Source: Salinivibrio sp. ES.052 (lineage in GTDB: Bacteria > Pseudomonadota > Gammaproteobacteria > Enterobacterales > Vibrionaceae). From it: a stretch of DNA of 64,000 bases. Where the stretch lies: positions 646,001 to 710,000 of the forward strand of contig NZ_FSRI01000002.1 of NCBI RefSeq assembly GCF_900141775.1, read 5' to 3'. This document shows, one piece after another, positions 1 through 64,000 of the stretch (its first letter is position 1; every line of letters begins with the position of its first letter). A program made the position numbers and the translations under genes. The notes beneath the pieces are model-generated. The model ran no database searches. It worked only from the letters and a program-made list of their open reading frames with translations, and had not been told where the DNA came from.

Positions 1-1374
1 CGGCATTGCGTTGTCAAAGCGTTGATCGTAATGCGTATACAGCATGCTAGCTTCTGCAGTGGCGTTAAACCAAGGTCGGGTAAACGGCATCGTCAATGTG
101 GGTGCCAGGTGTGTCCGTGTTGCTTCTGGTTTATTAGGGTCGTCATTCGCAAACACACTAAATTGCGCAGGAACACTGATGTCTAGCCAGTTAGCGACCT
201 GAGGCGCGTAATAGTTTATATCCACTTGTGGCATCAGACGGTAAACGCTGGTGTTTTCGGTTAGAGCTTGGAAATCACGGACACGGACTGTGCTGTTCCA
301 GTCTAAGCCGCGGTAACTGATTTCACCGGTTTGGAGTAAGGTGTTGTCTTCACGCTTACCGACATCGGAATCGATATTTTGGAAGTAGGCAATATCACTG
401 ACTTTGCTGTAATCGGCTTCGTAACGCCAGTGACCTTGTACACCGTCATGTTGCCAGTTAAAGCCCCAACGTGCATCGAGATCAGGGTTGCGCTGGTCAT
501 CGGGAAGGTATTCAGAATACAGTGACCCGCTACCAAAAGGCGCAAGGTAACGGATGTTAGTGTTTAACTGTACGCCCCGCTCCGACATGTATTTGGGCGT
601 AAGCGTCGCATCAATTTGTGGATGGATATTCCAATAAAATGGTGTTTCCATCTCAATGCCATCGCGATCGCTCCACGAGATTGAGGGGTATAAAAAGCCC
701 GTTAGCCTGCCATCTTCAACTGGTACCCGCAGGTATGGCAGATAAAAGATCGGTACATTCATCACCTCAAATTTGGGGTGATAAAGGTTGGCAAATAAGC
801 TGTTATCTTCTTTCTCAATCTTTGAGGCGGAAAAACGCCAGCTTTTATCTTCATCTGGACACGTGGTATAGGTGCCGTCCTCAAGCTCATAGAAGGTGGT
901 GCCGTTTTTAAACACCCGTTTTGCTTCACCCCTCCCTGGGGTACACAGCATTTTGTACTGGGCGTTATTAAGCGTGGTGTCTTCGTTTTCGAGATTGGCT
1001 TGTAGGTAATCAGAAGTCACCATCATTTGCCCATCATTGAAGACCACATCTCCTTGTGCGGTGACGATACGCTCAGGGTCACGTAATGTTGCGGTATCGG
1101 CCGTCATTTTACGATGACCTTGCGTCACCTCTACATTACCGCTGTAGATGGCTTTCTCGTTAGTTTGTGCCTCCGCACGATCCGCGACCACTCGAATAGG
1201 CGCATTATTGACATCTTGTGTCTGCTCACTATCGGGGATACACCGCGCCTCACTATCAATGCAGGGCTGGGTATCTTGGTCTGTGTTGGCAAACACAAGT
1301 GCTGGGCCGTAGAGCGTCAGGCTGATCATGGTGGCTAAAAAGCTACGTGCAGTCGGTGACATTGAAGAAGACAT
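1..1374 (-). CDS. lptD: LPS-assembly outer-membrane protein LptD, C-terminus cut by window edge
   Basis: LptD is the outer-membrane beta-barrel that, with LptE, inserts lipopolysaccharide into the outer leaflet. About 458 residues are visible. An N-terminal signal sequence (SLTLYGPALVFA) is followed by a Cys-bearing stretch (QPCID), an OstA/LptA-like jellyroll at roughly residues 55-150, a second conserved Cys in TTCPDEDKSW, and the start of the barrel (VPIFYLPYLRVPVEDGR, FYWNIHPQIDATLTPKYM). These match the family order and the Cys positions used for disulfide maturation. The barrel C-terminus and the paired distal Cys residues lie outside the window. The start could be the ATG at 1374 or the in-frame ATG at 1362; an AGGA abuts the first, so the start is not settled. 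The gene is divergent from djlA, as in enterobacteria. Confidence 0.93.
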   Translation of the reverse strand, partial: MSSSMSPTARSFLATMISLTLYGPALVFANTDQDTQPCIDSEARCIPDSEQTQDVNNAPIRVVADRAEAQTNEKAIYSGNVEVTQGHRKMTADTATLRDPERIVTAQGDVVFNDGQMMVTSDYLQANLENEDTTLNNAQYKMLCTPGRGEAKRVFKNGTTFYELEDGTYTTCPDEDKSWRFSASKIEKEDNSLFANLYHPKFEVMNVPIFYLPYLRVPVEDGRLTGFLYPSISWSDRDGIEMETPFYWNIHPQIDATLTPKYMSERGVQLNTNIRYLAPFGSGSLYSEYLPDDQRNPDLDARWGFNWQHDGVQGHWRYEADYSKVSDIAYFQNIDSDVGKREDNTLLQTGEISYRGLDWNSTVRVRDFQALTENTSVYRLMPQVDINYYAPQVANWLDISVPAQFSVFANDDPNKPEATRTHLAPTLTMPFTRPWFNATAEASMLYTHYDQRFDNAMP

Positions 1375-1516
1375 TCCTGTTTTATCTGATTGCGTGGTGT
1401 ACACGAAGGCAACGCATCAGTATGCTTTGGCTGCAAAATGTGATTATCATAAATCAATTTACGCCCAGCATCACCTGTAAATGTGCAGGGTGTGAAACTA
1501 GCAATGAGACCATGGC

Positions 1517-2350
1517 ATGCAACTATATGGCAAGGTAATTGGTGCTTTTCTCGGCATTTTGTTGGGAGGCCCAATCGGTTTTTTTCTTGGCCTATTTTTA
1601 GGTCATCAGTTTGATAAAGCCAAACAGCGCGCGCGTTTCGGTGGGTTTGGCCGTGGATTTGGGGCGCAAGGCCCTCAAGCGCAACGTGTTTTTTTCCATG
1701 GCACCTTCGCGGTGATGGGACATATGGCGAAAGCCAAAGGACAGGTGACGCAACAAGAAATCCAGCTGGCTAGCTTACTGATGGATCGTATGCAGCTGCA
1801 TGGTGAAGTCAGACAATTGGCCCAGCAGGCGTTCCGTGAGGGGAAGGACAGTGACTTTCCGCTGGATGAAACCCTCAGTGGTATTCGTACCCTGAGTCAG
1901 GGCCGGCGTGATTTATTGAGTTTCTTTTTGGAAGTTCAGGTGCAAGCAGCCTTTGCAGACGGTGAACTTCATCCCAAAGAGCGTGAGCTTTTGTATGTGA
2001 TTGCCGAGGGCTTAGGCTTTTCGCCACAGCAGCTAGAGCAACGTTTACGGATGCAAGAAGCCGCATTTCGCTTTAGCCAAGGCTATCAAGGCGGGTGGCA
2101 GCATCAATCCGATGGCCCTGGTGCGCCGCCACAGCAGAGTGAAATTGAGGATGCCTATGACGTATTAGGTGTTGAACCTTCCGCTTCCTCTCAAGAGGTG
2201 AAAAAAGCGTATCGGAAATTGATGAATGAACATCACCCCGATAAATTGATGGCGAAAGGTTTACCGCCTGAAATGATGGAACTTGCCAAAGAAAAAACGC
2301 AAGAAATCCAAAAAGCGTACGATGTGGTAAAAAAAGCCCGCGATATGTAG
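1517..2350 (+). CDS. djlA: Membrane-anchored DnaJ-type co-chaperone DjlA
   Basis: DjlA is a type III J-domain co-chaperone for DnaK, anchored in the inner membrane by one N-terminal segment. The 277-residue product starts MQLYGKVIGAFLGILLGGP with a Gly-rich membrane span (about residues 7-30). A TerB-like helical domain follows at about residues 55-175. A C-terminal J domain lies at about 210-277, with the diagnostic HPD in NEHHPDKL. Length agrees with the E. coli protein (271). It faces lptD across 142 bp, a conserved pairing. Its last codons contain a hairpin that works as a terminator for the convergent downstream gene. Confidence 0.95.
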   Translation: MQLYGKVIGAFLGILLGGPIGFFLGLFLGHQFDKAKQRARFGGFGRGFGAQGPQAQRVFFHGTFAVMGHMAKAKGQVTQQEIQLASLLMDRMQLHGEVRQLAQQAFREGKDSDFPLDETLSGIRTLSQGRRDLLSFFLEVQVQAAFADGELHPKERELLYVIAEGLGFSPQQLEQRLRMQEAAFRFSQGYQGGWQHQSDGPGAPPQQSEIEDAYDVLGVEPSASSQEVKKAYRKLMNEHHPDKLMAKGLPPEMMELAKEKTQEIQKAYDVVKKARDM

Positions 2351-2355
2351 CGGGC
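2329..2355 (-). terminator. Intrinsic terminator of the hydroxyacid dehydrogenase gene, inside the djlA 3' end
   Basis: Read on the minus strand, GCCCGC and GCGGGC pair across an 8-nt loop and are followed by seven T. It lies 24 bp past the stop of the 2379-3350 gene and overlaps the last codons and stop of djlA. The U-tract is on the minus-strand side only. Confidence 0.75.
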
Positions 2356-2378
2356 GTGCTCCTTTAATCGATATGCGT

Positions 2379-3350
2379 TTAATCGATGAGGGTGTGTTGT
2401 GGTGCACCGCTAAAAAAGCCATCAATGTTGTCTACCAGCTGTTGTACCAGCGTCTTCACCGCATCATCGGCGCCCCACGCAACATGCGGGGTGACGATGA
2501 GGTTGGATAAGGACGCTGAGACCAACGGGTGTGCATCCGGCGCTGGCTCTTCACTCAGCACATCCAAGCCTGCGCCACCAATTTGACCGCTTTTCAACGC
2601 GTATAATAAGGCCTGTTCATCCACGAGATCGCCGCGTCCAGTATTAATCAATATGGCATGCTGTGGCATCTTGGCCAACACATCTTGATTAATCAGGTGT
2701 TGGGTCTTATCGGTTAACGGACAATGCAGCGAGAGCACATCTGCCTGGCGAATCACTTGTTCAAAAGGTTGATAGCCCGGCCGGCATTCGCTGGCGTCTT
2801 GGTGCTCAGCAAAGATGACGGTCATCCCGACGGCCTGTGCCAGCTGCGCAACCGCTTGACCCAATGCCCCTTTACCAATAATCCCTAACGTACTGCCTGC
2901 GACACGGCCAATCGGATGGGTGAAAAAGCAAAACTGCCCATGCTTCTGCCACTCACCCTGACGCACATCGTTGTGATACCCCATCAGTTGACGCTTTAAC
3001 GCAAAAATGAGTGCCATCACATGCTCGGGAACCGATTGCACCGCATAACCTTGTATGTGACAAACTTGAATACCGCGTGTACGACAGGCATCTAGGTCGA
3101 CATTGTTGACGCCGGTGGCGGCGACAGCAATCAGTTTAAGATTTGGTAAGGCCGCGAGGATATCGTCACTGAGCACGACTTTGTTGGTGATGGCGACATC
3201 GGCTTCTTTCAGTCGTTCGATCACTGCATGAGGCGCGGTCGCACCATAAGCTTGCCAGTGATGAGGATGGCGAAGCGTGGGAAGCGGGATATGGTCAGGA
3301 AGGGTGTCTTGATCAAGAAAGACGACCTTGATGGGGGAGTGATGAGCCAT
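2379..3350 (-). CDS. D-isomer-specific 2-hydroxyacid dehydrogenase
   Basis: This 323-residue protein belongs to the NAD(P)-dependent D-2-hydroxyacid dehydrogenases, which reduce 2-keto acids (hydroxypyruvate, glyoxylate and similar) to D-2-hydroxyacids. The catalytic domain is split around a Rossmann domain with GIIGKGALGQ at about residues 158-167. The family's catalytic Arg is in NTGRGDLVDE, the Glu in LSEEP and the His in VTPHVAWG. ATGVNNVD and SVPEHVMALI are further family signatures. The sequence is closest in style to glycerate dehydrogenase (HprA-like), but I cannot fix the substrate. The start ATG has GGAG six bases upstream. It lies 127 bp downstream of rluA on the same strand and probably has its own promoter. 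Confidence 0.85.
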   Translation of the reverse strand: MAHHSPIKVVFLDQDTLPDHIPLPTLRHPHHWQAYGATAPHAVIERLKEADVAITNKVVLSDDILAALPNLKLIAVAATGVNNVDLDACRTRGIQVCHIQGYAVQSVPEHVMALIFALKRQLMGYHNDVRQGEWQKHGQFCFFTHPIGRVAGSTLGIIGKGALGQAVAQLAQAVGMTVIFAEHQDASECRPGYQPFEQVIRQADVLSLHCPLTDKTQHLINQDVLAKMPQHAILINTGRGDLVDEQALLYALKSGQIGGAGLDVLSEEPAPDAHPLVSASLSNLIVTPHVAWGADDAVKTLVQQLVDNIDGFFSGAPQHTLID

Positions 3351-3477
3351 GTGGGTCTCCGTGTCTCAATGCATGGCTCTAGGGTGTGAGATTTGCGTCG
3401 TTTCTGCAAACCTTAACCGTCAGGTTGTGATGAAACCGTGTGTCGGATGAGTGCCACCCATATTTACTCTGCGCCCA

Positions 3478-4194
3478 CTAGCCGCCATTCTGTGCCAGTT
3501 GATAGTCACTCGTAAGCCGGTTATTCGGCATGTCATGATAAAAATCACAGGGGGCCTGAAAGTGCATCGGCATGTGGGTGGTCGGGTGCAAAATGCTCAA
3601 CTCCGCGGCATGTAAGTGCAGACGAGAGGCATACCGAAAGGCTTCTGGCCGGGCATAAAACTCGTCACCGACAATACCGTGCCCAAGCGCTTGCATGTGA
3701 ACGCGCAGTTGATGCGAACGTCCTGTGAGTGGGTACAGAGCCATTAAGCTCGTCTGTGCGCCTTGACGCAAACAGCGATAGTGAGTTTGCGAGGGTTTAC
3801 CGTGTTCAAAACAGACTTTTTGCCTTGGGCGGTTGGGCCAATCGCAAATTAAGGGCAAGTCAACGTTACCTTCAGCAGGCTCAGGGTGCCCCCAGACTTC
3901 GGCGTAATATAACTTGGTGGGGATCCGATCACGAAATTGGGCTTTGAGGTGCCGCTCAGCCTCTTTGTGTGCCGCAAACACCATGACGCCGGACGTCGAC
4001 ATGTCGAGTCGGTGCACTAACTCGGCGTCGGCAAACGCGGCCTTTACACGTGACCAAGCACTGTCATAGTGGGCCGGGTCTCGCCCGGGGTTAGCAAGCA
4101 AGCCACTGGGTTTATTGATGACTACCAAATCAGCGTCTTGATATAAGATATCGAGCCAGGGCTCCGTGGGAGGATGATATTCAGTCATTGCCAT
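3478..4194 (-). CDS. rluA: Dual-specificity 23S rRNA/tRNA pseudouridine synthase RluA
   Basis: RluA isomerises U746 of 23S rRNA and U32 of several tRNAs to pseudouridine. The 238-residue product carries the RluA catalytic motif HRLDMSTSG, with the nucleophilic Asp at about residue 64. It also has the substrate-site motifs LICDWPNRP and LTGRSHQLRVHM and the opening EPWLDILYQD. No S4 domain is present, as expected for RluA rather than RluC/D. It is about 20 residues longer than the E. coli enzyme at the C-terminus. ATGs at 4194 and 4188 are both possible; neither has a strong Shine-Dalgarno. It lies 44 bp downstream of rapA on the same strand, the same neighbour as in enterobacteria. Confidence 0.93.
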   Translation of the reverse strand: MAMTEYHPPTEPWLDILYQDADLVVINKPSGLLANPGRDPAHYDSAWSRVKAAFADAELVHRLDMSTSGVMVFAAHKEAERHLKAQFRDRIPTKLYYAEVWGHPEPAEGNVDLPLICDWPNRPRQKVCFEHGKPSQTHYRCLRQGAQTSLMALYPLTGRSHQLRVHMQALGHGIVGDEFYARPEAFRYASRLHLHAAELSILHPTTHMPMHFQAPCDFYHDMPNNRLTSDYQLAQNGG

Positions 4195-4238
4195 ATAAGG
4201 GATCGGGGCCAGCGGGCCCCGCCTTCGTTTAAGAGTGA

Positions 4239-7148
4239 TTACTGGTGGCTGACCACAATCAAGCGCAGGGCATCTAAATCGATTTGTGCGTGTTGAATAT
4301 GGTGCGAGAGAGTGCTGATTTGATCACGCAGCGCGTCGAGTTCATCATCACGGATATTTGGGTTAACCGTTTTAAGTGCTTCGAGTCGCGCCAGTGCCTG
4401 ATTCAGTTCACTGTCCATTTCTTGATAGGCAGAGGCTTGAATATCGGCTAAGGCTTTTTCTGCCAGTGGGTCGCTTTTTTCGATGAGCTGATGTACCTGA
4501 GCCTGCACCGAGTTGACCATTTTACTGCCCAAATGACGATTTACCGGGCTGAGTTGGCGCTGGAAATGTTCAAACTCGACATTTGACGAGAGATCATTGC
4601 CATTGGCGTCTAACAACAACCGAACGGGCGTTTGTGGTAAGAAACGGTGAATGCCAGAGGATTTTGGGGCTTGTGCATCAACCGTGTAGATAAGTTCAAC
4701 GAACAAGGTACCAACCGGTAGCGATTTGTTTTTAAGTAGCGAAACCGCCGTGGTGCCGATGCTTTCGCTTAGCAACAAATCAATCCCGCCACGAACAATG
4801 GGATGCTCCCAAGACACAAATTGGACATCTTCGCGGCTTAGGGCCGTTTCTCGGTCAAAGGTCAATGTGCAGCCATCGGCTGGCAGGCCAGGGTAACTCG
4901 GGACCATCATGTGCTCTGACGGTTTGACGACTAATGCGTTTTCGCCCTTGTCGTCTTGGTTGACGCCAATGGTGTCAAACAGCCCTAGCGTAAAGGTGAC
5001 TAAGTCGGTGTCTCCATCATGTGCGGCAATCGTCTGTGCCAGCTCATTCGCGGCCTTCCCACCGTGAGAGTGCATTTCCAATAACTTATCGCGCCCTTGT
5101 TCCATCTCCGCTTTCAGACGTTGGTTCATGGCGGCGCTGTCGTTGATGAGCGTACTCAGCGACTCATCTTGTTGGTTGTTCGCCAGCAGTGCCAATAAGG
5201 TTTCACTATATTGCTCAAAGACTGCCCGGCCAGTGGGGCAGGTATCTTCAAACGCATCCAGGCCTTCATGATACCAACGCGCTAAAATGGTTTGTGCGGT
5301 GCCTTCAAGGTAAGGAACATGAATAGCAATATCTTGGTTCTGACCAATACGGTCAAGGCGACCAATGCGCTGTTCGAGTAAGTCTGGATTCATTGGCAAG
5401 TCAAACATCACCAACTGATGAGCAAACTGGAAGTTACGTCCTTCTGAGCCAATTTCAGAACAAATGAGAACCTGTGCGCCACCTTCTTCCTGTGCAAAGT
5501 AGGCCGCAGCCTTATCACGTTCGACAATCGACATGCCTTCATGGAATACGGTTCCGCGAATACCTTCACGCTCACGCAACGCTTGCTCCAACGTGAGTGC
5601 GGTTTGGGCGCGTGAGCAAATGATCAGCACTTTATCGCTGCGATGTGTTTTTAGGTAATCCAGTAACCAATCGATGCGTGGGTCAAATCCCCACCAACTG
5701 GCGCTGTCGCCCTCAAACTGCTGGTAAATATCTTCTGGGTAGAGGTTTTGTACCGCTTTTTGCTCGCGTGTACCAGTGCCACCCATCATGGTCGCGACGC
5801 GCATGGCGGTTTGATACTGGCTGGGCAAGGCCAGCGGGTGCATGTGTAGTTGACGGCTTGGGAAGCCGCTAATTGCCGCGCGGGTATTACGAAATAACAC
5901 TCGGCCTGTACCGTGGCGGTCCATTAAATCATCAATCAGCTGTTGGCGAGCGCTTTGCTTGGTTGCATCATCACCACTATGAATATCAGCGAGACGGTCG
6001 TCGAGTTCGTCACTTTGTAATAGGGCACGAATGCCATTTTGGGCCTCATCGCTTAGTGGTGCATCGGCAAGTAAGGCTTCAACAGCATCGGCAACGGGAG
6101 CATATTGTGCGGCTTCGTCGATGAAGGCGTTGTAGTCATAAAAACGATCGGGATCGAGCAGGCGTAAGCGGGCAAAATGGCTTTGCTGGCCAAGTTGTTC
6201 TGGGGTCGCAGTGAGTAGCAAGACACCGGGCGTGTGTTCGGCAATACTTTCGATGATTTGATATTCACGACTCGGAGCATCGGGAGTCCAGGTGAGGTGG
6301 TGGGCTTCGTCTACCACAAGCAAATCCCAATGGGTCTCGCACACTTGCTCAACGCGACGTCGATTTTTACGCAAAAATTCGAGTGAGCATAATACCAATT
6401 GTTGGGTATCAAAGGGATTCGGTGAGTCGGCAAAGGCTTCGACACAGCGCTCTTCGTCAAAAATAGAAAAGTGCAGGTTAAAGCGGCGCATCATCTCAAC
6501 CAACCACTGGTGTTGTAAGGTCTCGGGTACCACGATCAGCACGCGTTCCGCACGACCCGCGAGCACTTGCTGGTGGATGATCATTCCCGCTTCAATCGTT
6601 TTACCTAGACCGACTTCATCGGCCAATAGCACACGCGGCGCATGGCGGCGACCCACTTCATGGGCAATGTAAAGTTGATGTGGGATCAAGCCTGCCCGCA
6701 TCCCTGTGAGACCGCGTAATGGGCTGCGCAGCTGTTGATGTTGATTGATCAAAGCCCGATAGCGCAATGCAAAGCGATCCATGCGGTCTATCTGACCGGC
6801 AAAGAGTTTGTCTTGCGGCTTATTAAAACGGATATGATGGCTGAGCAAGATTTCACGCAGCGAAACCTCTTCGTCTTCTGTGTCTTCGCGGGTGCCGAAA
6901 TAGGTTAATACGCCATCGTTTTCCTCAACACGTGTGACCGTCATGGTCCAGCCTTCGTGGCTCTCTACGTTGTCACCGGGGTTAAACATCACCCGGGTGA
7001 CGGGGGCATCATGGCTGGCGTATAGCCGTGTTTCATCACTAGCAGGAAACATTAGGGTCACGGTACGGCCATCTACGGACACGACGGTGCCCAGTCCAAG
7101 ATCATGCTCCGTATCACTGATCCAACGTTGTCCAAGCGCAAATGACAT
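4239..7148 (-). CDS. rapA: RNA polymerase-associated SWI2/SNF2 ATPase RapA
   Basis: RapA binds RNA polymerase and uses ATP hydrolysis to recycle it after transcription. The start was set at the ATG at 7148 ([14 protein letters not shown]) because that is the family N-terminus and AGAGG lies upstream. The longer open frame to 7259 has no support. The resulting 969 residues match E. coli (968). Seen in order: N-terminal Tudor-like domain, Walker A in [12 protein letters not shown] (about residue 175), DEAH box in VVDEAHH (about 280), helicase C-terminal motifs ([13 protein letters not shown] and [11 protein letters not shown], about 560-620), and a long C-terminal RapA-specific region. rluA follows directly. 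Confidence 0.97.
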
Positions 7149-7466
7149 AAGGGAAAACCTCTGAATTAACTCGATTGTCGAAAGACTCGGTGCTGCGCGG
7201 ACGCAACCCTCTTTAAGTCGTGTGTTATTCAGTGTGGCACTGAAAAAATTGGTCGCCAATAGTACTTCAACTTGTGAGGAGGGTCACGATGAAACTCAAC
7301 GAATCGCTGCAAAGATCGCGTTGACATACAATCGTCATTAAAGCGCGGCAAAGATAAAAGCGTGAACTGGCGCAGTAAAACGAGTTGGGCGGTTACCAAT
7401 GGCCAGGTCTATGCTTACTTTACGCGCTGTCATTGCGACAGCGAACTGCCGACACAGGAGGTGCCT
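7149..7466. other. Intergenic region between divergent rapA and phoH-like genes, with an 11-codon ORF
   Basis: These 318 bp must hold both divergent promoters, but I see no convincing -10/-35 pair; a perfect TTGACA at 7321 lacks a good -10. On the plus strand an 11-codon ORF (7289-7324, MKLNESLQRSR) sits five bases after AGGAGGG. The frame of the downstream gene stays open back to 7362, but its best ribosome site supports a start at 7467. Confidence 0.5.
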
Positions 7467-8840
7467 ATGGGCGACGCTGACCGGAAGTTGTTTGTATTGG
7501 ATACCAATATTCTCCTCCACGAACCCTTCTCTATTTACTCCTTTCAAGAACACGATGTCGTGATCCCCATGACTGTCCTCGAAGAATTAGATCGCATCAA
7601 AGATAGCAAGCGTGATGTCTCACGTGATGCACGGGTTGCGATTCGAGTATTAGAAGATATCTTCAAAGAAGCCACACCCGATGAAATTGGCGAAGGCATT
7701 ATGGTTGGCAAAGGGGATGCCACCGGCACGGTATCTATTCTTGCCGATTTTGAGATTAAAGAAACCGTCCATGCGTTTGCAGATAAAGCCGGTGATAACC
7801 GGATATTAAATGTTGTCCTTCACTTACAAACCAAACGCTCACCGCGAAAAGTGGTGTTGGTGACTAAAGACATCAACATGCGTCTACGCGCCAAAGGCGC
7901 TGGCGTGATGCATGTCGAAGACTATCGCTCCGATCAGTTAATCGACGATGTTCGTTTGCTCACCAAAGGCTTCCATCAGTTTGCTGGTAATTTTTGGGAT
8001 AGTGTGGGCGAATGTGATAGCCAAGCCTATGGCTCGGATACCCTGCACACGTTACCATCTGAATTGCTTGAAACGCCGTTTATTAATCAATATTTATTAG
8101 ACGATAGCGGTGATTTTGCCGCGAGGGTTCAAGCCATAAACGGGGAAAAAGTCGTCATTAAAGATCTGAGTCGCGAGCGATTAATGCACCGTTCGGCATG
8201 GGATGTTAAACCGAAAAATATCTATCAAGGAATGGCGCTGGATGCCTTGCTGGATCCCAGCATTGATCTGTCGATCCTCACTGGCCCTGCAGGTTGCGGT
8301 AAAACCATTTTGGCCATGGCAGCGGCGCTGGAATTGGTCGTAGAGAAGGGGATGTATGACAAAATCATTGTCACCCGCAACACGCCAGATATTGGTGAGT
8401 CCATCGGCTTTTTACCGGGGACGGAAGAAGAAAAAATGCTGCCTTGGTTGGGCGCAGTGACCGATACGCTCGAGGCGTTGCATATGCAAGATGAATGTAC
8501 CGATGGTTCGATGCGTTACATTATGGAAAAGGCCAATCTGCAGTTTAAATCGATCAATTTTATGCGTGGCCGCTCGATTCAAAATGCCTTTGTGATTTTA
8601 GATGAGTGCCAGAATCTAACGGCATCCCAATTGAAAACCATCATCACCCGCTGCGGTGAGGGAACAAAGTTGGTGTGCTCTGGAAACTTAGCACAAATTG
8701 ACTCTTCGTATTTGACCCCAGTAACATCTGGGCTCACCTATATTGTCGAGCGGTTTAAAAACTTTGAAGGCAGTGCCTGTGTGTACCTCAATGGCGTGGT
8801 ACGCAGTCGGTTGGCTGAATTTGCCGAAGAGAATTTATAA
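7467..8840 (+). CDS. PIN-domain/PhoH ATPase fusion protein (PhoH2-like)
   Basis: The 457-residue product joins an N-terminal PIN nuclease domain (VLDTNILLHEP and EELDRIK, about residues 8-150, with family acidic residues) to a C-terminal PhoH-type P-loop ATPase. Walker A is GPAGCGKT at about residue 277 and Walker B is FVILDECQN at about 377. Fusions of this kind are known as PhoH2 and have been linked to RNA unwinding and cleavage. A role in this organism is not shown. The start at 7467 is chosen for AGGAGG five bases upstream; the frame extends to 7362 without a ribosome site. It is divergent from rapA and convergent with the GGDEF gene. Confidence 0.88.
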   Translation: MGDADRKLFVLDTNILLHEPFSIYSFQEHDVVIPMTVLEELDRIKDSKRDVSRDARVAIRVLEDIFKEATPDEIGEGIMVGKGDATGTVSILADFEIKETVHAFADKAGDNRILNVVLHLQTKRSPRKVVLVTKDINMRLRAKGAGVMHVEDYRSDQLIDDVRLLTKGFHQFAGNFWDSVGECDSQAYGSDTLHTLPSELLETPFINQYLLDDSGDFAARVQAINGEKVVIKDLSRERLMHRSAWDVKPKNIYQGMALDALLDPSIDLSILTGPAGCGKTILAMAAALELVVEKGMYDKIIVTRNTPDIGESIGFLPGTEEEKMLPWLGAVTDTLEALHMQDECTDGSMRYIMEKANLQFKSINFMRGRSIQNAFVILDECQNLTASQLKTIITRCGEGTKLVCSGNLAQIDSSYLTPVTSGLTYIVERFKNFEGSACVYLNGVVRSRLAEFAEENL

Positions 8841-8852
8841 TCGTGGATATTC

Positions 8853-8879
8853 GGTGGCGGTCCTCAGGCTGCCACCTTT
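8853..8879 (+). terminator. Possible terminator after the PhoH-like gene
   Basis: GGTGGC and GCCACC pair across a 12-nt loop 12 bp past the stop, followed only by TTTA. The short U-tract makes this weak. Confidence 0.35.
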
Positions 8880-8888
8880 ATCCGTCGC

Positions 8889-9893
8889 CTAAAACAGTTC
8901 GACATCGTCTTCAGCAACAAAGGTTTTTATCATGCCAGATTGGCGAAGATCATCATAAAAGGCAACTTGATTGCGTCCATTTTGTTTCGCGTGATAAAGC
9001 GCCTGATCGGCATTGCCCAAAATGGTACTTGTGCTGAGCTGTCCGCGCTCAATGCGCGTCGCCCCCATTGAAATGGTCACCGTTTGCGCCGCGCCAAAAT
9101 CACGCGCATTCACATTAGCAACCAATGTGTTGGCTTTTTGTTCTGCCATTGCACGAGTGCAGGGCTGAAATAGCACCACAAACTCATCTCCTCCGTATCG
9201 AAATAAAGAGTCTTGTGCGGAAAACGCCTGACGCATTAATGAGGCGATCAATAAGATGACTTCATCACCAAACACATGACCAAAGTTGTCATTAATCTGT
9301 TTAAAATGGTCAATATCGAAGATACCAATCCACGGTGATTGCACGTGCTCAGCATCGTCATCATCAACCGATTCACTTTGAGCTAAGCGTTCACAGATAA
9401 GGTCGAGTTTCTTAGATAACACCTTACGGTTGAACAAACTGGTAAAACTGTCTCTTTCACTGGCCATGATGATTTGTTGATAGTTTTCATAAATATGAGT
9501 GAGGCCTGATAGCAGTGCCCGTTGTTCATGGGAGAGTGTCGTGGCTCGGCCGCAAAGAATACTGCGGATATCATCGCCTTTCTCATAATAAATGGGGATC
9601 GCAATCAAAACATGATCGTCACTGTGGTGTTGCGTGATTTTTTGTGTGGATAGGCACTCATCAAGTAACGCGTCGATTTGGTCAATGTTTTCTTGTTGGA
9701 AAGCGCTATTCGCGTTGGTACCTAATACGGTAAAAGCTGGTTGCATATCGGCGCAGTAGTCGAGAAGCACCACTTCATCCACTGGGGTGAGTGCGGTGAT
9801 TGATGTGAGTAGACTCTTGGTAATGGCATCCACTTCAGTTTCAGCTGTAAAATCAACGATCGAGTCAAGAATTTGGATGCTACTAGCGGCCAC
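8889..9893 (-). CDS. Soluble GAF-like/GGDEF diguanylate cyclase
   Basis: The 334-residue protein has no membrane span. Residues about 1-150 look like a degenerate GAF-type sensor, and residues about 165-320 form a GGDEF domain with an intact active site RYGGDEFVV and the substrate motif FDIDHFKQINDNFGH. It should make cyclic di-GMP. The product-inhibition RxxD motif expected five residues before GGDEF is absent (the stretch reads AQDSLF). The start is a GTG at 9893 with AAGGAGG six bases upstream. It follows thiQ by 69 bp on the same strand and may be partly cotranscribed, but no functional link is evident. Confidence 0.88.
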   Translation of the reverse strand: MAASSIQILDSIVDFTAETEVDAITKSLLTSITALTPVDEVVLLDYCADMQPAFTVLGTNANSAFQQENIDQIDALLDECLSTQKITQHHSDDHVLIAIPIYYEKGDDIRSILCGRATTLSHEQRALLSGLTHIYENYQQIIMASERDSFTSLFNRKVLSKKLDLICERLAQSESVDDDDAEHVQSPWIGIFDIDHFKQINDNFGHVFGDEVILLIASLMRQAFSAQDSLFRYGGDEFVVLFQPCTRAMAEQKANTLVANVNARDFGAAQTVTISMGATRIERGQLSTSTILGNADQALYHAKQNGRNQVAFYDDLRQSGMIKTFVAEDDVELF

Positions 9894-9962
9894 AAGGCGC
9901 CTCCTTTTAACTGTCCATGCAAATCATAAGTATAGAACCCAATACAAAGGGTGCCATTATGT

Positions 9963-10664
9963 TCATGCAATCCGCTGCCCGATATAGTCACGCATAACCC
10001 TAGGTGGATCGTTCAGTGCGTTCACCGGCTGATAAAGTTGGATTTGGCCTTGATCCAAGTAAACAAATTGGGTGGCAATCGCTTGTGCATCTTCCGGGTG
10101 GTGGGTGACCATTACCACGGTGGTGCCTTGCTCTTGGGCAGTGCGTTTGACCAACGACAGCATGTCTTTTTTAAGCGCGGGATCGAGCGCAGAAAAAGGT
10201 TCATCTAATAACAGCAATGGTTGATTACGGGCGATGCTCCGGCCTAAAGCAATGCGTTGGCGTTGACCGCCCGAGAGTTGACCGGGCAGCCGTGACAGAT
10301 AGTCAGTTAAACCGACGGCGTGGGCGGCACGGAGAATGCTGTCACGTTGGGAGGCGGTAAGCTTCAGTGATGGTGATAAACCAATGGCCATATTGTCGAA
10401 TACTGACAAATGGGTAAAGACGTTGTGCTCTTGAAATAAGATAGACAGTGGCCGCTGGTGGGCGGGCGTCGTGGTGACTGGTTTGTCTTCAATGGTGATC
10501 TCGCCACTATCTGGCGCGATCAGCCCAGCAATCAGTGATAATAAGGTGCTTTTCCCTGCTCCGCTGGGTCCGAGCACGGCCACAATCTCTCCGGGGGCAA
10601 TGTGAGCGTCAAAGGTCATCCAATCTTGCTGGTAGCGGTATTGGACATGAGACAGAGTTAGCAT
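9963..10664 (-). CDS. thiQ: Thiamin ABC transporter ATP-binding protein ThiQ
   Basis: ThiQ powers uptake of thiamin and thiamin phosphates with ThiP and ThiB. Walker A is GPSGAGKST, the Q-loop lies in LFQEHNVF, the ABC signature is LSGGQRQR, Walker B is LLLLDEPF and the H-loop His is in VTHHPED. The start at 10664 (MLTLSHV) has GGAGG five bases upstream and matches the family N-terminus; the in-frame ATG four codons upstream is less likely. The 233 residues match E. coli ThiQ (232). It overlaps the end of thiP by 7 bp, so translation is probably coupled. Confidence 0.94.
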   Translation of the reverse strand: MLTLSHVQYRYQQDWMTFDAHIAPGEIVAVLGPSGAGKSTLLSLIAGLIAPDSGEITIEDKPVTTTPAHQRPLSILFQEHNVFTHLSVFDNMAIGLSPSLKLTASQRDSILRAAHAVGLTDYLSRLPGQLSGGQRQRIALGRSIARNQPLLLLDEPFSALDPALKKDMLSLVKRTAQEQGTTVVMVTHHPEDAQAIATQFVYLDQGQIQLYQPVNALNDPPRVMRDYIGQRIA

Positions 10665-12247
10665 GCTTGCCTCCATTGGATAAGGCGGGTCAGTAGGGCA
10701 TAACAGCCCAAACTAGTGAGCAATAACAGCATGGCCGCCGCCGCGCCCGCTTCCATTTGATAGCTGCCCATTAAGCGAAACAAATACAGCGGAAGGGTTT
10801 GAAAGTTTTGGCTGCCAAAAAGTGCAATCGCACTGAGATCGCCCATCGATAACACAAAACTCACCGCCACGCCGCGCGCGATGGGCGCGCGTAAGCACTG
10901 CCATTCGATAAGACGTAGGCGATTTATACCTTTGAGGCCCAAGGTCGCACAAAGGTTATGATAGGACTGAGCGAGTTGATAGGCGGGCGCGCTTAGAACT
11001 TTTATCAAATAGGGCAATGCCATGAGTGCGTTGACGATCATTACCAGCCATAAGGCGAGACTAAACACATCACTAAACTGGCGGAAAAGCAAAAAGAGCC
11101 CGGTGCTGAGTACGATACTCGGTACCACTAAAATGATAGCGCCGAGGGTTTCAATCCCATCCGCCTGTTTTTTTCGTCCATGTAAGCGCCAGTGCCGACT
11201 GGCTAAGATCACCGCCACGGCTAACACAAAAGCAAAGACGGTGGCGCCCGTGGCAATGAACAGCGAGTGCAGAGTCGCTTGCCACAGTGCGCTATCGCCG
11301 AGCACCGCTAATGCGCTAGGGTTCAGCCCCCGAGCAATCACTACGCCGAGAGGCGGTAACACCAGTAGCAAAACGAGGCCAATCCAGAGACTGTCCCAGC
11401 ATTTGGCGGCGCGGCTATCCAAAGACGCAGGCAGCGGAAGCACTTCACTGGGCGTGCTCGGCAGCGGACGTGTCAATGTTTGCACAGTAAATGCAATGGC
11501 TCCGCACAGCAGCATTTGCCACAGCGCGAGAACAGCACCCGTTTGTAAATCGAAATCAAAATGAATGGCTTGGTAAATGGCCAGCTCGATGGTCGTCGCT
11601 TTTGGCCCGCCACCCAGTGCCATGACAGTCGCGAAGCTGGTAAAGCACAACATAAATACTAGCCCCACGATATGCGGCAAGCTTTGGCGTAAATATGGCC
11701 ATTCTAGGTGCTTAAAACGTTGCCAGCCTTTGAGTCCTAGCTGGGTAGCCAGACGGCGTTGATCGGCCGGGATCCCCTCTAAGGCTTGTACCATTAATTG
11801 GGCGGAAAAAGGGAGATTAAAAAACACATGGGCGAGTAAAATGCCGCTTAAGCCATAAATAGAAAACGGCATAGCAGTATCGAATTGCGCGAAAGCTTGT
11901 GCAATCCAGCCGCTACGGCCATAGATAGCAACCAATCCAAAGACCCCCACCAAGACCGGGAGCACCAAGGTCATGGCGAATAGCTTCAGCAGCCATGCCT
12001 TTGCTGGAAACTGTCGGCGAGACAGTGCATGAGCGACTGGCACCGCCAGCCCAACGCTAAGCACGACGGATAAGGCGGCCTGTTTAAAACTAAAATAGGT
12101 GACATGGCGTAAATAGGTATCTTGCCATAAGGTGGCAAGTGACAAATCGTGGCTGTGAGAGAATAACGCCCAGAGTGCGCTCCCAATCAAAGCCACGACC
12201 AAGCTGGCCGCAATACTGCCCGGCCAGGTTCGAGAAGGGTTGAGCAT
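10658..12247 (-). CDS. thiP: Thiamin ABC transporter permease ThiP
   Basis: ThiP is the membrane subunit of the thiamin transporter, a fused double permease. The 529 residues show about 12 hydrophobic segments and two EAA-type cytoplasmic loops. One lies near residue 170 (ATQLGLKGWQRFKHLEWP) and the other near 440 (CATLGLKGINRLRLIEW); these contact ThiQ. The duplicated loop supports the fused architecture. It starts 5 bp after the stop of thiB and overlaps thiQ. Confidence 0.94.
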   Translation of the reverse strand: MLNPSRTWPGSIAASLVVALIGSALWALFSHSHDLSLATLWQDTYLRHVTYFSFKQAALSVVLSVGLAVPVAHALSRRQFPAKAWLLKLFAMTLVLPVLVGVFGLVAIYGRSGWIAQAFAQFDTAMPFSIYGLSGILLAHVFFNLPFSAQLMVQALEGIPADQRRLATQLGLKGWQRFKHLEWPYLRQSLPHIVGLVFMLCFTSFATVMALGGGPKATTIELAIYQAIHFDFDLQTGAVLALWQMLLCGAIAFTVQTLTRPLPSTPSEVLPLPASLDSRAAKCWDSLWIGLVLLLVLPPLGVVIARGLNPSALAVLGDSALWQATLHSLFIATGATVFAFVLAVAVILASRHWRLHGRKKQADGIETLGAIILVVPSIVLSTGLFLLFRQFSDVFSLALWLVMIVNALMALPYLIKVLSAPAYQLAQSYHNLCATLGLKGINRLRLIEWQCLRAPIARGVAVSFVLSMGDLSAIALFGSQNFQTLPLYLFRLMGSYQMEAGAAAAMLLLLTSLGCYALLTRLIQWRQAC

Positions 12248-12252
12248 CTTGG

Positions 12253-13248
12253 CTATTCAACCAGCGCGGTTTGCCAATCGCGCACCCACTGTTGGCGGTT
12301 GCCCATCACTTCATCGGGCTGATACAACAGGCTCTCTTCTGGCTTATTCAATGTATAGAAGGCGTCAGGCAAACTGATATCGGTCACCGGGTACATCCAC
12401 TGTGTGGTTGGAATGACTGACTGTGCTGCATCACTGAGCATAAATTGCAAAAATGCATCGGCTCGCTCTGGTTGGTCGGTATAAGCAGATTTAGCCGCGA
12501 CCTCAATTTGCATGTAGTGCCCTTCTTCAAACATGGCGGCGGCAAAGCGATCATCATCATCGGTGACCAGGTGGTAGGCGGGTGAGGAGGTGTATGAGAG
12601 CACCATATCGGCTTCTTTGTTGAGGAACATGTTGTAGGCTTCAGTCCAGCCTTTGGTGACGGTGATGGTGTTGTCTGCAAGCTTGCGCCATGCTTGCTGA
12701 TTGTTATCGCCATACACCTTTTGGATCCAAAGCATTAGGCCTTGGCCGACGGTTGAGATCCGAGGGTCTTGGTAAATCACACTGATGTCATCGCGCTCCT
12801 CAATCAAGGCTTTTAGGCTTTTGGGTGGATCGAGCAAGCGGGTCGTGTCATACACAAAAGCGAAATAGCCGTAATCGTAAGGGATAAAGAATTTATTGTC
12901 CCAGCCGCCCGGTACTTGCAGACGCTCGGTATTGACTGCGTGTTCCGCAACAATGCCGCTACGTTCGGCCTCTTTCATTAAATTAGTGTCCATGCCGAGT
13001 ACGATGTCGGCTTTGGTGGTTTCCCCTTCAATACGCAGGCGGTTAAGCAAGGCGGCACCATCATTCAGTGAGACGAACTCTACTTGGCAGTCACAACGTT
13101 TCTCAAATTCGGTTTTGATTTTTGGTCCAGCGCCCCATTCGGCGATAAAAGAATCATAGGTATAGACAGTCAATGGGTCGGCGGCACGAGCGCCAAGCGA
13201 TATCACTGATAAAGAGAGCAGGATTAAAAGAGAAGAAAAATGTTTCAC
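12253..13248 (-). CDS. thiB: Thiamin-binding periplasmic protein ThiB (TbpA)
   Basis: ThiB is the periplasmic receptor that delivers thiamin and its phosphates to ThiPQ. The 331-residue precursor has a signal peptide ending in LGARA before ADPLTVYTYDSF. The mature part is a family-1 solute-binding fold with VYTYDSF and IPYDYGYFAFVYD as recognisable ThiB motifs. The start is a GTG at 13248 with AGGAG about six bases upstream. It is the first gene of thiBPQ and lies directly downstream of a TPP riboswitch, so expression should fall when thiamin pyrophosphate is plentiful. Confidence 0.95.
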   Translation of the reverse strand: MKHFSSLLILLSLSVISLGARAADPLTVYTYDSFIAEWGAGPKIKTEFEKRCDCQVEFVSLNDGAALLNRLRIEGETTKADIVLGMDTNLMKEAERSGIVAEHAVNTERLQVPGGWDNKFFIPYDYGYFAFVYDTTRLLDPPKSLKALIEERDDISVIYQDPRISTVGQGLMLWIQKVYGDNNQQAWRKLADNTITVTKGWTEAYNMFLNKEADMVLSYTSSPAYHLVTDDDDRFAAAMFEEGHYMQIEVAAKSAYTDQPERADAFLQFMLSDAAQSVIPTTQWMYPVTDISLPDAFYTLNKPEESLLYQPDEVMGNRQQWVRDWQTALVE

Positions 13249-13299
13249 AGCACGCTCCTAAGTTGGGCGTGGGTGTTGAGGCAAGTTGATGACAGCATC

Positions 13300-13388
13300 A
13301 AGATCTCAATCCCTACGCCAGTGTTAGCTGGATCAGGTTCGATGGGTCTAGCGCAATGCGCAATCTCAGCCGAGAGGCTCCCCAATGA
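13300..13388 (-). promoter_or_regulatory. TPP riboswitch (THI element) upstream of thiBPQ
   Basis: On the minus strand the THI-box core elements occur in order: GGGGAGCC, CTGAGA, ACCC, GAACCTGATC, then TGGCGTAGGGA and TGAGA. These form the P1-P5 architecture of TPP riboswitches. No strong intrinsic terminator lies between it and thiB, so control by blocking the thiB ribosome site is more likely than termination; that last point is inference. Confidence 0.93.
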
Positions 13389-13432
13389 GTACGCTGTTAT
13401 TGTACTGATTGGCTTAGTGTTAACCAAGCCTT

Positions 13433-14230
13433 TTAGTCACTGGGTTGGTTGAGGTCCCAGTTGTAGTCATATTCCAATGTTGCCTCTTGTGGTAATGGCA
13501 TATCGCGATAGTGGTTTATATGGGCGATCACATCTTTTTCGTCGCCGCCAAAGTCAGCCTGGAACCATTCATAAATGGAGGAAAGCTGCCATTTTCCGCC
13601 TTGCTGACTGACACCTTTGTCGCTGTTAATAAACGTGTAGGCCGCGTGTTCGAGCTGTGCCTCAAGTGAGTTTGCTTGAAAGGCTTTGGATTGCAGGTTG
13701 GGACAGCCCAGGCTGGCGCAATTGACCGCATAGTGAGTGCGTGGGTCTTGCCAAAGAGGGCGCAAAATACGGTGTTCGATATCGTTTAACGTGAGCGGCT
13801 CCCCAGCGACCGTAACCACCTCGTCGTCCCATGGCCCAAAGCTAAATAATCCCCCTAATTTGGTGATGGAGCGCACCGGATACTCGGCTAAAATCAGTTT
13901 CACAGTGACTGCATTATAAAGGTTGACCCAGTAAGCGTATTGCTCGTTTTTAGTGAGGGTGCGCGGGTCGCGCTCTGTCAGCATACGAATGTAATGATCG
14001 AGTGTCTCTTTGTCGGGATCCGTGACCGCAGCATAGTTAAATAAGGTGTGCTGCCCCTGAGGTTGCAAATACTTATCGAGTAACACTTGCCAGCTGTGAT
14101 GAGTAAAGGTGGCTTGGCTATCAGGGTTGTGCGCGTCCCACATTGGCCAATAGTCTGCTTTAGGGGCTGCGTGTGCGATCAGAGGTAAAAGTAACCCGAG
14201 TAGAAGTGTTAAACGCTGTAGCATCGCCAT
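13433..14230 (-). CDS. Exported DUF547 protein
   Basis: The 265-residue protein has an N-terminal signal peptide (LLLGLLLPLIAHA, cleavage probably before APKADYW), so it should be periplasmic. The rest is a DUF547 domain with the characteristic blocks NEQYAYWVNLYNAVTVKLI, DDEVVTVAGEPLTLNDIEH and HYAVNCASLGCPNL. The Cys/His/Asn-rich blocks suggest a hydrolase-like fold, but the biochemical role of the family is not established. It sits between the thi and leu operons with its own 130-bp upstream gap. Confidence 0.8.
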   Translation of the reverse strand: MAMLQRLTLLLGLLLPLIAHAAPKADYWPMWDAHNPDSQATFTHHSWQVLLDKYLQPQGQHTLFNYAAVTDPDKETLDHYIRMLTERDPRTLTKNEQYAYWVNLYNAVTVKLILAEYPVRSITKLGGLFSFGPWDDEVVTVAGEPLTLNDIEHRILRPLWQDPRTHYAVNCASLGCPNLQSKAFQANSLEAQLEHAAYTFINSDKGVSQQGGKWQLSSIYEWFQADFGGDEKDVIAHINHYRDMPLPQEATLEYDYNWDLNQPSD

Positions 14231-14318
14231 CCCCTATTGATATCAAACGTCTGTATATACTAGACCAAGGCAAGAGCCTATTGATTTCATTTTGGGATAA
14301 AAAACAGGATATAGCGAT

Positions 14319-14345
14319 AAAAAAACGCTGCTGAGGCAGCGTTTT
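14319..14345 (-). terminator. Intrinsic terminator of leuABCD
   Basis: On the minus strand ACGCTGC-CTCA-GCAGCGT is followed by a seven-T run, about 20 bp after the leuD stop. Confidence 0.9.
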
Positions 14346-14363
14346 ATCGATGAGTGGATGGAT

Positions 14364-14966
14364 TTACGTCAAGAAGTCAGGGATCTGCTGTTCAAAGCGC
14401 GATATGTCGGCTTCATGTTGCAATGTGAGCCCGATACTATCCAATCCATTGAGCAAGCAATGGCGGCGAAAGTCATCCATCTGGAAGCTAAAGCCGTGCT
14501 CACCGGCACGGATGGTTTGTGCGGGTAAATCGAGGGTCACGGTCGCGCCTTCATTGGCCGCCACATAGGCAAACAAGGTATCGATTTGTGCTTCATCCAG
14601 GGTGACCGGTACGATCTGATTATTGATGCAGTTGCCATAAAAAATATCGGCAAAACTGGGAGCAATGATGACTGCAAAGCCATAGTCGTCCAATGCCCAC
14701 GGTGCGTGCTCGCGTGATGATCCGCAACCAAAGTTCTCTCGGGTCAGCAGCACACTTGCGCCTTGGTAGCGGGGTTGGTTAAGGACAAAGTCGGGGTTAG
14801 GTTGTTTGCCTGCATCATCCAGAAAACGCCAATCGTGAAACAGGTGTTGACCAAATCCAGTGCGGGTGACTTTTTGCAAAAACTGCTTTGGGATAATGGC
14901 ATCGGTATCGACGTTGGCTGCATCTAAAGGGGCAACAATGCCGGTATGAGTGTGTATGCCTGACAT
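14364..14966 (-). CDS. leuD: 3-isopropylmalate dehydratase small subunit LeuD
   Basis: LeuD pairs with LeuC to convert 2-isopropylmalate to 3-isopropylmalate in leucine synthesis. The 200-residue product carries the swivel-domain signatures [22 protein letters not shown] and [11 protein letters not shown]. Its length is that of the family (201 in E. coli). It is the last gene of the leu operon, 9 bp after leuC, and is followed by a strong terminator. Confidence 0.97.
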
Positions 14967-14975
14967 AAGGCCTCC

Positions 14976-16397
14976 TTATAATTGGTTAACGTCGACAAAA
15001 TGACCGGCAATCGCTGCCGCGGCGGCCATGGCTGGGCTAACCAAGTGGGTACGTCCCTCGCGGCCCTGGCGCCCTTCAAAATTACGGTTGCTGGTGGATG
15101 CGCAGCGCTCTTTGGGGCCTAAGCGATCGTTATTCATCGCCAAACACATCGAACAGCCGGGTAAACGCCATTCAAAGCCCGCCTCACGGAAAATGACATC
15201 CAGCCCTTCTTGTTCTGCTTGTGCACGTACTTGTTCAGATCCAGGGACCACCATGGCATGGACGTTCTCGGCCACGCGTCGACCTTTAGCGACCGCGGCG
15301 GCGGCCCGCATGTCTTCAATCCGTGAGTTGGTGCAAGAGCCAATAAAGACTTTATCGATTGTAATGTCCTTGATCGCTTGGCCGGGCGTTAGCCCCATAT
15401 ATTTGAGGGCGCGTTCGGCCGAGTGGCGCTCAATGGGATCATGCATTTGCTCAGGGGCTGGGACCTTATCGTGCACACTGACGACTTGGCCGGGATTGGT
15501 TCCCCAAGTCACCTGATGGTGGATGGTGCGGCCATCCAGGGTGATCACACGATCAAAGGCGGCATCGGGATCGGAGTAGAGGGTTTGCCAGACGTCAACG
15601 GCTTGCTGCCATTGCTCGCCTTTGGGCGCGAATTTTTTGTCTTTTAAATAGGCAAAGGTGGTCTCATCAGGGGCGATCAGGCCGGCTTTGGCGCCTAATT
15701 CTATCGCCATGTTACAGACCGTCATTCGTCCTTCCATGGACAAGTGGGTAATGGCATCACCACAAAATTCCACCACATGCCCGGTGCCGCCTGCATGGCC
15801 CACTTTGCCGATAATCGCTAGCACGATGTCTTTGGCGGTGATCTCGGGCGCGGTCGGACCGGTCACTTCGATTTTCATGGTGCGCGCGCGGGATTGCTTC
15901 AGGGTTTGCGTCGCGAGCACGTGCTCAACTTCGGAGGTGCCAATCCCAAATGCAAGCGCCCCAAAAGCACCGTGAGTCGCGGTATGAGAATCACCACACA
16001 CGATCGTCGTGCCGGGCAACGTAATGCCGAGCTCCGGGCCCATCACATGGACAATGCCTTGGTAGGGGTGATTCAAGTCATACAGGGTGACACCAAATTC
16101 TTCACAGTTTTTGGCTAGCGTCTCCATCTGGATACGCGCCATTTCTCCTGACGCGTTAATGTCCTTGGTTTCGGTAGAGACATTGTGATCCATGGTGGCG
16201 AAGGTTTTACTCACTTGGCGCACTGGACGGCCTTTCTCTCGCAGGCCGTCAAAGGCCTGCGGTGAGGTGACTTCATGGACCAAATGACGGTCAATGTATA
16301 AAAGCGGCGCCTCACCAGGCTGTTCGGTGACAATATGGGCTTGGTGGATTTTTTCATACAAGGTCTTTGCGCCTTGCTGGGGAGTTGCATTCGACAT
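14976..16397 (-). CDS. leuC: 3-isopropylmalate dehydratase large subunit LeuC
   Basis: LeuC is the 4Fe-4S aconitase-type catalytic subunit of isopropylmalate isomerase. The cluster-binding Cys residues are in [12 protein letters not shown] and in [11 protein letters not shown]. Other signatures are [24 protein letters not shown] and [16 protein letters not shown] in part. The start was placed at 16397 (MSNATPQQ) because AAGGA lies eight bases upstream and upstream codons run into leuB. The length is then 473 residues, near the family norm of 466. Confidence 0.96.
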
Positions 16398-16422
16398 AAC
16401 TCGTATCCTTACTCTGTAATTT

Positions 16423-19079
<2,657 letters not shown>

Positions 19080-19161
19080 GGATGACTCCCTGTTGTGTTT
19101 GCTGGCCGCCGTCATGGCTCTTTTCGTTGGCACTTTCTTTTATTCTGGCGACGTTAGATAC

Positions 19162-19190
19162 AAAAAAACCCGCGTCTGGCGCGGGTTTTT
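19162..19190 (-). terminator. leu operon attenuator (leucine-responsive terminator)
   Basis: On the minus strand AACCCGCG-CCAGA-CGCGGGTT is followed by a T-run. It lies between the leuL leader peptide and leuA, the place expected for a transcription attenuator. Stalling of ribosomes on leucine codons would favour read-through. Confidence 0.88.
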
Positions 19191-19223
19191 GAGGTTTGGC
19201 ATTCACTATTTTCAGCCCAAAAC

Positions 19224-19283
19224 CTACCCGCGCGACTGGGTCACGATAAGGAGGAGAATGAGGCGTAGGTGAAACAGTGTCAT
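19224..19283 (-). CDS. leuL: leu operon leader peptide LeuL
   Basis: A 19-residue ORF reads MTLFHLRLILLLIVTQSRG, with six leucines, three of them consecutive, and four branched-chain codons around them. It ends 33 bp before the attenuator hairpin on the transcript. The leucine codons are CTG, CTA, CTC, CTC, CTC and CTT, including some normally less-used ones, as is usual in leader peptides. Its role as a sensor of charged leucyl-tRNA is inferred from position and composition. The Shine-Dalgarno is weak. Confidence 0.85.
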   Translation of the reverse strand: MTLFHLRLILLLIVTQSRG

Positions 19284-19610
19284 GCGTATGTCCGTCAGTA
19301 AATATTCTGTTACCAGAAATAACAGAGCGATGGGGAAACCGTCAATCTGAAAAAAACAAAACCCGTTATCTGCGAAATGGAAAGGGAAAATACTAGCGAA
19401 TAAAACTGGTTTATCAGTCAAATGTCAGCATCTTTCACTGTTCTTTGCGGCCAGTTTATCCGCTTTTCATTACTTTTTATCGCAATGTGCTTATGGCTTC
19501 TCTCATTCATAGTGGCACGATGAATTCATCAATATGACCAAACAACGTCACCGACTTGTCATACCCGCTGACTAAAGTTTAATCATCAACTCGCCGCATT
19601 GGGAGGCAAG
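19284..19610. other. Divergent promoter region between leuL and the PAP2 gene
   Basis: These 327 bp are AT-rich near leuL. On the minus strand a TTGACG lies about 15 bp before TGTTAT, a possible leu promoter, and TTGACT occurs further upstream. Neither is strong. No further gene was found; in particular there is no LysR-type leuO here. Confidence 0.4.
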
Positions 19611-20147
19611 ATGAGAAGCTTTACCGTGATTCAACGCTTTGATCATACGGTGTCGACACTGTGTTTATCTCACCGCTTTAGCGCCGGCGTTGCCAAAATA
19701 GCCCGTGGCGTTTCCCGCTCTGGTGATGGTCCACTTTATCTCGTGATTGGCTTGACTGCCTGGTGGCTTCATGAGGCGGAAGGACTATGGTTCTTGCTCA
19801 CAGGGCTGACCGCATTTGCCATCGAGCTACCGATTTACTGGGTGTTAAAGCGGTGTTTTCGTCGCGCTCGCCCGTCTCAATTGCCTGCTTTTATTACCCC
19901 ATCCGACTTATACAGTATGCCCTCAGGCCACACTGCCGCGGCTTTTCTGATGGCCTCTCTACTGAGCATTTTTTTCCCATCACTCACGCTTTTGGTGTTC
20001 ATCTGGGCCAGTTTGATCGGGATATCGCGTGTATTACTGGGCGTCCACTTTATCACTGACATTGTGGTTGGCGCAGGACTAGGAATGATGTGCGCAACAT
20101 TGGCACACAGTCTCACCCTCGATCTTTACGGAATAACAGGTATTTAA
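19611..20147 (+). CDS. PAP2-family membrane phosphatase
   Basis: The 178-residue protein has several membrane spans and the three PAP2 acid-phosphatase motifs: KRCFRRARP, PSGHTAAAF and SRVLLGVHFITD. The catalytic His and Arg residues are all present. Such enzymes dephosphorylate lipid phosphates such as phosphatidylglycerophosphate or undecaprenyl pyrophosphate, with the active site facing the periplasm; the substrate is not clear here. The ATG at 19611 has GGGAGG four bases upstream. Its stop overlaps the next gene by one base (TAATG), so the pair is probably translated together. Confidence 0.85.
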   Translation: MRSFTVIQRFDHTVSTLCLSHRFSAGVAKIARGVSRSGDGPLYLVIGLTAWWLHEAEGLWFLLTGLTAFAIELPIYWVLKRCFRRARPSQLPAFITPSDLYSMPSGHTAAAFLMASLLSIFFPSLTLLVFIWASLIGISRVLLGVHFITDIVVGAGLGMMCATLAHSLTLDLYGITGI

Positions 20148-21274
20148 TGAAGCTTTTATACGGTGTTCAAGGAACGGGTAACGGTCATATCTCTCGTGCC
20201 CGCGCCATGGCTCGCGCCTTGGCAGGTTATAATGTCGAGGTCGATTTTATTTTTTCTGGTCGGCCAGCCGAACGCTATTTTGATATGGCGCCATTCGGCG
20301 ACTATCGCACCTTTACGGGGATGAGCTTTGTCAGTCGTCATGGCAAAATCGACATGTTGGCCACGGCTCAACACAATCATTTGGCGCAGCTACGACGGGA
20401 CATACGCCAGCTGGATGTGTCAGGTTACGATAAAGTCATCTCTGATTTCGAACCCATCAGTGCGTGGGCGGCGCGTCAACAAGGTGTGCCCTCCGTGGCC
20501 ATTAGCCACCAGGCCGCGTTTTCTCATGCGGTCCCTAAGCACGGGGAAACCCTTATAAATCGACTGATCATGCGTTACTTTGCGCCAACAGATTATGCCG
20601 TTGGTCTGCATTGGTATCATTTTAATCAACCGATTTTGCCACCCATTATTGATACTCATCCTGGTGATAACACGGCGGAGTCGCCGGAGGCGGAGAAATC
20701 GGTGTTGGTGTATTTACCGTTTGAATCTTTGCCTGCGGTCAGTGAACTGCTGTTCCGTTTTAATCAGTCTTTTATCTGTTTTCATCCCGATGTGAGTGAG
20801 CCATACCAGCGCGAAAACCTCACGTTCATGCCATTGGGTAAAGAGCGCTTTCACGCAGCCCTTCATCAATGTCAGGGGGTGATTGCTAATGGTGGTTTTG
20901 AGCTCCCGTCTGAAGCGCTGACATTAGGCAAGAAACTGCTATTAAAACCACTGTCCGGCCAGTTTGAGCAGTTGAGCAATGTCGCGACCCTCACTCAGCT
21001 TGGGCTCGCGCACAGTATGGATAGCTTAGAGGCGAGCGCTGTACGTGAATGGTTAAATACGCCTGCGGTAGGGGCGATTGACTATCCAGATGTGGCCCAA
21101 GCGCTGGCGGAATGGCTGGTTAAAGGCGAGCTAAACCAGACACGCAGCTTGTTTCACCATCTGTGGGCTCAAGTGGATTATCCAGAAGCGGTCGAAGACT
21201 CGATGATGGACTTTAACCGACCTTGGATGCGCGTTAATCAGTATCCACTTAGGTTGCAACGTTTGATTCGTTAG
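20147..21274 (+). CDS. Glycosyltransferase-like protein of the MJ1255/VC2487 family
   Basis: The 375-residue protein opens with MKLLYGVQGTGNGHISRARAMA, the donor-loop signature of GT-B glycosyltransferases related to MurG. Near its C-terminal half, GVIANGGFELPSEAL and PLSGQFEQLSNV match the nucleotide-sugar-binding segment. Families of this type (MJ1255 and V. cholerae VC2487) are annotated as glycosyltransferases without a known acceptor. The start overlaps the stop of the PAP2 gene, and the pairing with a lipid phosphatase suggests a glycolipid or lipid-carrier role. That role is inference. Confidence 0.8.
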   Translation: MKLLYGVQGTGNGHISRARAMARALAGYNVEVDFIFSGRPAERYFDMAPFGDYRTFTGMSFVSRHGKIDMLATAQHNHLAQLRRDIRQLDVSGYDKVISDFEPISAWAARQQGVPSVAISHQAAFSHAVPKHGETLINRLIMRYFAPTDYAVGLHWYHFNQPILPPIIDTHPGDNTAESPEAEKSVLVYLPFESLPAVSELLFRFNQSFICFHPDVSEPYQRENLTFMPLGKERFHAALHQCQGVIANGGFELPSEALTLGKKLLLKPLSGQFEQLSNVATLTQLGLAHSMDSLEASAVREWLNTPAVGAIDYPDVAQALAEWLVKGELNQTRSLFHHLWAQVDYPEAVEDSMMDFNRPWMRVNQYPLRLQRLIR

Positions 21275-21442
21275 CTGGAAGGCGGTACGCAGGCTACCTG
21301 TTAGCGCGAGACTGAATCACGTTTTTACATTTTCAATAGAGTATTCACTCGATTTCTCTTGAGTTTGGTGGTGCGCTCGGTAAACTCGCTGACATTATTG
21401 AGCGTACATGTGTTCGCCAAATGGTGAGCCAAGAGAGACACA

Positions 21443-23230
21443 GTGAACACCCAATATCATATAGTTAGCCGCTTTCGTGAGCAGATACACACTCTCGGGA
21501 CACGAGAAGCGATACGTTTCCAACAGGGCGGCCAGTGGGCGAGTATCAATTGGCGCCAGCTGGGTGAGCGTGTTGATCAACTATCTCGCTGTTTGCTAAA
21601 AGCAGATTGTGGTGTACAGCAAACCATCGCGATATTCGCGCCCAATAGCGAAAAGTGGGCGATGTTAGATTATGCCGCCTTACAAATTCGCGTCGTGCCT
21701 GTCCCTATTTATGCCACCAGCACCGCCCAACAAGCGGCACACATTATTAATGATGCGGATGTACAATGGATTTTTGCCGGTGACGATCAGCTTGAGATGG
21801 CGGTAGCGGCCTTGGAGACGTGCCCCAATGTCAAAGGTATCGTCGCCTTAAGCCAGGAGGCGTCAGTCCCTAATCATCCGAAAGTGTGGAGCTGGGCCAG
21901 TTGGTTATTGCAAGACGATCGTCGTTATCAAACCGAGTTAGATGCGCGTATTGACGCACGCTGTATGGACGACCTGATCACCTTAATTTATACCTCCGGG
22001 ACCACTGGAGAACCGAAGGGGGTGATGCTCGATTACGCGAATGTTGCCGCGCAGCTTGATATTCACGATCAAGTCCTGGCAATTGATTCTCGTGATGTCT
22101 CGTTGGCGTTTTTGCCGCTTTCTCACGTTTTTGAGCGCGCGTGGAGCTACTATGTCCTGCACCGTGGGGCCGTCAACTGTTACTTGTCAAACCCACAACA
22201 CATCCGTGATGCTTTGACGACGGTTAAACCCACCGTCATGTCTGCCGTCCCGCGTTTTTATGAGAAAATTCACGGCGCGATCCACGATAAAGTCAGTCGT
22301 GCCAGTGGTCTCAAGCCACGGTTATTTGCTTGGGCTCTTCGTCAGGGCGAGCGCCATGCCAGCCAGTTGCGCGCCGGACAGTCTCCTTCTCGTCTGCAAC
22401 AATGGCAAGTCGCACTAGCCGATAAGCTGGTACTGAGTAAACTGCGTGCGCTGCTGGGCGGTAACATGCGCTTGATGCCATGTGGTGGTGCACGGCTCGA
22501 CCCGGCTATTGGCGCGTTTTTCCATGCCATCGGCATTAACGTCAAACTCGGTTATGGCATGACGGAAACCACCGCGACCGTCTCTTGTTGGGATGATGCG
22601 CGTTTTGATCCCCAATCTATTGGTTATCCGATGCCCGGGGCCGAGGTGCGGATTGGGGAGCACAATGAAATTCAAGTACGCGGGCCGATGGTGATGCGCG
22701 GTTACTTCAATCAGCCTGAAGCCTCAATGGCGACTTTTACCGAGGATGGCTTTTTGAAAACGGGTGATGCGGGTTATCTCGATAGTGCAGGTAATGTGTT
22801 CATTACTGACCGAATCAAAGAACTGATGAAAACCTCGGGCGGTAAATATATTGCACCACAACGTGTCGAAGGGGCGCTAGGTCGCGATCATTTTATTGAC
22901 CAAATTGCTGTTGTCGCGGAAGCGCGTCATTTTGTCTCAGCGTTAATTGTGCCCTGTTTCGATGCGTTGGAAGAATGGGCGCGTAATATGAATATTGATT
23001 ACCAAAACCGTAAAGATTTACTCAAGCATTCTGATGTCGTGGCACTGTTCGAAAAACGGCTACAAGCGCTACAAAATGAGTTGGCGAAGTTTGAGCAAGT
23101 CAAACGTTTTACCTTGCTGCCTCAGGGCTTTTGCATGCACAGTGGCGAGCTGACACCCACGATGAAACTACGCCGTAAGGTGATCCTCTCTCGCTATCAG
23201 CACGACATTGATGCCATGTATCAAGGCTAA
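21443..23230 (+). CDS. Long-chain fatty acyl-CoA synthetase (AMP-forming)
   Basis: The 595-residue enzyme activates fatty acids as acyl-adenylates and transfers them to CoA. The AMP-binding P-loop is TLIYTSGTTGEPKGVML at about residue 183. LGYGMTETT is motif A5 and TGDAGYLDSAGNVFITDR contains the adenine/ribose Asp. SGGKYIAPQRVE is the C-terminal hinge with the conserved Lys nearby. It resembles the FAA1/FadD15 type (TIGR-style long form) rather than FadD itself. The start is a GTG at 21443 with a weak purine-rich site. It lies 168 bp from the glycosyltransferase and is followed by a strong terminator. Confidence 0.88.
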   Translation: MNTQYHIVSRFREQIHTLGTREAIRFQQGGQWASINWRQLGERVDQLSRCLLKADCGVQQTIAIFAPNSEKWAMLDYAALQIRVVPVPIYATSTAQQAAHIINDADVQWIFAGDDQLEMAVAALETCPNVKGIVALSQEASVPNHPKVWSWASWLLQDDRRYQTELDARIDARCMDDLITLIYTSGTTGEPKGVMLDYANVAAQLDIHDQVLAIDSRDVSLAFLPLSHVFERAWSYYVLHRGAVNCYLSNPQHIRDALTTVKPTVMSAVPRFYEKIHGAIHDKVSRASGLKPRLFAWALRQGERHASQLRAGQSPSRLQQWQVALADKLVLSKLRALLGGNMRLMPCGGARLDPAIGAFFHAIGINVKLGYGMTETTATVSCWDDARFDPQSIGYPMPGAEVRIGEHNEIQVRGPMVMRGYFNQPEASMATFTEDGFLKTGDAGYLDSAGNVFITDRIKELMKTSGGKYIAPQRVEGALGRDHFIDQIAVVAEARHFVSALIVPCFDALEEWARNMNIDYQNRKDLLKHSDVVALFEKRLQALQNELAKFEQVKRFTLLPQGFCMHSGELTPTMKLRRKVILSRYQHDIDAMYQG

Positions 23231-23239
23231 TGGCATGAT

Positions 23240-23297
23240 GACGGCACGTGGATGATTTTGCTTATGGATAAGAAAATCATCAAAACGTGCCGTTTTT
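23240..23297 (+). terminator. Intrinsic terminator of the acyl-CoA synthetase gene
   Basis: A long two-part stem pairs ACGGCACGT with ACGTGCCGT and, inside it, GATGATTTT with AAAATCATC. Five T follow. Confidence 0.88.
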
Positions 23298-23636
23298 CCC
23301 TCTTTTTTCTCCGCTTTCTGAATAGTTAATCTGGCAAAGTCATCACTTTGTAGTCGATCTTTCCGGTTTAACCCCTCTCAATCAGCGTAATCCAGCAACA
23401 TACACTCAACATTTAGATTAAAAATGTAAATACTGATTAGCTAATAGACAGTTTTGCAAATAAAACGTTACATTGATTGTAGCTTCAGTCGAGGCTGGCC
23501 ACATAACAATCTAACGCCGCCTTATCGCCAGTATTTGGTTGTGATGTCCGCGTGGTTACACCACCAGTACATCGAAGAGTAAGGGGCTGGATTAGGCTAA
23601 AAGTAAGTCCTAACTATGCATACAGGGAGGCGTAGA
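23298..23636 (+). other. ilvIH upstream region
   Basis: About 340 bp without a gene. The middle (23400-23480) is AT-rich, as in Lrp-regulated ilvIH promoters, but I cannot assign Lrp sites by eye. No leader peptide or attenuator was found. A short hairpin GTGGT-TAC-ACCAC occurs near 23551. Confidence 0.4.
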
Positions 23637-25355
23637 GTGGAAATGTTATCCGGTGCCGAGATGATCGTGCGCTCCATGATCGATCAAGGCGTAAAACATA
23701 TTTTTGGGTATCCAGGCGGGTCAGTGCTGGATATTTACGATGCATTACATGAGAAAAGTGGTATTGACCATGTGTTAGTGCGTCACGAGCAAGCGGCCGT
23801 ACACATGGCGGACGGTTACGCACGCGCAACCGGTGACGTCGGCGTGGTACTGGTAACGTCAGGCCCAGGCGCAACCAATGCGATTACGGGAATTGCCACC
23901 GCCTACATGGACTCCATCCCCATGGTGGTTTTTTCCGGGCAGGTGATGAGTAGCTTGATTGGCAATGATGCCTTTCAAGAGTGCGACATGGTGGGGATTT
24001 CTCGTCCTGTGGTGAAACACAGCTTTTTAGTCCAGCGTGCTGAAGATATTCCCAATATTGTCAAGAAAGCCTTTTATCTTGCCTCGACTGGACGTCCCGG
24101 CCCTGTCGTGGTGGACATTCCTAAAGACATGGTTAATCCTGCGCAAAAGCATCCGTATCAGTATCCTGATAGTGTGCGCATGCGCTCTTACAACCCGACA
24201 ACAACCGGCCACAAAGGACAGATTAAGCGCGGCCTAAAAGCGCTACTGGCAGCGAAAAAGCCGGTATTGTATGTCGGCGGTGGGGCAATCATGGCCGATT
24301 GCGGCGAACAAATCCGCCAACTATCAGAAAGCTTGAACATCCCGGTGGTGAGCACCCTGATGGGTCTGGGGGCCTTTCCGGGCACCCATGATCACTCGTT
24401 AGGTATGTTGGGGATGCACGGTACCTACGAAGCCAATATGGCGATGCACCAAGCCGATCTGATTTTTGGTATTGGTGTTCGTTTTGATGATCGTACCACT
24501 AACAACTTAGAAAAATACTGCCCCGATGCCACCATCATGCATATTGATGTGGATCCCTCGACTATTTCTAAAACTGTCTCGGCCGATATTCCTATCGTCG
24601 GCTCTGCCGACGCTGTGCTGAGTAGCATGCTTAAGTTGCTGGTGGATCAGGGAGGCAGCAATGACAGCGATGCGATCAGCTCTTGGTGGCACAATATTCA
24701 AATATGGCGTGAGCGCCAGTGCTTAAAGTATGCGTCCGATCCAGGGCGGATTAAACCGCAGCAGGTGATTGAAACCTTGTATCGACTCACCCATGGCGAG
24801 GCGTATGTAACCTCAGACGTCGGGCAGCACCAGATGTTTGCCGCACTCTATTATCCGTTTGATAAACCGCGCCGTTGGATTAACTCGGGGGGCTTAGGCA
24901 CCATGGGCTTTGGGCTACCCGCGGCGATGGGGGTGAAGTTTGCCCTGCCGGATGCGCAAGTGGTGTGTGTGACCGGCGATGGCAGCATTCAGATGAACAT
25001 TCAGGAACTCTCTACCGCGTTGCAATATGATATTCCGGTGGTGATCGTTAACCTCAATAACCGTTTCCTCGGGATGGTCAAACAATGGCAAGACATGATT
25101 TATCAAGGTCGCCACTCACATTCCTATATGGATTCGGTGCCGGACTTTGCTGCGATCACTGAGGCCTATGGTCATGTGGGGATGCGCATTAGCCATCCGT
25201 CTGAGCTGGAATCCGGCTTAGAGGCAGCCTTGGCGATGAAAGATCGCTTAGTCTTTGTCGATATTCATGTCGATGAAACCGAGCATGTTTACCCGATGCA
25301 GGTACGCGGTGGGGCGATGAATGAAATGTGGTTGAGTAAAACGGAGAGAACCTAA
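23637..25355 (+). CDS. ilvI: Acetolactate synthase III large subunit IlvI
   Basis: IlvI is the TPP- and FAD-dependent catalytic subunit that makes 2-acetolactate or 2-aceto-2-hydroxybutyrate for valine, leucine and isoleucine. The 572 residues include [15 protein letters not shown] and the catalytic Glu in [16 protein letters not shown]. The TPP/Mg site is [12 protein letters not shown]...NLNN at about residues 445-475. The C-terminus is [10 protein letters not shown]. The start is a GTG at 23637 (VEMLSGAEM), six bases after GGGAGG, matching the E. coli N-terminus; the upstream ATG at 23616 is less likely. It overlaps ilvH by one base. Confidence 0.97.
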
Positions 25356-25852
25356 TGCGCAGTATTGTATCGGTTTTAATGGAAAACGAACCAGGTGCCT
25401 TGTCGCGCGTGGTGGGCTTATTCTCTCAGCGTGGCTACAACATTGAATCACTCACGGTGTCACCGACGGATGACGCAACCTTATCGCGCTTGAATATCAC
25501 CACCTCGGTGGTGAGCGACGCGGACCGCGAGCAAATCGAAAAGCACCTGCACAAGCTGATTGATGTGCTGAAAGTAAGCAATGTGACTGAAAGCGATCAT
25601 ATTGAGCGCGAGCTGGCGTTGGTGAAGGTGAAAGCCAGCGGCTTTGCCCGCGCGGAGGTAAAACGCACCGCCGATATTTTCCGCGGTCAGATTGTGGATG
25701 TGACGCACTCGCTCTACACCGTGCAGTTGACGGGTGACAGTGACAAGTTAGATGCCTTTATTCGCGCGGTCGGTGAGATCACTGAGATCATTGAGGTGGC
25801 ACGCAGCGGTGTGGTTGGCATCGCACGCGGTGAGCGAGCGTTGCGTCAGTAA
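25355..25852 (+). CDS. ilvH: Acetolactate synthase III regulatory subunit IlvH
   Basis: IlvH is the small subunit that activates IlvI and confers valine inhibition. Its 165 residues begin with an ACT domain (MENEPGALSRVVGLFSQRG, YNIESLTVSPT), the valine-binding region, followed by the C-terminal ALS-small-subunit domain (VARSGVVGIARGERAL). The length is as in E. coli (163). The ATG overlaps the ilvI stop as TAATG, so translation is coupled. A palindromic terminator follows at 25877. Confidence 0.97.
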   Translation: MRSIVSVLMENEPGALSRVVGLFSQRGYNIESLTVSPTDDATLSRLNITTSVVSDADREQIEKHLHKLIDVLKVSNVTESDHIERELALVKVKASGFARAEVKRTADIFRGQIVDVTHSLYTVQLTGDSDKLDAFIRAVGEITEIIEVARSGVVGIARGERALRQ

Positions 25853-25876
25853 CCAAAGCCACTGGCCGTTGTAAGA

Positions 25877-25905
25877 AAAATGGCACGCCAAGGCGTGCCA
25901 TTTTT
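25877..25905. terminator. Palindromic terminator after ilvH, left copy of the 29-bp island repeat
   Basis: AAAAT, then the perfect hairpin GGCACGCCAAGGCGTGCC, then ATTTTT. It can act in both directions. The same 29 bp recur at 28696-28724, so the accessory segment lies between two identical copies. Confidence 0.9.
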
Positions 25906-25942
25906 GATCAACAACATGATGCACCACGAAAGCAAGGCAGTC

Positions 25943-26098
25943 ATGATCGTGTTAGCTCGCTGCGAGTCATGCGAGAGGGTTCTTTACCATGCCGAAGGGG
26001 AAGATGGGCAGAACGCCAAAGGCATCATGATAACTAAAGCATTACAGGCATCACCCAGTAACTTCGAGGAAGACGACAATGCGGACGGATTCATTTAA
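25943..26098 (+). CDS. Small CxxC protein of unknown function
   Basis: A 51-residue acidic protein is predicted from the ATG at 25943, with AAGG five bases upstream; the frame also stays open further upstream through the terminator. The only feature is CESC at residues 7-10, which could bind zinc or form a disulfide. The C-terminus is acidic (FEEDDNADGF). It overlaps the next gene by 20 bp in another frame, an arrangement common in phage early regions. I do not recognise the family. Confidence 0.45.
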   Translation: MIVLARCESCERVLYHAEGEDGQNAKGIMITKALQASPSNFEEDDNADGFI

Positions 26099-26339
26099 TG
26101 AGGGCTACGCCCATGCAGCACAAAAACACCGCTACACCAACCCTTACCCTGCAAACACAGATGAGCATGAGGAGTTTGCCCGCGGCTACTTCCAATACAT
26201 AAAGCTGTATGGCGATGCAGGGATCCCAAAACACGACCACAGTATGCGCCGCTTGGGTGGAAGACATCAAAGCATTGAAGACTACAAGGCTGGAGCCACA
26301 TCCTCACCAAGCAATCACTACGCAAAGAGGAGGGGATAA
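26079..26339 (+). CDS. Small protein with ribosome-modulation-factor-like pattern
   Basis: The 86-residue product starts at an ATG seven bases after GAGGAAG. Its N-terminal half reads EGYAHAAQKHRYTNPYP, then FARGYFQYIKLYG. The spacing G-Y, N-P-Y, G-Y recalls Rmf-like small proteins found in phages and proteobacteria (GYxAG, C/NPY, W/F-xxGW). That resemblance is by eye only and the second half (RRLGGRHQSIEDYKAG) adds little. It overlaps the preceding gene, so coupling is likely. Function unknown. Confidence 0.5.
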   Translation: MRTDSFNEGYAHAAQKHRYTNPYPANTDEHEEFARGYFQYIKLYGDAGIPKHDHSMRRLGGRHQSIEDYKAGATSSPSNHYAKRRG

Positions 26340-26521
26340 CTAGCCTCATAAAATTTTTCCCATTTTTTTAAATTTATCCCCTAAATGCCCTTGCATTCTA
26401 AAAAGTGGGTTTAGCCTAGTGATGTTCAACGCATAAGGCGCGGCTTTAACACCCTTCACGCGAAGCTGGATGTTTGTATTTGATAGGTCAATCAAAAGCA
26501 TACAGTTGTAATTATTTAAAA

Positions 26522-26541
26522 CACTGTATTAACACACAGTA
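26522..26541. promoter_or_regulatory. Putative LexA (SOS) box
   Basis: CTGTATTAACACACAG is an exact CTGT-N8-ACAG match to the gammaproteobacterial LexA operator, flanked by A and TA as in the extended consensus. It lies 26 bp before a GTG start that has an AGGAGG ribosome site. Damage-inducible expression of the 61-codon gene is inferred. Confidence 0.6.
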
Positions 26542-26565
26542 TTCGGGGGGCTATTAGGAGGCTAA

Positions 26566-26751
26566 GTGTCTGATATTTCAAATCAAGCGGTAGCGTGGAT
26601 AGAGTGCGCATTATCGCAAGACACATGCAGTGCGGATACCGACAAAACCGCCATAGAAGCCTATTTGTATCGGCTTATTGCAAAAGACATCGAGGACCAG
26701 CGCGCAGCCACGTGCGATGGCGACAAATGGAAAATCGGTACTGCGTACTGA
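26566..26751 (+). CDS. Small acidic protein, probably SOS-controlled, function unknown
   Basis: A 61-residue protein from a GTG start with AGGAGG four bases upstream, one of the best ribosome sites in the island. It is acidic, has no membrane span or signal peptide, and its middle (TAIEAYLYRLIAKDIEDQRAAT) is probably helical. Two Cys (ALSQDTC and AATC) are present. I do not recognise a family. A LexA-type box just upstream suggests induction by DNA damage, as for phage antirepressors such as Tum of phage 186, but there is no sequence evidence for that function. Confidence 0.5.
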   Translation: MSDISNQAVAWIECALSQDTCSADTDKTAIEAYLYRLIAKDIEDQRAATCDGDKWKIGTAY

Positions 26752-27095
26752 TTAAACAATGTTCATTAGACGACATAGGTCACATTCTTATCTTTTATTC
26801 GAAGCATGGCCTAGCCTCTATTCAGAACATGCCACAGAACCCCTCTAAAACGACCTCTCGTAATTGTATTAGTACGCATGCACACTTTCCCTGCCCTTAA
26901 GGGCAGGTTGTCTCTAGAGAGCTTTTTTTGTGCGTTTAAACCGATCTAGCCATACTTTGACGTGCTTTAAAAAGCTTGAACTGCTTCAAAAATGGGTTGT
27001 AATGTAACTCTACAAGTGGATAATTTGCGGCCACTTCGTTCTTCGCCTCAAAAGAAAAATAACGTCTAATATTTGAATCAACGGCAAGGTCTTAC
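26752..27095. other. AT-rich non-coding stretch within the island
   Basis: No supported gene. It contains two adjacent palindromes with a T-run (listed separately) and, after them, the probable promoter region of the 27096 gene, for which I see no clear -10/-35. Confidence 0.4.
26890..26929 (+). terminator. Double-palindrome terminator candidate
   Basis: The perfect palindrome CCTGCCCTTAAGGGCAGG is followed by TCTCTAGAGA and then GC with seven T. The first stem is strong, but the T-run is separated from it by the second palindrome, so termination is likely but the exact structure is uncertain. Confidence 0.5.
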
Positions 27096-27647
27096 ATGAG
27101 TAAAGGATTGGTTATGAGTGCACTATGTTTAGCGCTCAGCAGCAATGCAAGCGCATCACTGATTGACGCTCAGCAAGTGGCAATCAATTACGATGTCTCA
27201 GACGAGCAATTGAGCTCGAAAGGCAGCCATGCCGCCTTTACCAAAGCCATGGCTGAAGCTAAGCAAGCTATCGATGAAGAGACTAAAGGTTGGCAAGAAA
27301 AGTATAGCGAGATTGAGTCATCAGACAACCCAATACAGTACTTCCATGCTGGTAACGTGGCGCAACTGGAATCCACTGATTTGATCGTTCGTGGCAACGA
27401 AATGATGCTTCGAGTTCAGGTCGAGGAGCTGTTTTCAAAGTTCGGTGAAAAGATCCCAAGTGAGGTAGCGCTGTCAATTCGCCAGCTGCGTATATCTGTT
27501 GCCAAGCTGCGAATGTCCATCACAAATGTTATGGACATGGAAAAACAACTTCGCCCAGCAATTAGTGCGGATAAAGCGTCTTTTACTATGACTCCCGATG
27601 CATTAGAATCAATGAAGGCTGCGACAAAAAACGCATATTTTCATTGA
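27096..27647 (+). CDS. Putative exported helical protein of unknown function
   Basis: The 183-residue product begins with a plausible signal peptide (MSKGLVMSALCLALSSNASA, cleavage after ASA), though the positively charged N-region is short. The remainder is rich in helical, charged sequence (AFTKAMAEAKQAIDEETKGW, then LFSKFGEKIPSEVAL and IRQLRISVAKLRMSI) and probably forms coiled-coil-like helices at about residues 110-160. No family was recognised. AAGG lies seven bases before the ATG. It is followed after 26 bp by a YafO-like gene in the same direction, so the two may form an operon. If the signal peptide is real, it argues against an antitoxin role. Confidence 0.5.
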   Translation: MSKGLVMSALCLALSSNASASLIDAQQVAINYDVSDEQLSSKGSHAAFTKAMAEAKQAIDEETKGWQEKYSEIESSDNPIQYFHAGNVAQLESTDLIVRGNEMMLRVQVEELFSKFGEKIPSEVALSIRQLRISVAKLRMSITNVMDMEKQLRPAISADKASFTMTPDALESMKAATKNAYFH

Positions 27648-27673
27648 GCCAGGAATCATTAAGGGGCTAAGGA

Positions 27674-28120
27674 ATGCACCAAATTTCGTTTTCAGCACGG
27701 TTTGAAGAGGAAGCCACTGCACTTAGCCTTGATCACAGCACTCTGGATAAGATAGGTGAAGACCTAAAAAAGCACTTAGATGCAATCCATCGAGGAACAG
27801 GAGAAATGCCTGTTCCTTATCTTGGGAACACAAGCCCCTTTACTTATCCACAAAGCGCGTACGATGCCCCGCTATATCGTATACATGTATTCGATATCAA
27901 TTGCCCTAACTTTAATGACAAAGAGCAAACGAGGTGGAATAAGGCTTCTCAGCTCCACCATCGGACGAGCGACACTTACTTCGTTTTTACACGTAATTTC
28001 CTGTCTGAGTTTGAATGCCGCTTTATTGGCGTAATTTCTGACGCCCACAATACCTGTAGAACAAATAAGACTTGGTATGTTCCCTTCGTAGAAGAAGCAG
28101 ATAGATTCAACAACATATAA
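27674..28120 (+). CDS. YafO-like putative toxin
   Basis: The 148-residue protein resembles YafO-type mRNA interferases in the order of short blocks: an LYRIHVFD strand, then HHRTSDTYFVFTR, then FIGVISDAHNTCR and a C-terminal EEADRF. YafO toxins show the same hydrophobic-His, RTSD/N, Asp-Ala-His and Ae-F pattern and inhibit translation by ribosome-dependent mRNA cleavage. The match is by eye and weak overall. AGGGG lies seven bases before the ATG. No recognisable YafN-type antitoxin adjoins it; the upstream gene looks exported. It could instead be an unrelated phage protein. Confidence 0.4.
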   Translation: MHQISFSARFEEEATALSLDHSTLDKIGEDLKKHLDAIHRGTGEMPVPYLGNTSPFTYPQSAYDAPLYRIHVFDINCPNFNDKEQTRWNKASQLHHRTSDTYFVFTRNFLSEFECRFIGVISDAHNTCRTNKTWYVPFVEEADRFNNI

Positions 28121-28189
28121 CCCTTATCAATACCCATTCCCCTCTCTTATAAGCATTATCATCACCTCTGCGCCTTTTTAGTGTGGCCC

Positions 28190-28605
28190 TCAAAACAACG
28201 ACAACTGACTATGTAAATCCTTCCGCCGCTCTGGCGTGAGTGATTTGATTAGCGCGCTGGCGAGTTCATCGGTTGTTTTCGTGCTTGGCGAAAGTGGGCT
28301 GTGGTAGTGAGAGAACGCGACGAACTGGTGACCGCAATCAGCGTTCGTGCACTGGCAATAAATATCGGCACAGTTTTGCGAGAGTCGATTTGTTTTCGTG
28401 ATCCGCGCGCGGGAACCACAGCCACAAAAATGCGCTTCTGTTTCACAAAAGTGCCCTGCTATGACTCTAATTTGCTGTGCTGCAGCGTGTGTTTATAGCT
28501 CACCGTTTGCACAAAGCTGTGACTGTAATTCGGGTCGCTGCACACACAGTGCAAATCACTTTTATCAAATCTTTGTTCATGTTTTGGTGTGTGCTACCGC
28601 GCCGA
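28190..28605 (-). pseudogene. Degenerate tandem Ogr/Delta-type zinc-finger activator
   Basis: On the minus strand the frame ending at 28190 reads HFCGCGSRARITKTNRLS, then YCQCTNADCGHQFVAF, then HSPLSPS. This is the Ogr/Delta zinc finger of P2-type phages. The frame is open from 28492 but contains no ATG, GTG or TTG before the finger, and the first ligand pair is CxC instead of CxxC. Further upstream, in another frame (stop at 28459), DLHCVCSDPNYSHSFVQTV repeats the second half of the finger with Cys changed to Tyr. Beyond that, GAVAHTKT recalls the first half, after another frame change. This looks like a two-finger activator, as in P4 Delta, broken by frameshifts. Confidence 0.6.
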
Positions 28606-28695
28606 ATTGGAAAAAAACTCTCAAAGTATCCTTCATCACTTAAATCTATACTTTTCTTGGCACAACCTTTTTTTTAGCTGGTAATGTGTATTGAT

Positions 28696-28724
28696 AAAAT
28701 GGCACGCCAAGGCGTGCCATTTTT
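28696..28724. terminator. Palindromic terminator after treC, right copy of the 29-bp island repeat
   Basis: Identical over 29 bp to 25877-25905, with one extra T. It lies 8 bp beyond the treC stop and would terminate treC on the minus strand. Confidence 0.9.
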
Positions 28725-28731
28725 TATGCTG

Positions 28732-30396
28732 TTAGGCCGAGTGAATCAAATACACCAAGGCTTCATAGGGTGCTAGTTGCATTTCTGGCATTAACGGCTT
28801 GGCTTCTGGGTAATTATGGCTGACCAAGTCTGCGTTCGGGGCCGGGGCGACAGGCAAGGTCGCCGTGACCGGTTCGCCATAAAAGTTACACACCACCACC
28901 AGTTGGCTGTCGCCATTGTCGCGACGATACGCGAGCAGTTGTGGGTGATCAGGCAGCAAGTCCTGATAATCGCCTTCACGGATCACGGGTAAGGTTTTAC
29001 GCAGGGAAATCAGCTGCTTGTAGTGATAGAGCACCGAGTCTTTATCCGCCAGTGCGGTGTCGACATTGACGTCAACATAGTTAGGCGCAGGCTTTAGCCA
29101 CGGTGTACCTGTGGTAAAGCCGGCATTCTCTGAACGATCCCATTGCATCGGTGTGCGGGCGTTATCCCGTGAACGTGCCGCCAAAATCGCTAATACTTCC
29201 CCTTCTGGCATGCCTTGGTCGCACAGCAGACGGTGCATGTTCAAGCTCTCAACGTCTTGATAGTCATCGATACGCTGATAGCCAGGGTTGGTCATGCCAA
29301 TTTCTTCCCCTTGATATACGTAAGGCGTGCCTTGCTGCATATGAATCGCAGTGGCAAGCATTTTGGCGGACGCGACCCGATAGTGGCGGTCATCACCAAA
29401 GCGGCTGACCACACGCGGCTGGTCGTGGTTACACCAAAACAGTGCACCCCAACCTTGATTATGCAGGCCGTGTTGCCAAGTGCGGAAAAGCTGTTTTAGG
29501 GCCAAGAAGTCAAACGGCGCCAGTCGCCACTTTTCGCCGTCCGGATAATCGACTTTTAAGTGGTGGAAGTTGAACACCATGGAGAGCTCTTTGCCATCGG
29601 GTGCGGAGTATTGCTGGCAGTGCTCCAGGCTGGTGGAAGACATCTCGCCCACGGTGACGCTGCCGTAACGTTGGAAAATATCTCGGCTGATCTCTTGCAA
29701 GTACTCGTGGACGCGGGGGCCATCGGTATAAAAACGGCGGCCATCGCCTTGGTGATCATTCGGGAAGGACTGATCTTTAGAGATCAAATTGATCACGTCG
29801 AGTCGAAAGCCATCCACACCTTTGTCGGCCCAAAAGGCCATTACGTCTTTGACGGCTGCCCGCACCTCAGGGTTTTCCCAGTTAAGATCGGCTTGCTCGG
29901 TAGCAAATAAATGCAGGTAATACTGGCCGGTGGGGTCGTGCCATTGCCACGCATTACCGCCAAACTTTGATTGCCAGTTGTTCGGGACGCCACCGTTAAT
30001 TGGATCTTTCCAAATGTAGTAATCGCGATACGGACTGTCTTTGCTTGCCAGCGCTGATTGAAACCAAGGGTGCTCGGTTGAGGTGTGGTTAATCACAATA
30101 TCCATGATGATGCGGACATCGCGCTTGTGCGCCTCGGCGAGCAGGGTGTCGAAGTCGTCCATGGTGCCTAGGCTGGGGTCAATCGCATAATAATCGGCAA
30201 TGTCGTAGCCGTTATCGACTTGTGGTGATACATAAATGGGGGTTAGCCATAATGCATCGATGCCCAAGGTCGAAAAATAGTCCAGTTTTTCGATAATGCC
30301 CGGCAGATCACCTGTCCCTGTTTGTGTGGTATCACGGAAGCTTTTCGGGTAAATCTGATAGATGGTGGCCGTTTTCCACCAGGGATGTGCGTGCAT
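28732..30396 (-). CDS. treC: Trehalose-6-phosphate hydrolase TreC
   Basis: TreC splits trehalose 6-phosphate, delivered by TreB, into glucose and glucose 6-phosphate in the cytoplasm. The 554-residue GH13 enzyme has its nucleophile Asp in DGFRLDVIN (about residue 200), acid/base Glu in VGEMSST (about 251) and the third carboxylate in NHDQPRVVSR (about 322). The opening WWKTATIYQIYPKSFRD is typical. The length equals the family (551 in E. coli). It follows treB after 58 bp that contain a terminator hairpin, so its level is probably lower than that of treB. It ends at a palindromic terminator. Confidence 0.96.
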   Translation of the reverse strand: MHAHPWWKTATIYQIYPKSFRDTTQTGTGDLPGIIEKLDYFSTLGIDALWLTPIYVSPQVDNGYDIADYYAIDPSLGTMDDFDTLLAEAHKRDVRIIMDIVINHTSTEHPWFQSALASKDSPYRDYYIWKDPINGGVPNNWQSKFGGNAWQWHDPTGQYYLHLFATEQADLNWENPEVRAAVKDVMAFWADKGVDGFRLDVINLISKDQSFPNDHQGDGRRFYTDGPRVHEYLQEISRDIFQRYGSVTVGEMSSTSLEHCQQYSAPDGKELSMVFNFHHLKVDYPDGEKWRLAPFDFLALKQLFRTWQHGLHNQGWGALFWCNHDQPRVVSRFGDDRHYRVASAKMLATAIHMQQGTPYVYQGEEIGMTNPGYQRIDDYQDVESLNMHRLLCDQGMPEGEVLAILAARSRDNARTPMQWDRSENAGFTTGTPWLKPAPNYVDVNVDTALADKDSVLYHYKQLISLRKTLPVIREGDYQDLLPDHPQLLAYRRDNGDSQLVVVCNFYGEPVTATLPVAPAPNADLVSHNYPEAKPLMPEMQLAPYEALVYLIHSA

Positions 30397-30414
30397 AATG
30401 TCTCTCTTAACGCT

Positions 30415-30440
30415 AAAAAAGCGGGGAGCTTACTCCCCGC
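30415..30440 (-). terminator. Intercistronic terminator between treB and treC
   Basis: GCGGGGAG-TAAG-CTCCCCGC on the minus strand is followed by six T, a near-ideal intrinsic terminator placed inside the operon. Partial read-through to treC is the simplest explanation; the treC ribosome site lies just beyond it. Confidence 0.88.
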
Positions 30441-30454
30441 GGACGGAATGGGAA

Positions 30455-31873
30455 TTAGACGACCGCCAATTTGCCTTTGCTGGCCTGGCGGCGATACATA
30501 AAGGCGGTGAGTGCGATTGGCACCAAGATGGCGATTAACATCGCGACTGCGTAAACACCCCAGAATTGTGGCTGGATAGATAAGATGCCTGGTAGCCCCC
30601 CGACACCAATACCGTTGGCCATCACACCGGAAAGACCACATACAATAGCGGCCAGCGCTGAGCCAACCATCGCACATAGCATTGGGAATTTGTAACGTAG
30701 GTTAATCCCGTACATGGCCGGCTCTGTCACGCCAAGGTAGGCGGAAATCGCCGCGGGCACAGAGATTTCACGTTCGTTTTCTTTCTTGCTGACCCAAATA
30801 ATGCCAACCACCGCCGAGGCTTGTGCAATGTTGGACAGGGCAATCAGCGGCCAAATAGGCGTGCCGCCCATTTCCTGCATCAGCTGCAAGTCCACCGCGT
30901 TGGTGGTGTGGTGAACACCGGTAATCACCAAAGGAGCATAGAGGAAGCCAAATAGCGCAGCACCGATAAAGGCGAAATCACCGGTCATCGCCGTGCGAGC
31001 CAAGAAGGCGACGCCGTTGCCGATTTCACGCCCAAAGGGACCGATGAGGGTGTGCGCCAGCACCACCGAGGTGAGTAGGGCCACAAATGGCACCACCACG
31101 AGATAGAGGTAATCAGGGATAATGCGTTTTAACTGGGTTTCAATAAACGCCAGCGCCATACCGGCAAACATCGCCGGGATCACCTGCGCTTGATAGCCGA
31201 CTTTTTCAATCGAGAACCAACCAAAGTCCCACACTTCGGGCATCTCTTTACCAATAAGGTAAGCATTCATCAACTGGGGTGATACTAGGGTAATACCCAG
31301 AACGATACCCAAAATGGGTGTTCCGCCCATTTTCCTGACCGTGGCCCAACACACACCGACCGGGAGGAAGTGGAAGATGGCTTCGCCGATAAGCCATAAA
31401 AAACCGTGTGCCGTGGCCCAAAATTCGCTGATCTCTGTCAGCGTTTTTCCGTCAAACATGCGGATGTCGCCAATCACGTTACGGAAGCCCAGAATGAGAC
31501 CACCTGTGATGATCGCGGGGAGAAGGGGAACAAAAATTTCCGCGAGGTGTGAGATGGCGCGTTCAAGTAGGCTCATGTTTTGACGTGCCGCTTGTTTAGC
31601 ATCGTCTTTTGATTGGCCTTCAACCCCGGTTTTCTCTTGTAGTAGGGCAAAAACCTGATCCACGTTGGTGCCAATGACGACTTGGAACTGCCCGGCACTG
31701 GTAAAGCAGCCTTTTACCATCGGAATGGCTTCAATCGCGGCCACATCGGCTTTTTCTGGATCGTTGAGGACAAACCGTAAACGTGTGAGGCAGTGGCTCA
31801 CGGTTGCAATGTTATCTTTGCCGCCAATTTGTGTGACCAACTGGTCAATGGCTTTTTTATCTATCTGGCTCAT
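30455..31873 (-). CDS. treB: Trehalose-specific PTS enzyme IIBC TreB
   Basis: TreB imports trehalose with concomitant phosphorylation to trehalose 6-phosphate. The 472 residues comprise an N-terminal EIIB domain (about 1-90) with the phosphorylated Cys in ATVSHCLTRLRF, and an EIIC membrane domain with about ten spans. EIIC signatures include GGLILGFRNVIGD, GGTPILGIVLG, and AISAYLGVTEPAMYGINL. There is no EIIA domain, so a separate glucose-type EIIA is required, as in E. coli. The start ATG at 31873 has AGGA seven bases upstream. Confidence 0.96.
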   Translation of the reverse strand: MSQIDKKAIDQLVTQIGGKDNIATVSHCLTRLRFVLNDPEKADVAAIEAIPMVKGCFTSAGQFQVVIGTNVDQVFALLQEKTGVEGQSKDDAKQAARQNMSLLERAISHLAEIFVPLLPAIITGGLILGFRNVIGDIRMFDGKTLTEISEFWATAHGFLWLIGEAIFHFLPVGVCWATVRKMGGTPILGIVLGITLVSPQLMNAYLIGKEMPEVWDFGWFSIEKVGYQAQVIPAMFAGMALAFIETQLKRIIPDYLYLVVVPFVALLTSVVLAHTLIGPFGREIGNGVAFLARTAMTGDFAFIGAALFGFLYAPLVITGVHHTTNAVDLQLMQEMGGTPIWPLIALSNIAQASAVVGIIWVSKKENEREISVPAAISAYLGVTEPAMYGINLRYKFPMLCAMVGSALAAIVCGLSGVMANGIGVGGLPGILSIQPQFWGVYAVAMLIAILVPIALTAFMYRRQASKGKLAVV

Positions 31874-31904
31874 AAGCAATCCTGTATTGCTGTAGGGTAT
31901 TCAT

Positions 31905-31918
31905 TGGTAACGTTCCCA
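31905..31918. promoter_or_regulatory. Putative TreR operator 1
   Basis: TGGTAACGTTCCCA is a nearly perfect 14-bp palindrome centred on CG, typical of LacI-family operators, and resembles TreR sites. It lies 32 bp before treB. Confidence 0.7.
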
Positions 31919-31950
31919 CTGATTATGGATCGTACTAATCCAATTATCAG

Positions 31951-31964
31951 TGGAATCGTTCCCA
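31951..31964. promoter_or_regulatory. Putative TreR operator 2
   Basis: TGGAATCGTTCCCA repeats the operator 46 bp from the first copy. A CATAAT -10-like element lies between the two on the minus strand, so the pair could bracket the treB promoter. Confidence 0.7.
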
Positions 31965-32025
31965 TTATTTGAAAACCATCACACAGAAATCTGTAACTGC
32001 TTGATTATTTGGTGTCGGTTTCAGG

Positions 32026-32982
32026 CTAGGGCGTGACAAGATGACAAGGTTGCGTCCAGTGGCTAATCACTGGCGCGTCGTCATCTAGCTGCTTGAGCAG
32101 CAAGTCGGCGGCATGTTGTCCCGCTTGATGGTAGCCCAACTCCACGCTGACAGCGCGTGGGAACATAAAGCGTAGCATGTCGTGATTACCGATGCCGCCA
32201 ATGGCAATATCTTCTCGGCCAAGAGTTTGTAGGCGTTTCGCGACACCCAGAGCTAGAGTGTCAGACGCACAAAGGATCGCTTGTGTGTGAGGGCCAATCA
32301 AGGAGGTGGTTGCATCGTATGCCGCGTGTAGGCTCATCTCACAGCGGTGCAAGTGGACAGGAAGCTGGTGGGTCTCACAGAAAGAGAGGTAAGCATTGGC
32401 ACGTGCTCGGCCAGTGGTTTCATCCTGCTCATCTATCCCAAGAAAGGCAATAGGGTGGCGTGCTTGTTCATAAAAATGCGCCATGACTTGTGTCACCGCA
32501 CCTTGGTTGTCATAACTGACACTTGAATAATCGTCACTGTCCACTGCGAGTACGACACAGTTTGGTGCAAAAGGGGCAAGAGCAGAGAGATCACAGCCTG
32601 AAAAGCCAAAGAATATAATGCCATCAACGTTACGACGCTTTAAGACGTCGAGGTGGGCTTGTGCTTTCAGTTGAGAGAATTGACTTTCCATGATGGCCGC
32701 GTCATAGCCTTTGGCGTACAGGGTATTGAGCAGCCCTGTGAGTGCAGTGTTCTCTGAATTTGAACTCAGTTTAGCCACAATGACACCAACCACACCACTG
32801 CGCTGCGCGCGCATGGCTCGTGCCGATTTTGAGGGTAAAAAACCATATTGATCGATCACTGCTTGTACCTTAACGCGGGTACTATCTTTGACGCGCGCAT
32901 CATTGTTTAGCACACGAGATACGGTTGATTTACCCACGCCAGCTAAGCGGGCAATATCCAAAATGGTGAGTGGTTTTGTCAT
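32026..32982 (-). CDS. treR: LacI-family trehalose operon repressor TreR
   Basis: TreR represses treBC and responds to trehalose 6-phosphate. The 318-residue protein has a LacI helix-turn-helix at residues 5-30 (TILDIARLAGVGKSTVSRVLNN), a hinge, and a periplasmic-binding-like effector domain from about residue 60 (GVVGVIVAKLSSNSEN onwards). The length equals E. coli TreR (315). It lies 152 bp upstream of treB on the same strand, and two operator-like palindromes lie in that gap. treR itself may be transcribed separately. Confidence 0.93.
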   Translation of the reverse strand: MTKPLTILDIARLAGVGKSTVSRVLNNDARVKDSTRVKVQAVIDQYGFLPSKSARAMRAQRSGVVGVIVAKLSSNSENTALTGLLNTLYAKGYDAAIMESQFSQLKAQAHLDVLKRRNVDGIIFFGFSGCDLSALAPFAPNCVVLAVDSDDYSSVSYDNQGAVTQVMAHFYEQARHPIAFLGIDEQDETTGRARANAYLSFCETHQLPVHLHRCEMSLHAAYDATTSLIGPHTQAILCASDTLALGVAKRLQTLGREDIAIGGIGNHDMLRFMFPRAVSVELGYHQAGQHAADLLLKQLDDDAPVISHWTQPCHLVTP

Positions 32983-33158
32983 GATGCTCTCTATGGTATT
33001 GATCGATCAGCTGCTTCAGATTCGCACGTTATGTCCACCATGATAACAGCCGTGATTCGCGCTTGCGATTTATTGAGTAGTTTGTAAACTATTGGCTGTT
33101 TTTTGAACGCTACTGGTGACTGTCATCATTGGCTATCCATAATGAGGTGAGGGACATC

Positions 33159-33299
33159 GTGGTACAAACCATCAATAAATGCTTGGTTCGAGCAACAACG
33201 TTAGCTCTGGCCATCATGGCATTAAAATTAAGCGCGATTTATTTGGTGCCGTTAGCGGTACTGATCAAAACGCACTTCAAAGAAATTGTCCACTGGTAA
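33159..33299 (+). CDS. Possible 46-residue small membrane protein
   Basis: A GTG at 33159, with GAGGG five bases upstream, opens a frame of 47 codons. The product has a hydrophobic segment (TTLALAIMALKLSAIYLVPLAV in parts, about residues 13-37) flanked by basic residues and ends KTHFKEIVHW. One membrane span is predicted. I know of no matching family. The 3' end overlaps the convergent GntR-type gene by 23 bp. The evidence is ribosome site, hydrophobic profile and codon pattern only. Confidence 0.45.
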   Translation: MVQTINKCLVRATTLALAIMALKLSAIYLVPLAVLIKTHFKEIVHW

Positions 33300-33954
33300 G
33301 CTTACCTATTCTGTCCTCTATCTGTGAATTGAGCTCTTGCCAGTAGGCTTGATAAGCCTGAGTGTGTGCTTGCGGACGAGCCGACACCAGCCCCCGTAAG
33401 GTTGGAAGCAAGTTCTGCCAGCTTTGAGCGATATCGAGTGCGATATCTGGGTGAGTCAGATAGCGCACATGATGGGCAATGATCGGCTGTATTGCCTCAT
33501 CAAGGTAGGGGTTAATCCCTGAGCATAAAGTATGATGCAGTTGCTGATGCCAATGCGCCAGAATGGCTTTATCACAGTAGTCTTTGGCAGGTAAGTGCTG
33601 AATGCTGTGAATCAAGCCCAACAGCGTAAGGGCGGTTTGCTCATCAATGCGAGCAGGCAATCTATCAACGCACGCCCCAATGAGCCCGTTCAACCCGATC
33701 GAGAGGCGGTGCCAATCTTGCTTACTTAATGGGGCGAGTTGGTAGCCCAAATGAGGCTGGTACGTGACTCGCCCCGTCATCGCTAATAGATGTAGCCCGT
33801 CGCGAGCAGACGCGGTGGTTAAGCCAAGCTGATCGCACAAAATGGAAACTGTCATGGGATAAAAGCCGTCAGCGTGTGGGACGAGTGACAGTTGACGAGT
33901 GAGTATCGCGGCCCATATGTGTTCCATCGCGATTTGTGCTTTCGTGCGTTTCAT
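33277..33954 (-). CDS. GntR/FCD-like transcriptional regulator
   Basis: The 225-residue protein has an N-terminal winged helix (about residues 8-75: VSILCDQLGLTTASARDGLHLLAMTGRV, in parts) like GntR-family regulators, followed by an all-helical domain (about 85-215) that resembles an FCD effector domain. FCD metal ligands (His residues) are suggested by HWHQQLHHTL and IIAHHVRYL. The effector and targets are unknown. It sits between the tre genes and pykF, but nothing shows that it controls either. A terminator separates it from pykF. Confidence 0.7.
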   Translation of the reverse strand: MKRTKAQIAMEHIWAAILTRQLSLVPHADGFYPMTVSILCDQLGLTTASARDGLHLLAMTGRVTYQPHLGYQLAPLSKQDWHRLSIGLNGLIGACVDRLPARIDEQTALTLLGLIHSIQHLPAKDYCDKAILAHWHQQLHHTLCSGINPYLDEAIQPIIAHHVRYLTHPDIALDIAQSWQNLLPTLRGLVSARPQAHTQAYQAYWQELNSQIEDRIGKLTSGQFL

Positions 33955-34002
33955 GGCGCTCCCTGCCTACTTTTCTCTTTATCATGCCACCGAGCGATAG
34001 AT

Positions 34003-34031
34003 AAAAAAACGCCCCGAACCAGTCGGGGCGT
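34003..34031 (-). terminator. Intrinsic terminator of pykF
   Basis: On the minus strand CGCCCCGAC and its complement pair around a short loop and are followed by seven T, about 24 bp beyond the pykF stop. Confidence 0.92.
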
Positions 34032-34054
34032 TAGGATTGACTGTGATTGTTTGA

Positions 34055-35467
34055 TTAAAGAACGTGCACAGAGGTGGTGTTGGTCGTACCGGAAGGAACC
34101 AATGCACCTGATACCATCACGACGATATCGCCTTTGTTCGCCAAACCTGATTCCAGAGCGATGGTTTTACCACGACGGTAGAATTCATCGGTGCTGTCGA
34201 TGCTTTCGATCATGACTGGGGTCACGCCTTTGGTCAGACACAAGTGTGCGGCGGTTTTCGGGTTCGTCGTGACCGCGATAATGTTCGCGGTTGGGAAGTA
34301 CTTACGTACAGAGCGAGCGGATTTACCTGCCTCGGTTGCCACAACGATCAGTGGTGCGCCCAATTTTTGTGAAGTATCCACAGCACCTTTACACACGGCT
34401 TCGGTGATGCGAAGACGATCGCTATCCAAACGAGAGCCCAGTGCCGGTGACATTTGACGGTCAGTGCGCTCACAGATTTGTGCCATGATGCTCACGGCTT
34501 CAAGTGGGTACTTACCTTTTGCTGATTCACCAGACAGCATCACCGCATCGGTGCCGTCCATGATGGCGTTGGCAACGTCACCGGCTTCTGCACGAGTTGG
34601 ACGTGGATTTTTGATCATTGAATCCAGCATTTGAGTCGCGGTGATAACCAATTTACGAGCTCGGTTACATTTTTCGATCATCATCTTCTGCGCGAAGATA
34701 ACTTCTTCGACCGGGATTTCAACACCCAGGTCACCACGGGCAACCATGATACCGTCAGACGCTTCCAAGATGGCGTCAAAGTTATCAACCCCTTCCTGGT
34801 TTTCAATTTTAGAGATGATCTTGATATCGCTGCCGCCATTTTGTGCCAGCAGTTCGCGGATTTCTTCCACGTCTTCTTTTTTACGGATAAAAGAGGCCGC
34901 AACAAAATCAACACCTTGCTCGCAACCAAATTTCAGGTCAGATTTATCTTTTTCAGCCAGAGCAGGTAAGCTCACAGACACACCCGGCAGGTTTACACCT
35001 TTGTTTTCCCCGAGTTCACCGTTGTTAAGGACTTTACATACGACTTCTTTTTCAGTCGTTTCTAGTACTTCCATCTCAAGAAGGCCGTCATCAACCAGCA
35101 CAGTATCACCGGCTTTTAAATCGTGGGGGAGACCAGCGTAAGTCACAGCAACACGTTCTTTATTACCTACGACAGACGAATCGGTAGTGAAAGTGAAGGT
35201 TTGACCGGCTTCCAGCATGACATCATCGCCATTTTCCAGTTTTACCGTGCGGATTTCTGGGCCTTTGGTATCAAGCAGGATAGCGGCTTGTTTGCCGGTT
35301 TGCTTCATCACATTACGTAGATTAGTGATACGAGCGCCGTGCTCTTCGTAATCACCGTGTGAGAAGTTAAGACGCATGACATTCATACCCGCTTCTACAA
35401 GCTGAGTCAGCATCTTTTCAGATTCGGTTTTTGGGCCAATCGTACATACGATTTTGGTCTTTTTCAT
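34055..35467 (-). CDS. pykF: Pyruvate kinase I PykF
   Basis: Pyruvate kinase converts phosphoenolpyruvate and ADP to pyruvate and ATP, the last step of glycolysis. The 470 residues equal E. coli PykF, the fructose-1,6-bisphosphate-activated isozyme. Seen: [12 protein letters not shown] and [11 protein letters not shown] at the N-terminus, the catalytic Lys in [10 protein letters not shown], and the metal/substrate motif [12 protein letters not shown]. The C-terminal allosteric domain ends [12 protein letters not shown]. The start at 35467 (MKKTKIVC) has GGAG upstream; the frame extends to 35524 without support. Confidence 0.97.
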
Positions 35468-36030
35468 CGACACATTTCTCCGGTCAAAAATTGAAACATA
35501 AGCCTGATGCTTCTCACAACACACTGAAAAGGTGTCATTTTACCACGCACTGTTTTTCTTCTAATGGTTGTGAAAGCGAAACTTTTGCATTTATCAATGG
35601 CGTTACCGCAGCCATTGTCGCTGTGGTGACATCACTGTTTTATTGAGTGAGAGTATAGATTGTCTGCATTGATCTGTGTTGATCACGGGCAATAAAGCCG
35701 CTAACGACCGCAAAGGATTCGTCGCGACACAGATGACGTTATTACCGCTTCCTCGTCTTTGGGCGCGTAAATTTACCACAGCTACTGACTTAAATCATTA
35801 CAAGTGGGTGACAGGCAAGCGTCTTCTGAAGATATTTTTGTGTTAATTACGCTTTCTGTTGATGATTTCGCTTTACCATACGACGTATTCCCTTTTGATT
35901 ATTTTCTGCCCCGTTAGTACGCGGTTGATGTCTATTTGGTGTGATCTAGCTTCCAATTTGAACTGGATCATGCTTTTTTATTAAGTCTTTTGCGTTCGCT
36001 TAGAATTTATCTACCATCAAGACTCTTTGA
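35468..36030. other. Long intergenic region between divergent pykF and the GGDEF gene
   Basis: These 563 bp hold both promoters. No supported ORF, RNA or repeat was found. No clear Cra, CRP or -10/-35 element could be assigned by eye. Confidence 0.5.
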
Positions 36031-37494
36031 ATGGACTGCCTAACAATGTTTGCGTGTATTTTTCGGATTTTGACAGGGATGCTGCTTCTTGCCTGCACGT
36101 ACAGCAGTACGCTTGCATGGGCTGACGACGCCTATCTGTCAGAAGAAAAAGACATTTTAGTCGTCGCGCATTCGTCTGAATGGAAACCCTATAGCTACCT
36201 GACAAGCGAAGGCCAGCCTAAAGGGTTATTGATCGATTTTTGGCGCGCCTATGCGAAATATAATCACACCTCGATTCAGTTTATGTTGCTCGATTGGCCT
36301 GAATCTCTTTCTTATATGAAAGAGGGCGGTGATCGGGTGCATGCGGGATTACTCAAATCACCAGAACGCGAAACTTATTTAGATTATGTTACGCCTATCT
36401 TTAATACTAACGGTTCTTTATATGTGCAAAACCAATCAGGAAAGGTGAGTAAGGAACCTCTAGCCGCCGGTAAAGAAGTGGGTGTTGTATCAGAAAGCTA
36501 CGAATCTTGGTTTCTATCCGAGCACTACCCAGAAGTTAAACAAAAGCGTTTTACCCGTAATGAAGCGTTATTTGCTGCTGCGCTTGATGGCGAGATCCAG
36601 GCGCTCGTCGCTGATAGCCAAACGGCCAACTTCTATTTCCTAACCCAAGGGAAACCACTCGCATTTGTGGCGGATCAAGTGCTGTATACACAGCCTATCT
36701 ATGCCGCGGTCCCTAAAGGCAATCAGGCGCTTCTCAATGAGGTGCGCGAGGGTATTAATAATATTCCGGCAGAAGAACGACTGCGCATTAAGCAACGATG
36801 GGTTAATACTGAACGGGTAGAGGCTTATCCAGCGTGGCTTCTTCCTGGTGCTGTACTCGCGGTAATGTTTGGCGCGGTGACTTACATTTTTATCCTAAAA
36901 CGGATGGTGTATAAGCGCACGGTCGCCCTGCGCCAAGCTAATACACGCTTGCGTGAATTCGCTAACACAGACCCCCTCACGCAGTTGTTGAATCGCCGTG
37001 GTCTCGATGCTTACTTTGCACGCCTAAAACCCAAACTCAGTCGTCAGCAAGAAATGGGATTGATCCTGATTGATCTTGACCATTTCAAGCAAGTTAATGA
37101 CACCTATGGGCATATGCAGGGCGATAAGGTACTGGTACACCTTGCCAGTTACCTAAAACGATTTGTAAAAAAAGGGGCCGTTGCTCGCTTGGGAGGCGAA
37201 GAGTTCTGCGTCTTATGTCCCACACAAGATTTAGATGCCTTGATTGAGCTAGCCAATCATATTCGCTGTGATGTTGCCGATACTGTGTTTGAGTTTGAAG
37301 GCGCCGACATACGCGTGACGGTTAGTATCGGGGCGATTGTCTCCAGTGATGTGGTGGATGGTATCGCGGCGTTGGAACTGGATGCGTTAATTCATGCGGC
37401 AGACTTACTCATGTATCGCGCCAAAAATCGAGGCCGAAACCAAGTGATGCTGGCATCCTCTTCATCGGTGGGTACGCCCATCGCAGAAATATAA
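36031..37494 (+). CDS. Periplasmic-sensor diguanylate cyclase (SBP3-TM-GGDEF)
   Basis: The 487-residue protein starts with a signal/anchor segment (about residues 8-30), then a periplasmic family-3 solute-binding domain (about 40-265; DILVVAHSSEWKPYSY, GLLIDFWRAYAKY). A membrane span follows (about 270-290; WLLPGAVLAVMFGAVTYIFI), then a coiled linker and a C-terminal GGDEF domain (about 310-475) with LGGEEF. It should sense a small ligand such as an amino acid in the periplasm and make cyclic di-GMP. No RxxD inhibitory site precedes GGEEF. The ATG at 36031 lacks a Shine-Dalgarno; 36046 is an alternative. It is monocistronic. Confidence 0.9.
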   Translation: MDCLTMFACIFRILTGMLLLACTYSSTLAWADDAYLSEEKDILVVAHSSEWKPYSYLTSEGQPKGLLIDFWRAYAKYNHTSIQFMLLDWPESLSYMKEGGDRVHAGLLKSPERETYLDYVTPIFNTNGSLYVQNQSGKVSKEPLAAGKEVGVVSESYESWFLSEHYPEVKQKRFTRNEALFAAALDGEIQALVADSQTANFYFLTQGKPLAFVADQVLYTQPIYAAVPKGNQALLNEVREGINNIPAEERLRIKQRWVNTERVEAYPAWLLPGAVLAVMFGAVTYIFILKRMVYKRTVALRQANTRLREFANTDPLTQLLNRRGLDAYFARLKPKLSRQQEMGLILIDLDHFKQVNDTYGHMQGDKVLVHLASYLKRFVKKGAVARLGGEEFCVLCPTQDLDALIELANHIRCDVADTVFEFEGADIRVTVSIGAIVSSDVVDGIAALELDALIHAADLLMYRAKNRGRNQVMLASSSSVGTPIAEI

Positions 37495-37557
37495 TCACGT
37501 ATTGTATTGATAGCCGCGCCTTTCAAGCGACATGATACTGTTGAGCACGCATTTTCG

Positions 37558-38808
37558 TTAACGCGAGGCGCTAGCTATATTAGAGCATGAGCGCGCAGGG
37601 CAGGCGGCAATGGCTTGGATCCGTCTGCGCTGCAGCTCATCACGAATCGCCCCACCTTTAAACCCGGCATCAACAATGGGTTTTACATCGACCTGCTGCG
37701 CACAAACAAAACATTCCCGTAACGCATCAGCTTGCGGATAAGCGTAGTTTTCCCGCCCCTTACGGCCGCGTACATCCGCTAAGCAGGCCACCGCAAGTTG
37801 CTCAACACGTTCGGGCTTACGCCATGCGTCTATCTGATTAAACAACGCCACCCAGTGCTCAGGGCTTAATTGATCGCATTTATGAATTTTGGAGTGGTGA
37901 GCACTGACTACTAGGGCTAAATCCCGATATGAGTTGGGAATGCGTAGTCGCTCACACAGATCTTTGATCACCGGCAGTCCACGATCGCCATGGCCGCGGT
38001 GGCCGGGCAGGATCGATGCTGGAGTGAGCGCTTTACCAAGATCATGGACTTGCGCGGCAAACCGGATGCATTTGTCATCGGTTAAAGAGGCGGCATAACG
38101 GCTGACCATCTCAGTGTGAATGCCGGTGTCTATCTCGGGATGCCAGTTAGCGGGATTAGGCACGCCGTACAGGGCATCGATTTCTGGGATCACCACACCG
38201 AGCGCACCACAGGCGCGCAGGACGGAAAGAAACACATCAGGTCGGTCACTGCTAAGCGCTTTCTCCCATTCCCGCCAAACCCGTTCGGGGGTCAGATGTG
38301 CAAGCTCGCCTTTAGCGACCATGTCTTTCATTAGCGTCGAAGTGCTGTCGGCAATGGTAAAGCCTAAATGCGCAAAGCGAGCGGCAAAGCGTGCCACCCG
38401 TAGCACCCGTAATGGGTCTTCGCTAAAAGCGGGTGAGATATGGCGTAGCACACGGTTTTCAAGATCCTGTTGGCCACCATAAGGGTCAAGCAAGGTGCCA
38501 TCTTCATCTTGGGCGATCGCGTTGATAGTAAGGTCGCGGCGCTGCAAATCCGTTTCGAGTGAGATATCTGGGGAAAAGTCGCATATGAACCCAGTATAGC
38601 CCTGGCCCGATTTACGTTCGGTGCGGGCGAGCGCATGTTCTTCATGGGTGTCAGGATGCAAAAATACCGGAAAGTCTTGACCGACTTGTTGATAACCAGC
38701 CGCTTGCATTTGTTTGACCGTGGCACCGACCACGACCCAATCTTTATCTGTGACCGGCAAGCCTAATAATGCATCACGCACAGCACCGCCGACAAGATAA
38801 TGTTCCAC
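37558..38808 (-). CDS. cca: Multifunctional CCA tRNA nucleotidyltransferase
   Basis: Cca adds or repairs the CCA end of tRNAs without a template. The 416 residues begin [16 protein letters not shown], the class II nucleotidyltransferase motif, followed by the [10 protein letters not shown] and [15 protein letters not shown] motifs. A C-terminal HD domain ([12 protein letters not shown], with [10 protein letters not shown]) gives phosphatase/phosphodiesterase activity, as in E. coli Cca. The start is a GTG at 38808, six bases after AAGGAG. It is downstream of ygiM on the same strand, as in E. coli, but a terminator lies between. Confidence 0.95.
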
Positions 38809-38929
38809 ACCAGACTCCTTAATGACACAGAGAAGACACAATCACATTTTGCATCGTGAATGGTCAGTATACATAGAGCCTAGCAGCACGCCTACCGTGT
38901 GCTTAATAGGATTCTACAGGGGTCGCAAT

Positions 38930-38953
38930 AAAAAAGGCTGCCAACGCAGCCTT
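38930..38953 (-). terminator. Intrinsic terminator after ygiM
   Basis: On the minus strand AGGCTGC-GTTG-GCAGCCT is followed by six T. Confidence 0.88.
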
Positions 38954-38963
38954 TCATTCAAGA

Positions 38964-39578
38964 TTATGCCCAGCCATCACGGCGACGTTTCTTACGTGGG
39001 ATCAGATGGGGTAGAAGCAAGCCAAATAACAGCCCCCCACCGGCTACCATGCCCCCATAAGTGAACCAGCGCATTAGCAAATCATCTTTTTGCGTATCAA
39101 TCTTGGCACGCAAAGCGCGAATTTCATTTTGTGCGTCAATTAACTTTCTGTTGAGCTCGCTGCTGTGTGCCTCTAGTTTCTCGATCTGTCCGTTACGCTT
39201 TTCTAATGAGGACACTAAGCCTTTTTGTTGTGCTTTTGCATCATCTTGAGCACTCGCCAATGCTGACTTGACCTTCTTCAGCTCTGCTTCAAGTGCAGGA
39301 ACGCGTTCTTTCAGGCCCGGTTGAGTCGTGACATAGTCACTCTTTACCCAGCCTTTACGACCCCGGCTATCGACCACTTGGGTGTACCCCTCATCACGAT
39401 TACGTTTGAGTACGGTAACCTTATCGCCGGCATCAACACTGCCGAGAATGCGATACTGCGTACCGGGACCAGCGTGCATATAGGTAAATAAGTCATCAGA
39501 AATATAGTTTTCAGCCATCGCTCGAGGCGCGGCGATGAGGACTAGCAGCAATACGAGAGCAGAATACAGGTGTTTCAC
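38964..39578 (-). CDS. ygiM: SH3-domain inner-membrane protein YgiM (TIGR04211 family)
   Basis: The 204-residue protein has a signal peptide (LVLLLVLIAAPRAMA), a bacterial SH3 domain (about residues 24-90: DDLFTYMHAGPGTQYRILGS, then GRKGWVKSDYV), a coiled coil (about 100-165) and a C-terminal membrane span (GGMVAGGGLLFGLLLP) ending in a basic tail. This is the YgiM architecture (206 residues in E. coli). The function is not established; the periplasmic SH3 domain suggests binding to peptidoglycan or peptide. The start is a GTG at 39578 with AGGA eight bases upstream. cca lies downstream. Confidence 0.9.
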   Translation of the reverse strand: MKHLYSALVLLLVLIAAPRAMAENYISDDLFTYMHAGPGTQYRILGSVDAGDKVTVLKRNRDEGYTQVVDSRGRKGWVKSDYVTTQPGLKERVPALEAELKKVKSALASAQDDAKAQQKGLVSSLEKRNGQIEKLEAHSSELNRKLIDAQNEIRALRAKIDTQKDDLLMRWFTYGGMVAGGGLLFGLLLPHLIPRKKRRRDGWA

Positions 39579-39654
39579 GTCTGGGGTCCTTTGCGTAATT
39601 TCAGTGTGGGACACGTCGGCTTTGCTGAGCATAGTGCCATAGCCTAAAAAGAAA

Positions 39655-39680
39655 GGGGAGCCATGCCCCCCTTTTTTTGA
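39655..39680. terminator. Intrinsic terminator after the phosphate transporter gene
   Basis: GGGGAG-CCATG-CCCCCC with an A-run on one side and seven T on the other. On the minus strand it follows pit and precedes ygiM. Confidence 0.7.
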
Positions 39681-39706
39681 CTGTGATTTGACATCGCTGC
39701 CGCCTG

Positions 39707-40963
39707 TTAAGCAAACAAAGCGGTCATGATTTGGTAAAAAATCACCGCCAACAAGGCGCCAGCGGGTAAGGTGATGAGCCACGAGGCAACAATATTGCGT
39801 ACTACACCGAGGTTGAGTGCGGCAATGCCACGGGCAAATCCAACGCCCAGAACGCCACCGACCAATGTTTGCGTGGTCGAAATCGGCAAGCCTGTTCCCG
39901 AGGCTAAAACGACGGTGCTCGCGGTGGCTAACTGTGCGGCAAACCCACGACTGGGGGTCAACTCAGTAATGCCCGATCCCACCGTCGCCATCACACGGTG
40001 TCCTAGTGTCGCTAACCCTAGGACGATGCCCGCTCCGCCCATTGGCAGAATCCACCAAGCAATGTGTGCCTTTTCTGCCACCGTGCCTAGATTTTGTACT
40101 GTCGCGACGATCGCTGACAGAGGGCCAATGGCATTGGCAACGTCGTTTGAGCCGTGAGCAAAGGCCATGGCGCAGGCCGTTACCACCATCAGTAAGCTGA
40201 AGATACGTTCCACCCCCTGAAAACCTTGGCTTTCATCACCGCGATACTTTTTGGAGATGTAATAGACACCAAAAAACATGATGAGGGCAGACAACACAAT
40301 AGAGGCGCTGACTGACTCTAGCGTTGTGAGGTGTAAGCCAACGTGCTTTAACCCTTTTTTGATGGTGACCATCGCGATAATAAACGCGGTGAGAAACATA
40401 TAAATGGGCACGAAGCGTTTAGCGTTAAGGACGGGACGATCGGTATCGAAGATGAGGCGTTGGGCGCTGAGGAATATAAAGTAAGCGAAAAGACCGGAGA
40501 TAAAGGGGGTGATCACCCAGCTACCGACAATGCCTTGTACTGTGTGCCAATCGACAGCTTCCGATCCGACGGACAAGCAGGCAAAGCCAATAATCGCGCC
40601 AATAATTGAATGGGTAGTAGACACTGGCCAGCCCATATACGAGGCAAGGAGCAACCACGTGCCTGCCGCCAGTAGCGCTGACATCATGCCAAAGACGAGC
40701 TCTAGAGGTTGATCAGCATAAAAGCTGGTATCAATGACCCCTTTGCGAATAGTGTCTGTGACTTCACCGCCGGCCAGGTAGGCACCGGCGAACTCAAAAA
40801 TCATCGCAACAATAATGGCTTGCTTGACGGTCAGAGCTTTAGAGCCGACAGAGGTACCCATCGCGTTAGCGACGTCGTTGGCACCGATACCAATAGCCAT
40901 TAAAAAACCAAAAGCCGCGGCGACCATGATCAGTATGGTCCCGTGATTCATCAGGATTTCCAT
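39707..40963 (-). CDS. PiT-family low-affinity inorganic phosphate transporter
   Basis: The 418-residue membrane protein carries the two inverted PiT signatures, GANDVANAMGTSVGS (residues 27-41) and GSNDVANAIGPLSA (about 265), with ten or so spans and a hydrophilic loop in the middle. PiT proteins carry phosphate with a cation (H+ or Na+). It is cotranscribed with a DUF47 gene 28 bp upstream, a standard pairing. An internal ATG (MNHGTIL) is an alternative start. Confidence 0.92.
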   Translation of the reverse strand: MEILMNHGTILIMVAAAFGFLMAIGIGANDVANAMGTSVGSKALTVKQAIIVAMIFEFAGAYLAGGEVTDTIRKGVIDTSFYADQPLELVFGMMSALLAAGTWLLLASYMGWPVSTTHSIIGAIIGFACLSVGSEAVDWHTVQGIVGSWVITPFISGLFAYFIFLSAQRLIFDTDRPVLNAKRFVPIYMFLTAFIIAMVTIKKGLKHVGLHLTTLESVSASIVLSALIMFFGVYYISKKYRGDESQGFQGVERIFSLLMVVTACAMAFAHGSNDVANAIGPLSAIVATVQNLGTVAEKAHIAWWILPMGGAGIVLGLATLGHRVMATVGSGITELTPSRGFAAQLATASTVVLASGTGLPISTTQTLVGGVLGVGFARGIAALNLGVVRNIVASWLITLPAGALLAVIFYQIMTALFA

Positions 40964-40991
40964 TGTAATACCTTGTTGTTACATCACTCGG

Positions 40992-41672
40992 TTAGGAACG
41001 GGAAAGCATGACCTCTAAGCGCGCACCGACACGTTGCGCTTGATCAGCGATTTCGCCGACCCACTCGAGGATTTTGTACAAGAACATGACATCGACAGGA
41101 TTATACTTCTGCTCAACCGCCATCAATGCCTGGCGAAGCTGGATTTGCATTGAATCGGTATCGTCTTCAATCACATCCAACTGATGAATCATTTCGGCCA
41201 CCAAGGTGACTTCGCGTCCTTTAAATCCAGTTTCAAGCAATTCTTCGAGTTCATTAATGACTCGACGTGCTTGAGCCGCTGCATCTAGGCACCGTTGTAC
41301 ATAATCAATAAAGGCGGTATTCATTGACGGGGGCATACGAAGCTGACGACCGATGACACGGCCGGCAATATCTTTGGACAAGTTAGCCAGTTTGTCTTGC
41401 TGAGTCAGTAGTTCGAGCATGTCCGTCCGATCGACGGGCATAAACAGGCCACGGGGCAACTTGAGTCGAATATTACGCTTCAGGGTATCAGCGTCTTTCT
41501 CTATCTCAGAGATTTGCTGACGGAGTTGGTTTGCCTTTTCCCAGTCTTGCTGCTCACAAGCATGAAAGAAAGGGATCAGTAACTCACAACAATCGTTTAC
41601 ACGATTGACGTGGCGTTGCAGAGGTTTTATGGGGCTTTTTGCGAATAGCCCAACAATTGTATTGACTGGCAT
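40992..41672 (-). CDS. DUF47/TIGR00153 PhoU-like protein
   Basis: The 226-residue all-helical, soluble protein matches the TIGR00153 (YkaA-like) family: VGLFAKSPIKPLQRHV at the N-terminus, acidic helices with EIEKDADTLKRNIR, and VIEDDTDSMQIQLRQAL. The repeated E/DxxxD pattern resembles the metal-binding motifs of PhoU. DUF47 proteins accompany PiT transporters and are thought to modulate phosphate uptake; the details are not known. The gene is first of a two-gene operon with pit. Confidence 0.88.
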   Translation of the reverse strand: MPVNTIVGLFAKSPIKPLQRHVNRVNDCCELLIPFFHACEQQDWEKANQLRQQISEIEKDADTLKRNIRLKLPRGLFMPVDRTDMLELLTQQDKLANLSKDIAGRVIGRQLRMPPSMNTAFIDYVQRCLDAAAQARRVINELEELLETGFKGREVTLVAEMIHQLDVIEDDTDSMQIQLRQALMAVEQKYNPVDVMFLYKILEWVGEIADQAQRVGARLEVMLSRS

Positions 41673-41896
41673 AGCCGTAATCTACCTAGTTGCCTCACGC
41701 CCAAAGGGCAAAGAGTGGAGGCCAAACGTTCAACGATGGTATATCGGAGCGGCGAATGGTAGCGCAGAATATTCGCTAAAGAAACAGCTTTTGTGATCTC
41801 TGCCTCAGTGCGCGTGATCAAGCCTGGTGGTTATAGCGCTTGCCGACAAGATCAATTGTTCATATCCTTGTCAGGCAATTGGCTATAGGTACCCGT

Positions 41897-43420
41897 ATGG
41901 ACACTGAGATAGAGCTCAAATTTTTTGTCTCTTCTGACTTTCCTCATCGCATCCGCGATAAGATCGTCAGTGTAAAGCAGCTACAGCAGAGCCAGCGTGA
42001 GCTGGGAAACATCTACTTCGATACGCCAGATTTTACCCTACGCAAACACGATATCGGCTTGCGTGTACGTTGCTTTGATGGCGTATATATTCAAACGCTC
42101 AAAACCGCTGGCCGAGTGGTGGCTGGGCTACATCAGCGCCCAGAGTACAACGCAGAGCTTAAAGGACCTGAGCCGGACCTTTCTTTGATCCCTGTCGATG
42201 CATGGCCCGATGGCATCAATGTTGAGGAACTGAGCCAGGCGATTCAGCCGCTCTTTTCCACTGACTTCGTCCGCCAGCAGTGGTTATTGGCCACCGATGA
42301 TGGGAGTCAAATTGAGTTGGCGTCGGATCAAGGTGAAGTCTCGACCGACGCGGGCGATAAAGATGTGATTTCAGAGGTCGAGTTAGAGCTGATCTCAGGC
42401 CAAACCGAGGCTTTGTTTTCATTGGCACGCAACCTTGCTGATGAGGGAGGCCTACGCTTAGGAAACCTGAGCAAAGCAGCTCGAGGTTACCGTTTAGCAA
42501 CGGGCTATCAAGGCGATCCTGTTAAAGCTTTATCCATTGTCAAATTGGGGGCTGATGATACCCAAGAGAAAGCCCTGATTCGGATCCTCGAGCATGCGTT
42601 AAACCATTGGCATTATCACGAGCAAATTTACATCGAGCGAGAGTCGCTTGAGGCTTTGCAAGAAATCCGCCATGCGGTGTTGTTGATCCGCCAAGCTTTT
42701 GTGCTATTCGGTAGCGTGGTGCCGCGCAGAGCCAGCAGTCTACTTCGTCAAGAGTTACAGTGGTTTGACGGTGAGTTGGCGTGGCTCGATGACGCCCGGA
42801 CGAATGCGCGGCTGTGTGAAGACAAAGGGCAATACCTGCGCAAGCTAAACGCACGCAAAGGCATGGTCAAAGCCTTGAAAGCGGAGCAAGCCAAATTGCC
42901 TGATCGTGAAGATATCGTGGCACTGCTGCATACGTCACGCTACTGCAATTTATTGCTCGATTTGAGCCGTTGGATCCTCTCTAAAGGGTGGCAGCCTTTC
43001 CTGGATGACAAGGCAGCTGACAAACTGGCACAACCCATCCAAACCTTAGCCGATAAAGCACTGCCAGAGTCTTGGCATGAATTACTCGATGCCTTTGACG
43101 AAAGCAAAGACTTATCGCGTCACGAGTATTTCGACCAGTCCTTACGGCTTCAGCGCAACTTGTTATTAGGGACTTGTTTGGCGTCATTATTTGATCGAAG
43201 CCGGCGTAAAGCATTTCGATTACCTTGGATTGACTTACTGCAAGGTATCGAAGAACTGAGATTGCTTGAGCCTGTGCGTGAGTTGAGCATGGCGATGGAA
43301 GACGACGACGATAAGAAGCAAGCGGAAAAGTGGTTAGCGCGTAAAGAAGACTCACTCTTTCACGCCATGACCCAAAGTCGACAAACAGGGTTACGTTTAA
43401 CGCCGTATTGGGAAGAGTAA
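41897..43420 (+). CDS. ygiF: Inorganic triphosphatase YgiF (CYTH-CHAD)
   Basis: The 507-residue protein starts with the CYTH signature ExExK in MDTEIELKFFV and carries a CYTH domain over about residues 1-200. A CHAD domain (about 215-500) is helical, with HYHEQIYIERESLEAL and conserved basic residues that bind polyphosphate. E. coli YgiF is a tripolyphosphatase; this protein is about 70 residues longer, mainly in CHAD. The start at 41897 is set by the family N-terminus; the frame extends upstream to 41840. In enterobacteria glnE follows directly, but here a chemoreceptor gene lies between. Confidence 0.9.
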   Translation: MDTEIELKFFVSSDFPHRIRDKIVSVKQLQQSQRELGNIYFDTPDFTLRKHDIGLRVRCFDGVYIQTLKTAGRVVAGLHQRPEYNAELKGPEPDLSLIPVDAWPDGINVEELSQAIQPLFSTDFVRQQWLLATDDGSQIELASDQGEVSTDAGDKDVISEVELELISGQTEALFSLARNLADEGGLRLGNLSKAARGYRLATGYQGDPVKALSIVKLGADDTQEKALIRILEHALNHWHYHEQIYIERESLEALQEIRHAVLLIRQAFVLFGSVVPRRASSLLRQELQWFDGELAWLDDARTNARLCEDKGQYLRKLNARKGMVKALKAEQAKLPDREDIVALLHTSRYCNLLLDLSRWILSKGWQPFLDDKAADKLAQPIQTLADKALPESWHELLDAFDESKDLSRHEYFDQSLRLQRNLLLGTCLASLFDRSRRKAFRLPWIDLLQGIEELRLLEPVRELSMAMEDDDDKKQAEKWLARKEDSLFHAMTQSRQTGLRLTPYWEE

Positions 43421-43437
43421 CTATTATCAATAGCGCG

Positions 43438-43465
43438 AAAGCAGCCTTTGGGCTGCTTTTCTTTT
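43438..43465 (+). terminator. Intrinsic terminator of ygiF
   Basis: AAAGCAGCC-TTT-GGCTGCTTTT followed by CTTTT, 18 bp past the stop. Confidence 0.9.
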
Positions 43466-43780
43466 ATTCGAGCCTTTATGCGAATAAGTTGCTTGTGTAT
43501 CCATCACGGACAGCACGCACCGAAGTGTGCCCATCACGTTAAACCCCAGCTAAGATCAACATTTTTTGATCTTTTTTGCGTTATAAACGGTCAGCGCACT
43601 GCATGATAATTTGATTAAGTTATCATTATTCGCATTGTTTGTGGGTAACATTCACAAATGCGGTAAACAAGGATTCAGCCAGAGTGGGGTTTGCCGATAT
43701 AACAACACTCAGGATTAATAATCGTCCGTCATGTCGGGCCAGTCAGCTGGCAGCGTGGCGGTCATGGAGCTTTCAGGATT
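43466..43780 (+). other. Upstream region of the chemoreceptor gene
   Basis: About 315 bp without a gene. GCCGATAT at 43693-43700 resembles the -10 of sigma-28 (flagellar) promoters, but no TAAA-type -35 lies at the required distance. An AT-rich tract near 43600-43640 is the only other feature. Confidence 0.35.
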
Positions 43781-45382
43781 ATGGCTAAACATACCTTCTA
43801 TGCGTGGGAAAAACCCGTCACCAATCTACGCTTGATCCCTAAACTTGTGATTCTTATGGTCTTTAGTACCATCATTTTGGTCGGTAAGCAGATGTGGGAT
43901 GCGAATACGTTCCGTCAATCCGTGATTGATTTTACGCTCCATCAGACACAAGAGCTTGCACGCTCAAGTGCGGCGATGACGGGAACACTGATTGAGCAAC
44001 CCAACGGTGAACGCTTAATCCGAGAGACCGTCGACACCATGAACAATGAATTCAGTGAAGGGGCCTATCTGTATTTAGTCAATGGCAATACTCGCCAAGT
44101 GTTGGCTCACCCCTCAATGCGACAATTCGATGAATTACGTGTGCCTGATCAACGATCAGGTACCGAAGTGGCAGATTTATTTATTAATCAATCACAGTCT
44201 TTTAGCTACACCGTTTACGATGGCGGTCGCCATGGTTACGCGGTACCCGTGGGTAACAGTGACTGGTGGTTGGTGGCGTCTCAGTCAACATCTGAAGCGC
44301 AAGCCTATTATCAAGATTATATGATCCAAGTTGCTTGGCAGACGGTTGTCATGATCGCATCTTTTATGGTGATCCTGCTTGGCGGCTCAAATATTATGCT
44401 ACGTCAAATCAATTATCTAACAGATAGAATTCGTGCTTTGGCTAACCGTGATTTGAGTGAGCCTATCGACATGGATAGCCGAGATGAATTCGGTGACCTA
44501 GCTCGCGAGCTTGAAACATCACGCCAGCAGTTGGTCGATGTCATTAACGCACAGCGCCAAGCGTCGGATGAGCTTTCTTCTCTCGCTGAAATTATGACCA
44601 TCAGCATGTCGGAGACCAAGGAGTCGTCACAAGAGCAGTTCTCTGAAATGGATCAGTTGGCGTCTGCCATGAGTGAGATGAGTGCGACTGTACAAAATGT
44701 GGCCGAGCACACCCGAGAAGCAGCCAAAGCCACTGAAACGTCTAGCCAGCAAGCCAATAGTGGGCAAGCGCACGTCAGTCATACCATCAGCACCATCAAT
44801 GAGCTTTCTAATGACATCAGTGAATCGTCACAAGTGGTTGGTCAGGTCGATGCCCAAGTGGAGAAAATTGGTACCGTGGTGGTGACTATTCAAGGGATTT
44901 CAGAGCAAACGAACCTGTTAGCGCTAAATGCTGCCATTGAAGCCGCACGAGCAGGGGATACGGGACGTGGTTTTGCGGTTGTTGCTGACGAAGTCCGTAA
45001 ATTGGCTCAGCATACTCAGGAAGCCACAGTCGAAATTCAGGACATGATTACTCAGTTACAGCAAAGTGCGCAAAAAGCGGTTGGGTTGATGGAACGCAGT
45101 GTCACTGAAGCTAATACCGGCGTGGAGTCGGTCAGTCAAGCGGGGGGGGAGCTGGAGCAAATCGTTAGCCAGATCCAGTCGCTAAATGATATGAACTTCC
45201 AAATTGCCTCGTCAGCCGAGCAGCAAGCGTCTGTTGCCGGTGAGATGAATCAAAACCTGACCAATGTAAAAGATCTTGTTCAGGCCTCGGTGACCGTTAC
45301 GACCGAACTACATGAAACCGCAGAAATGGTTGAGCAAGGGGCACAATCGCTTAAAGATAAGATCGATGCCTTTAAGGTCTGA
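43781..45382 (+). CDS. Methyl-accepting chemotaxis protein
   Basis: The 533-residue receptor has a first membrane span (about residues 22-37), a periplasmic domain of about 150 residues with single-Cache-like features ([34 protein letters not shown]), and a second span (about 188-206). A HAMP domain follows (about 207-260), then a signalling domain with the MCP hairpin tip [18 protein letters not shown]. It should pair with CheW and CheA. The ligand is unknown. It stands alone between ygiF and glnE and ends at a strong terminator. Confidence 0.93.
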
Positions 45383-45412
45383 GGATGGCAGGATTGTCAC
45401 CGTAAAAAGATG

Positions 45413-45443
45413 AACGGCTCGCGGCAATAGCGAGCCGTTTTTG
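45413..45443 (+). terminator. Intrinsic terminator of the chemoreceptor gene
   Basis: AACGGCTCGC and GCGAGCCGTT pair across about seven bases and end in five T. Confidence 0.93.
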
Positions 45444-45480
45444 TTAGTGTCAAAGTTGAATTGTATCAAAAGGAATGACC

Positions 45481-48327
45481 ATGATGTTGTCTCACTCCCT
45501 GACCGCGAGCCTGAATCATCATTGGACGCAATTAGCTGAGTTTGCCCCAGAAGCGTTGAGCCAATGGCAAGGCTCCGCGCGCCGAGAGCTTGAGCAGGCG
45601 CTAGCATGTAGCGATTTTATTGCCACTGCGTTAGCGCAAACCGAGGGCCTGCTGGAGTGGCTTCATCAGCATCACAATGAGGTTTCTCGTGAGGCGTACT
45701 ACCAGCCTGAACTGACGGCTGCCCTTGAGGCGAGCAGCGATGAAGAAACTTTCCATCGTCAGTTACGTCTTTGTCGACAGCGCGAATTAGTCTGGATTGC
45801 CTGGCGAGAAATCCATAACCAATGGCACGTAGAAGAAAGCTTGCAGCATCTATCTACCTTGGCAGAGGTACAGATCTTATCGGCTTACCAGTGGCTTTAT
45901 CAGCGCTGTTGTCAGGATTGGGGCACGCCCATGAGCCCAGAGGGTGAGCCTCAACCCATGCTGATATTGGGGATGGGGAAACTGGGAGGCGGTGAGCTTA
46001 ACTTTTCGTCTGATATCGATTTGATTTTTACCTACCCAGAGAATGGCGAAACCCAAGGGGCCAGGCGGAGCATTGCTAACGCCCAATTTTTTACTCGGTT
46101 AGGTCAGCGACTGATCAAAGCGCTTGATCAACCCACCATGGATGGTTTTTGTTACCGCGTTGATATGCGCTTACGACCGTTTGGGGACAGCGGCCCTCTG
46201 GTGATGAGTTTTTCTGCTTTAGAAGATTATTACCAAGAACAAGGGCGTGACTGGGAGCGTTACGCCATGGTTAAGGCACGTGTGATGGGCAGAGAGCAAT
46301 ACGACTGCTATCAAACACTCAGAAAGATGTTACGTCCCTTTGTCTTTCGGCGCTATATCGATTTTAGTGCGATTCAAGCATTGCGGCGGATGAAACAGCT
46401 GATTCAGCGTGAAGTGCGTCGGCGTGGGTTAACCGATAATATCAAGCTTGGCGCGGGAGGAATTCGAGAAATTGAGTTTATCGCTCAATCTTTCCAGCTA
46501 ATTCGAGGTGGACGCGAACCTTGCTTACGTCAGCGCGGCCTATTGGAAACCCTCGAGGCAATCCGCGAGCTAGAGTTGCTCCCGACGCAAGCGGTGACGC
46601 AACTGAAGCAGGCGTATTGTTATTTACGCCGGGTAGAGAACCTACTGCAAGCAATAGACGATAAGCAAACTCAGACCTTACCGGATAATGAACTGGATCG
46701 TGAACGCCTGTGCCTTGCGATGGGGGACGACGATTGGGCGAGTTTACAGGGGCACATTAACCAGCATATGCAGGCCGTGAATCAGATTTTTTCTGGTTTG
46801 ATTGGCGATGATGAACAAGACAATGACGCAGATGTAGAGAGCGAATATCACGATCTTTGGGCGATGGCGCGTGATGTGGACAATACCAACTTGATTCTAG
46901 CGGGGTTAGATTTACCTGACACCGACATAGCCGCCCAATTATTGGCTTTCAAGCAAGAGCTAGCAAAACGCACGGTTGGCCCCCGTGGGCGCGAGGTGCT
47001 CAATCGCTTAATGCCTGTGATCCTGAGTAAACTGCTTGCGTTACCCATGCCGCAACAGGTTCTGCCGCATATAACGCATCTATTATTGAATATTGCCACT
47101 CGCACGACCTATTTAGAGCTACTTGATGAGCACCCTAGTGCGATTGATCAGGTTCTCCGGCTTTGTACCGCCAGCCCCATGGTGGCTGAAAAGCTGGCTC
47201 GCTACCCTTTGCTATTGGATGAATTACTCGATCTAACCCATCTGTATCAACCGTTGGCCCCCGATGCTTACAGCAGCGAGTTGCGTGACTACCTTGCTCG
47301 GATCCCGGTGGAGGATATGGAGCAACAGATGGAAGCCGTGCGGCAGTTTAAGCAAACCCAGCTTTTAAAAATTGCAGCCGCAGACATCGCTGGAGTCTTG
47401 CCTGTCATGCGCGTGAGTGATCACCTGACCTATTTAGCAGAAGCGATTGTTGAGGCGGTGGTCAATCAAGCATGGCATCAAATGGTCGAGAAATATGGTC
47501 AGCCTACCCACCTAACTGAACGTGATGGCCGAGGGTTTGCGGTCATCGGTTACGGGAAGTTAGGAGGGTGGGAGTTAGGGTATAACTCGGACTTGGATGT
47601 GGTTTTCTTACATGACTGTCCCTCCGAGGTGGAGACCGATGGCCGTAAGGTGATAGACGGCCGGCAATTTTATCTTCGTTTAGCGCAACGTATTGTTCAC
47701 CTGTTCTCAACGCTGACTCCTTCTGGGGTGCTGTACGAGATAGATACACGTTTACGTCCTTCAGGCACCTCCGGGATGCTCGTTAGCACCTTAGACGCTT
47801 ATACGGACTATCAAAAAACAGACGCTTGGACGTGGGAGCATCAAGCACTGGTGCGTGCACGGATGATCTATGGTGACCCTGATCTTGAATCTGCATTCAC
47901 AACCGTGCGCCATCAGATCCTGACGACGCCTCGTGATCAAGACCGACTGCGTGAGCAAGTCAGTGGTATGCGCGAAAAAATGCGACAACATAAAGCGAGC
48001 GGGGATAAAAACGTTTTTTCGATCAAACAGGATGTGGGTGGGATCACTGACATTGAATTCTTAGCTCAATACCTGGTGTTGCGAGAGAGTGGACGGCAGC
48101 CGGCGTTGACACGTTACAGTGATAACGCGCGCATTTTTGAGCAGGCCGGCGAGCTTGGCGTGATGCCACAAGCGCAGGCTGAGCGATTAAAGTTAGCGTA
48201 TACGCGAATGCGTAATGCGCTCCATCGTAGCCATTTGGCTGGAGAAAGTGGCAAGGTCGAAGCCGATGCTTTTCTTGATGAGCGCGACGTGGTTAAGCAA
48301 GCCTGGCAACAATGGTTTGCGGAATAG
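45481..48327 (+). CDS. glnE: Bifunctional glutamine synthetase adenylyltransferase/deadenylase GlnE
   Basis: GlnE adds AMP to, and removes it from, glutamine synthetase according to nitrogen status signalled by PII. Two nucleotidyltransferase domains are seen. The N-terminal one (about residue 160, [20 protein letters not shown]) is the deadenylylase; the C-terminal one (about 690, [20 protein letters not shown]) is the adenylylase. Each is followed by helical GlnD-PII-uridylyltransferase-type domains. The start at 45481 is preferred because AGGA lies six bases upstream; the ATG at 45475 abuts the AGGA. The 948 residues match E. coli (946). Confidence 0.95.
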
Positions 48328-48339
48328 ACAGGCGGTGCC

Positions 48340-48372
48340 ACATAAAGGGGTGGATGTTCGACCCCTTTATGT
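48340..48372. terminator. Bidirectional hairpin between glnE and lpxL-type gene
   Basis: ACATAAAGGGGT and ACCCCTTTATGT form a perfect 12-bp stem with a 9-nt loop between the convergent stops. There is no T-run, so termination may need other factors. Confidence 0.55.
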
Positions 48373-48381
48373 TGGAGACGC

Positions 48382-49302
48382 TCAATAAAGCGAAGGCTCG
48401 CCCTTTGGGCGAGTCTTGAAGCGGCGATGCAGCCACATATATTGCTCAGGTGCTTGTAAAATTAAGCGTTCTACGGCTTGGTTCGTGACAACAGCTGCAG
48501 CTTGTGCCTCTTTGGGGAAGTTGTCGATTGGCGCGTCAATTTTGATACGATATTGTCCGCCACGTCGCTCTCTTACTATCGAAAAAGGTACCACGGCGGC
48601 ATGGCCTGCGTGCACCAATAAGCTGGTGCCGGTGGTGGTACAAGCGTTCTCGACCGCGAATAATGGCGCAAATGCCGCGCGGCGCCGACCATAGTCATGA
48701 TCGGGGGCGTACCACATCCTGTCGCCTTTTTTGAGGTGACGAATCATGGTTTTGACGTCTTTTCTATCGATGGCCCGATTATGTCGCGTACGGCCGCGAT
48801 GCTGCAACCAATCATAGACAGGATTGTTGTTAGGGCGGTAAACCCCTACGCCGGGGATCACTTCGCCTAATCCACGAGCGCCAAGCTCTAAATTCATAGA
48901 ATGCACCGCGATAACCAGTACGCCTTTCTTCTCGGACTCCAAGCGGCGTAAGGTGTCTAACCCTTCAAAAACGACATGCTTTTTAATTCGCCAACTGGGC
49001 CAAAACCATGCCATTCCGGTTTCAAAGAGCGCGAGGCCAGAGTTGGCAAAGTTCTCTTTCACCATCGAAGTACGTGCGGCAGCAGTCATTTCAGGAAAAC
49101 ACAGTTCAAGATTGCGATCGGCAATATTAACGCGTCGCTTCATGAATATATGCATCAGTCGCCCTAGGCCGCGACCGAGGTAAAACTGCACGCGATAAGG
49201 CAGCCAACTGGCCAAGTACATGACTGCGATGCCGAGCCAAGTATGAAGGTAACGAGGATGGAAAAATGTAATACGAAATGTGGGCGGTGAAAAGTCGCTC
49301 AT
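48382..49302 (-). CDS. lpxL: Lipid A biosynthesis acyltransferase, LpxL/HtrB type
   Basis: LpxL-type enzymes add a secondary acyl chain to Kdo2-lipid IVA at the inner membrane. The 306-residue protein has an N-terminal membrane anchor (WLGIAVMYLASWLP), the catalytic HX4E in VHSMNLELG, and the family motifs YRPNNNPVYDW, RGRTRHNRAIDR and WYAPDHDYG. It ends with the expected MWLHRRFKTRP block. The opening FHPRYLHTWLGI is typical of LpxL rather than LpxM; the assignment between paralogues remains tentative. It is divergent from hldE, another lipopolysaccharide gene. Confidence 0.88.
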   Translation of the reverse strand: MSDFSPPTFRITFFHPRYLHTWLGIAVMYLASWLPYRVQFYLGRGLGRLMHIFMKRRVNIADRNLELCFPEMTAAARTSMVKENFANSGLALFETGMAWFWPSWRIKKHVVFEGLDTLRRLESEKKGVLVIAVHSMNLELGARGLGEVIPGVGVYRPNNNPVYDWLQHRGRTRHNRAIDRKDVKTMIRHLKKGDRMWYAPDHDYGRRRAAFAPLFAVENACTTTGTSLLVHAGHAAVVPFSIVRERRGGQYRIKIDAPIDNFPKEAQAAAVVTNQAVERLILQAPEQYMWLHRRFKTRPKGEPSLY

Positions 49303-49488
49303 AGCCTCAAAAACTCACGAAAATGAAAACCTAATCTGGCCGCGGTATTGTAGAGCAAATTACGGAGACTGTCGTGCGCTTGTGTGTCAGGTGAGTGTTG
49401 AGATTGTGCGCAGCATACACTGACACAGCCCCATTTCGAATTCGGCTATGCTACTATCGCTCGGTAACGACAGTATTCGGAGATCCAG

Positions 49489-50916
49489 ATGAAACTCAGC
49501 CTTCCTGATTATAGCCAAGCCAATGTTCTGGTTGTCGGCGATGTGATGCTTGATCGCTATTGGTACGGCCCGACCGGACGTATTTCACCCGAAGCGCCCG
49601 TGCCGGTGGTAAAAATCAATCAAACGGAAGAGCGTCCAGGCGGGGCGGCTAACGTGGCGATGAATATTGCCGCACTGGGTGGCCACACTCAATTGATTGG
49701 TTTAACGGGTAAGGATGAGCAAGCGGATGCACTGACCCAAACCCTGGATTCCTTGAACGTTCATTGCGATTTTGTGGCGCTTGACTCGCATCCTACCATT
49801 ACCAAATTACGGGTGATGAGTCGCAACCAACAGCTGATTCGTCTGGATTTCGAAGAAGGGTTTGCCGGCGTTGATGTGGCGCCGATGCTTGCCAAGGTTG
49901 AAGCAGCCTTGCCAAATACAAAGGCGATGATCTTATCGGATTATGCCAAAGGGGCCTTGGCTCAAGTGCAAACATTGATCCAGGCAGCCAATCAAGCGGG
50001 CGTGACAACCCTGGTCGATCCGAAAGGTACGGACTTTGAACGTTACCGTGGTGCCAGCCTGCTTACCCCCAACTTGACAGAATTTGAAGCGGTCGCTGGC
50101 ACGGTAACCGATGACCAAAGTCTGGAAGAGAAAGGACTGGCTCTGATTGAAAAATATGAGCTCGGCGCATTGTTGGTGACCCGAAGCGAACATGGTATGA
50201 CATTGCTACGTCCAGATGCCGCCCCACTCAATCTGCCGACGTTGGCGAAAGAGGTGTATGACGTCACCGGGGCAGGCGATACGGTGATCTCGGTGCTCGC
50301 CGCGTCATTAGCCGCAGGCAAACCCATTGAGCAAGCCTGCGCCCTTGCCAATGCCGCCGCAGGCGTGGTGGTGGGTAAATTGGGCACCTCAACCTTATCA
50401 ACCATTGAACTCACAGAAGCGGTACACGGCTCGCACGAGTCCGGCTTTGGGGTAACCACAGAAGCGCAGTTAATTGAGGCGGTTAACGTCGCCCAAGGGC
50501 GCGGCGAGAAAGTCGTCATGACCAATGGGTGCTTTGATATTTTGCACGCTGGTCACGTCGCCTATTTGAACGAAGCGGCCAAACTGGGTGATCGCTTGAT
50601 TGTTGCGGTCAACACCGATGCCTCTGTTCAAGGCCTAAAAGGGCCAGGCCGCCCAGTCAATCCTACGGATCGTCGTATGGCGGTACTCGCGGGGTTAGGA
50701 GCGGTTGACTGGGTGGTGCCCTTTGGCGAAGAAACGCCTGCACGTCTGATTGGTGCGGTATTGCCGGATTTATTAGTGAAAGGCGGGGACTATCAGGTTA
50801 GTGAAATAGCCGGTGCTGAAGCGGTACTTGCCAAAGGTGGTGAAGTGAAAGTCCTTAACTTTGAAGAGGGCTGTTCGACCACGGAGATTATTGAGTCGAT
50901 TCGTCGGGGACAATAA
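49489..50916 (+). CDS. hldE: Bifunctional heptose 7-phosphate kinase/heptose 1-phosphate adenylyltransferase HldE
   Basis: HldE carries out two steps in making ADP-heptose for the lipopolysaccharide inner core. Residues about 1-318 form a PfkB-type kinase with the GGAANVAMN motif and the catalytic DVTGAGDTV. Residues about 344-475 form a nucleotidyltransferase with [16 protein letters not shown]. The length of 475 is close to E. coli (477). GGAG lies six bases before the ATG. In enterobacteria glnE lies next to hldE; here a convergent lpxL-type gene is between them. Confidence 0.97.
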
Positions 50917-50964
50917 ACCCTTCCTCAAGGGTGATGATCGTCAACCGCGCGCGATATCAGTCAT

Positions 50965-50993
50965 AAAAAAGGTGCCCAATTGGCACCTTTTTC
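50965..50993. terminator. Bidirectional intrinsic terminator between hldE and tolC
   Basis: AAAAAAGGTGCC-CAATT-GGCACCTTTTT can end both convergent genes. Confidence 0.92.
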
Positions 50994-51017
50994 TGTCATT
51001 TCGATTGATTGTGTCGC

Positions 51018-52331
51018 CTAATCTTGCTTAACCAGCCCTTGGTTAATGTCGAGTAAGTCTTGCTCAGTTAATGTGCCAACGGCTTGATGTAAGCGCAAAT
51101 GGCTTAAAATATAATCGTAGCGCGCGTTTGATAGGTTACGGTTAGCATCGTACAAGCGACGTGTCGCATCTAAGACATCGACAATAGTACGAGTACCGAC
51201 TTCAAATCCCGCTTCCGTGGCTTCTAAGGCTGAACGTGCTGAAATAACGGTTTGATCGTAGGCTCGCAGGGCGCCAATAGAGGCATTAATGTCATTGTAG
51301 AACGCCCGCACATCTTTCACGGTGCTTCGATAGGTAGATTCTAAGCTCTGTGAGGCCGCGACATATTGATGTTGCGCTTTTTCAACATTGGCCGAGGTGC
51401 TACCACCGGTGAAAAGTGGCAAGCTAAAGTTGAGGCTGGCAGTGCCTTGGTTGTAATCAGAGGAATAAACATCACTGTGCTGATTATCGCTATCTGTCAT
51501 CCCGTACTTGGCAGTGAACGTCAACGTGGGCAAATGTCCGGTTTTCGCCAGTTTAATCTGCTCTTTGGCGGTATCCCGTGCGATGCGATTTACCAGCAGT
51601 TGCAGGTTTTTTTCTTCTGCAGTTTCAACCAGTGCCGCCGGTTGCTGTTGCGGGTTACTGGCACTGAAGCGTTCAGTGTCCAAGACACGTAAGTCATGCG
51701 GGGCTTGACCGGTGATCTCACGCAACCCTTCGTAGCTATTCGTGAGGGCGTTTTCCGCCAAGATCTCATCGGCTAATACTGCATCGTACTGGGCTTGGGC
51801 GTCATGAACATCGGTGATGGCAGACAAGCCAACTTCAAAGCGTTGTTTGGTTTGCTCGAGCTGACGGCCCACGGCCGCTTTTTCTGCTTGAATAAATTCG
51901 AGTTTGTCCATCGCACGCAGGACATCAAAATAGGCTTGTGCGACGCGTAGCATCAGCCCTTGTTGCTGGGCTGCGTAAGCGGCATCTAATTGACGTGCTT
52001 GCATTTCGCTAATATCGAGATTTACCCAGCTGTCACGTTTGAAAATTTGCTGGCTGAGACTGATATCGGCGGTGGTTATATCGTTATCGCTGCTGTCTTT
52101 GGTGTCATTGCGGGTAATGGAATAGCCCGCATTTAAGCCAATCTGTGGCAACAAAGCCCCGCGGGTGGCATCCACGGCGGAAAACGCGGCATCGCGCTCT
52201 GCGGCCGCTTGATTAAGGGTGGGATCGCTTTGCTTCGCTTGTTGGTAAATTTGGGCGAGATCATCGGCAAGGGCTGCACTGCTTACGCTGCCGAGTGCCA
52301 AGCCTAACGCCAGAGGGAGCAATTTTTTCAT
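51018..52331 (-). CDS. tolC: Outer-membrane efflux channel TolC
   Basis: TolC is the trimeric outer-membrane exit duct for RND, ABC and MFS efflux pumps and type I secretion. The 437-residue precursor has a signal peptide (LALGLALGSVSSAALA before DDLAQIYQQA). It shows the internal repeat of two outer-membrane efflux domains, one starting near residue 23 (DLAQIYQQAKQSDPTLNQA) and one near 215, with the helical tip sequences QRFEVGLSAITDV and AGFEVGTRTIVDVLDA. It is shorter than E. coli TolC (493) because the C-terminal tail is reduced. It is divergent from nudF, as in enterobacteria. Confidence 0.95.
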   Translation of the reverse strand: MKKLLPLALGLALGSVSSAALADDLAQIYQQAKQSDPTLNQAAAERDAAFSAVDATRGALLPQIGLNAGYSITRNDTKDSSDNDITTADISLSQQIFKRDSWVNLDISEMQARQLDAAYAAQQQGLMLRVAQAYFDVLRAMDKLEFIQAEKAAVGRQLEQTKQRFEVGLSAITDVHDAQAQYDAVLADEILAENALTNSYEGLREITGQAPHDLRVLDTERFSASNPQQQPAALVETAEEKNLQLLVNRIARDTAKEQIKLAKTGHLPTLTFTAKYGMTDSDNQHSDVYSSDYNQGTASLNFSLPLFTGGSTSANVEKAQHQYVAASQSLESTYRSTVKDVRAFYNDINASIGALRAYDQTVISARSALEATEAGFEVGTRTIVDVLDATRRLYDANRNLSNARYDYILSHLRLHQAVGTLTEQDLLDINQGLVKQD

Positions 52332-52563
52332 AGATAGAATCCCTGAATCGGTGCTGTTCGGTAAAATATACGGGCTCTAGCTTACCGCAATTATGCTTGC
52401 GTGAAACTGACAATTTATTCTGACATTGAGTGTAAACTATCCAATTTGTAAATGGGACTTAAAAATAGTTGTAACTTTTATCAAAAAAGTTAAGTTTAAA
52501 GTTTGCAGTCGATTCGGGCCAGTGATAAGACTGCCCCGCGCCAGCCGATCATAAGGAACCCGC

Positions 52564-53238
52564 ATGTCAGACCATCCGCCCGGACAATTTGGTCGCGACG
52601 ATATCGTGATCGAAGATATCTCACCGCGCTATCAAGGCTTTTTTTCTATTCAGCGCTACCAGTTTCGTCACCGCTTATTTGAAGGGGGATGGAGCGGCAC
52701 TGTGGTGCGAGAATTATTTGAACGCGGTCATGCCGTGGCCGTTTTGCCTTATGATCCCGTGCGCGATGAGGTGGTGATGCTTGAGCAAGTTCGTGTGGGC
52801 GCAATGGCAGCGGGGGCGACACCTTGGCAGTTGGAAATTGTTGCCGGCATGATAGATAGCGAGGAATCCCCAGAGCAGGTTGCTCACCGTGAAGCACGCG
52901 AAGAAGCGGGACTACTGTTACACCAGATGGAGCGTGTGACGCGCTACCTATCGAGCTCAGGTGGGTGCTCTGAGCAGCTTGATGTCTTTGTCGCCATCGT
53001 GGATGCTTCAGAGGCAGAGGGGGTGCATGGTTTAGAGAGCGAAAACGAAGACATTCTCGTGCACCGCCTCTCCCGCCCGCAGGCTTATCAAAAAGTGGTG
53101 AATGGTGAGATTGAAAACGCTGCTTCTATTATTGCGTTGCAATGGTTGGAACTCAATGCAGTGAGATTGCGTCAAAGCTATAATTGTCAAAGCTATAATC
53201 GTCATAGTGATAAACAAAAACATCCTGATAACGAGTAG
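52564..53238 (+). CDS. nudF: ADP-ribose pyrophosphatase NudF
   Basis: NudF hydrolyses ADP-ribose to AMP and ribose 5-phosphate. The 224-residue protein shows the Nudix box GX5EX7REUXEEXGU as GMIDSEESPEQVAHREAREEAG, in order, at about residues 97-119. FLSSSGGCSEQLDVF-type YLSSSGGCSEQLDVFVA follows, typical of the family. The last 20 residues are an extra tail made of imperfect QSYN repeats, encoded by a 15-bp tandem repeat; this is not expected in the family. It starts the nudF-yqiB-cpdA-yqiA cluster. Confidence 0.93.
   Translation: MSDHPPGQFGRDDIVIEDISPRYQGFFSIQRYQFRHRLFEGGWSGTVVRELFERGHAVAVLPYDPVRDEVVMLEQVRVGAMAAGATPWQLEIVAGMIDSEESPEQVAHREAREEAGLLLHQMERVTRYLSSSGGCSEQLDVFVAIVDASEAEGVHGLESENEDILVHRLSRPQAYQKVVNGEIENAASIIALQWLELNAVRLRQSYNCQSYNRHSDKQKHPDNE
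53171..53215 (+). repeat. 15-bp tandem repeat at the 3' end of nudF
   Basis: Two units of GTCAAAGCTATAAT(T/C) are followed by a degenerate third (GTCATAGTGATAAAC). In frame they encode QSYN, QSYN and a weaker HSDK, so the repeat lengthens the NudF tail without breaking the frame. Confidence 0.8.
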
Positions 53239-53244
53239 GCCTCT

Positions 53245-53691
53245 GTGAAAACCAACTATCGCGTTGATTTGTCAGCGATGATGCGCTTGTATGAAACCAA
53301 CTATGCGAAACTTGTCCGTTTAATGCCCCAACGTGACGAGGTGGGACAGGTGTGTCGATATGATATCCTCGGCCAGGAATATGCCTTGGTGGTGCGGGAG
53401 TCGACGCGTTATACCACCTTACTCGATATTGCGCAGTTAAGCCCTGGAGAGGCACCACCGTATTTACGTGCTAACCTGACAGTACGTCTTTATCACGATG
53501 CACGGGTCGCGGAAGTGTGTACCACGCAGCAGATTTCCCGTTTGAAACCGCGTTATGATTACCCGAATTCGCGCATGCATCAGCGTGACGAAAAACATCA
53601 GGTTAATGCATTTTTATCGGATTGGCTTGGCCACTGCCTACGCCGTGGTGTGATCACGTCTAATCCTATGTATAAATCATCGTTAAACTAA
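53245..53691 (+). CDS. yqiB: DUF1249 protein YqiB
   Basis: This 148-residue cytoplasmic protein belongs to DUF1249 (YqiB): VDLSAMMRLYETNYAKLVRL in parts, then LTVRLYHDARVAEV and ending with DEKHQVNAFLSDWLGHCL. The start is a GTG six bases past the nudF stop. The function is unknown, but the gene is always found between nudF and cpdA, which suggests a link to nucleotide signalling or turnover. Confidence 0.9.
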   Translation: MKTNYRVDLSAMMRLYETNYAKLVRLMPQRDEVGQVCRYDILGQEYALVVRESTRYTTLLDIAQLSPGEAPPYLRANLTVRLYHDARVAEVCTTQQISRLKPRYDYPNSRMHQRDEKHQVNAFLSDWLGHCLRRGVITSNPMYKSSLN

Positions 53692-53713
53692 ACCAGCAAA
53701 GGTATTTTCAACG

Positions 53714-54538
53714 TTGCAGCCTTGCCAGATAGATAACGCCCACGGCGATTGTATTCGTCTCCTGCAAATTACCGACACGCATCTGTTCGCTGACGAACAG
53801 GGCAGTCTGCTGGGTATTAACACTCTGCATAGCTATCATGCTGTGTTAGATGCGATCAGTATGGCATCGCCGACGTTTGATGCCATCATTGCCACAGGGG
53901 ACTTGTCGCAAGATCATTCGGCGTTGTCGTATCGTCGTTTTGTTGAGGGGATTGACCGATGGGAGCAGCCTTGCTTTTGGCTTCCAGGCAACCATGACTT
54001 TCAACCCGAAATGAGCGCTGTCTTGCAGTCTAAAAAGCGCATGGCCTGTTCACAGGTTTTGTTAGGAAGCCATTGGCAAATGGTGTTATTGGATAGCCAA
54101 GTGGCTGGTGTGCCACATGGCGAGCTATCACAAACCCAACTCAACCTATTGGACACCCATTTAGGTGATTATCCGGAACGGCATGCGTTAGTGCTTTTGC
54201 ATCATCATCCACTTGAGGCGGGCAGCACGTGGTTAGATCAACACCAGTTGGCAAACCGGGATGCATTTTGGCAGATAATGAAGCGTCACCCGCAGGCTAA
54301 AGTGGTGGTATGTGGCCATATCCACCAAGCGTTAGATATTCGGCATCAGGGTGTGAGAGTGATGGCTGCGCCCTCAACATGTATCCAGTTTATGCCTGAT
54401 TCACATGATTTTGCCCTCGACAATCAAAATCCAGGCTGGCGTTGGCTTGAGCTTTACCAAAATGGGAAAATTGAAACGCAAGTTGAGCGTGTGACCGGGC
54501 GGTATTTTCGCCCTGACTTTGACTCCAGCGGATACTGA
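53714..54538 (+). CDS. cpdA: 3',5'-cAMP phosphodiesterase CpdA
   Basis: CpdA degrades cyclic AMP and so moderates CRP-dependent control. The 274-residue metallophosphoesterase has its metal ligands in ITDTHLF, ATGDLSQD, PGNHDFQ, LLHHHP and CGHIHQ. The length equals E. coli (275). The start is taken as a TTG at 53714; no ATG or GTG lies in frame near it, and the Shine-Dalgarno (AAAGG) is eleven bases away. yqiA follows after 2 bp. Confidence 0.94.
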   Translation: MQPCQIDNAHGDCIRLLQITDTHLFADEQGSLLGINTLHSYHAVLDAISMASPTFDAIIATGDLSQDHSALSYRRFVEGIDRWEQPCFWLPGNHDFQPEMSAVLQSKKRMACSQVLLGSHWQMVLLDSQVAGVPHGELSQTQLNLLDTHLGDYPERHALVLLHHHPLEAGSTWLDQHQLANRDAFWQIMKRHPQAKVVVCGHIHQALDIRHQGVRVMAAPSTCIQFMPDSHDFALDNQNPGWRWLELYQNGKIETQVERVTGRYFRPDFDSSGY

Positions 54539-54540
54539 AT

Positions 54541-55119
54541 ATGACATCAGCGTTACTTTACTTACATGGTTTTAATAGCTCTCCTCAATCCCTAAAAGCC
54601 AAACAAATGAGCGAATACTGTCGCCGTTACCGTCCAGACATTGAGGTATTGGTCCCGCAACTGCCTAGCCACCCTGAGCCGACCATCAACGTATTGACGG
54701 AGTTGGTTGAGAGTTATACCCCGACACATCAACTAGGTTTAGTGGGCAGCTCTTTAGGTGGGTTCCTCGCAACGTGGCTAAGTGAACGATATCGGTTACC
54801 TGCGGTATTGGTAAACCCGGCCGTGCGTCCGTATGAGCTATTACAAGATTATGTGGGAGAGCAGGTTAACCCTTATACCCAAGAACATTACCACCTAGAT
54901 GCGGCAGACATCCGTGCGCTGCGTGATCTCTATGTGCCGACACTGTCCGACCCAGACCGCTTTTGGCTGTTACAGCAGGAAGGAGATGAAGTATTGGATT
55001 ATCGTCAAGCGGTTGAGACGTTTAGCGCGAGTAAACAGACTGTTGAACCTAATGGCGATCATAGTTTCATGGGGTTCGAACGTTATTGTGCGGACATCGT
55101 TCACTTTCTTGGCATATAG
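54541..55119 (+). CDS. yqiA: Alpha/beta-hydrolase esterase YqiA
   Basis: YqiA is a small esterase active on short acyl-CoA and p-nitrophenyl esters in E. coli. The 192-residue protein has the opening YLHGFNSSPQSLKA, the nucleophile elbow LVGSSLGGFLA (Ser at about residue 70) and the catalytic His in NGDHSFMGF. The length equals the family. It ends the nudF cluster; parE follows 221 bp later with its own leader. Confidence 0.92.
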   Translation: MTSALLYLHGFNSSPQSLKAKQMSEYCRRYRPDIEVLVPQLPSHPEPTINVLTELVESYTPTHQLGLVGSSLGGFLATWLSERYRLPAVLVNPAVRPYELLQDYVGEQVNPYTQEHYHLDAADIRALRDLYVPTLSDPDRFWLLQQEGDEVLDYRQAVETFSASKQTVEPNGDHSFMGFERYCADIVHFLGI

Positions 55120-55340
55120 TTCGCTACTACACCATTCCCGTCATCGGGGGTTAATAGTCTCCTCATCTCACTGACGCAGTGTTACGGATGCTGTGTCGTG
55201 GGTATTCTTGGCGCTAATCGGCCGCAAGACAGCCATGAGCTAGATGGCAGTTCACAGAAACTCGTGGCAATCAGGGGCCGCGCTTGACAAGCGGATCCCC
55301 CTTGCTGACCATGTCATCACATTTATTAAGCTAATCGATT

Positions 55341-57233
55341 ATGACAGAGCAAAATTATAACGCAGGATCGATAGAAGTCCTCAATGGACTCGAGCCCGTG
55401 CGCCGACGTCCAGGTATGTACACAGATACCAGCCGCCCTAACCACCTAGGGCAAGAAGTGATCGACAACAGTGTCGATGAAGCCCTCGCCGGACATGCCA
55501 GTAAAATCGACGTGATACTGCATACGGATCAGTCGTTAGAAGTGATTGATGATGGGCGCGGTATGCCGGTTGATATTCATCCTGAAGAGGGAGTTTCCGG
55601 TGTCGAGTTGATCCTATGTAAATTGCATGCTGGGGGAAAATTCTCCAATAAAAGCTATCAGTTCAGTGGTGGTTTGCATGGGGTAGGGATTTCTGTGGTC
55701 AATGCCCTGTCTCACCGGGTTGAGGTCAGCGTTAAACGTGATGGTCAAATCTATGACATCGCATTTGAAAATGGCGATAAAGTTCAAGATCTTACGGTAA
55801 CTGGAACCTGTGGGCGCCGCAACCGCGGTACACGCGTCCATTTTTGGCCTGATAGCCAGTTTTTTGATTCGGATAAATTTTCTCTTACTCGCTTAAAAAC
55901 CATTTTGAAAGCCAAAGCGGTTTTATGCCCGGGTCTGACCGTGAATTTGACGGACAAAAACACTGATGAAACCATTAGTTGGTGCTATCAAGATGGGTTG
56001 AAAGATTACCTAGCGGATAGCGTTAAAGGGTATGAATGTCTCCCGGAATCACCGTTTGTGGGGGAGTTTAGAGGTCAGCACGAGGCTGCTGATTGGGCAG
56101 TGATTTGGCTCCCTGACGGCGGTGAACTGACAACAGAAAGCTATGTCAACTTGATCCCGACCGCGCAAGGGGGGACACATGTTAACGGATTACGTCAAGG
56201 CATGCTCGAAGCCATGCGCGAATTTTGTGAGTTCCGCAACTTGTTACCGCGTGGGGTAAAACTGACGGCGGATGATATTTGGGAACGTTGCGCTTACGTG
56301 TTATCGGTGAAGATCCAAGATCCCCAGTTTGCGGGTCAAACGAAAGAGCGCTTATCATCTCGCCAGTGCGCGGCTTTTGTGTCTGGCGTGGTGAAAGATG
56401 CCTTCAGCTTATGGCTTAATGAGCGCCCGCACTTGGCTGAACGATTGGCAGAAGTGTGTATTGCGAGTGCGCATCGTCGCATGCGTGCCGCCAAAAAAGT
56501 GGTACGTAAAAAAGTGGCTTCTGGCCCCGCGCTTCCTGGTAAATTGACGGACTGTGCGATGCAAGATTCAAGTCGCACTGAGCTCTTTTTAGTTGAGGGG
56601 GATTCCGCAGGCGGCTCGGCCAAGCAAGCCAGAGATCGCGAATTTCAGGCAGTGATGCCGCTACGTGGTAAAATCCTCAACACGTGGGAAGTGTCTGCCG
56701 ACCAAGTGCTGGCTTCGCAAGAAGTGCACGATATTTCCGTGGCACTTGGCATTGACCCAGACTCTGAGGACTTGTCCAGCCTGCGTTACGATAAAATTTG
56801 TATATTGGCGGATGCCGACTCAGATGGCCTACATATTGCGACCTTGCTGTGCGCGTTATTTATGCAGCATTTCAGATCGTTAGTCTTCTCTGGGCACGTG
56901 TATGTTGCTATGCCCCCGCTTTATCGCATTGATTGTGGCAAAGAGGTGTTCTATGCCTTGGATGAGGATGAAAAAGCGGGGATCCTTGAGCGTTTGAGTA
57001 ATAAACGTGGCAAGATCAATGTGCAGCGTTTTAAAGGGTTGGGGGAGATGAACCCCTTGCAGCTTCGCGAGACTACGATGGACCCTAACACGCGTCGCCT
57101 TGTACAGCTCACGATTGATGACGACGAGCAAACGCAGCAGCTTATGGATATGCTACTGGGTAAAAAACGGGCGGAAGATCGTCGTCATTGGCTGCAGCAA
57201 AAAGGCGATATGGCCGAGCTGATCGATATCTAA
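55341..57233 (+). CDS. parE: DNA topoisomerase IV subunit B ParE
   Basis: ParE is the ATPase subunit of topoisomerase IV, which decatenates daughter chromosomes. The 630 residues show the GHKL ATPase motifs (GLEPVRRRPGMYTD, EVIDNSVDEALAG, DDGRGMPV, GGLHGVGISVVNALS) and the TOPRIM domain with ELFLVEGDSAGGSAKQ and ILADADSDGLHI. The length equals E. coli ParE (630). parC follows after 25 bp, so the two are probably cotranscribed; in E. coli they are separated by other genes. Confidence 0.97.
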   Translation: MTEQNYNAGSIEVLNGLEPVRRRPGMYTDTSRPNHLGQEVIDNSVDEALAGHASKIDVILHTDQSLEVIDDGRGMPVDIHPEEGVSGVELILCKLHAGGKFSNKSYQFSGGLHGVGISVVNALSHRVEVSVKRDGQIYDIAFENGDKVQDLTVTGTCGRRNRGTRVHFWPDSQFFDSDKFSLTRLKTILKAKAVLCPGLTVNLTDKNTDETISWCYQDGLKDYLADSVKGYECLPESPFVGEFRGQHEAADWAVIWLPDGGELTTESYVNLIPTAQGGTHVNGLRQGMLEAMREFCEFRNLLPRGVKLTADDIWERCAYVLSVKIQDPQFAGQTKERLSSRQCAAFVSGVVKDAFSLWLNERPHLAERLAEVCIASAHRRMRAAKKVVRKKVASGPALPGKLTDCAMQDSSRTELFLVEGDSAGGSAKQARDREFQAVMPLRGKILNTWEVSADQVLASQEVHDISVALGIDPDSEDLSSLRYDKICILADADSDGLHIATLLCALFMQHFRSLVFSGHVYVAMPPLYRIDCGKEVFYALDEDEKAGILERLSNKRGKINVQRFKGLGEMNPLQLRETTMDPNTRRLVQLTIDDDEQTQQLMDMLLGKKRAEDRRHWLQQKGDMAELIDI

Positions 57234-57258
57234 ATAACTATAACGGGATCTTATTCGC

Positions 57259-59508
57259 ATGACAGAGGTGACTTATGATGGGGTTGAGCAGCTTGCTCTT
57301 CGCCAGTTCACTGAGGACGCTTACCTCAATTACTCGATGTACGTCATCATGGATCGCGCACTGCCGTTTATCGGCGATGGCTTAAAGCCAGTGCAGCGCC
57401 GCATTATCTACGCCATGTCTGAGCTGGGGCTTTCCGCCACGGCGAAATACAAAAAATCAGCGCGTACCGTCGGGGATGTATTAGGTAAATATCATCCTCA
57501 TGGTGATTCGGCCTGTTACGAGGCCATGGTTTTGATGGCTCAACCGTTTTCGTATCGTTATCCGTTGGTGGATGGACAAGGCAACTGGGGGGCACCCGAC
57601 GATCCCAAATCCTTTGCGGCGATGCGTTATACCGAATCACGTCTTTCACGTTTTTCTGAGGTCTTGCTACAAGAGTTAGGGTTAGGAACAGTTGATTGGG
57701 GGCCTAATTTCGATGGCACCATGAAAGAACCTAAAACCCTGCCTGCACGCTTACCGCATATTCTATTAAACGGAATTACCGGGATCGCGGTGGGGATGGC
57801 AACAGATATTCCTCCGCACAATGCGCGCGAACTCGCCCATGCCCTGACGACGATGATCGATCACCCTAACACGGATTTAGATGGCGTATTGGAGCATGTT
57901 CAGGGCCCCGACTATCCGACCGAAGCAGAAGTGATCACGCCGAAATCGGATCTGAAAAAGCTTTATACCAGCGGACGTGGTTCTATCAAGATGCGTGCGC
58001 TTTGGCATAAAGAAAGCAATGAGATCGTGATAACAGCGCTGCCCCATCAAGTGTCGGGCGCGAAGTTGCTAGAGCAAATTGCCAATCAGATGCGAGCGAA
58101 AAAGCTGCCAATGGTGGATGATCTGCGCGATGAGTCGGATCACGAAAACCCGACCCGTATTGTGATCGTTCCGCGCTCCAACCGTGTCGATTGTGATCAG
58201 CTGATGGATCACTTATTTGCTTCGACCGATTTAGAGAAAAACTACCGTGTTAACCTCAATATGATTGGCCTCGATGGCCGTCCGCAGGTGAAAGGGCTAC
58301 ACGGTATTCTCTCAGAGTGGTTAACCTTCCGACGGAATACGGTAAGGCGTCGTCTTGAGCACCGTTTGGAAAAAGTGCTTGCGCGTCTCCATATTTTAGA
58401 AGGTCTATTGGCGGCTTACCTTAATATCGACGAGGTGATTGAAATCATCCGCGGTGAGGATGATCCCAAAGCTGAATTGGTTAAACGCTTTGATCTGAGT
58501 GAAAAGCAAGCGGAAGCGATCCTTGAAATTAAACTGCGTCAGTTAGCGAAGCTTGAAGAGATCAAAATTCGCGGAGAGCAAGACGAGCTGAGCAAAGAGC
58601 GGGATAAATTAGAGAAACTACTGGGTTCAGATCGTCGTTTGAACACCTTGATCAAAAAAGAAATTCTAGCGGATGCAGAAAAATATGGTGATGACCGACG
58701 CTCGCCATTAGTTGCACGCGCTGAGGCGAAAGCCTTAACTGAGCGTGATCTGATCCCGAGTGAACCGATCACGGTCGTGTTGTCAGATAAGGGCTGGATT
58801 CGTCATGCTAAAGGGCATGATGTTGATGCCGGTGGCCTTAATTACAAAGCGGGGGATAAATTCCTGGATGCGGCATCGGGTAAGAGCAATCAACCTGCCG
58901 TCTTTGTTGGGTCTGATGGTCGTAGCTATGCGATTGAGACACACACGTTACCGTCAGCGCGTAGCCAAGGTGAGCCGATTACAGGGCGCATCAACATCAC
59001 GCCAGGTTCATCGATCCGTCATGTACTCATGGCAGATGAAAGCCAGTTTACCTTGATGGCCTCGGATGCGGGTTATGGTTTTGTGTGTAAGCAAGCAGAT
59101 ATGCTGTCGAAAAATCGAAGCGGTAAGGCCTTATTAACCGTTCCGCAGCAGGCTGAGGTCATGCCGCCACGCCAGGTGGACGATTTGGAAAGCGATTTGA
59201 TTGTTGCGATTTCCAATGAAGGCCGCATGCTGGTGTTCCCAGTACACGAGCTTCCACAACTGAGTAAAGGGAAAGGGAATAAGATCATTAATATTCCTGG
59301 GGCACGCGCCAAATCGCGCGAAGAGGTATTAAGCCAGCTGTACGTAGTACCTGCAGACGCGGGGATCACCTTGCATGCAGGAAAACGGAAGCTTACCTTA
59401 AAGCCCGATGATTTGGCTCATTACCGAGGTGAGCGAGGCCGTCGTGGCAGTATGTTACCTCGAGGTCTGCAACGCGTAGACGAGATAGATATTCTTTCCG
59501 ACCAGTAA
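57259..59508 (+). CDS. parC: DNA topoisomerase IV subunit A ParC
   Basis: ParC is the DNA-breaking and rejoining subunit of topoisomerase IV. The 749 residues include the catalytic Tyr in [11 protein letters not shown] (about residue 120) and the quinolone-determining region [14 protein letters not shown], in which the Ser and Glu corresponding to E. coli positions 80 and 84 are wild type. A C-terminal beta-pinwheel (about 490 onward) ends in [14 protein letters not shown]. The length is close to E. coli (752). Confidence 0.97.
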
Positions 59509-59516
59509 GCGACCCT

Positions 59517-59536
59517 CGCCCCTGTCACCAGGGGCG
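59517..59536. terminator. Hairpin after parC
   Basis: CGCCCCTG-TCAC-CAGGGGCG is a perfect 8-bp stem 8 bp past the parC stop. There is no immediate T-run. Confidence 0.4.
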
Positions 59537-59606
59537 GAATGAGTGCATTTTTGCGCCGAATCCGTATACTGACTCGCCTTCGACCGCATGCTCTTTGGAG
59601 AGAGAA

Positions 59607-60341
59607 ATGATTTTTGTCGTGCGACTGCTGGCTTTACTGATTGCCGCCATCTTACTGTTTGTCTTTGGTGGCTTGTACTGTCTGCTGAGCCCCCGCAACC
59701 CGCGCAACTGCTACCATATTAGTAAATGGTTTGGTCGCCTGTCTTGTTTGTTTGGGATCAACGTTGAGTTACGTTTTGCTGATGGTGCGCCGCGTGAGCC
59801 CGGTGCGAGCGTATGCATTGCCAACCACCAAAGCAATTGGGACATGGTTACCTTATCGAATGCGCTGATGCCGGGCGCGGTGACGGTGGGTAAGAAAAGC
59901 TTATTGTGGGTCCCGATCTTTGGCCAGCTCTATTGGCTGACGGGGAATGTACTGATCGATCGGGCTAACCGTGGAAAAGCGATGGGAACCATTGCTCAGG
60001 TGACGGAAAAGATCCGCGCCAAGCGACTGAGTGTTTGGCTATTTCCAGAAGGAACACGCTCTCGTGGGCGTGGGCTTTTGCCGTTTAAAACGGGCGCTTT
60101 TCACGCGGCTATCGGGGCAAACGTGCCTTTGATCCCGATAGTATGCAGTTCTACCCATCATTTAAAAGCGAACCGTTGGAATAATGGTCACGTCATTGTC
60201 GAGGTGATGGCGCCGATTTCGCCAGAGGGCTACGATAAAGAGAATGTTCGTGATTTGGCCAAGCACTGCCAGCAAGTCATGAAGACAAAGCTAGATCAAT
60301 TGGATGCAGAAGTGGCGGAACGTAATCAACACGGCCGTTAA
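59607..60341 (+). CDS. plsC: 1-acyl-sn-glycerol-3-phosphate acyltransferase PlsC
   Basis: PlsC makes phosphatidic acid from lysophosphatidic acid at the inner membrane. The 244-residue protein has an N-terminal span (LLALLIAAILLFVFGGLYC), the HX4D motif NHQSNWDM (about residue 73), GNVLIDRANRGKAM and the FPEGTRSRG motif. The start at 59607 has GGAG seven bases upstream; an upstream TTG frame is not needed. parC-plsC adjacency is conserved in enterics and vibrios. Confidence 0.95.
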   Translation: MIFVVRLLALLIAAILLFVFGGLYCLLSPRNPRNCYHISKWFGRLSCLFGINVELRFADGAPREPGASVCIANHQSNWDMVTLSNALMPGAVTVGKKSLLWVPIFGQLYWLTGNVLIDRANRGKAMGTIAQVTEKIRAKRLSVWLFPEGTRSRGRGLLPFKTGAFHAAIGANVPLIPIVCSSTHHLKANRWNNGHVIVEVMAPISPEGYDKENVRDLAKHCQQVMKTKLDQLDAEVAERNQHGR

Positions 60342-60355
60342 TTGAGGATTGGCTT

Positions 60356-60922
60356 ATGACTTCAACCCAGGGTCACCATGTTGTTTTGGTCTCACCATCT
60401 GGAGAACCAAAAGGGATCGCTGAAAAGTTGGAGGCGCATCAGCAAGGATGGCTGCACATGGCCTTCTCCGTCATGTTATTTCGATGCAACGCGAATGGTG
60501 AACGTGAGTACTTACTTCAACGCCGCGCAGCAGACAAATACCACAGTGGCGGGTTATGGACAAATACCTGCTGTTCACATCCGCAAAAAGATGAACCGAT
60601 GGCTGCGGCAGCTAAGCGACGTCTGTATGAAGAGCTAGGGATTGCTCGCCCGCTGGACTTTACGATGGGCCCTCAGTTCGAATACCGTGCTGATCTTGGC
60701 AATGGATTGATTGAGCACGAGCTGGATCAAGTTATTGCCTGTGAAGTGAATTGGGTAGACATGATCCTTAATCCTGATGAGGTCGAGGATTGCCGCTGGT
60801 GGTCAGAGGGTGAGGTAAGGCTAGCAGTGAAAGAAACGCCTGAGCAATTTACGGCCTGGTTTGAACAGGTACTCACACGTATTGATGCCATGATCGCGTG
60901 TCCGGTGGCCTCAAGCCGATAG
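60356..60922 (+). CDS. idi: Type 1 isopentenyl-diphosphate delta-isomerase Idi
   Basis: Idi interconverts isopentenyl and dimethylallyl diphosphate. The 188-residue Nudix-fold protein has the catalytic Cys in NTCCSHPQ (about residue 72), the acid Glu in IEHELDQV (about 121) and the metal-binding residues in YHSGGLWTNT and RLYEELGI. The enzyme is dispensable where the MEP pathway supplies both isomers, so its presence is optional. It begins 14 bp after plsC and is followed by a terminator shared with ridA. Confidence 0.93.
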   Translation: MTSTQGHHVVLVSPSGEPKGIAEKLEAHQQGWLHMAFSVMLFRCNANGEREYLLQRRAADKYHSGGLWTNTCCSHPQKDEPMAAAAKRRLYEELGIARPLDFTMGPQFEYRADLGNGLIEHELDQVIACEVNWVDMILNPDEVEDCRWWSEGEVRLAVKETPEQFTAWFEQVLTRIDAMIACPVASSR

Positions 60923-60947
60923 AATACTGATCCATGGTGACAGAGAT

Positions 60948-60977
60948 AAAAAGCGGCGCCGTGAGCGCCGCTTTTTC
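60948..60977. terminator. Bidirectional terminator between idi and ridA
   Basis: AAAAAGCGGCGC-CGTGA-GCGCCGCTTTTT serves both convergent genes. Confidence 0.93.
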
Positions 60978-61008
60978 GTTCCTAACCTAAGTCATTAGGT
61001 CTAGTCAT

Positions 61009-61401
61009 TTAAGCATTACGCACAGCGATGGCTTCAATCTCTATATCAACATCTTTGGGAAGGCGCGCGACCTCAACACAAGAACGTGCAGGGTAGCTTT
61101 CAACGCCGTGCTCATCAAAGAAGGCGCCATACACTTTATTGATGTCCGCAAAGTCTTCCATGTTTTTGACAAACACGGTGAGTTTAACAATATCATTGAC
61201 CTTTAGCCCTGCCGATTCGACAACGGCTTTAACGTTATCGAGTGACTGGCGTGTTTGCGCAGTGATTTCTGGTGAAATCTGGCCAGTGACTGGGTTAACT
61301 GGGATTTGGCCGGAGGTGAGCACCATGTTGCCAAGATCAACCCCTTGAGAATAGGGGCCGATAGCTTCTGGCGCCTGCTCGGTTTGCAGTACTTGGGTCA
61401 T
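61009..61401 (-). CDS. ridA: Reactive imine/enamine deaminase RidA
   Basis: RidA hydrolyses reactive enamines and imines made by PLP enzymes such as threonine dehydratase, protecting branched-chain synthesis. The 130-residue protein has the RidA motifs AIGPYSQGVDLGNMVLTSGQIP and the substrate Arg in SYPARSCVEVARLP. The length is typical (128 in E. coli). AAGGA lies six bases before the ATG. It lies downstream of argR on the same strand, 66 bp away. Confidence 0.95.
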   Translation of the reverse strand: MTQVLQTEQAPEAIGPYSQGVDLGNMVLTSGQIPVNPVTGQISPEITAQTRQSLDNVKAVVESAGLKVNDIVKLTVFVKNMEDFADINKVYGAFFDEHGVESYPARSCVEVARLPKDVDIEIEAIAVRNA

Positions 61402-61467
61402 TGTCTATTCCTTTGTTAAAAAGCGACCCCTATAGTCTGCAACGGTTCGCCTGCCACGTAAAGTCGT

Positions 61468-61956
61468 TTACACTGGCGCTAAGCGGTCACGAACGGCTTG
61501 TTCACAGGCACTGAGATCACTGAGGTGGCGTGGAGCGACTAAGACGGTATCGTTACCGCCGACCGTTCCAAGAATTAATGGGTGTCGATGAAGATCGAGT
61601 AAGCGGGCAATCAACTGCGCTCCGCCGGGGTGGGTTTTGACCACGACCATTGCTTGGCTACATGTAATTTCATCAATTTGCGAACCAACGGATGAGATGG
61701 CATACACAGGTTCCATTTCACCGCTTAGGGAGTAGACTTTTTGCCCATGTGCATTAGGTACTTTAGCAACACCTAGCTTGGACAATAAGCGCGAGACGGT
61801 CGACTGGCTAACATCGAGGTAACCGAGCTGAACAAGCTGCTCACGCACAGCGTCTTGTGTAGTAAAGCTTTGAGTTTGAAGTAAATGCCGACACGTAGAA
61901 AGGATATCGTCTTCAGGTGTAGCGGCTGTTACCGATAGAATTGCATCATTAACCAC
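61468..61956 (-). CDS. argR: ArgR-family arginine regulator
   Basis: ArgR hexamers bind arginine and control arginine genes. The 162-residue product has an N-terminal winged helix (DAVREQLVQLGYLDVSQSTVSRLLSKLG in parts, about residues 36-64) and a C-terminal oligomerisation/arginine domain (GTVGGNDTVLV at about 130). The GTG at 61956 has AAGGGG six bases upstream and is preferred to a TTG that abuts the site. Because the gene lies with ornithine carbamoyltransferase and carbamate kinase genes, it may be a local regulator of arginine catabolism rather than the global ArgR. Confidence 0.88.
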   Translation of the reverse strand: MVNDAILSVTAATPEDDILSTCRHLLQTQSFTTQDAVREQLVQLGYLDVSQSTVSRLLSKLGVAKVPNAHGQKVYSLSGEMEPVYAISSVGSQIDEITCSQAMVVVKTHPGGAQLIARLLDLHRHPLILGTVGGNDTVLVAPRHLSDLSACEQAVRDRLAPV

Positions 61957-61994
61957 GGGCAACCCCTTATAATAAACGGCGCATCACTTTAATA

Positions 61995-62011
61995 TCAGTG
62001 TATATCACTGA
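61995..62011. promoter_or_regulatory. Inverted repeat upstream of argR
   Basis: TCAGTGTATATCACTGA has perfect 6-bp arms and lies 39 bp before argR. It could be an operator, but it does not match the ARG-box consensus closely. Confidence 0.35.
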
Positions 62012-62092
62012 AAATAAACAGTTCAATCGCATATGCTATCAGTTGCTTTGGAGGGAAACCTTGATGAGAGTCACTGCGTGGTGGCAAGGTTA

Positions 62093-62124
62093 ATAAACAG
62101 GGTGCCGACTGACACCCTGTTTGA
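62093..62124 (-). terminator. Intrinsic terminator after ornithine carbamoyltransferase gene
   Basis: AACAGGGTG and CACCCTGTT pair around an 8-nt loop and are followed by TTATT on the minus strand, 5 bp past the stop. Confidence 0.8.
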
Positions 62125-62129
62125 CGTGG

Positions 62130-63134
62130 CTAATCGCCGAGTGTGGCGACCATTACCGCTTTGATGGTGTGCAAGCGGTTCTCTGCTTCATCAAACACGA
62201 TAGAGCAGTCTGATTCAAATACATCTTCGGTGACTTCTAACCCTTTCAAGCCATACTTTTGTTCGATTTCTGCGCCGACGGTTGTTTCATTATTATGAAA
62301 CGCAGGCAGGCAATGCATGAATTTTGTGTGTGGGTTACCAGTCGCTTTAACCATGTCCATATTGACCTGATAAGGGGTCATGATCGCGACGCGTTCATCC
62401 CACGCTTCTTTTGACTCGCCCATCGACACCCATACGTCGGTGTACAAGAAGTCACAGTCTTTGACGCCTTCGTTTACGTCTTCTGTCAGCGTAATATGCG
62501 CGCCGGTTTGCTCGGCAATGGCGCGACATGTTGCCACTAACTCTTCTTCAGGCCAGAACGCTTTTGGTGCCACTAAGCGAATGTCCATGCCCATTTTCGC
62601 CGCTCCGACCATCAGGGAGTTACCCATGTTGTTGCGGGCATCGCCAAGGTAAGCAAAGCGCATTTCATGCAGCTGCTTACCGCGGCCGTGTTCGAGCATG
62701 GTCATTAAGTCGGCTAAAATTTGGGTAGGATGGAATTCAGTGGTGAGGCCATTCCACACCGGAACACCAGCGTATTCACCCAGTTCTTCGACAATTGACT
62801 GACCAAACCCGCGATATTCAATGCCATCATACATACGGCCAAGCACGCGGGCGGTGTCTTTCATCGACTCTTTATGACCAATTTGAGATCCCGTAGGGCC
62901 GATATAGCTGACTTGGGCGCCTTGATCAAAAGCCGCAGTTTCAAAGGCACAGCGCGTGCGTGTCGAGGCTTTCTCGAAGATTAGCGCAATGTTTTTGCCC
63001 TTTAAGCGCGGTGTTTCGTAGCCATTGTATTTCGCTTTTTTTAGCTCAATTGCCATGTCGATGAAATGTTGAATTTCACGGGGGGTGAAGTCCAGCAGCT
63101 TAAGGAAGTTACGGTTACGTAGGTTAAAAGCCAT
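62130..63134 (-). CDS. argF: Ornithine carbamoyltransferase (ArgF/ArcB)
   Basis: This enzyme interconverts ornithine plus carbamoyl phosphate with citrulline. The 334 residues contain the carbamoyl-phosphate motif [12 protein letters not shown] (about residue 54-65), FHPTQ(I)LADL and the ornithine motif MHCLPAFHN. The length matches both ArgF and catabolic ArcB. Its place 27 bp downstream of carbamate kinase (arcC) points to the catabolic arginine deiminase pathway, but the direction of use cannot be read from the sequence. Confidence 0.93.
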
Positions 63135-63161
63135 AATGGAAAATCCTCTTCGTTATTGGTC

Positions 63162-64000
63162 TCAGGCTTGCGCTGGAGCAGGTTGGCCTTGAGAAATATT
63201 GTTGTTATTCACTGATTGTGGACGAATACGTGTGCCTGCTTGACCGGCAAGAATGGCTAAACCATCTTCTAATGCGCCAATGCCAACCAACGTTCCGCCT
63301 TGACGAATAAACTCGCACGAGGCATCAATTTTTGGGCCCATCGAGCCTGCATCGAACACATATTGGCTTAAATCATCGGGTGTGGTATCCGTGATAGCGC
63401 GTTGCGTCGGTTGACCATAATCGAGATAGACGGCTTCGGCATCGGTCAAAATAAGCAGGGCGTCCGCATTAATCTGACGAGCTAAGAACGCCGCAGACAT
63501 GTCTTTATCTATGACCGCTTCAATGCCTTTGAGTTGAGTGCCTTCTTTGACCACGGGAATACCACCACCGCCGGTGCAAATAACCAAATGGCCTTGGTGA
63601 ATCAAACTGGCAATGGCGTCATCTTCTACAATGCCGGTGGGTTGAGGGCTAGGCACAACACGACGGAAATATTTGCCATCCGGTTTGATGTCCCAACCAT
63701 ATTTTTCAGCGAGCAGATTCGCCTCTTGTTGGTCATACACGGGACCAATCGGTTTGGTCGGATTGGCAAATGCCGGGTCTTTGGGATCAACGGTCATTTG
63801 CGTCAGCATGCAAGACACGTGTTGCTCCGGTGCCAGGTTATGGAGCTCTTGCATCAGCATGTAGCCGATCATGCCTTGAGTTTCAGATCCTAATACGTCC
63901 AGCGGATAAGGAGTCACCGATTTATACTCTAGCCCTTGAAGCGCTAATAGACCGACTTGTGGCCCGTTACCATGGACAAGGACGACGTTATATTGTTCGC
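63162..64000 (-). CDS. arcC: Carbamate kinase ArcC, N-terminus cut by window edge
   Basis: ArcC makes ATP from carbamoyl phosphate, the energy-yielding step of arginine deiminase catabolism. The visible 279 residues begin inside VHGNGPQVG, a conserved N-terminal motif, and include ICTGGGGIPV, DKDMSAAFLA and ILTDAEAVY. The C-terminus has an unusual extra tail (NNNNISQGQPAPAQA) after the expected end near AGTRI. The start codon lies beyond 64000. It is upstream of argF in the same direction. Confidence 0.93.
   Translation of the reverse strand, partial: EQYNVVLVHGNGPQVGLLALQGLEYKSVTPYPLDVLGSETQGMIGYMLMQELHNLAPEQHVSCMLTQMTVDPKDPAFANPTKPIGPVYDQQEANLLAEKYGWDIKPDGKYFRRVVPSPQPTGIVEDDAIASLIHQGHLVICTGGGGIPVVKEGTQLKGIEAVIDKDMSAAFLARQINADALLILTDAEAVYLDYGQPTQRAITDTTPDDLSQYVFDAGSMGPKIDASCEFIRQGGTLVGIGALEDGLAILAGQAGTRIRPQSVNNNNISQGQPAPAQA

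Follow-up and report, generated by a model that had tools for sequence, protein, structure and literature searches.

The 2.8-kb island that separates ilvH from treC in Salinivibrio sp. ES.052 is probably the accessory (defence) hotspot, and no other part, of a P2-like Salinivibrio phage, set into the terminator common to ilvIH and treC. Judged by its sequence, the island is internal DNA of such a phage, beginning shortly downstream of gpA and reaching slightly beyond ogr. It lies in the window, that is, the whole stretch of 64,000 nucleotides that was analysed. Two phage records were used as references: SMHB1 (Playavirus, NC_047775) and L036, a 32.8-kb Salinivibrio prophage record (IMG/VR IMGVR_UViG_2648501170_000001) of which 20.4 kb were compared. 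The studied genome is designated G000 among the eight Salinivibrio genomes, species representatives only, that constitute the genus comparison. The features of the island and of its flanks are, from left to right:

25355..25852, + strand: ilvH, the left core flank (acetolactate synthase small subunit; Pfam ALS_ss_C, 3.4e-27)
25877..25905, no strand: left 29-bp terminator hairpin (sequence identity, copy counts, fold)
25906..25912, no strand: 7-bp filler that separates the hairpin from the phage DNA, identical in G000 and G005; phage homology starts at 25913
25913..26098, + strand: zinc-ribbon ORF of the phage, 3' part (186 bp, 93.5% identical to L036 in DNA sequence)
26079..26339, + strand: small ORF of 86 aa (95% to G005; weak matches in three further family genomes)
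26522..26541, + strand: LexA/SOS-type box, 5' of the 61-aa ORF (one mismatch to TACTGT-N8-ACAGTA)
26566..26751, + strand: small ORF of 61 aa, homologue of SMHB1 PP_00020 (DNA match to SMHB1)
27096..27647, + strand: cargo gene 1, 183-aa protein (no family match over cut-off)
27674..28120, + strand: cargo gene 2, 148-aa YafO-like toxin (PF13957, 23.9 bits; PHROG 1651)
28189..28623, - strand: ogr, double Ogr/Delta zinc-finger late-gene activator, broken (85% identical to SMHB1 12233-12670)
28624..28695, no strand: phage DNA from ogr to the upstream region of the gene that comes next in the phage (the 189-aa gene of L036), abutting the hairpin
28696..28724, no strand: right 29-bp terminator hairpin (sequence identity, copy counts, fold)
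28732..30396, - strand: treC, the right core flank (Pfam Alpha-amylase, 4.9e-175)

Both core genes are present throughout the genus: the ilvH protein is 98-100% identical in all eight genomes, and treC was found by tblastn in all eight, in two pieces in G001. The preliminary description had named an empty site with a single hairpin in relatives as support for insertion, and the arrangement ilvH, single hairpin, treC was observed in four of the eight species (G001, G003, G004 and G007). The junction is occupied in the other four, namely G000, G005 (S. sharmensis), G002 and G006 (S. siamensis); in G006 the island spans two contigs with the break inside it, and its occupancy and size are inferred. 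The two bounding hairpins described for G000 are found again in G005 and not in G002 and G006, in which only the treC side bears a full hairpin and the left junction has AAATGGCA in its place. Direct repeats at both ends are therefore a property of two occupied species, exact in G000 and differing at two loop bases between the left and right copies in G005. The near-identity between G000 and G006 includes the right hairpin and breaks off at its outer edge. On a tree of the flanking genes, the occupied species do not form a clade (p-AU 0.0102), and a single capture thus requires either a loss in G003 or a transfer between species.

The 29-mers were compared directly and are identical, as first reported. 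The exact core palindrome TGGCACGCCNNGGCGTGCCA occurs at two sites in the 3.57-Mb genome, both at the island edges. It was detected in 8/8 Salinivibrio genomes, with one or two sites per genome adjoining ilvH and/or treC, and in none of the remaining 239 of the 247 family genomes searched. A 28-bp form of the hairpin, searched with up to three mismatches, gave four strand-wise matches in the window (two sites on both strands) versus 0 in 100 shuffles, and a form with 24 fixed bases was found in only 8 stretches across the collection of genome contigs, five of them from Salinivibrio. Both hairpins fold strongly (-25.2 and -18.6 kcal/mol; z -6.55 and -5.51); a simple terminator scanner listed neither. 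The Rfam model STnc320 scored 32.1 and 25.1 on them against a gathering score of 50, and these hits were taken as chance. Single-hairpin junctions in half of the species, together with the uniqueness of the core palindrome, support insertion at the shared terminator, which is the part of the initial proposal that stood; the other part, the use of this terminator as an attachment site, is not supported.

The origin of the inserted DNA was traced by comparison with phages. A phage origin, in line with the phage-type genes noticed at the outset, is strongly supported by the matches to L036 and SMHB1 and by the gene order and families of L036. In this record, gpA (PF05840, 2.5e-81) is followed by the zinc-ribbon ORF, the SOS-region ORF, a 216-aa gene, a putAbiC gene (PF16872, 7.5e-18), ogr, the 189-aa gene, the portal gene (PF04860, 1.8e-10) and the terminase gene, and the matches of the G000 island to the 20.4 kb compared are confined to the interval between gpA and the 189-aa gene. 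Homologous slot edges are present in SMHB1 and L036 (83-94% DNA identity); SMHB1 matches both at 84-85%, positions 26492-26704 being 84% identical to its positions 10490-10701. The assignment of the Ogr remnant was borne out by PF04606 matches on the homologues of SMHB1 (2.5e-16) and L036 (8.1e-17), and the G000 gene is disrupted by one frameshift and one in-frame stop. For the SOS-type box the outcome is mixed: one match was found where 1.49 are expected by chance, yet SMHB1 carries a box at the corresponding place. The stretches around the gpA-type genes of G000 and G004 gave no DNA match to the island.

The left junction cuts the zinc-ribbon ORF. This ORF is full-length (78 aa) in L036, where it starts at position 445 of the segment; the match starts at position 496, and the first 17 residues are missing from the island. 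A 60-aa left ORF has matches in 3 of the 247 family genomes, G000 counted. A distant zinc-ribbon homologue (36-37%) lies near gpA in G038 and has no match within the phage collection. The 86-aa ORF is matched in 5 of the 247 genomes, G000 counted; no match was obtained in the phage collection and none was confirmed in IMG/VR. When the ORFs surrounding its weak matches (L054, L055 and L056) were judged by eye, only L056 appeared phage-like.

The left end point (496-498 of the L036 segment) recurs in G000, G005, G002 and G006, and so does the right one (3586-3596); for the latter, G005 gave a single long alignment and the other three gave short, weak alignments (34-43 bp, E 0.009-0.047). In G000, the homology to L036 on this side runs to 28652 and is followed by a short weak match at 28671-28704 (E 0.011). 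The alignments thus show that the four occupied species share both phage end points to within about 10 bp, and the stretch captured extends from codon 18 of the zinc-ribbon ORF to just upstream of the gene that follows ogr. G002 and G006 have in common an internal deletion (about 537-1137 of the L036 segment), and the left phage DNA is least altered in G000 and G005. Two other sources were considered for the island. A cos-ended fragment is without support, a P2 cos 19-mer being absent from the island (best match 13/19), although this motif also fails in SMHB1 itself (14/19) and is unfit here. An origin of the whole island from a plasmid was rejected, since a single plasmid matched and over no more than 84 bp, where cargo gene 1 begins.

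Between these conserved edges, the contents vary from species to species. G005 encodes an endonuclease/exonuclease/phosphatase family protein, G006 a putative abortive-infection protein (putAbiC 2.3e-17, AbiP 2.9e-08) and G000 the 183-aa protein with the YafO-like toxin; homologues of the G002 and G006 cargo occupy the corresponding place in L036. Inspected by eye, the 183-aa protein probably starts with a signal peptide; it matched no family over cut-off in Pfam, PHROGs, NCBIfam or a further family scan; it has homologues in nine of the other 246 family genomes and no match in the phage collection. The 148-aa protein scores 23.9 bits against YafO (PF13957, cut-off 25), a cut-off that three homologues pass with 31.9, 40.1 and 39.8 bits, and it matches PHROG 1651 (1.7e-11; annotated as unknown function). 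Its matches in the phage collection come from two Klebsiella phages (29%), and a search of solved structures gave nothing. The two genes are also found side by side in three further family genomes and constitute a small candidate toxin or defence module; an anti-phage or toxin-type role is probable for the G000 cargo. For SMHB1, three slot proteins were scanned, and none matched a Pfam family over its cut-off or a PADLOC model. In L036 and G006, the far side of the AbiC-like gene carries partial copies of the ogr 3' end, two of the nine sequences searched (a second ogr end is absent from the other seven), and the identity between G000 and G006 starts 38 bp inside the ogr 3' end; both observations are as expected if exchange occurs there.

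The likeliest history would be a single capture, at the shared terminator, in the ancestor of part of the genus. The retained phage flanks, with the SOS-box region on one side and ogr on the other, would then have provided the homology for swapping cargo with infecting P2-like phages or with other islands, an exchange that we infer from the mosaic structure, and phage functions would meanwhile decay, as the broken ogr of G000 suggests. The hairpins would act as terminators insulating both operons from the slot and, as 29-bp direct repeats, as passive recombination ends that would permit precise loss. Their presence on both sides may result from the fill-in of a staggered break at the palindrome or from a later regain of the ilvH-side hairpin. 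The terminator may have been duplicated on entry, although two of the four occupied sites are without the left hairpin. It is rather unlikely that the process went further, with a phage defence slot domesticated as a chromosomal docking site in which phage homology arms take cargo from P2-like phages and the palindromes serve as recombination boundaries, allowing hairpin-to-hairpin exchange between species and precise exit.

A capture of the same phage DNA with the steps in another order can tentatively be entertained. It would be an illegitimate event, guided by short matches in the left arm of a single hairpin, and the ilvH-side hairpin of G000 and G005 would be a later gain, retained to give ilvIH the terminator it requires; this scheme and the history preferred above differ only in the order of steps. 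The phage motif ATGGCA stands in register with the right junction, the right end point of L036 reading GAT-NNN-ATGGCA, and the left side of G002 and G006, with only AAATGGCA opposite a full right hairpin, agrees with this order. The deletion shared by these two species, however, and the better preserved left DNA of G000 and G005, make the hairpin-less form look derived. Improbable, in our view, is a true attachment site at which a tyrosine recombinase, lost or located elsewhere, inserted a circular element with the 29-mer as core, despite the dyad symmetry of this core with its 2-bp asymmetric centre, its uniqueness, the exact repeats flanking the G000 island and the limit of the G000-G006 near-identity. 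Such a use is unsupported because the island consists of internal gpA-to-ogr DNA, its left edge cuts a phage gene and the scans of its ORFs (seven in Pfam and PHROGs, five in NCBIfam) revealed no integrase, and likewise no primase, gpA or portal. An exact scan of IMG/VR, from which records very near G000 may be absent, did not return the core palindrome, nor did a search with up to three mismatches in SMHB1 and three related prophage records (0/4), the ends of which are possibly missing. SMHB1 is reported to integrate at dusA (PMC8537503), the left copy is lacking at two of four occupied sites, and no tRNA that could serve as attachment site lies within the window.

It is more improbable still that a complete prophage once resided here between hairpins acting as attL and attR, two large deletions having taken the int-to-gpA and portal-to-tail regions. 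Inactivated elements do lose genes until only host-adaptive functions stay (PMC9122126), but each of the two deletions must then have stopped at the inner edge of a hairpin, and none of the eight species shows a complete prophage at this site (the G006 contig breaks within the island). As for the repeat being a common terminator sequence in an ordinary variable intergenic stretch, this reading is scarcely credible: palindromic terminators are common in general, but a dispersed repeat is ruled out by the two exact sites in the genome, by its absence from the other family genomes and by the rarity of the 24-fixed-base form, and relatives have single-hairpin junctions.

A donor-type phage segment, its two end points, single-hairpin empty sites and four cargo versions are all visible at one small locus, so that the steps of capture and exchange become directly testable. 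In PMC9122126, the capture of anti-phage genes by defence islands and the role of phage hotspots in it are named as future work. A literature search found no publication on the ilvH-treC slot, and no wider claim is made on what is in print.

Among known systems, the closest is the cos-proximal gpA-gpQ hotspot of anti-phage genes described in P2-like phages (PMC9122126). The Salinivibrio slot has the same map position, after gpA and before the portal gene, and likewise a variable cargo, with abortive-infection and toxin-type genes, between conserved phage flanks; it differs in standing alone in the chromosome at the terminator of core genes (ilvH and treC), without int, gpA, portal or structural genes and with a decaying ogr. 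The K139-type hotspot of Vibrionaceae is situated in another place, between cI and the integrase gene (PMC9122126). SMHB1 and L036 are donor-type phages with homologous slot edges, and L036 also has homologous cargo, but both are phage-length records with structural genes and without the hairpin. P4-like satellites, which carry a Delta zinc finger, share with the island the Ogr/Delta-type zinc finger and a variable slot, and differ from it in that the island ORFs scanned include no integrase or primase; a P4 hotspot has been described as well (PMC9122126). Chromosomal defence islands, finally, likewise hold variable and possibly defensive genes between fixed core genes, with empty sites in relatives. 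What distinguishes the Salinivibrio slot from them is that its edges are recognisable as phage DNA, and its origin can therefore be traced.

The preliminary description had reported two identical 29-bp hairpins, after ilvH (25877-25905) and after treC (28696-28724), and both their identity and their location were confirmed. When genomic copies of this repeat were sought, the core palindrome (18 fixed bases) proved to have two exact occurrences across the 3.57 Mb of the genome of Salinivibrio sp. ES.052 (G000), both of them here. It is present in all eight Salinivibrio genomes (G000 to G007) and in none of the 239 remaining family genomes (247 searched in all). An exact scan of genome_contigs, which may omit records very close to the G000 genome, detected the longer form of the hairpin in eight stretches, five from Salinivibrio and three from betaproteobacteria. 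A strong hairpin fold was computed for both copies, and both are missing from the output of a simple terminator scan. The two central bases are either AA or TT, and the two copies of G005 (taken as S. sharmensis) disagree at this position. Read in the direction of ilvH, some copies have AA in the loop, and G001 (S. costicola) and the left hairpin of G005 have TT, as though the centre of the palindrome had been inverted. The hairpins compared for these bases are found in:

L019, DNA stretch
L023, DNA stretch
Window 25877-25905, hairpin after ilvH

At window 25880-26098, the left hairpin is in frame with the cut phage ORF, with a start ATG within the hairpin; this reading is probably accidental.

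Relatives provide the single-hairpin empty site expected from an insertion. In G001, G003, G004 (S. proteolyticus) and G007 (S. socompensis), nothing but a short spacer holding a single hairpin lies between ilvH and treC, and two copies enclose about 2.8 kb in G000 and about 3.0 kb in G005. The insert of G002 is about 1 kb long and has a full hairpin at the treC side only; on its ilvH side, AAATGGCA passes directly into phage-like DNA. G006 (S. siamensis) combines the left junction of G002 with the right junction of G000, its island being spread over two contigs.

The phage content proposed for the 2.8-kb insert is borne out by homology with the P2-like Salinivibrio phage SMHB1 and with L036, a 32.8-kb Salinivibrio prophage record. 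SMHB1, whose integration site is dusA according to PMC8537503, was the sole blastn match in the phage collection (two records of the same phage), at 26492-26704 and over the ogr gene (28189-28623), with 84-85% identity. A pattern search of IMG/VR with the left end of the island retrieved one contig, IMGVR_UViG_2648501170_000001 (L036), which was also retrieved by an ogr search. Its gene order is as follows:

gpA (PF05840, 2.5e-81)
78-aa zinc-ribbon ORF
SOS-region ORF
216-aa gene
322-aa putAbiC gene (7.5e-18)
ogr (8.1e-17)
189-aa gene
portal gene (1.8e-10)
terminase gene

On the left, the island begins within the 78-aa ORF, at residue 18; on the right, it stops a short way upstream of the 189-aa gene. 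In L036-segment coordinates, the end points of all four occupied species fall at 496-498 (left) and 3586-3596 (right), the latter supported in G005 by an alignment of 540 bp and in the remaining three by short weak matches. This gene order and these shared end points identify the island as an internal phage segment from the gpA-portal interval, which the P2 defence hotspot occupies according to PMC9122126. Outside the genus, the family genome G038 encodes a gpA of P2 type (6.7e-108), in the vicinity of which are a zinc-ribbon homologue (37%) and a double Ogr/Delta protein, and other genes lie in between. At 9305-9960, L036 contains a second accessory gene between ogr and portal (189 aa, PHROG 11949), whose product has no Pfam match; another SOS-type box, CTGTATTTTTGTACAG, lies ahead of this gene. 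Elsewhere in G000, two gpA-type replication genes of equal score lie near the start of contig C3 (G000:C3:605-1408) and less than 7 kb from the end of contig C6 (G000:C6:2029253-2030056), and the DNA around both has no match to the island.

The use of the hairpin as an attachment site, which had also been proposed, found no such backing: the island ORFs scanned include no integrase, and the virus records searched include no matching phage core. This reading should give way to that of a phage hotspot stranded at a core-gene terminator. Beside what is observed (the phage segment, its end points, the empty sites, the change of cargo and an identity step in one pair of genomes), a phage fragment would have been captured at the palindrome and its cargo exchanged through the phage flanks. 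The 29-bp duplication is the weakest point of this account. The phage DNA is least changed in G000 and G005, where both hairpins are present. G002 and G006, which have no left hairpin, have an internal deletion in common, and this favours a loss of the left hairpin in these two. The reverse order, with the one-hairpin form first, is possible because at the right junction the phage has an ATGGCA that is in register with the arm of the hairpin. The island also shows decay. The ogr gene of G000 is broken, relative to SMHB1, by a frameshift and an in-frame stop; that of G006, near-identical there, looks likewise broken, and the frame of G005 runs uninterrupted over 121 aa. The first 17 residues of the left phage ORF are gone and the present island holds no recognised mobility gene.

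Over 28227-28724, G000 and G006 differ by one substitution and two indels, after which 10 of the 19 following bases differ. Substitutions number 9 over 28190-28724 and reach 110 across the following 1672 bases, up to 30396 (Fisher p 2.5e-06, for a segment picked after viewing the alignment), and the flanking genes are 91.1% identical. Since identity switches at the outer edge of the hairpin, a recent exchange probably terminated within it. This calls for caution, as the step is sharpened by treC of G000, whose 3' end is unusually divergent from every other species, and no comparable step exists in the pairs G000-G005 and G005-G006.

In a flanking-gene tree of the eight genus genomes, rooted on G007, this genome is followed by G001 and G004, all three being empty, which leaves G005, G002, G003 (empty), G000 and G006. 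The fork uniting G003 with G000 and G006 has a support of 84/99, occupancy requires two changes, and a single clade of the four occupied genomes is rejected (p-AU 0.0102). Together with the shared phage end points, this tree points to a single capture, followed either by loss in G003 or by interspecies transfer.

In G000, the cargo pairs a protein of 183 aa with a YafO-like protein; the latter scores 23.9 bits (cut-off 25), and three of its homologues reach 31.9-40.1 bits. The two genes are neighbours in four Vibrionaceae genomes (G000, G238, G107 and G095), and the pair was located in these stretches:

Window 27096-28120 (+), pair of G000
L072 8282-9283, pair
L073 8319-9343, pair
L074 8014-9038, pair

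The G238 pair apparently lies on a conjugative plasmid: its contig has 237,546 bases, as does the V. crassostreae plasmid, also conjugative, that matches the start of the first cargo gene. G171 has a weak match to the YafO-like protein, with an internal stop, and the 183-aa gene is found also without a recognised partner. Judged from its sequence, the 183-aa protein is probably exported, which would be unusual for the partner of a YafO-like toxin. G005 carries instead a member of the endonuclease/exonuclease/phosphatase family (5.7e-15) next to a protein of 186 aa among its cargo, and G006 a putAbiC protein (2.3e-17; PADLOC AbiP 2.9e-08) and a 204-aa protein. The 217-aa protein of G002 has no match in Pfam or PADLOC, and PADLOC gave no match at 1 or better for the five window ORFs scanned. 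Homologues of the G002 and G006 cargo occupy the same place in L036, in the same orientation. Beyond the AbiC-like gene, the 3' end of ogr recurs in part, as direct copies of 30-54 bp (83-89%), in two of the nine sequences searched, and these copies may be a footprint of cargo addition by recombination at the end of ogr:

L036 11478-11529, partial copy in the prophage record
L025 808-837, partial copy in G006

The observation of the preliminary description is sound, and what is new in this locus is its arrangement rather than its components.
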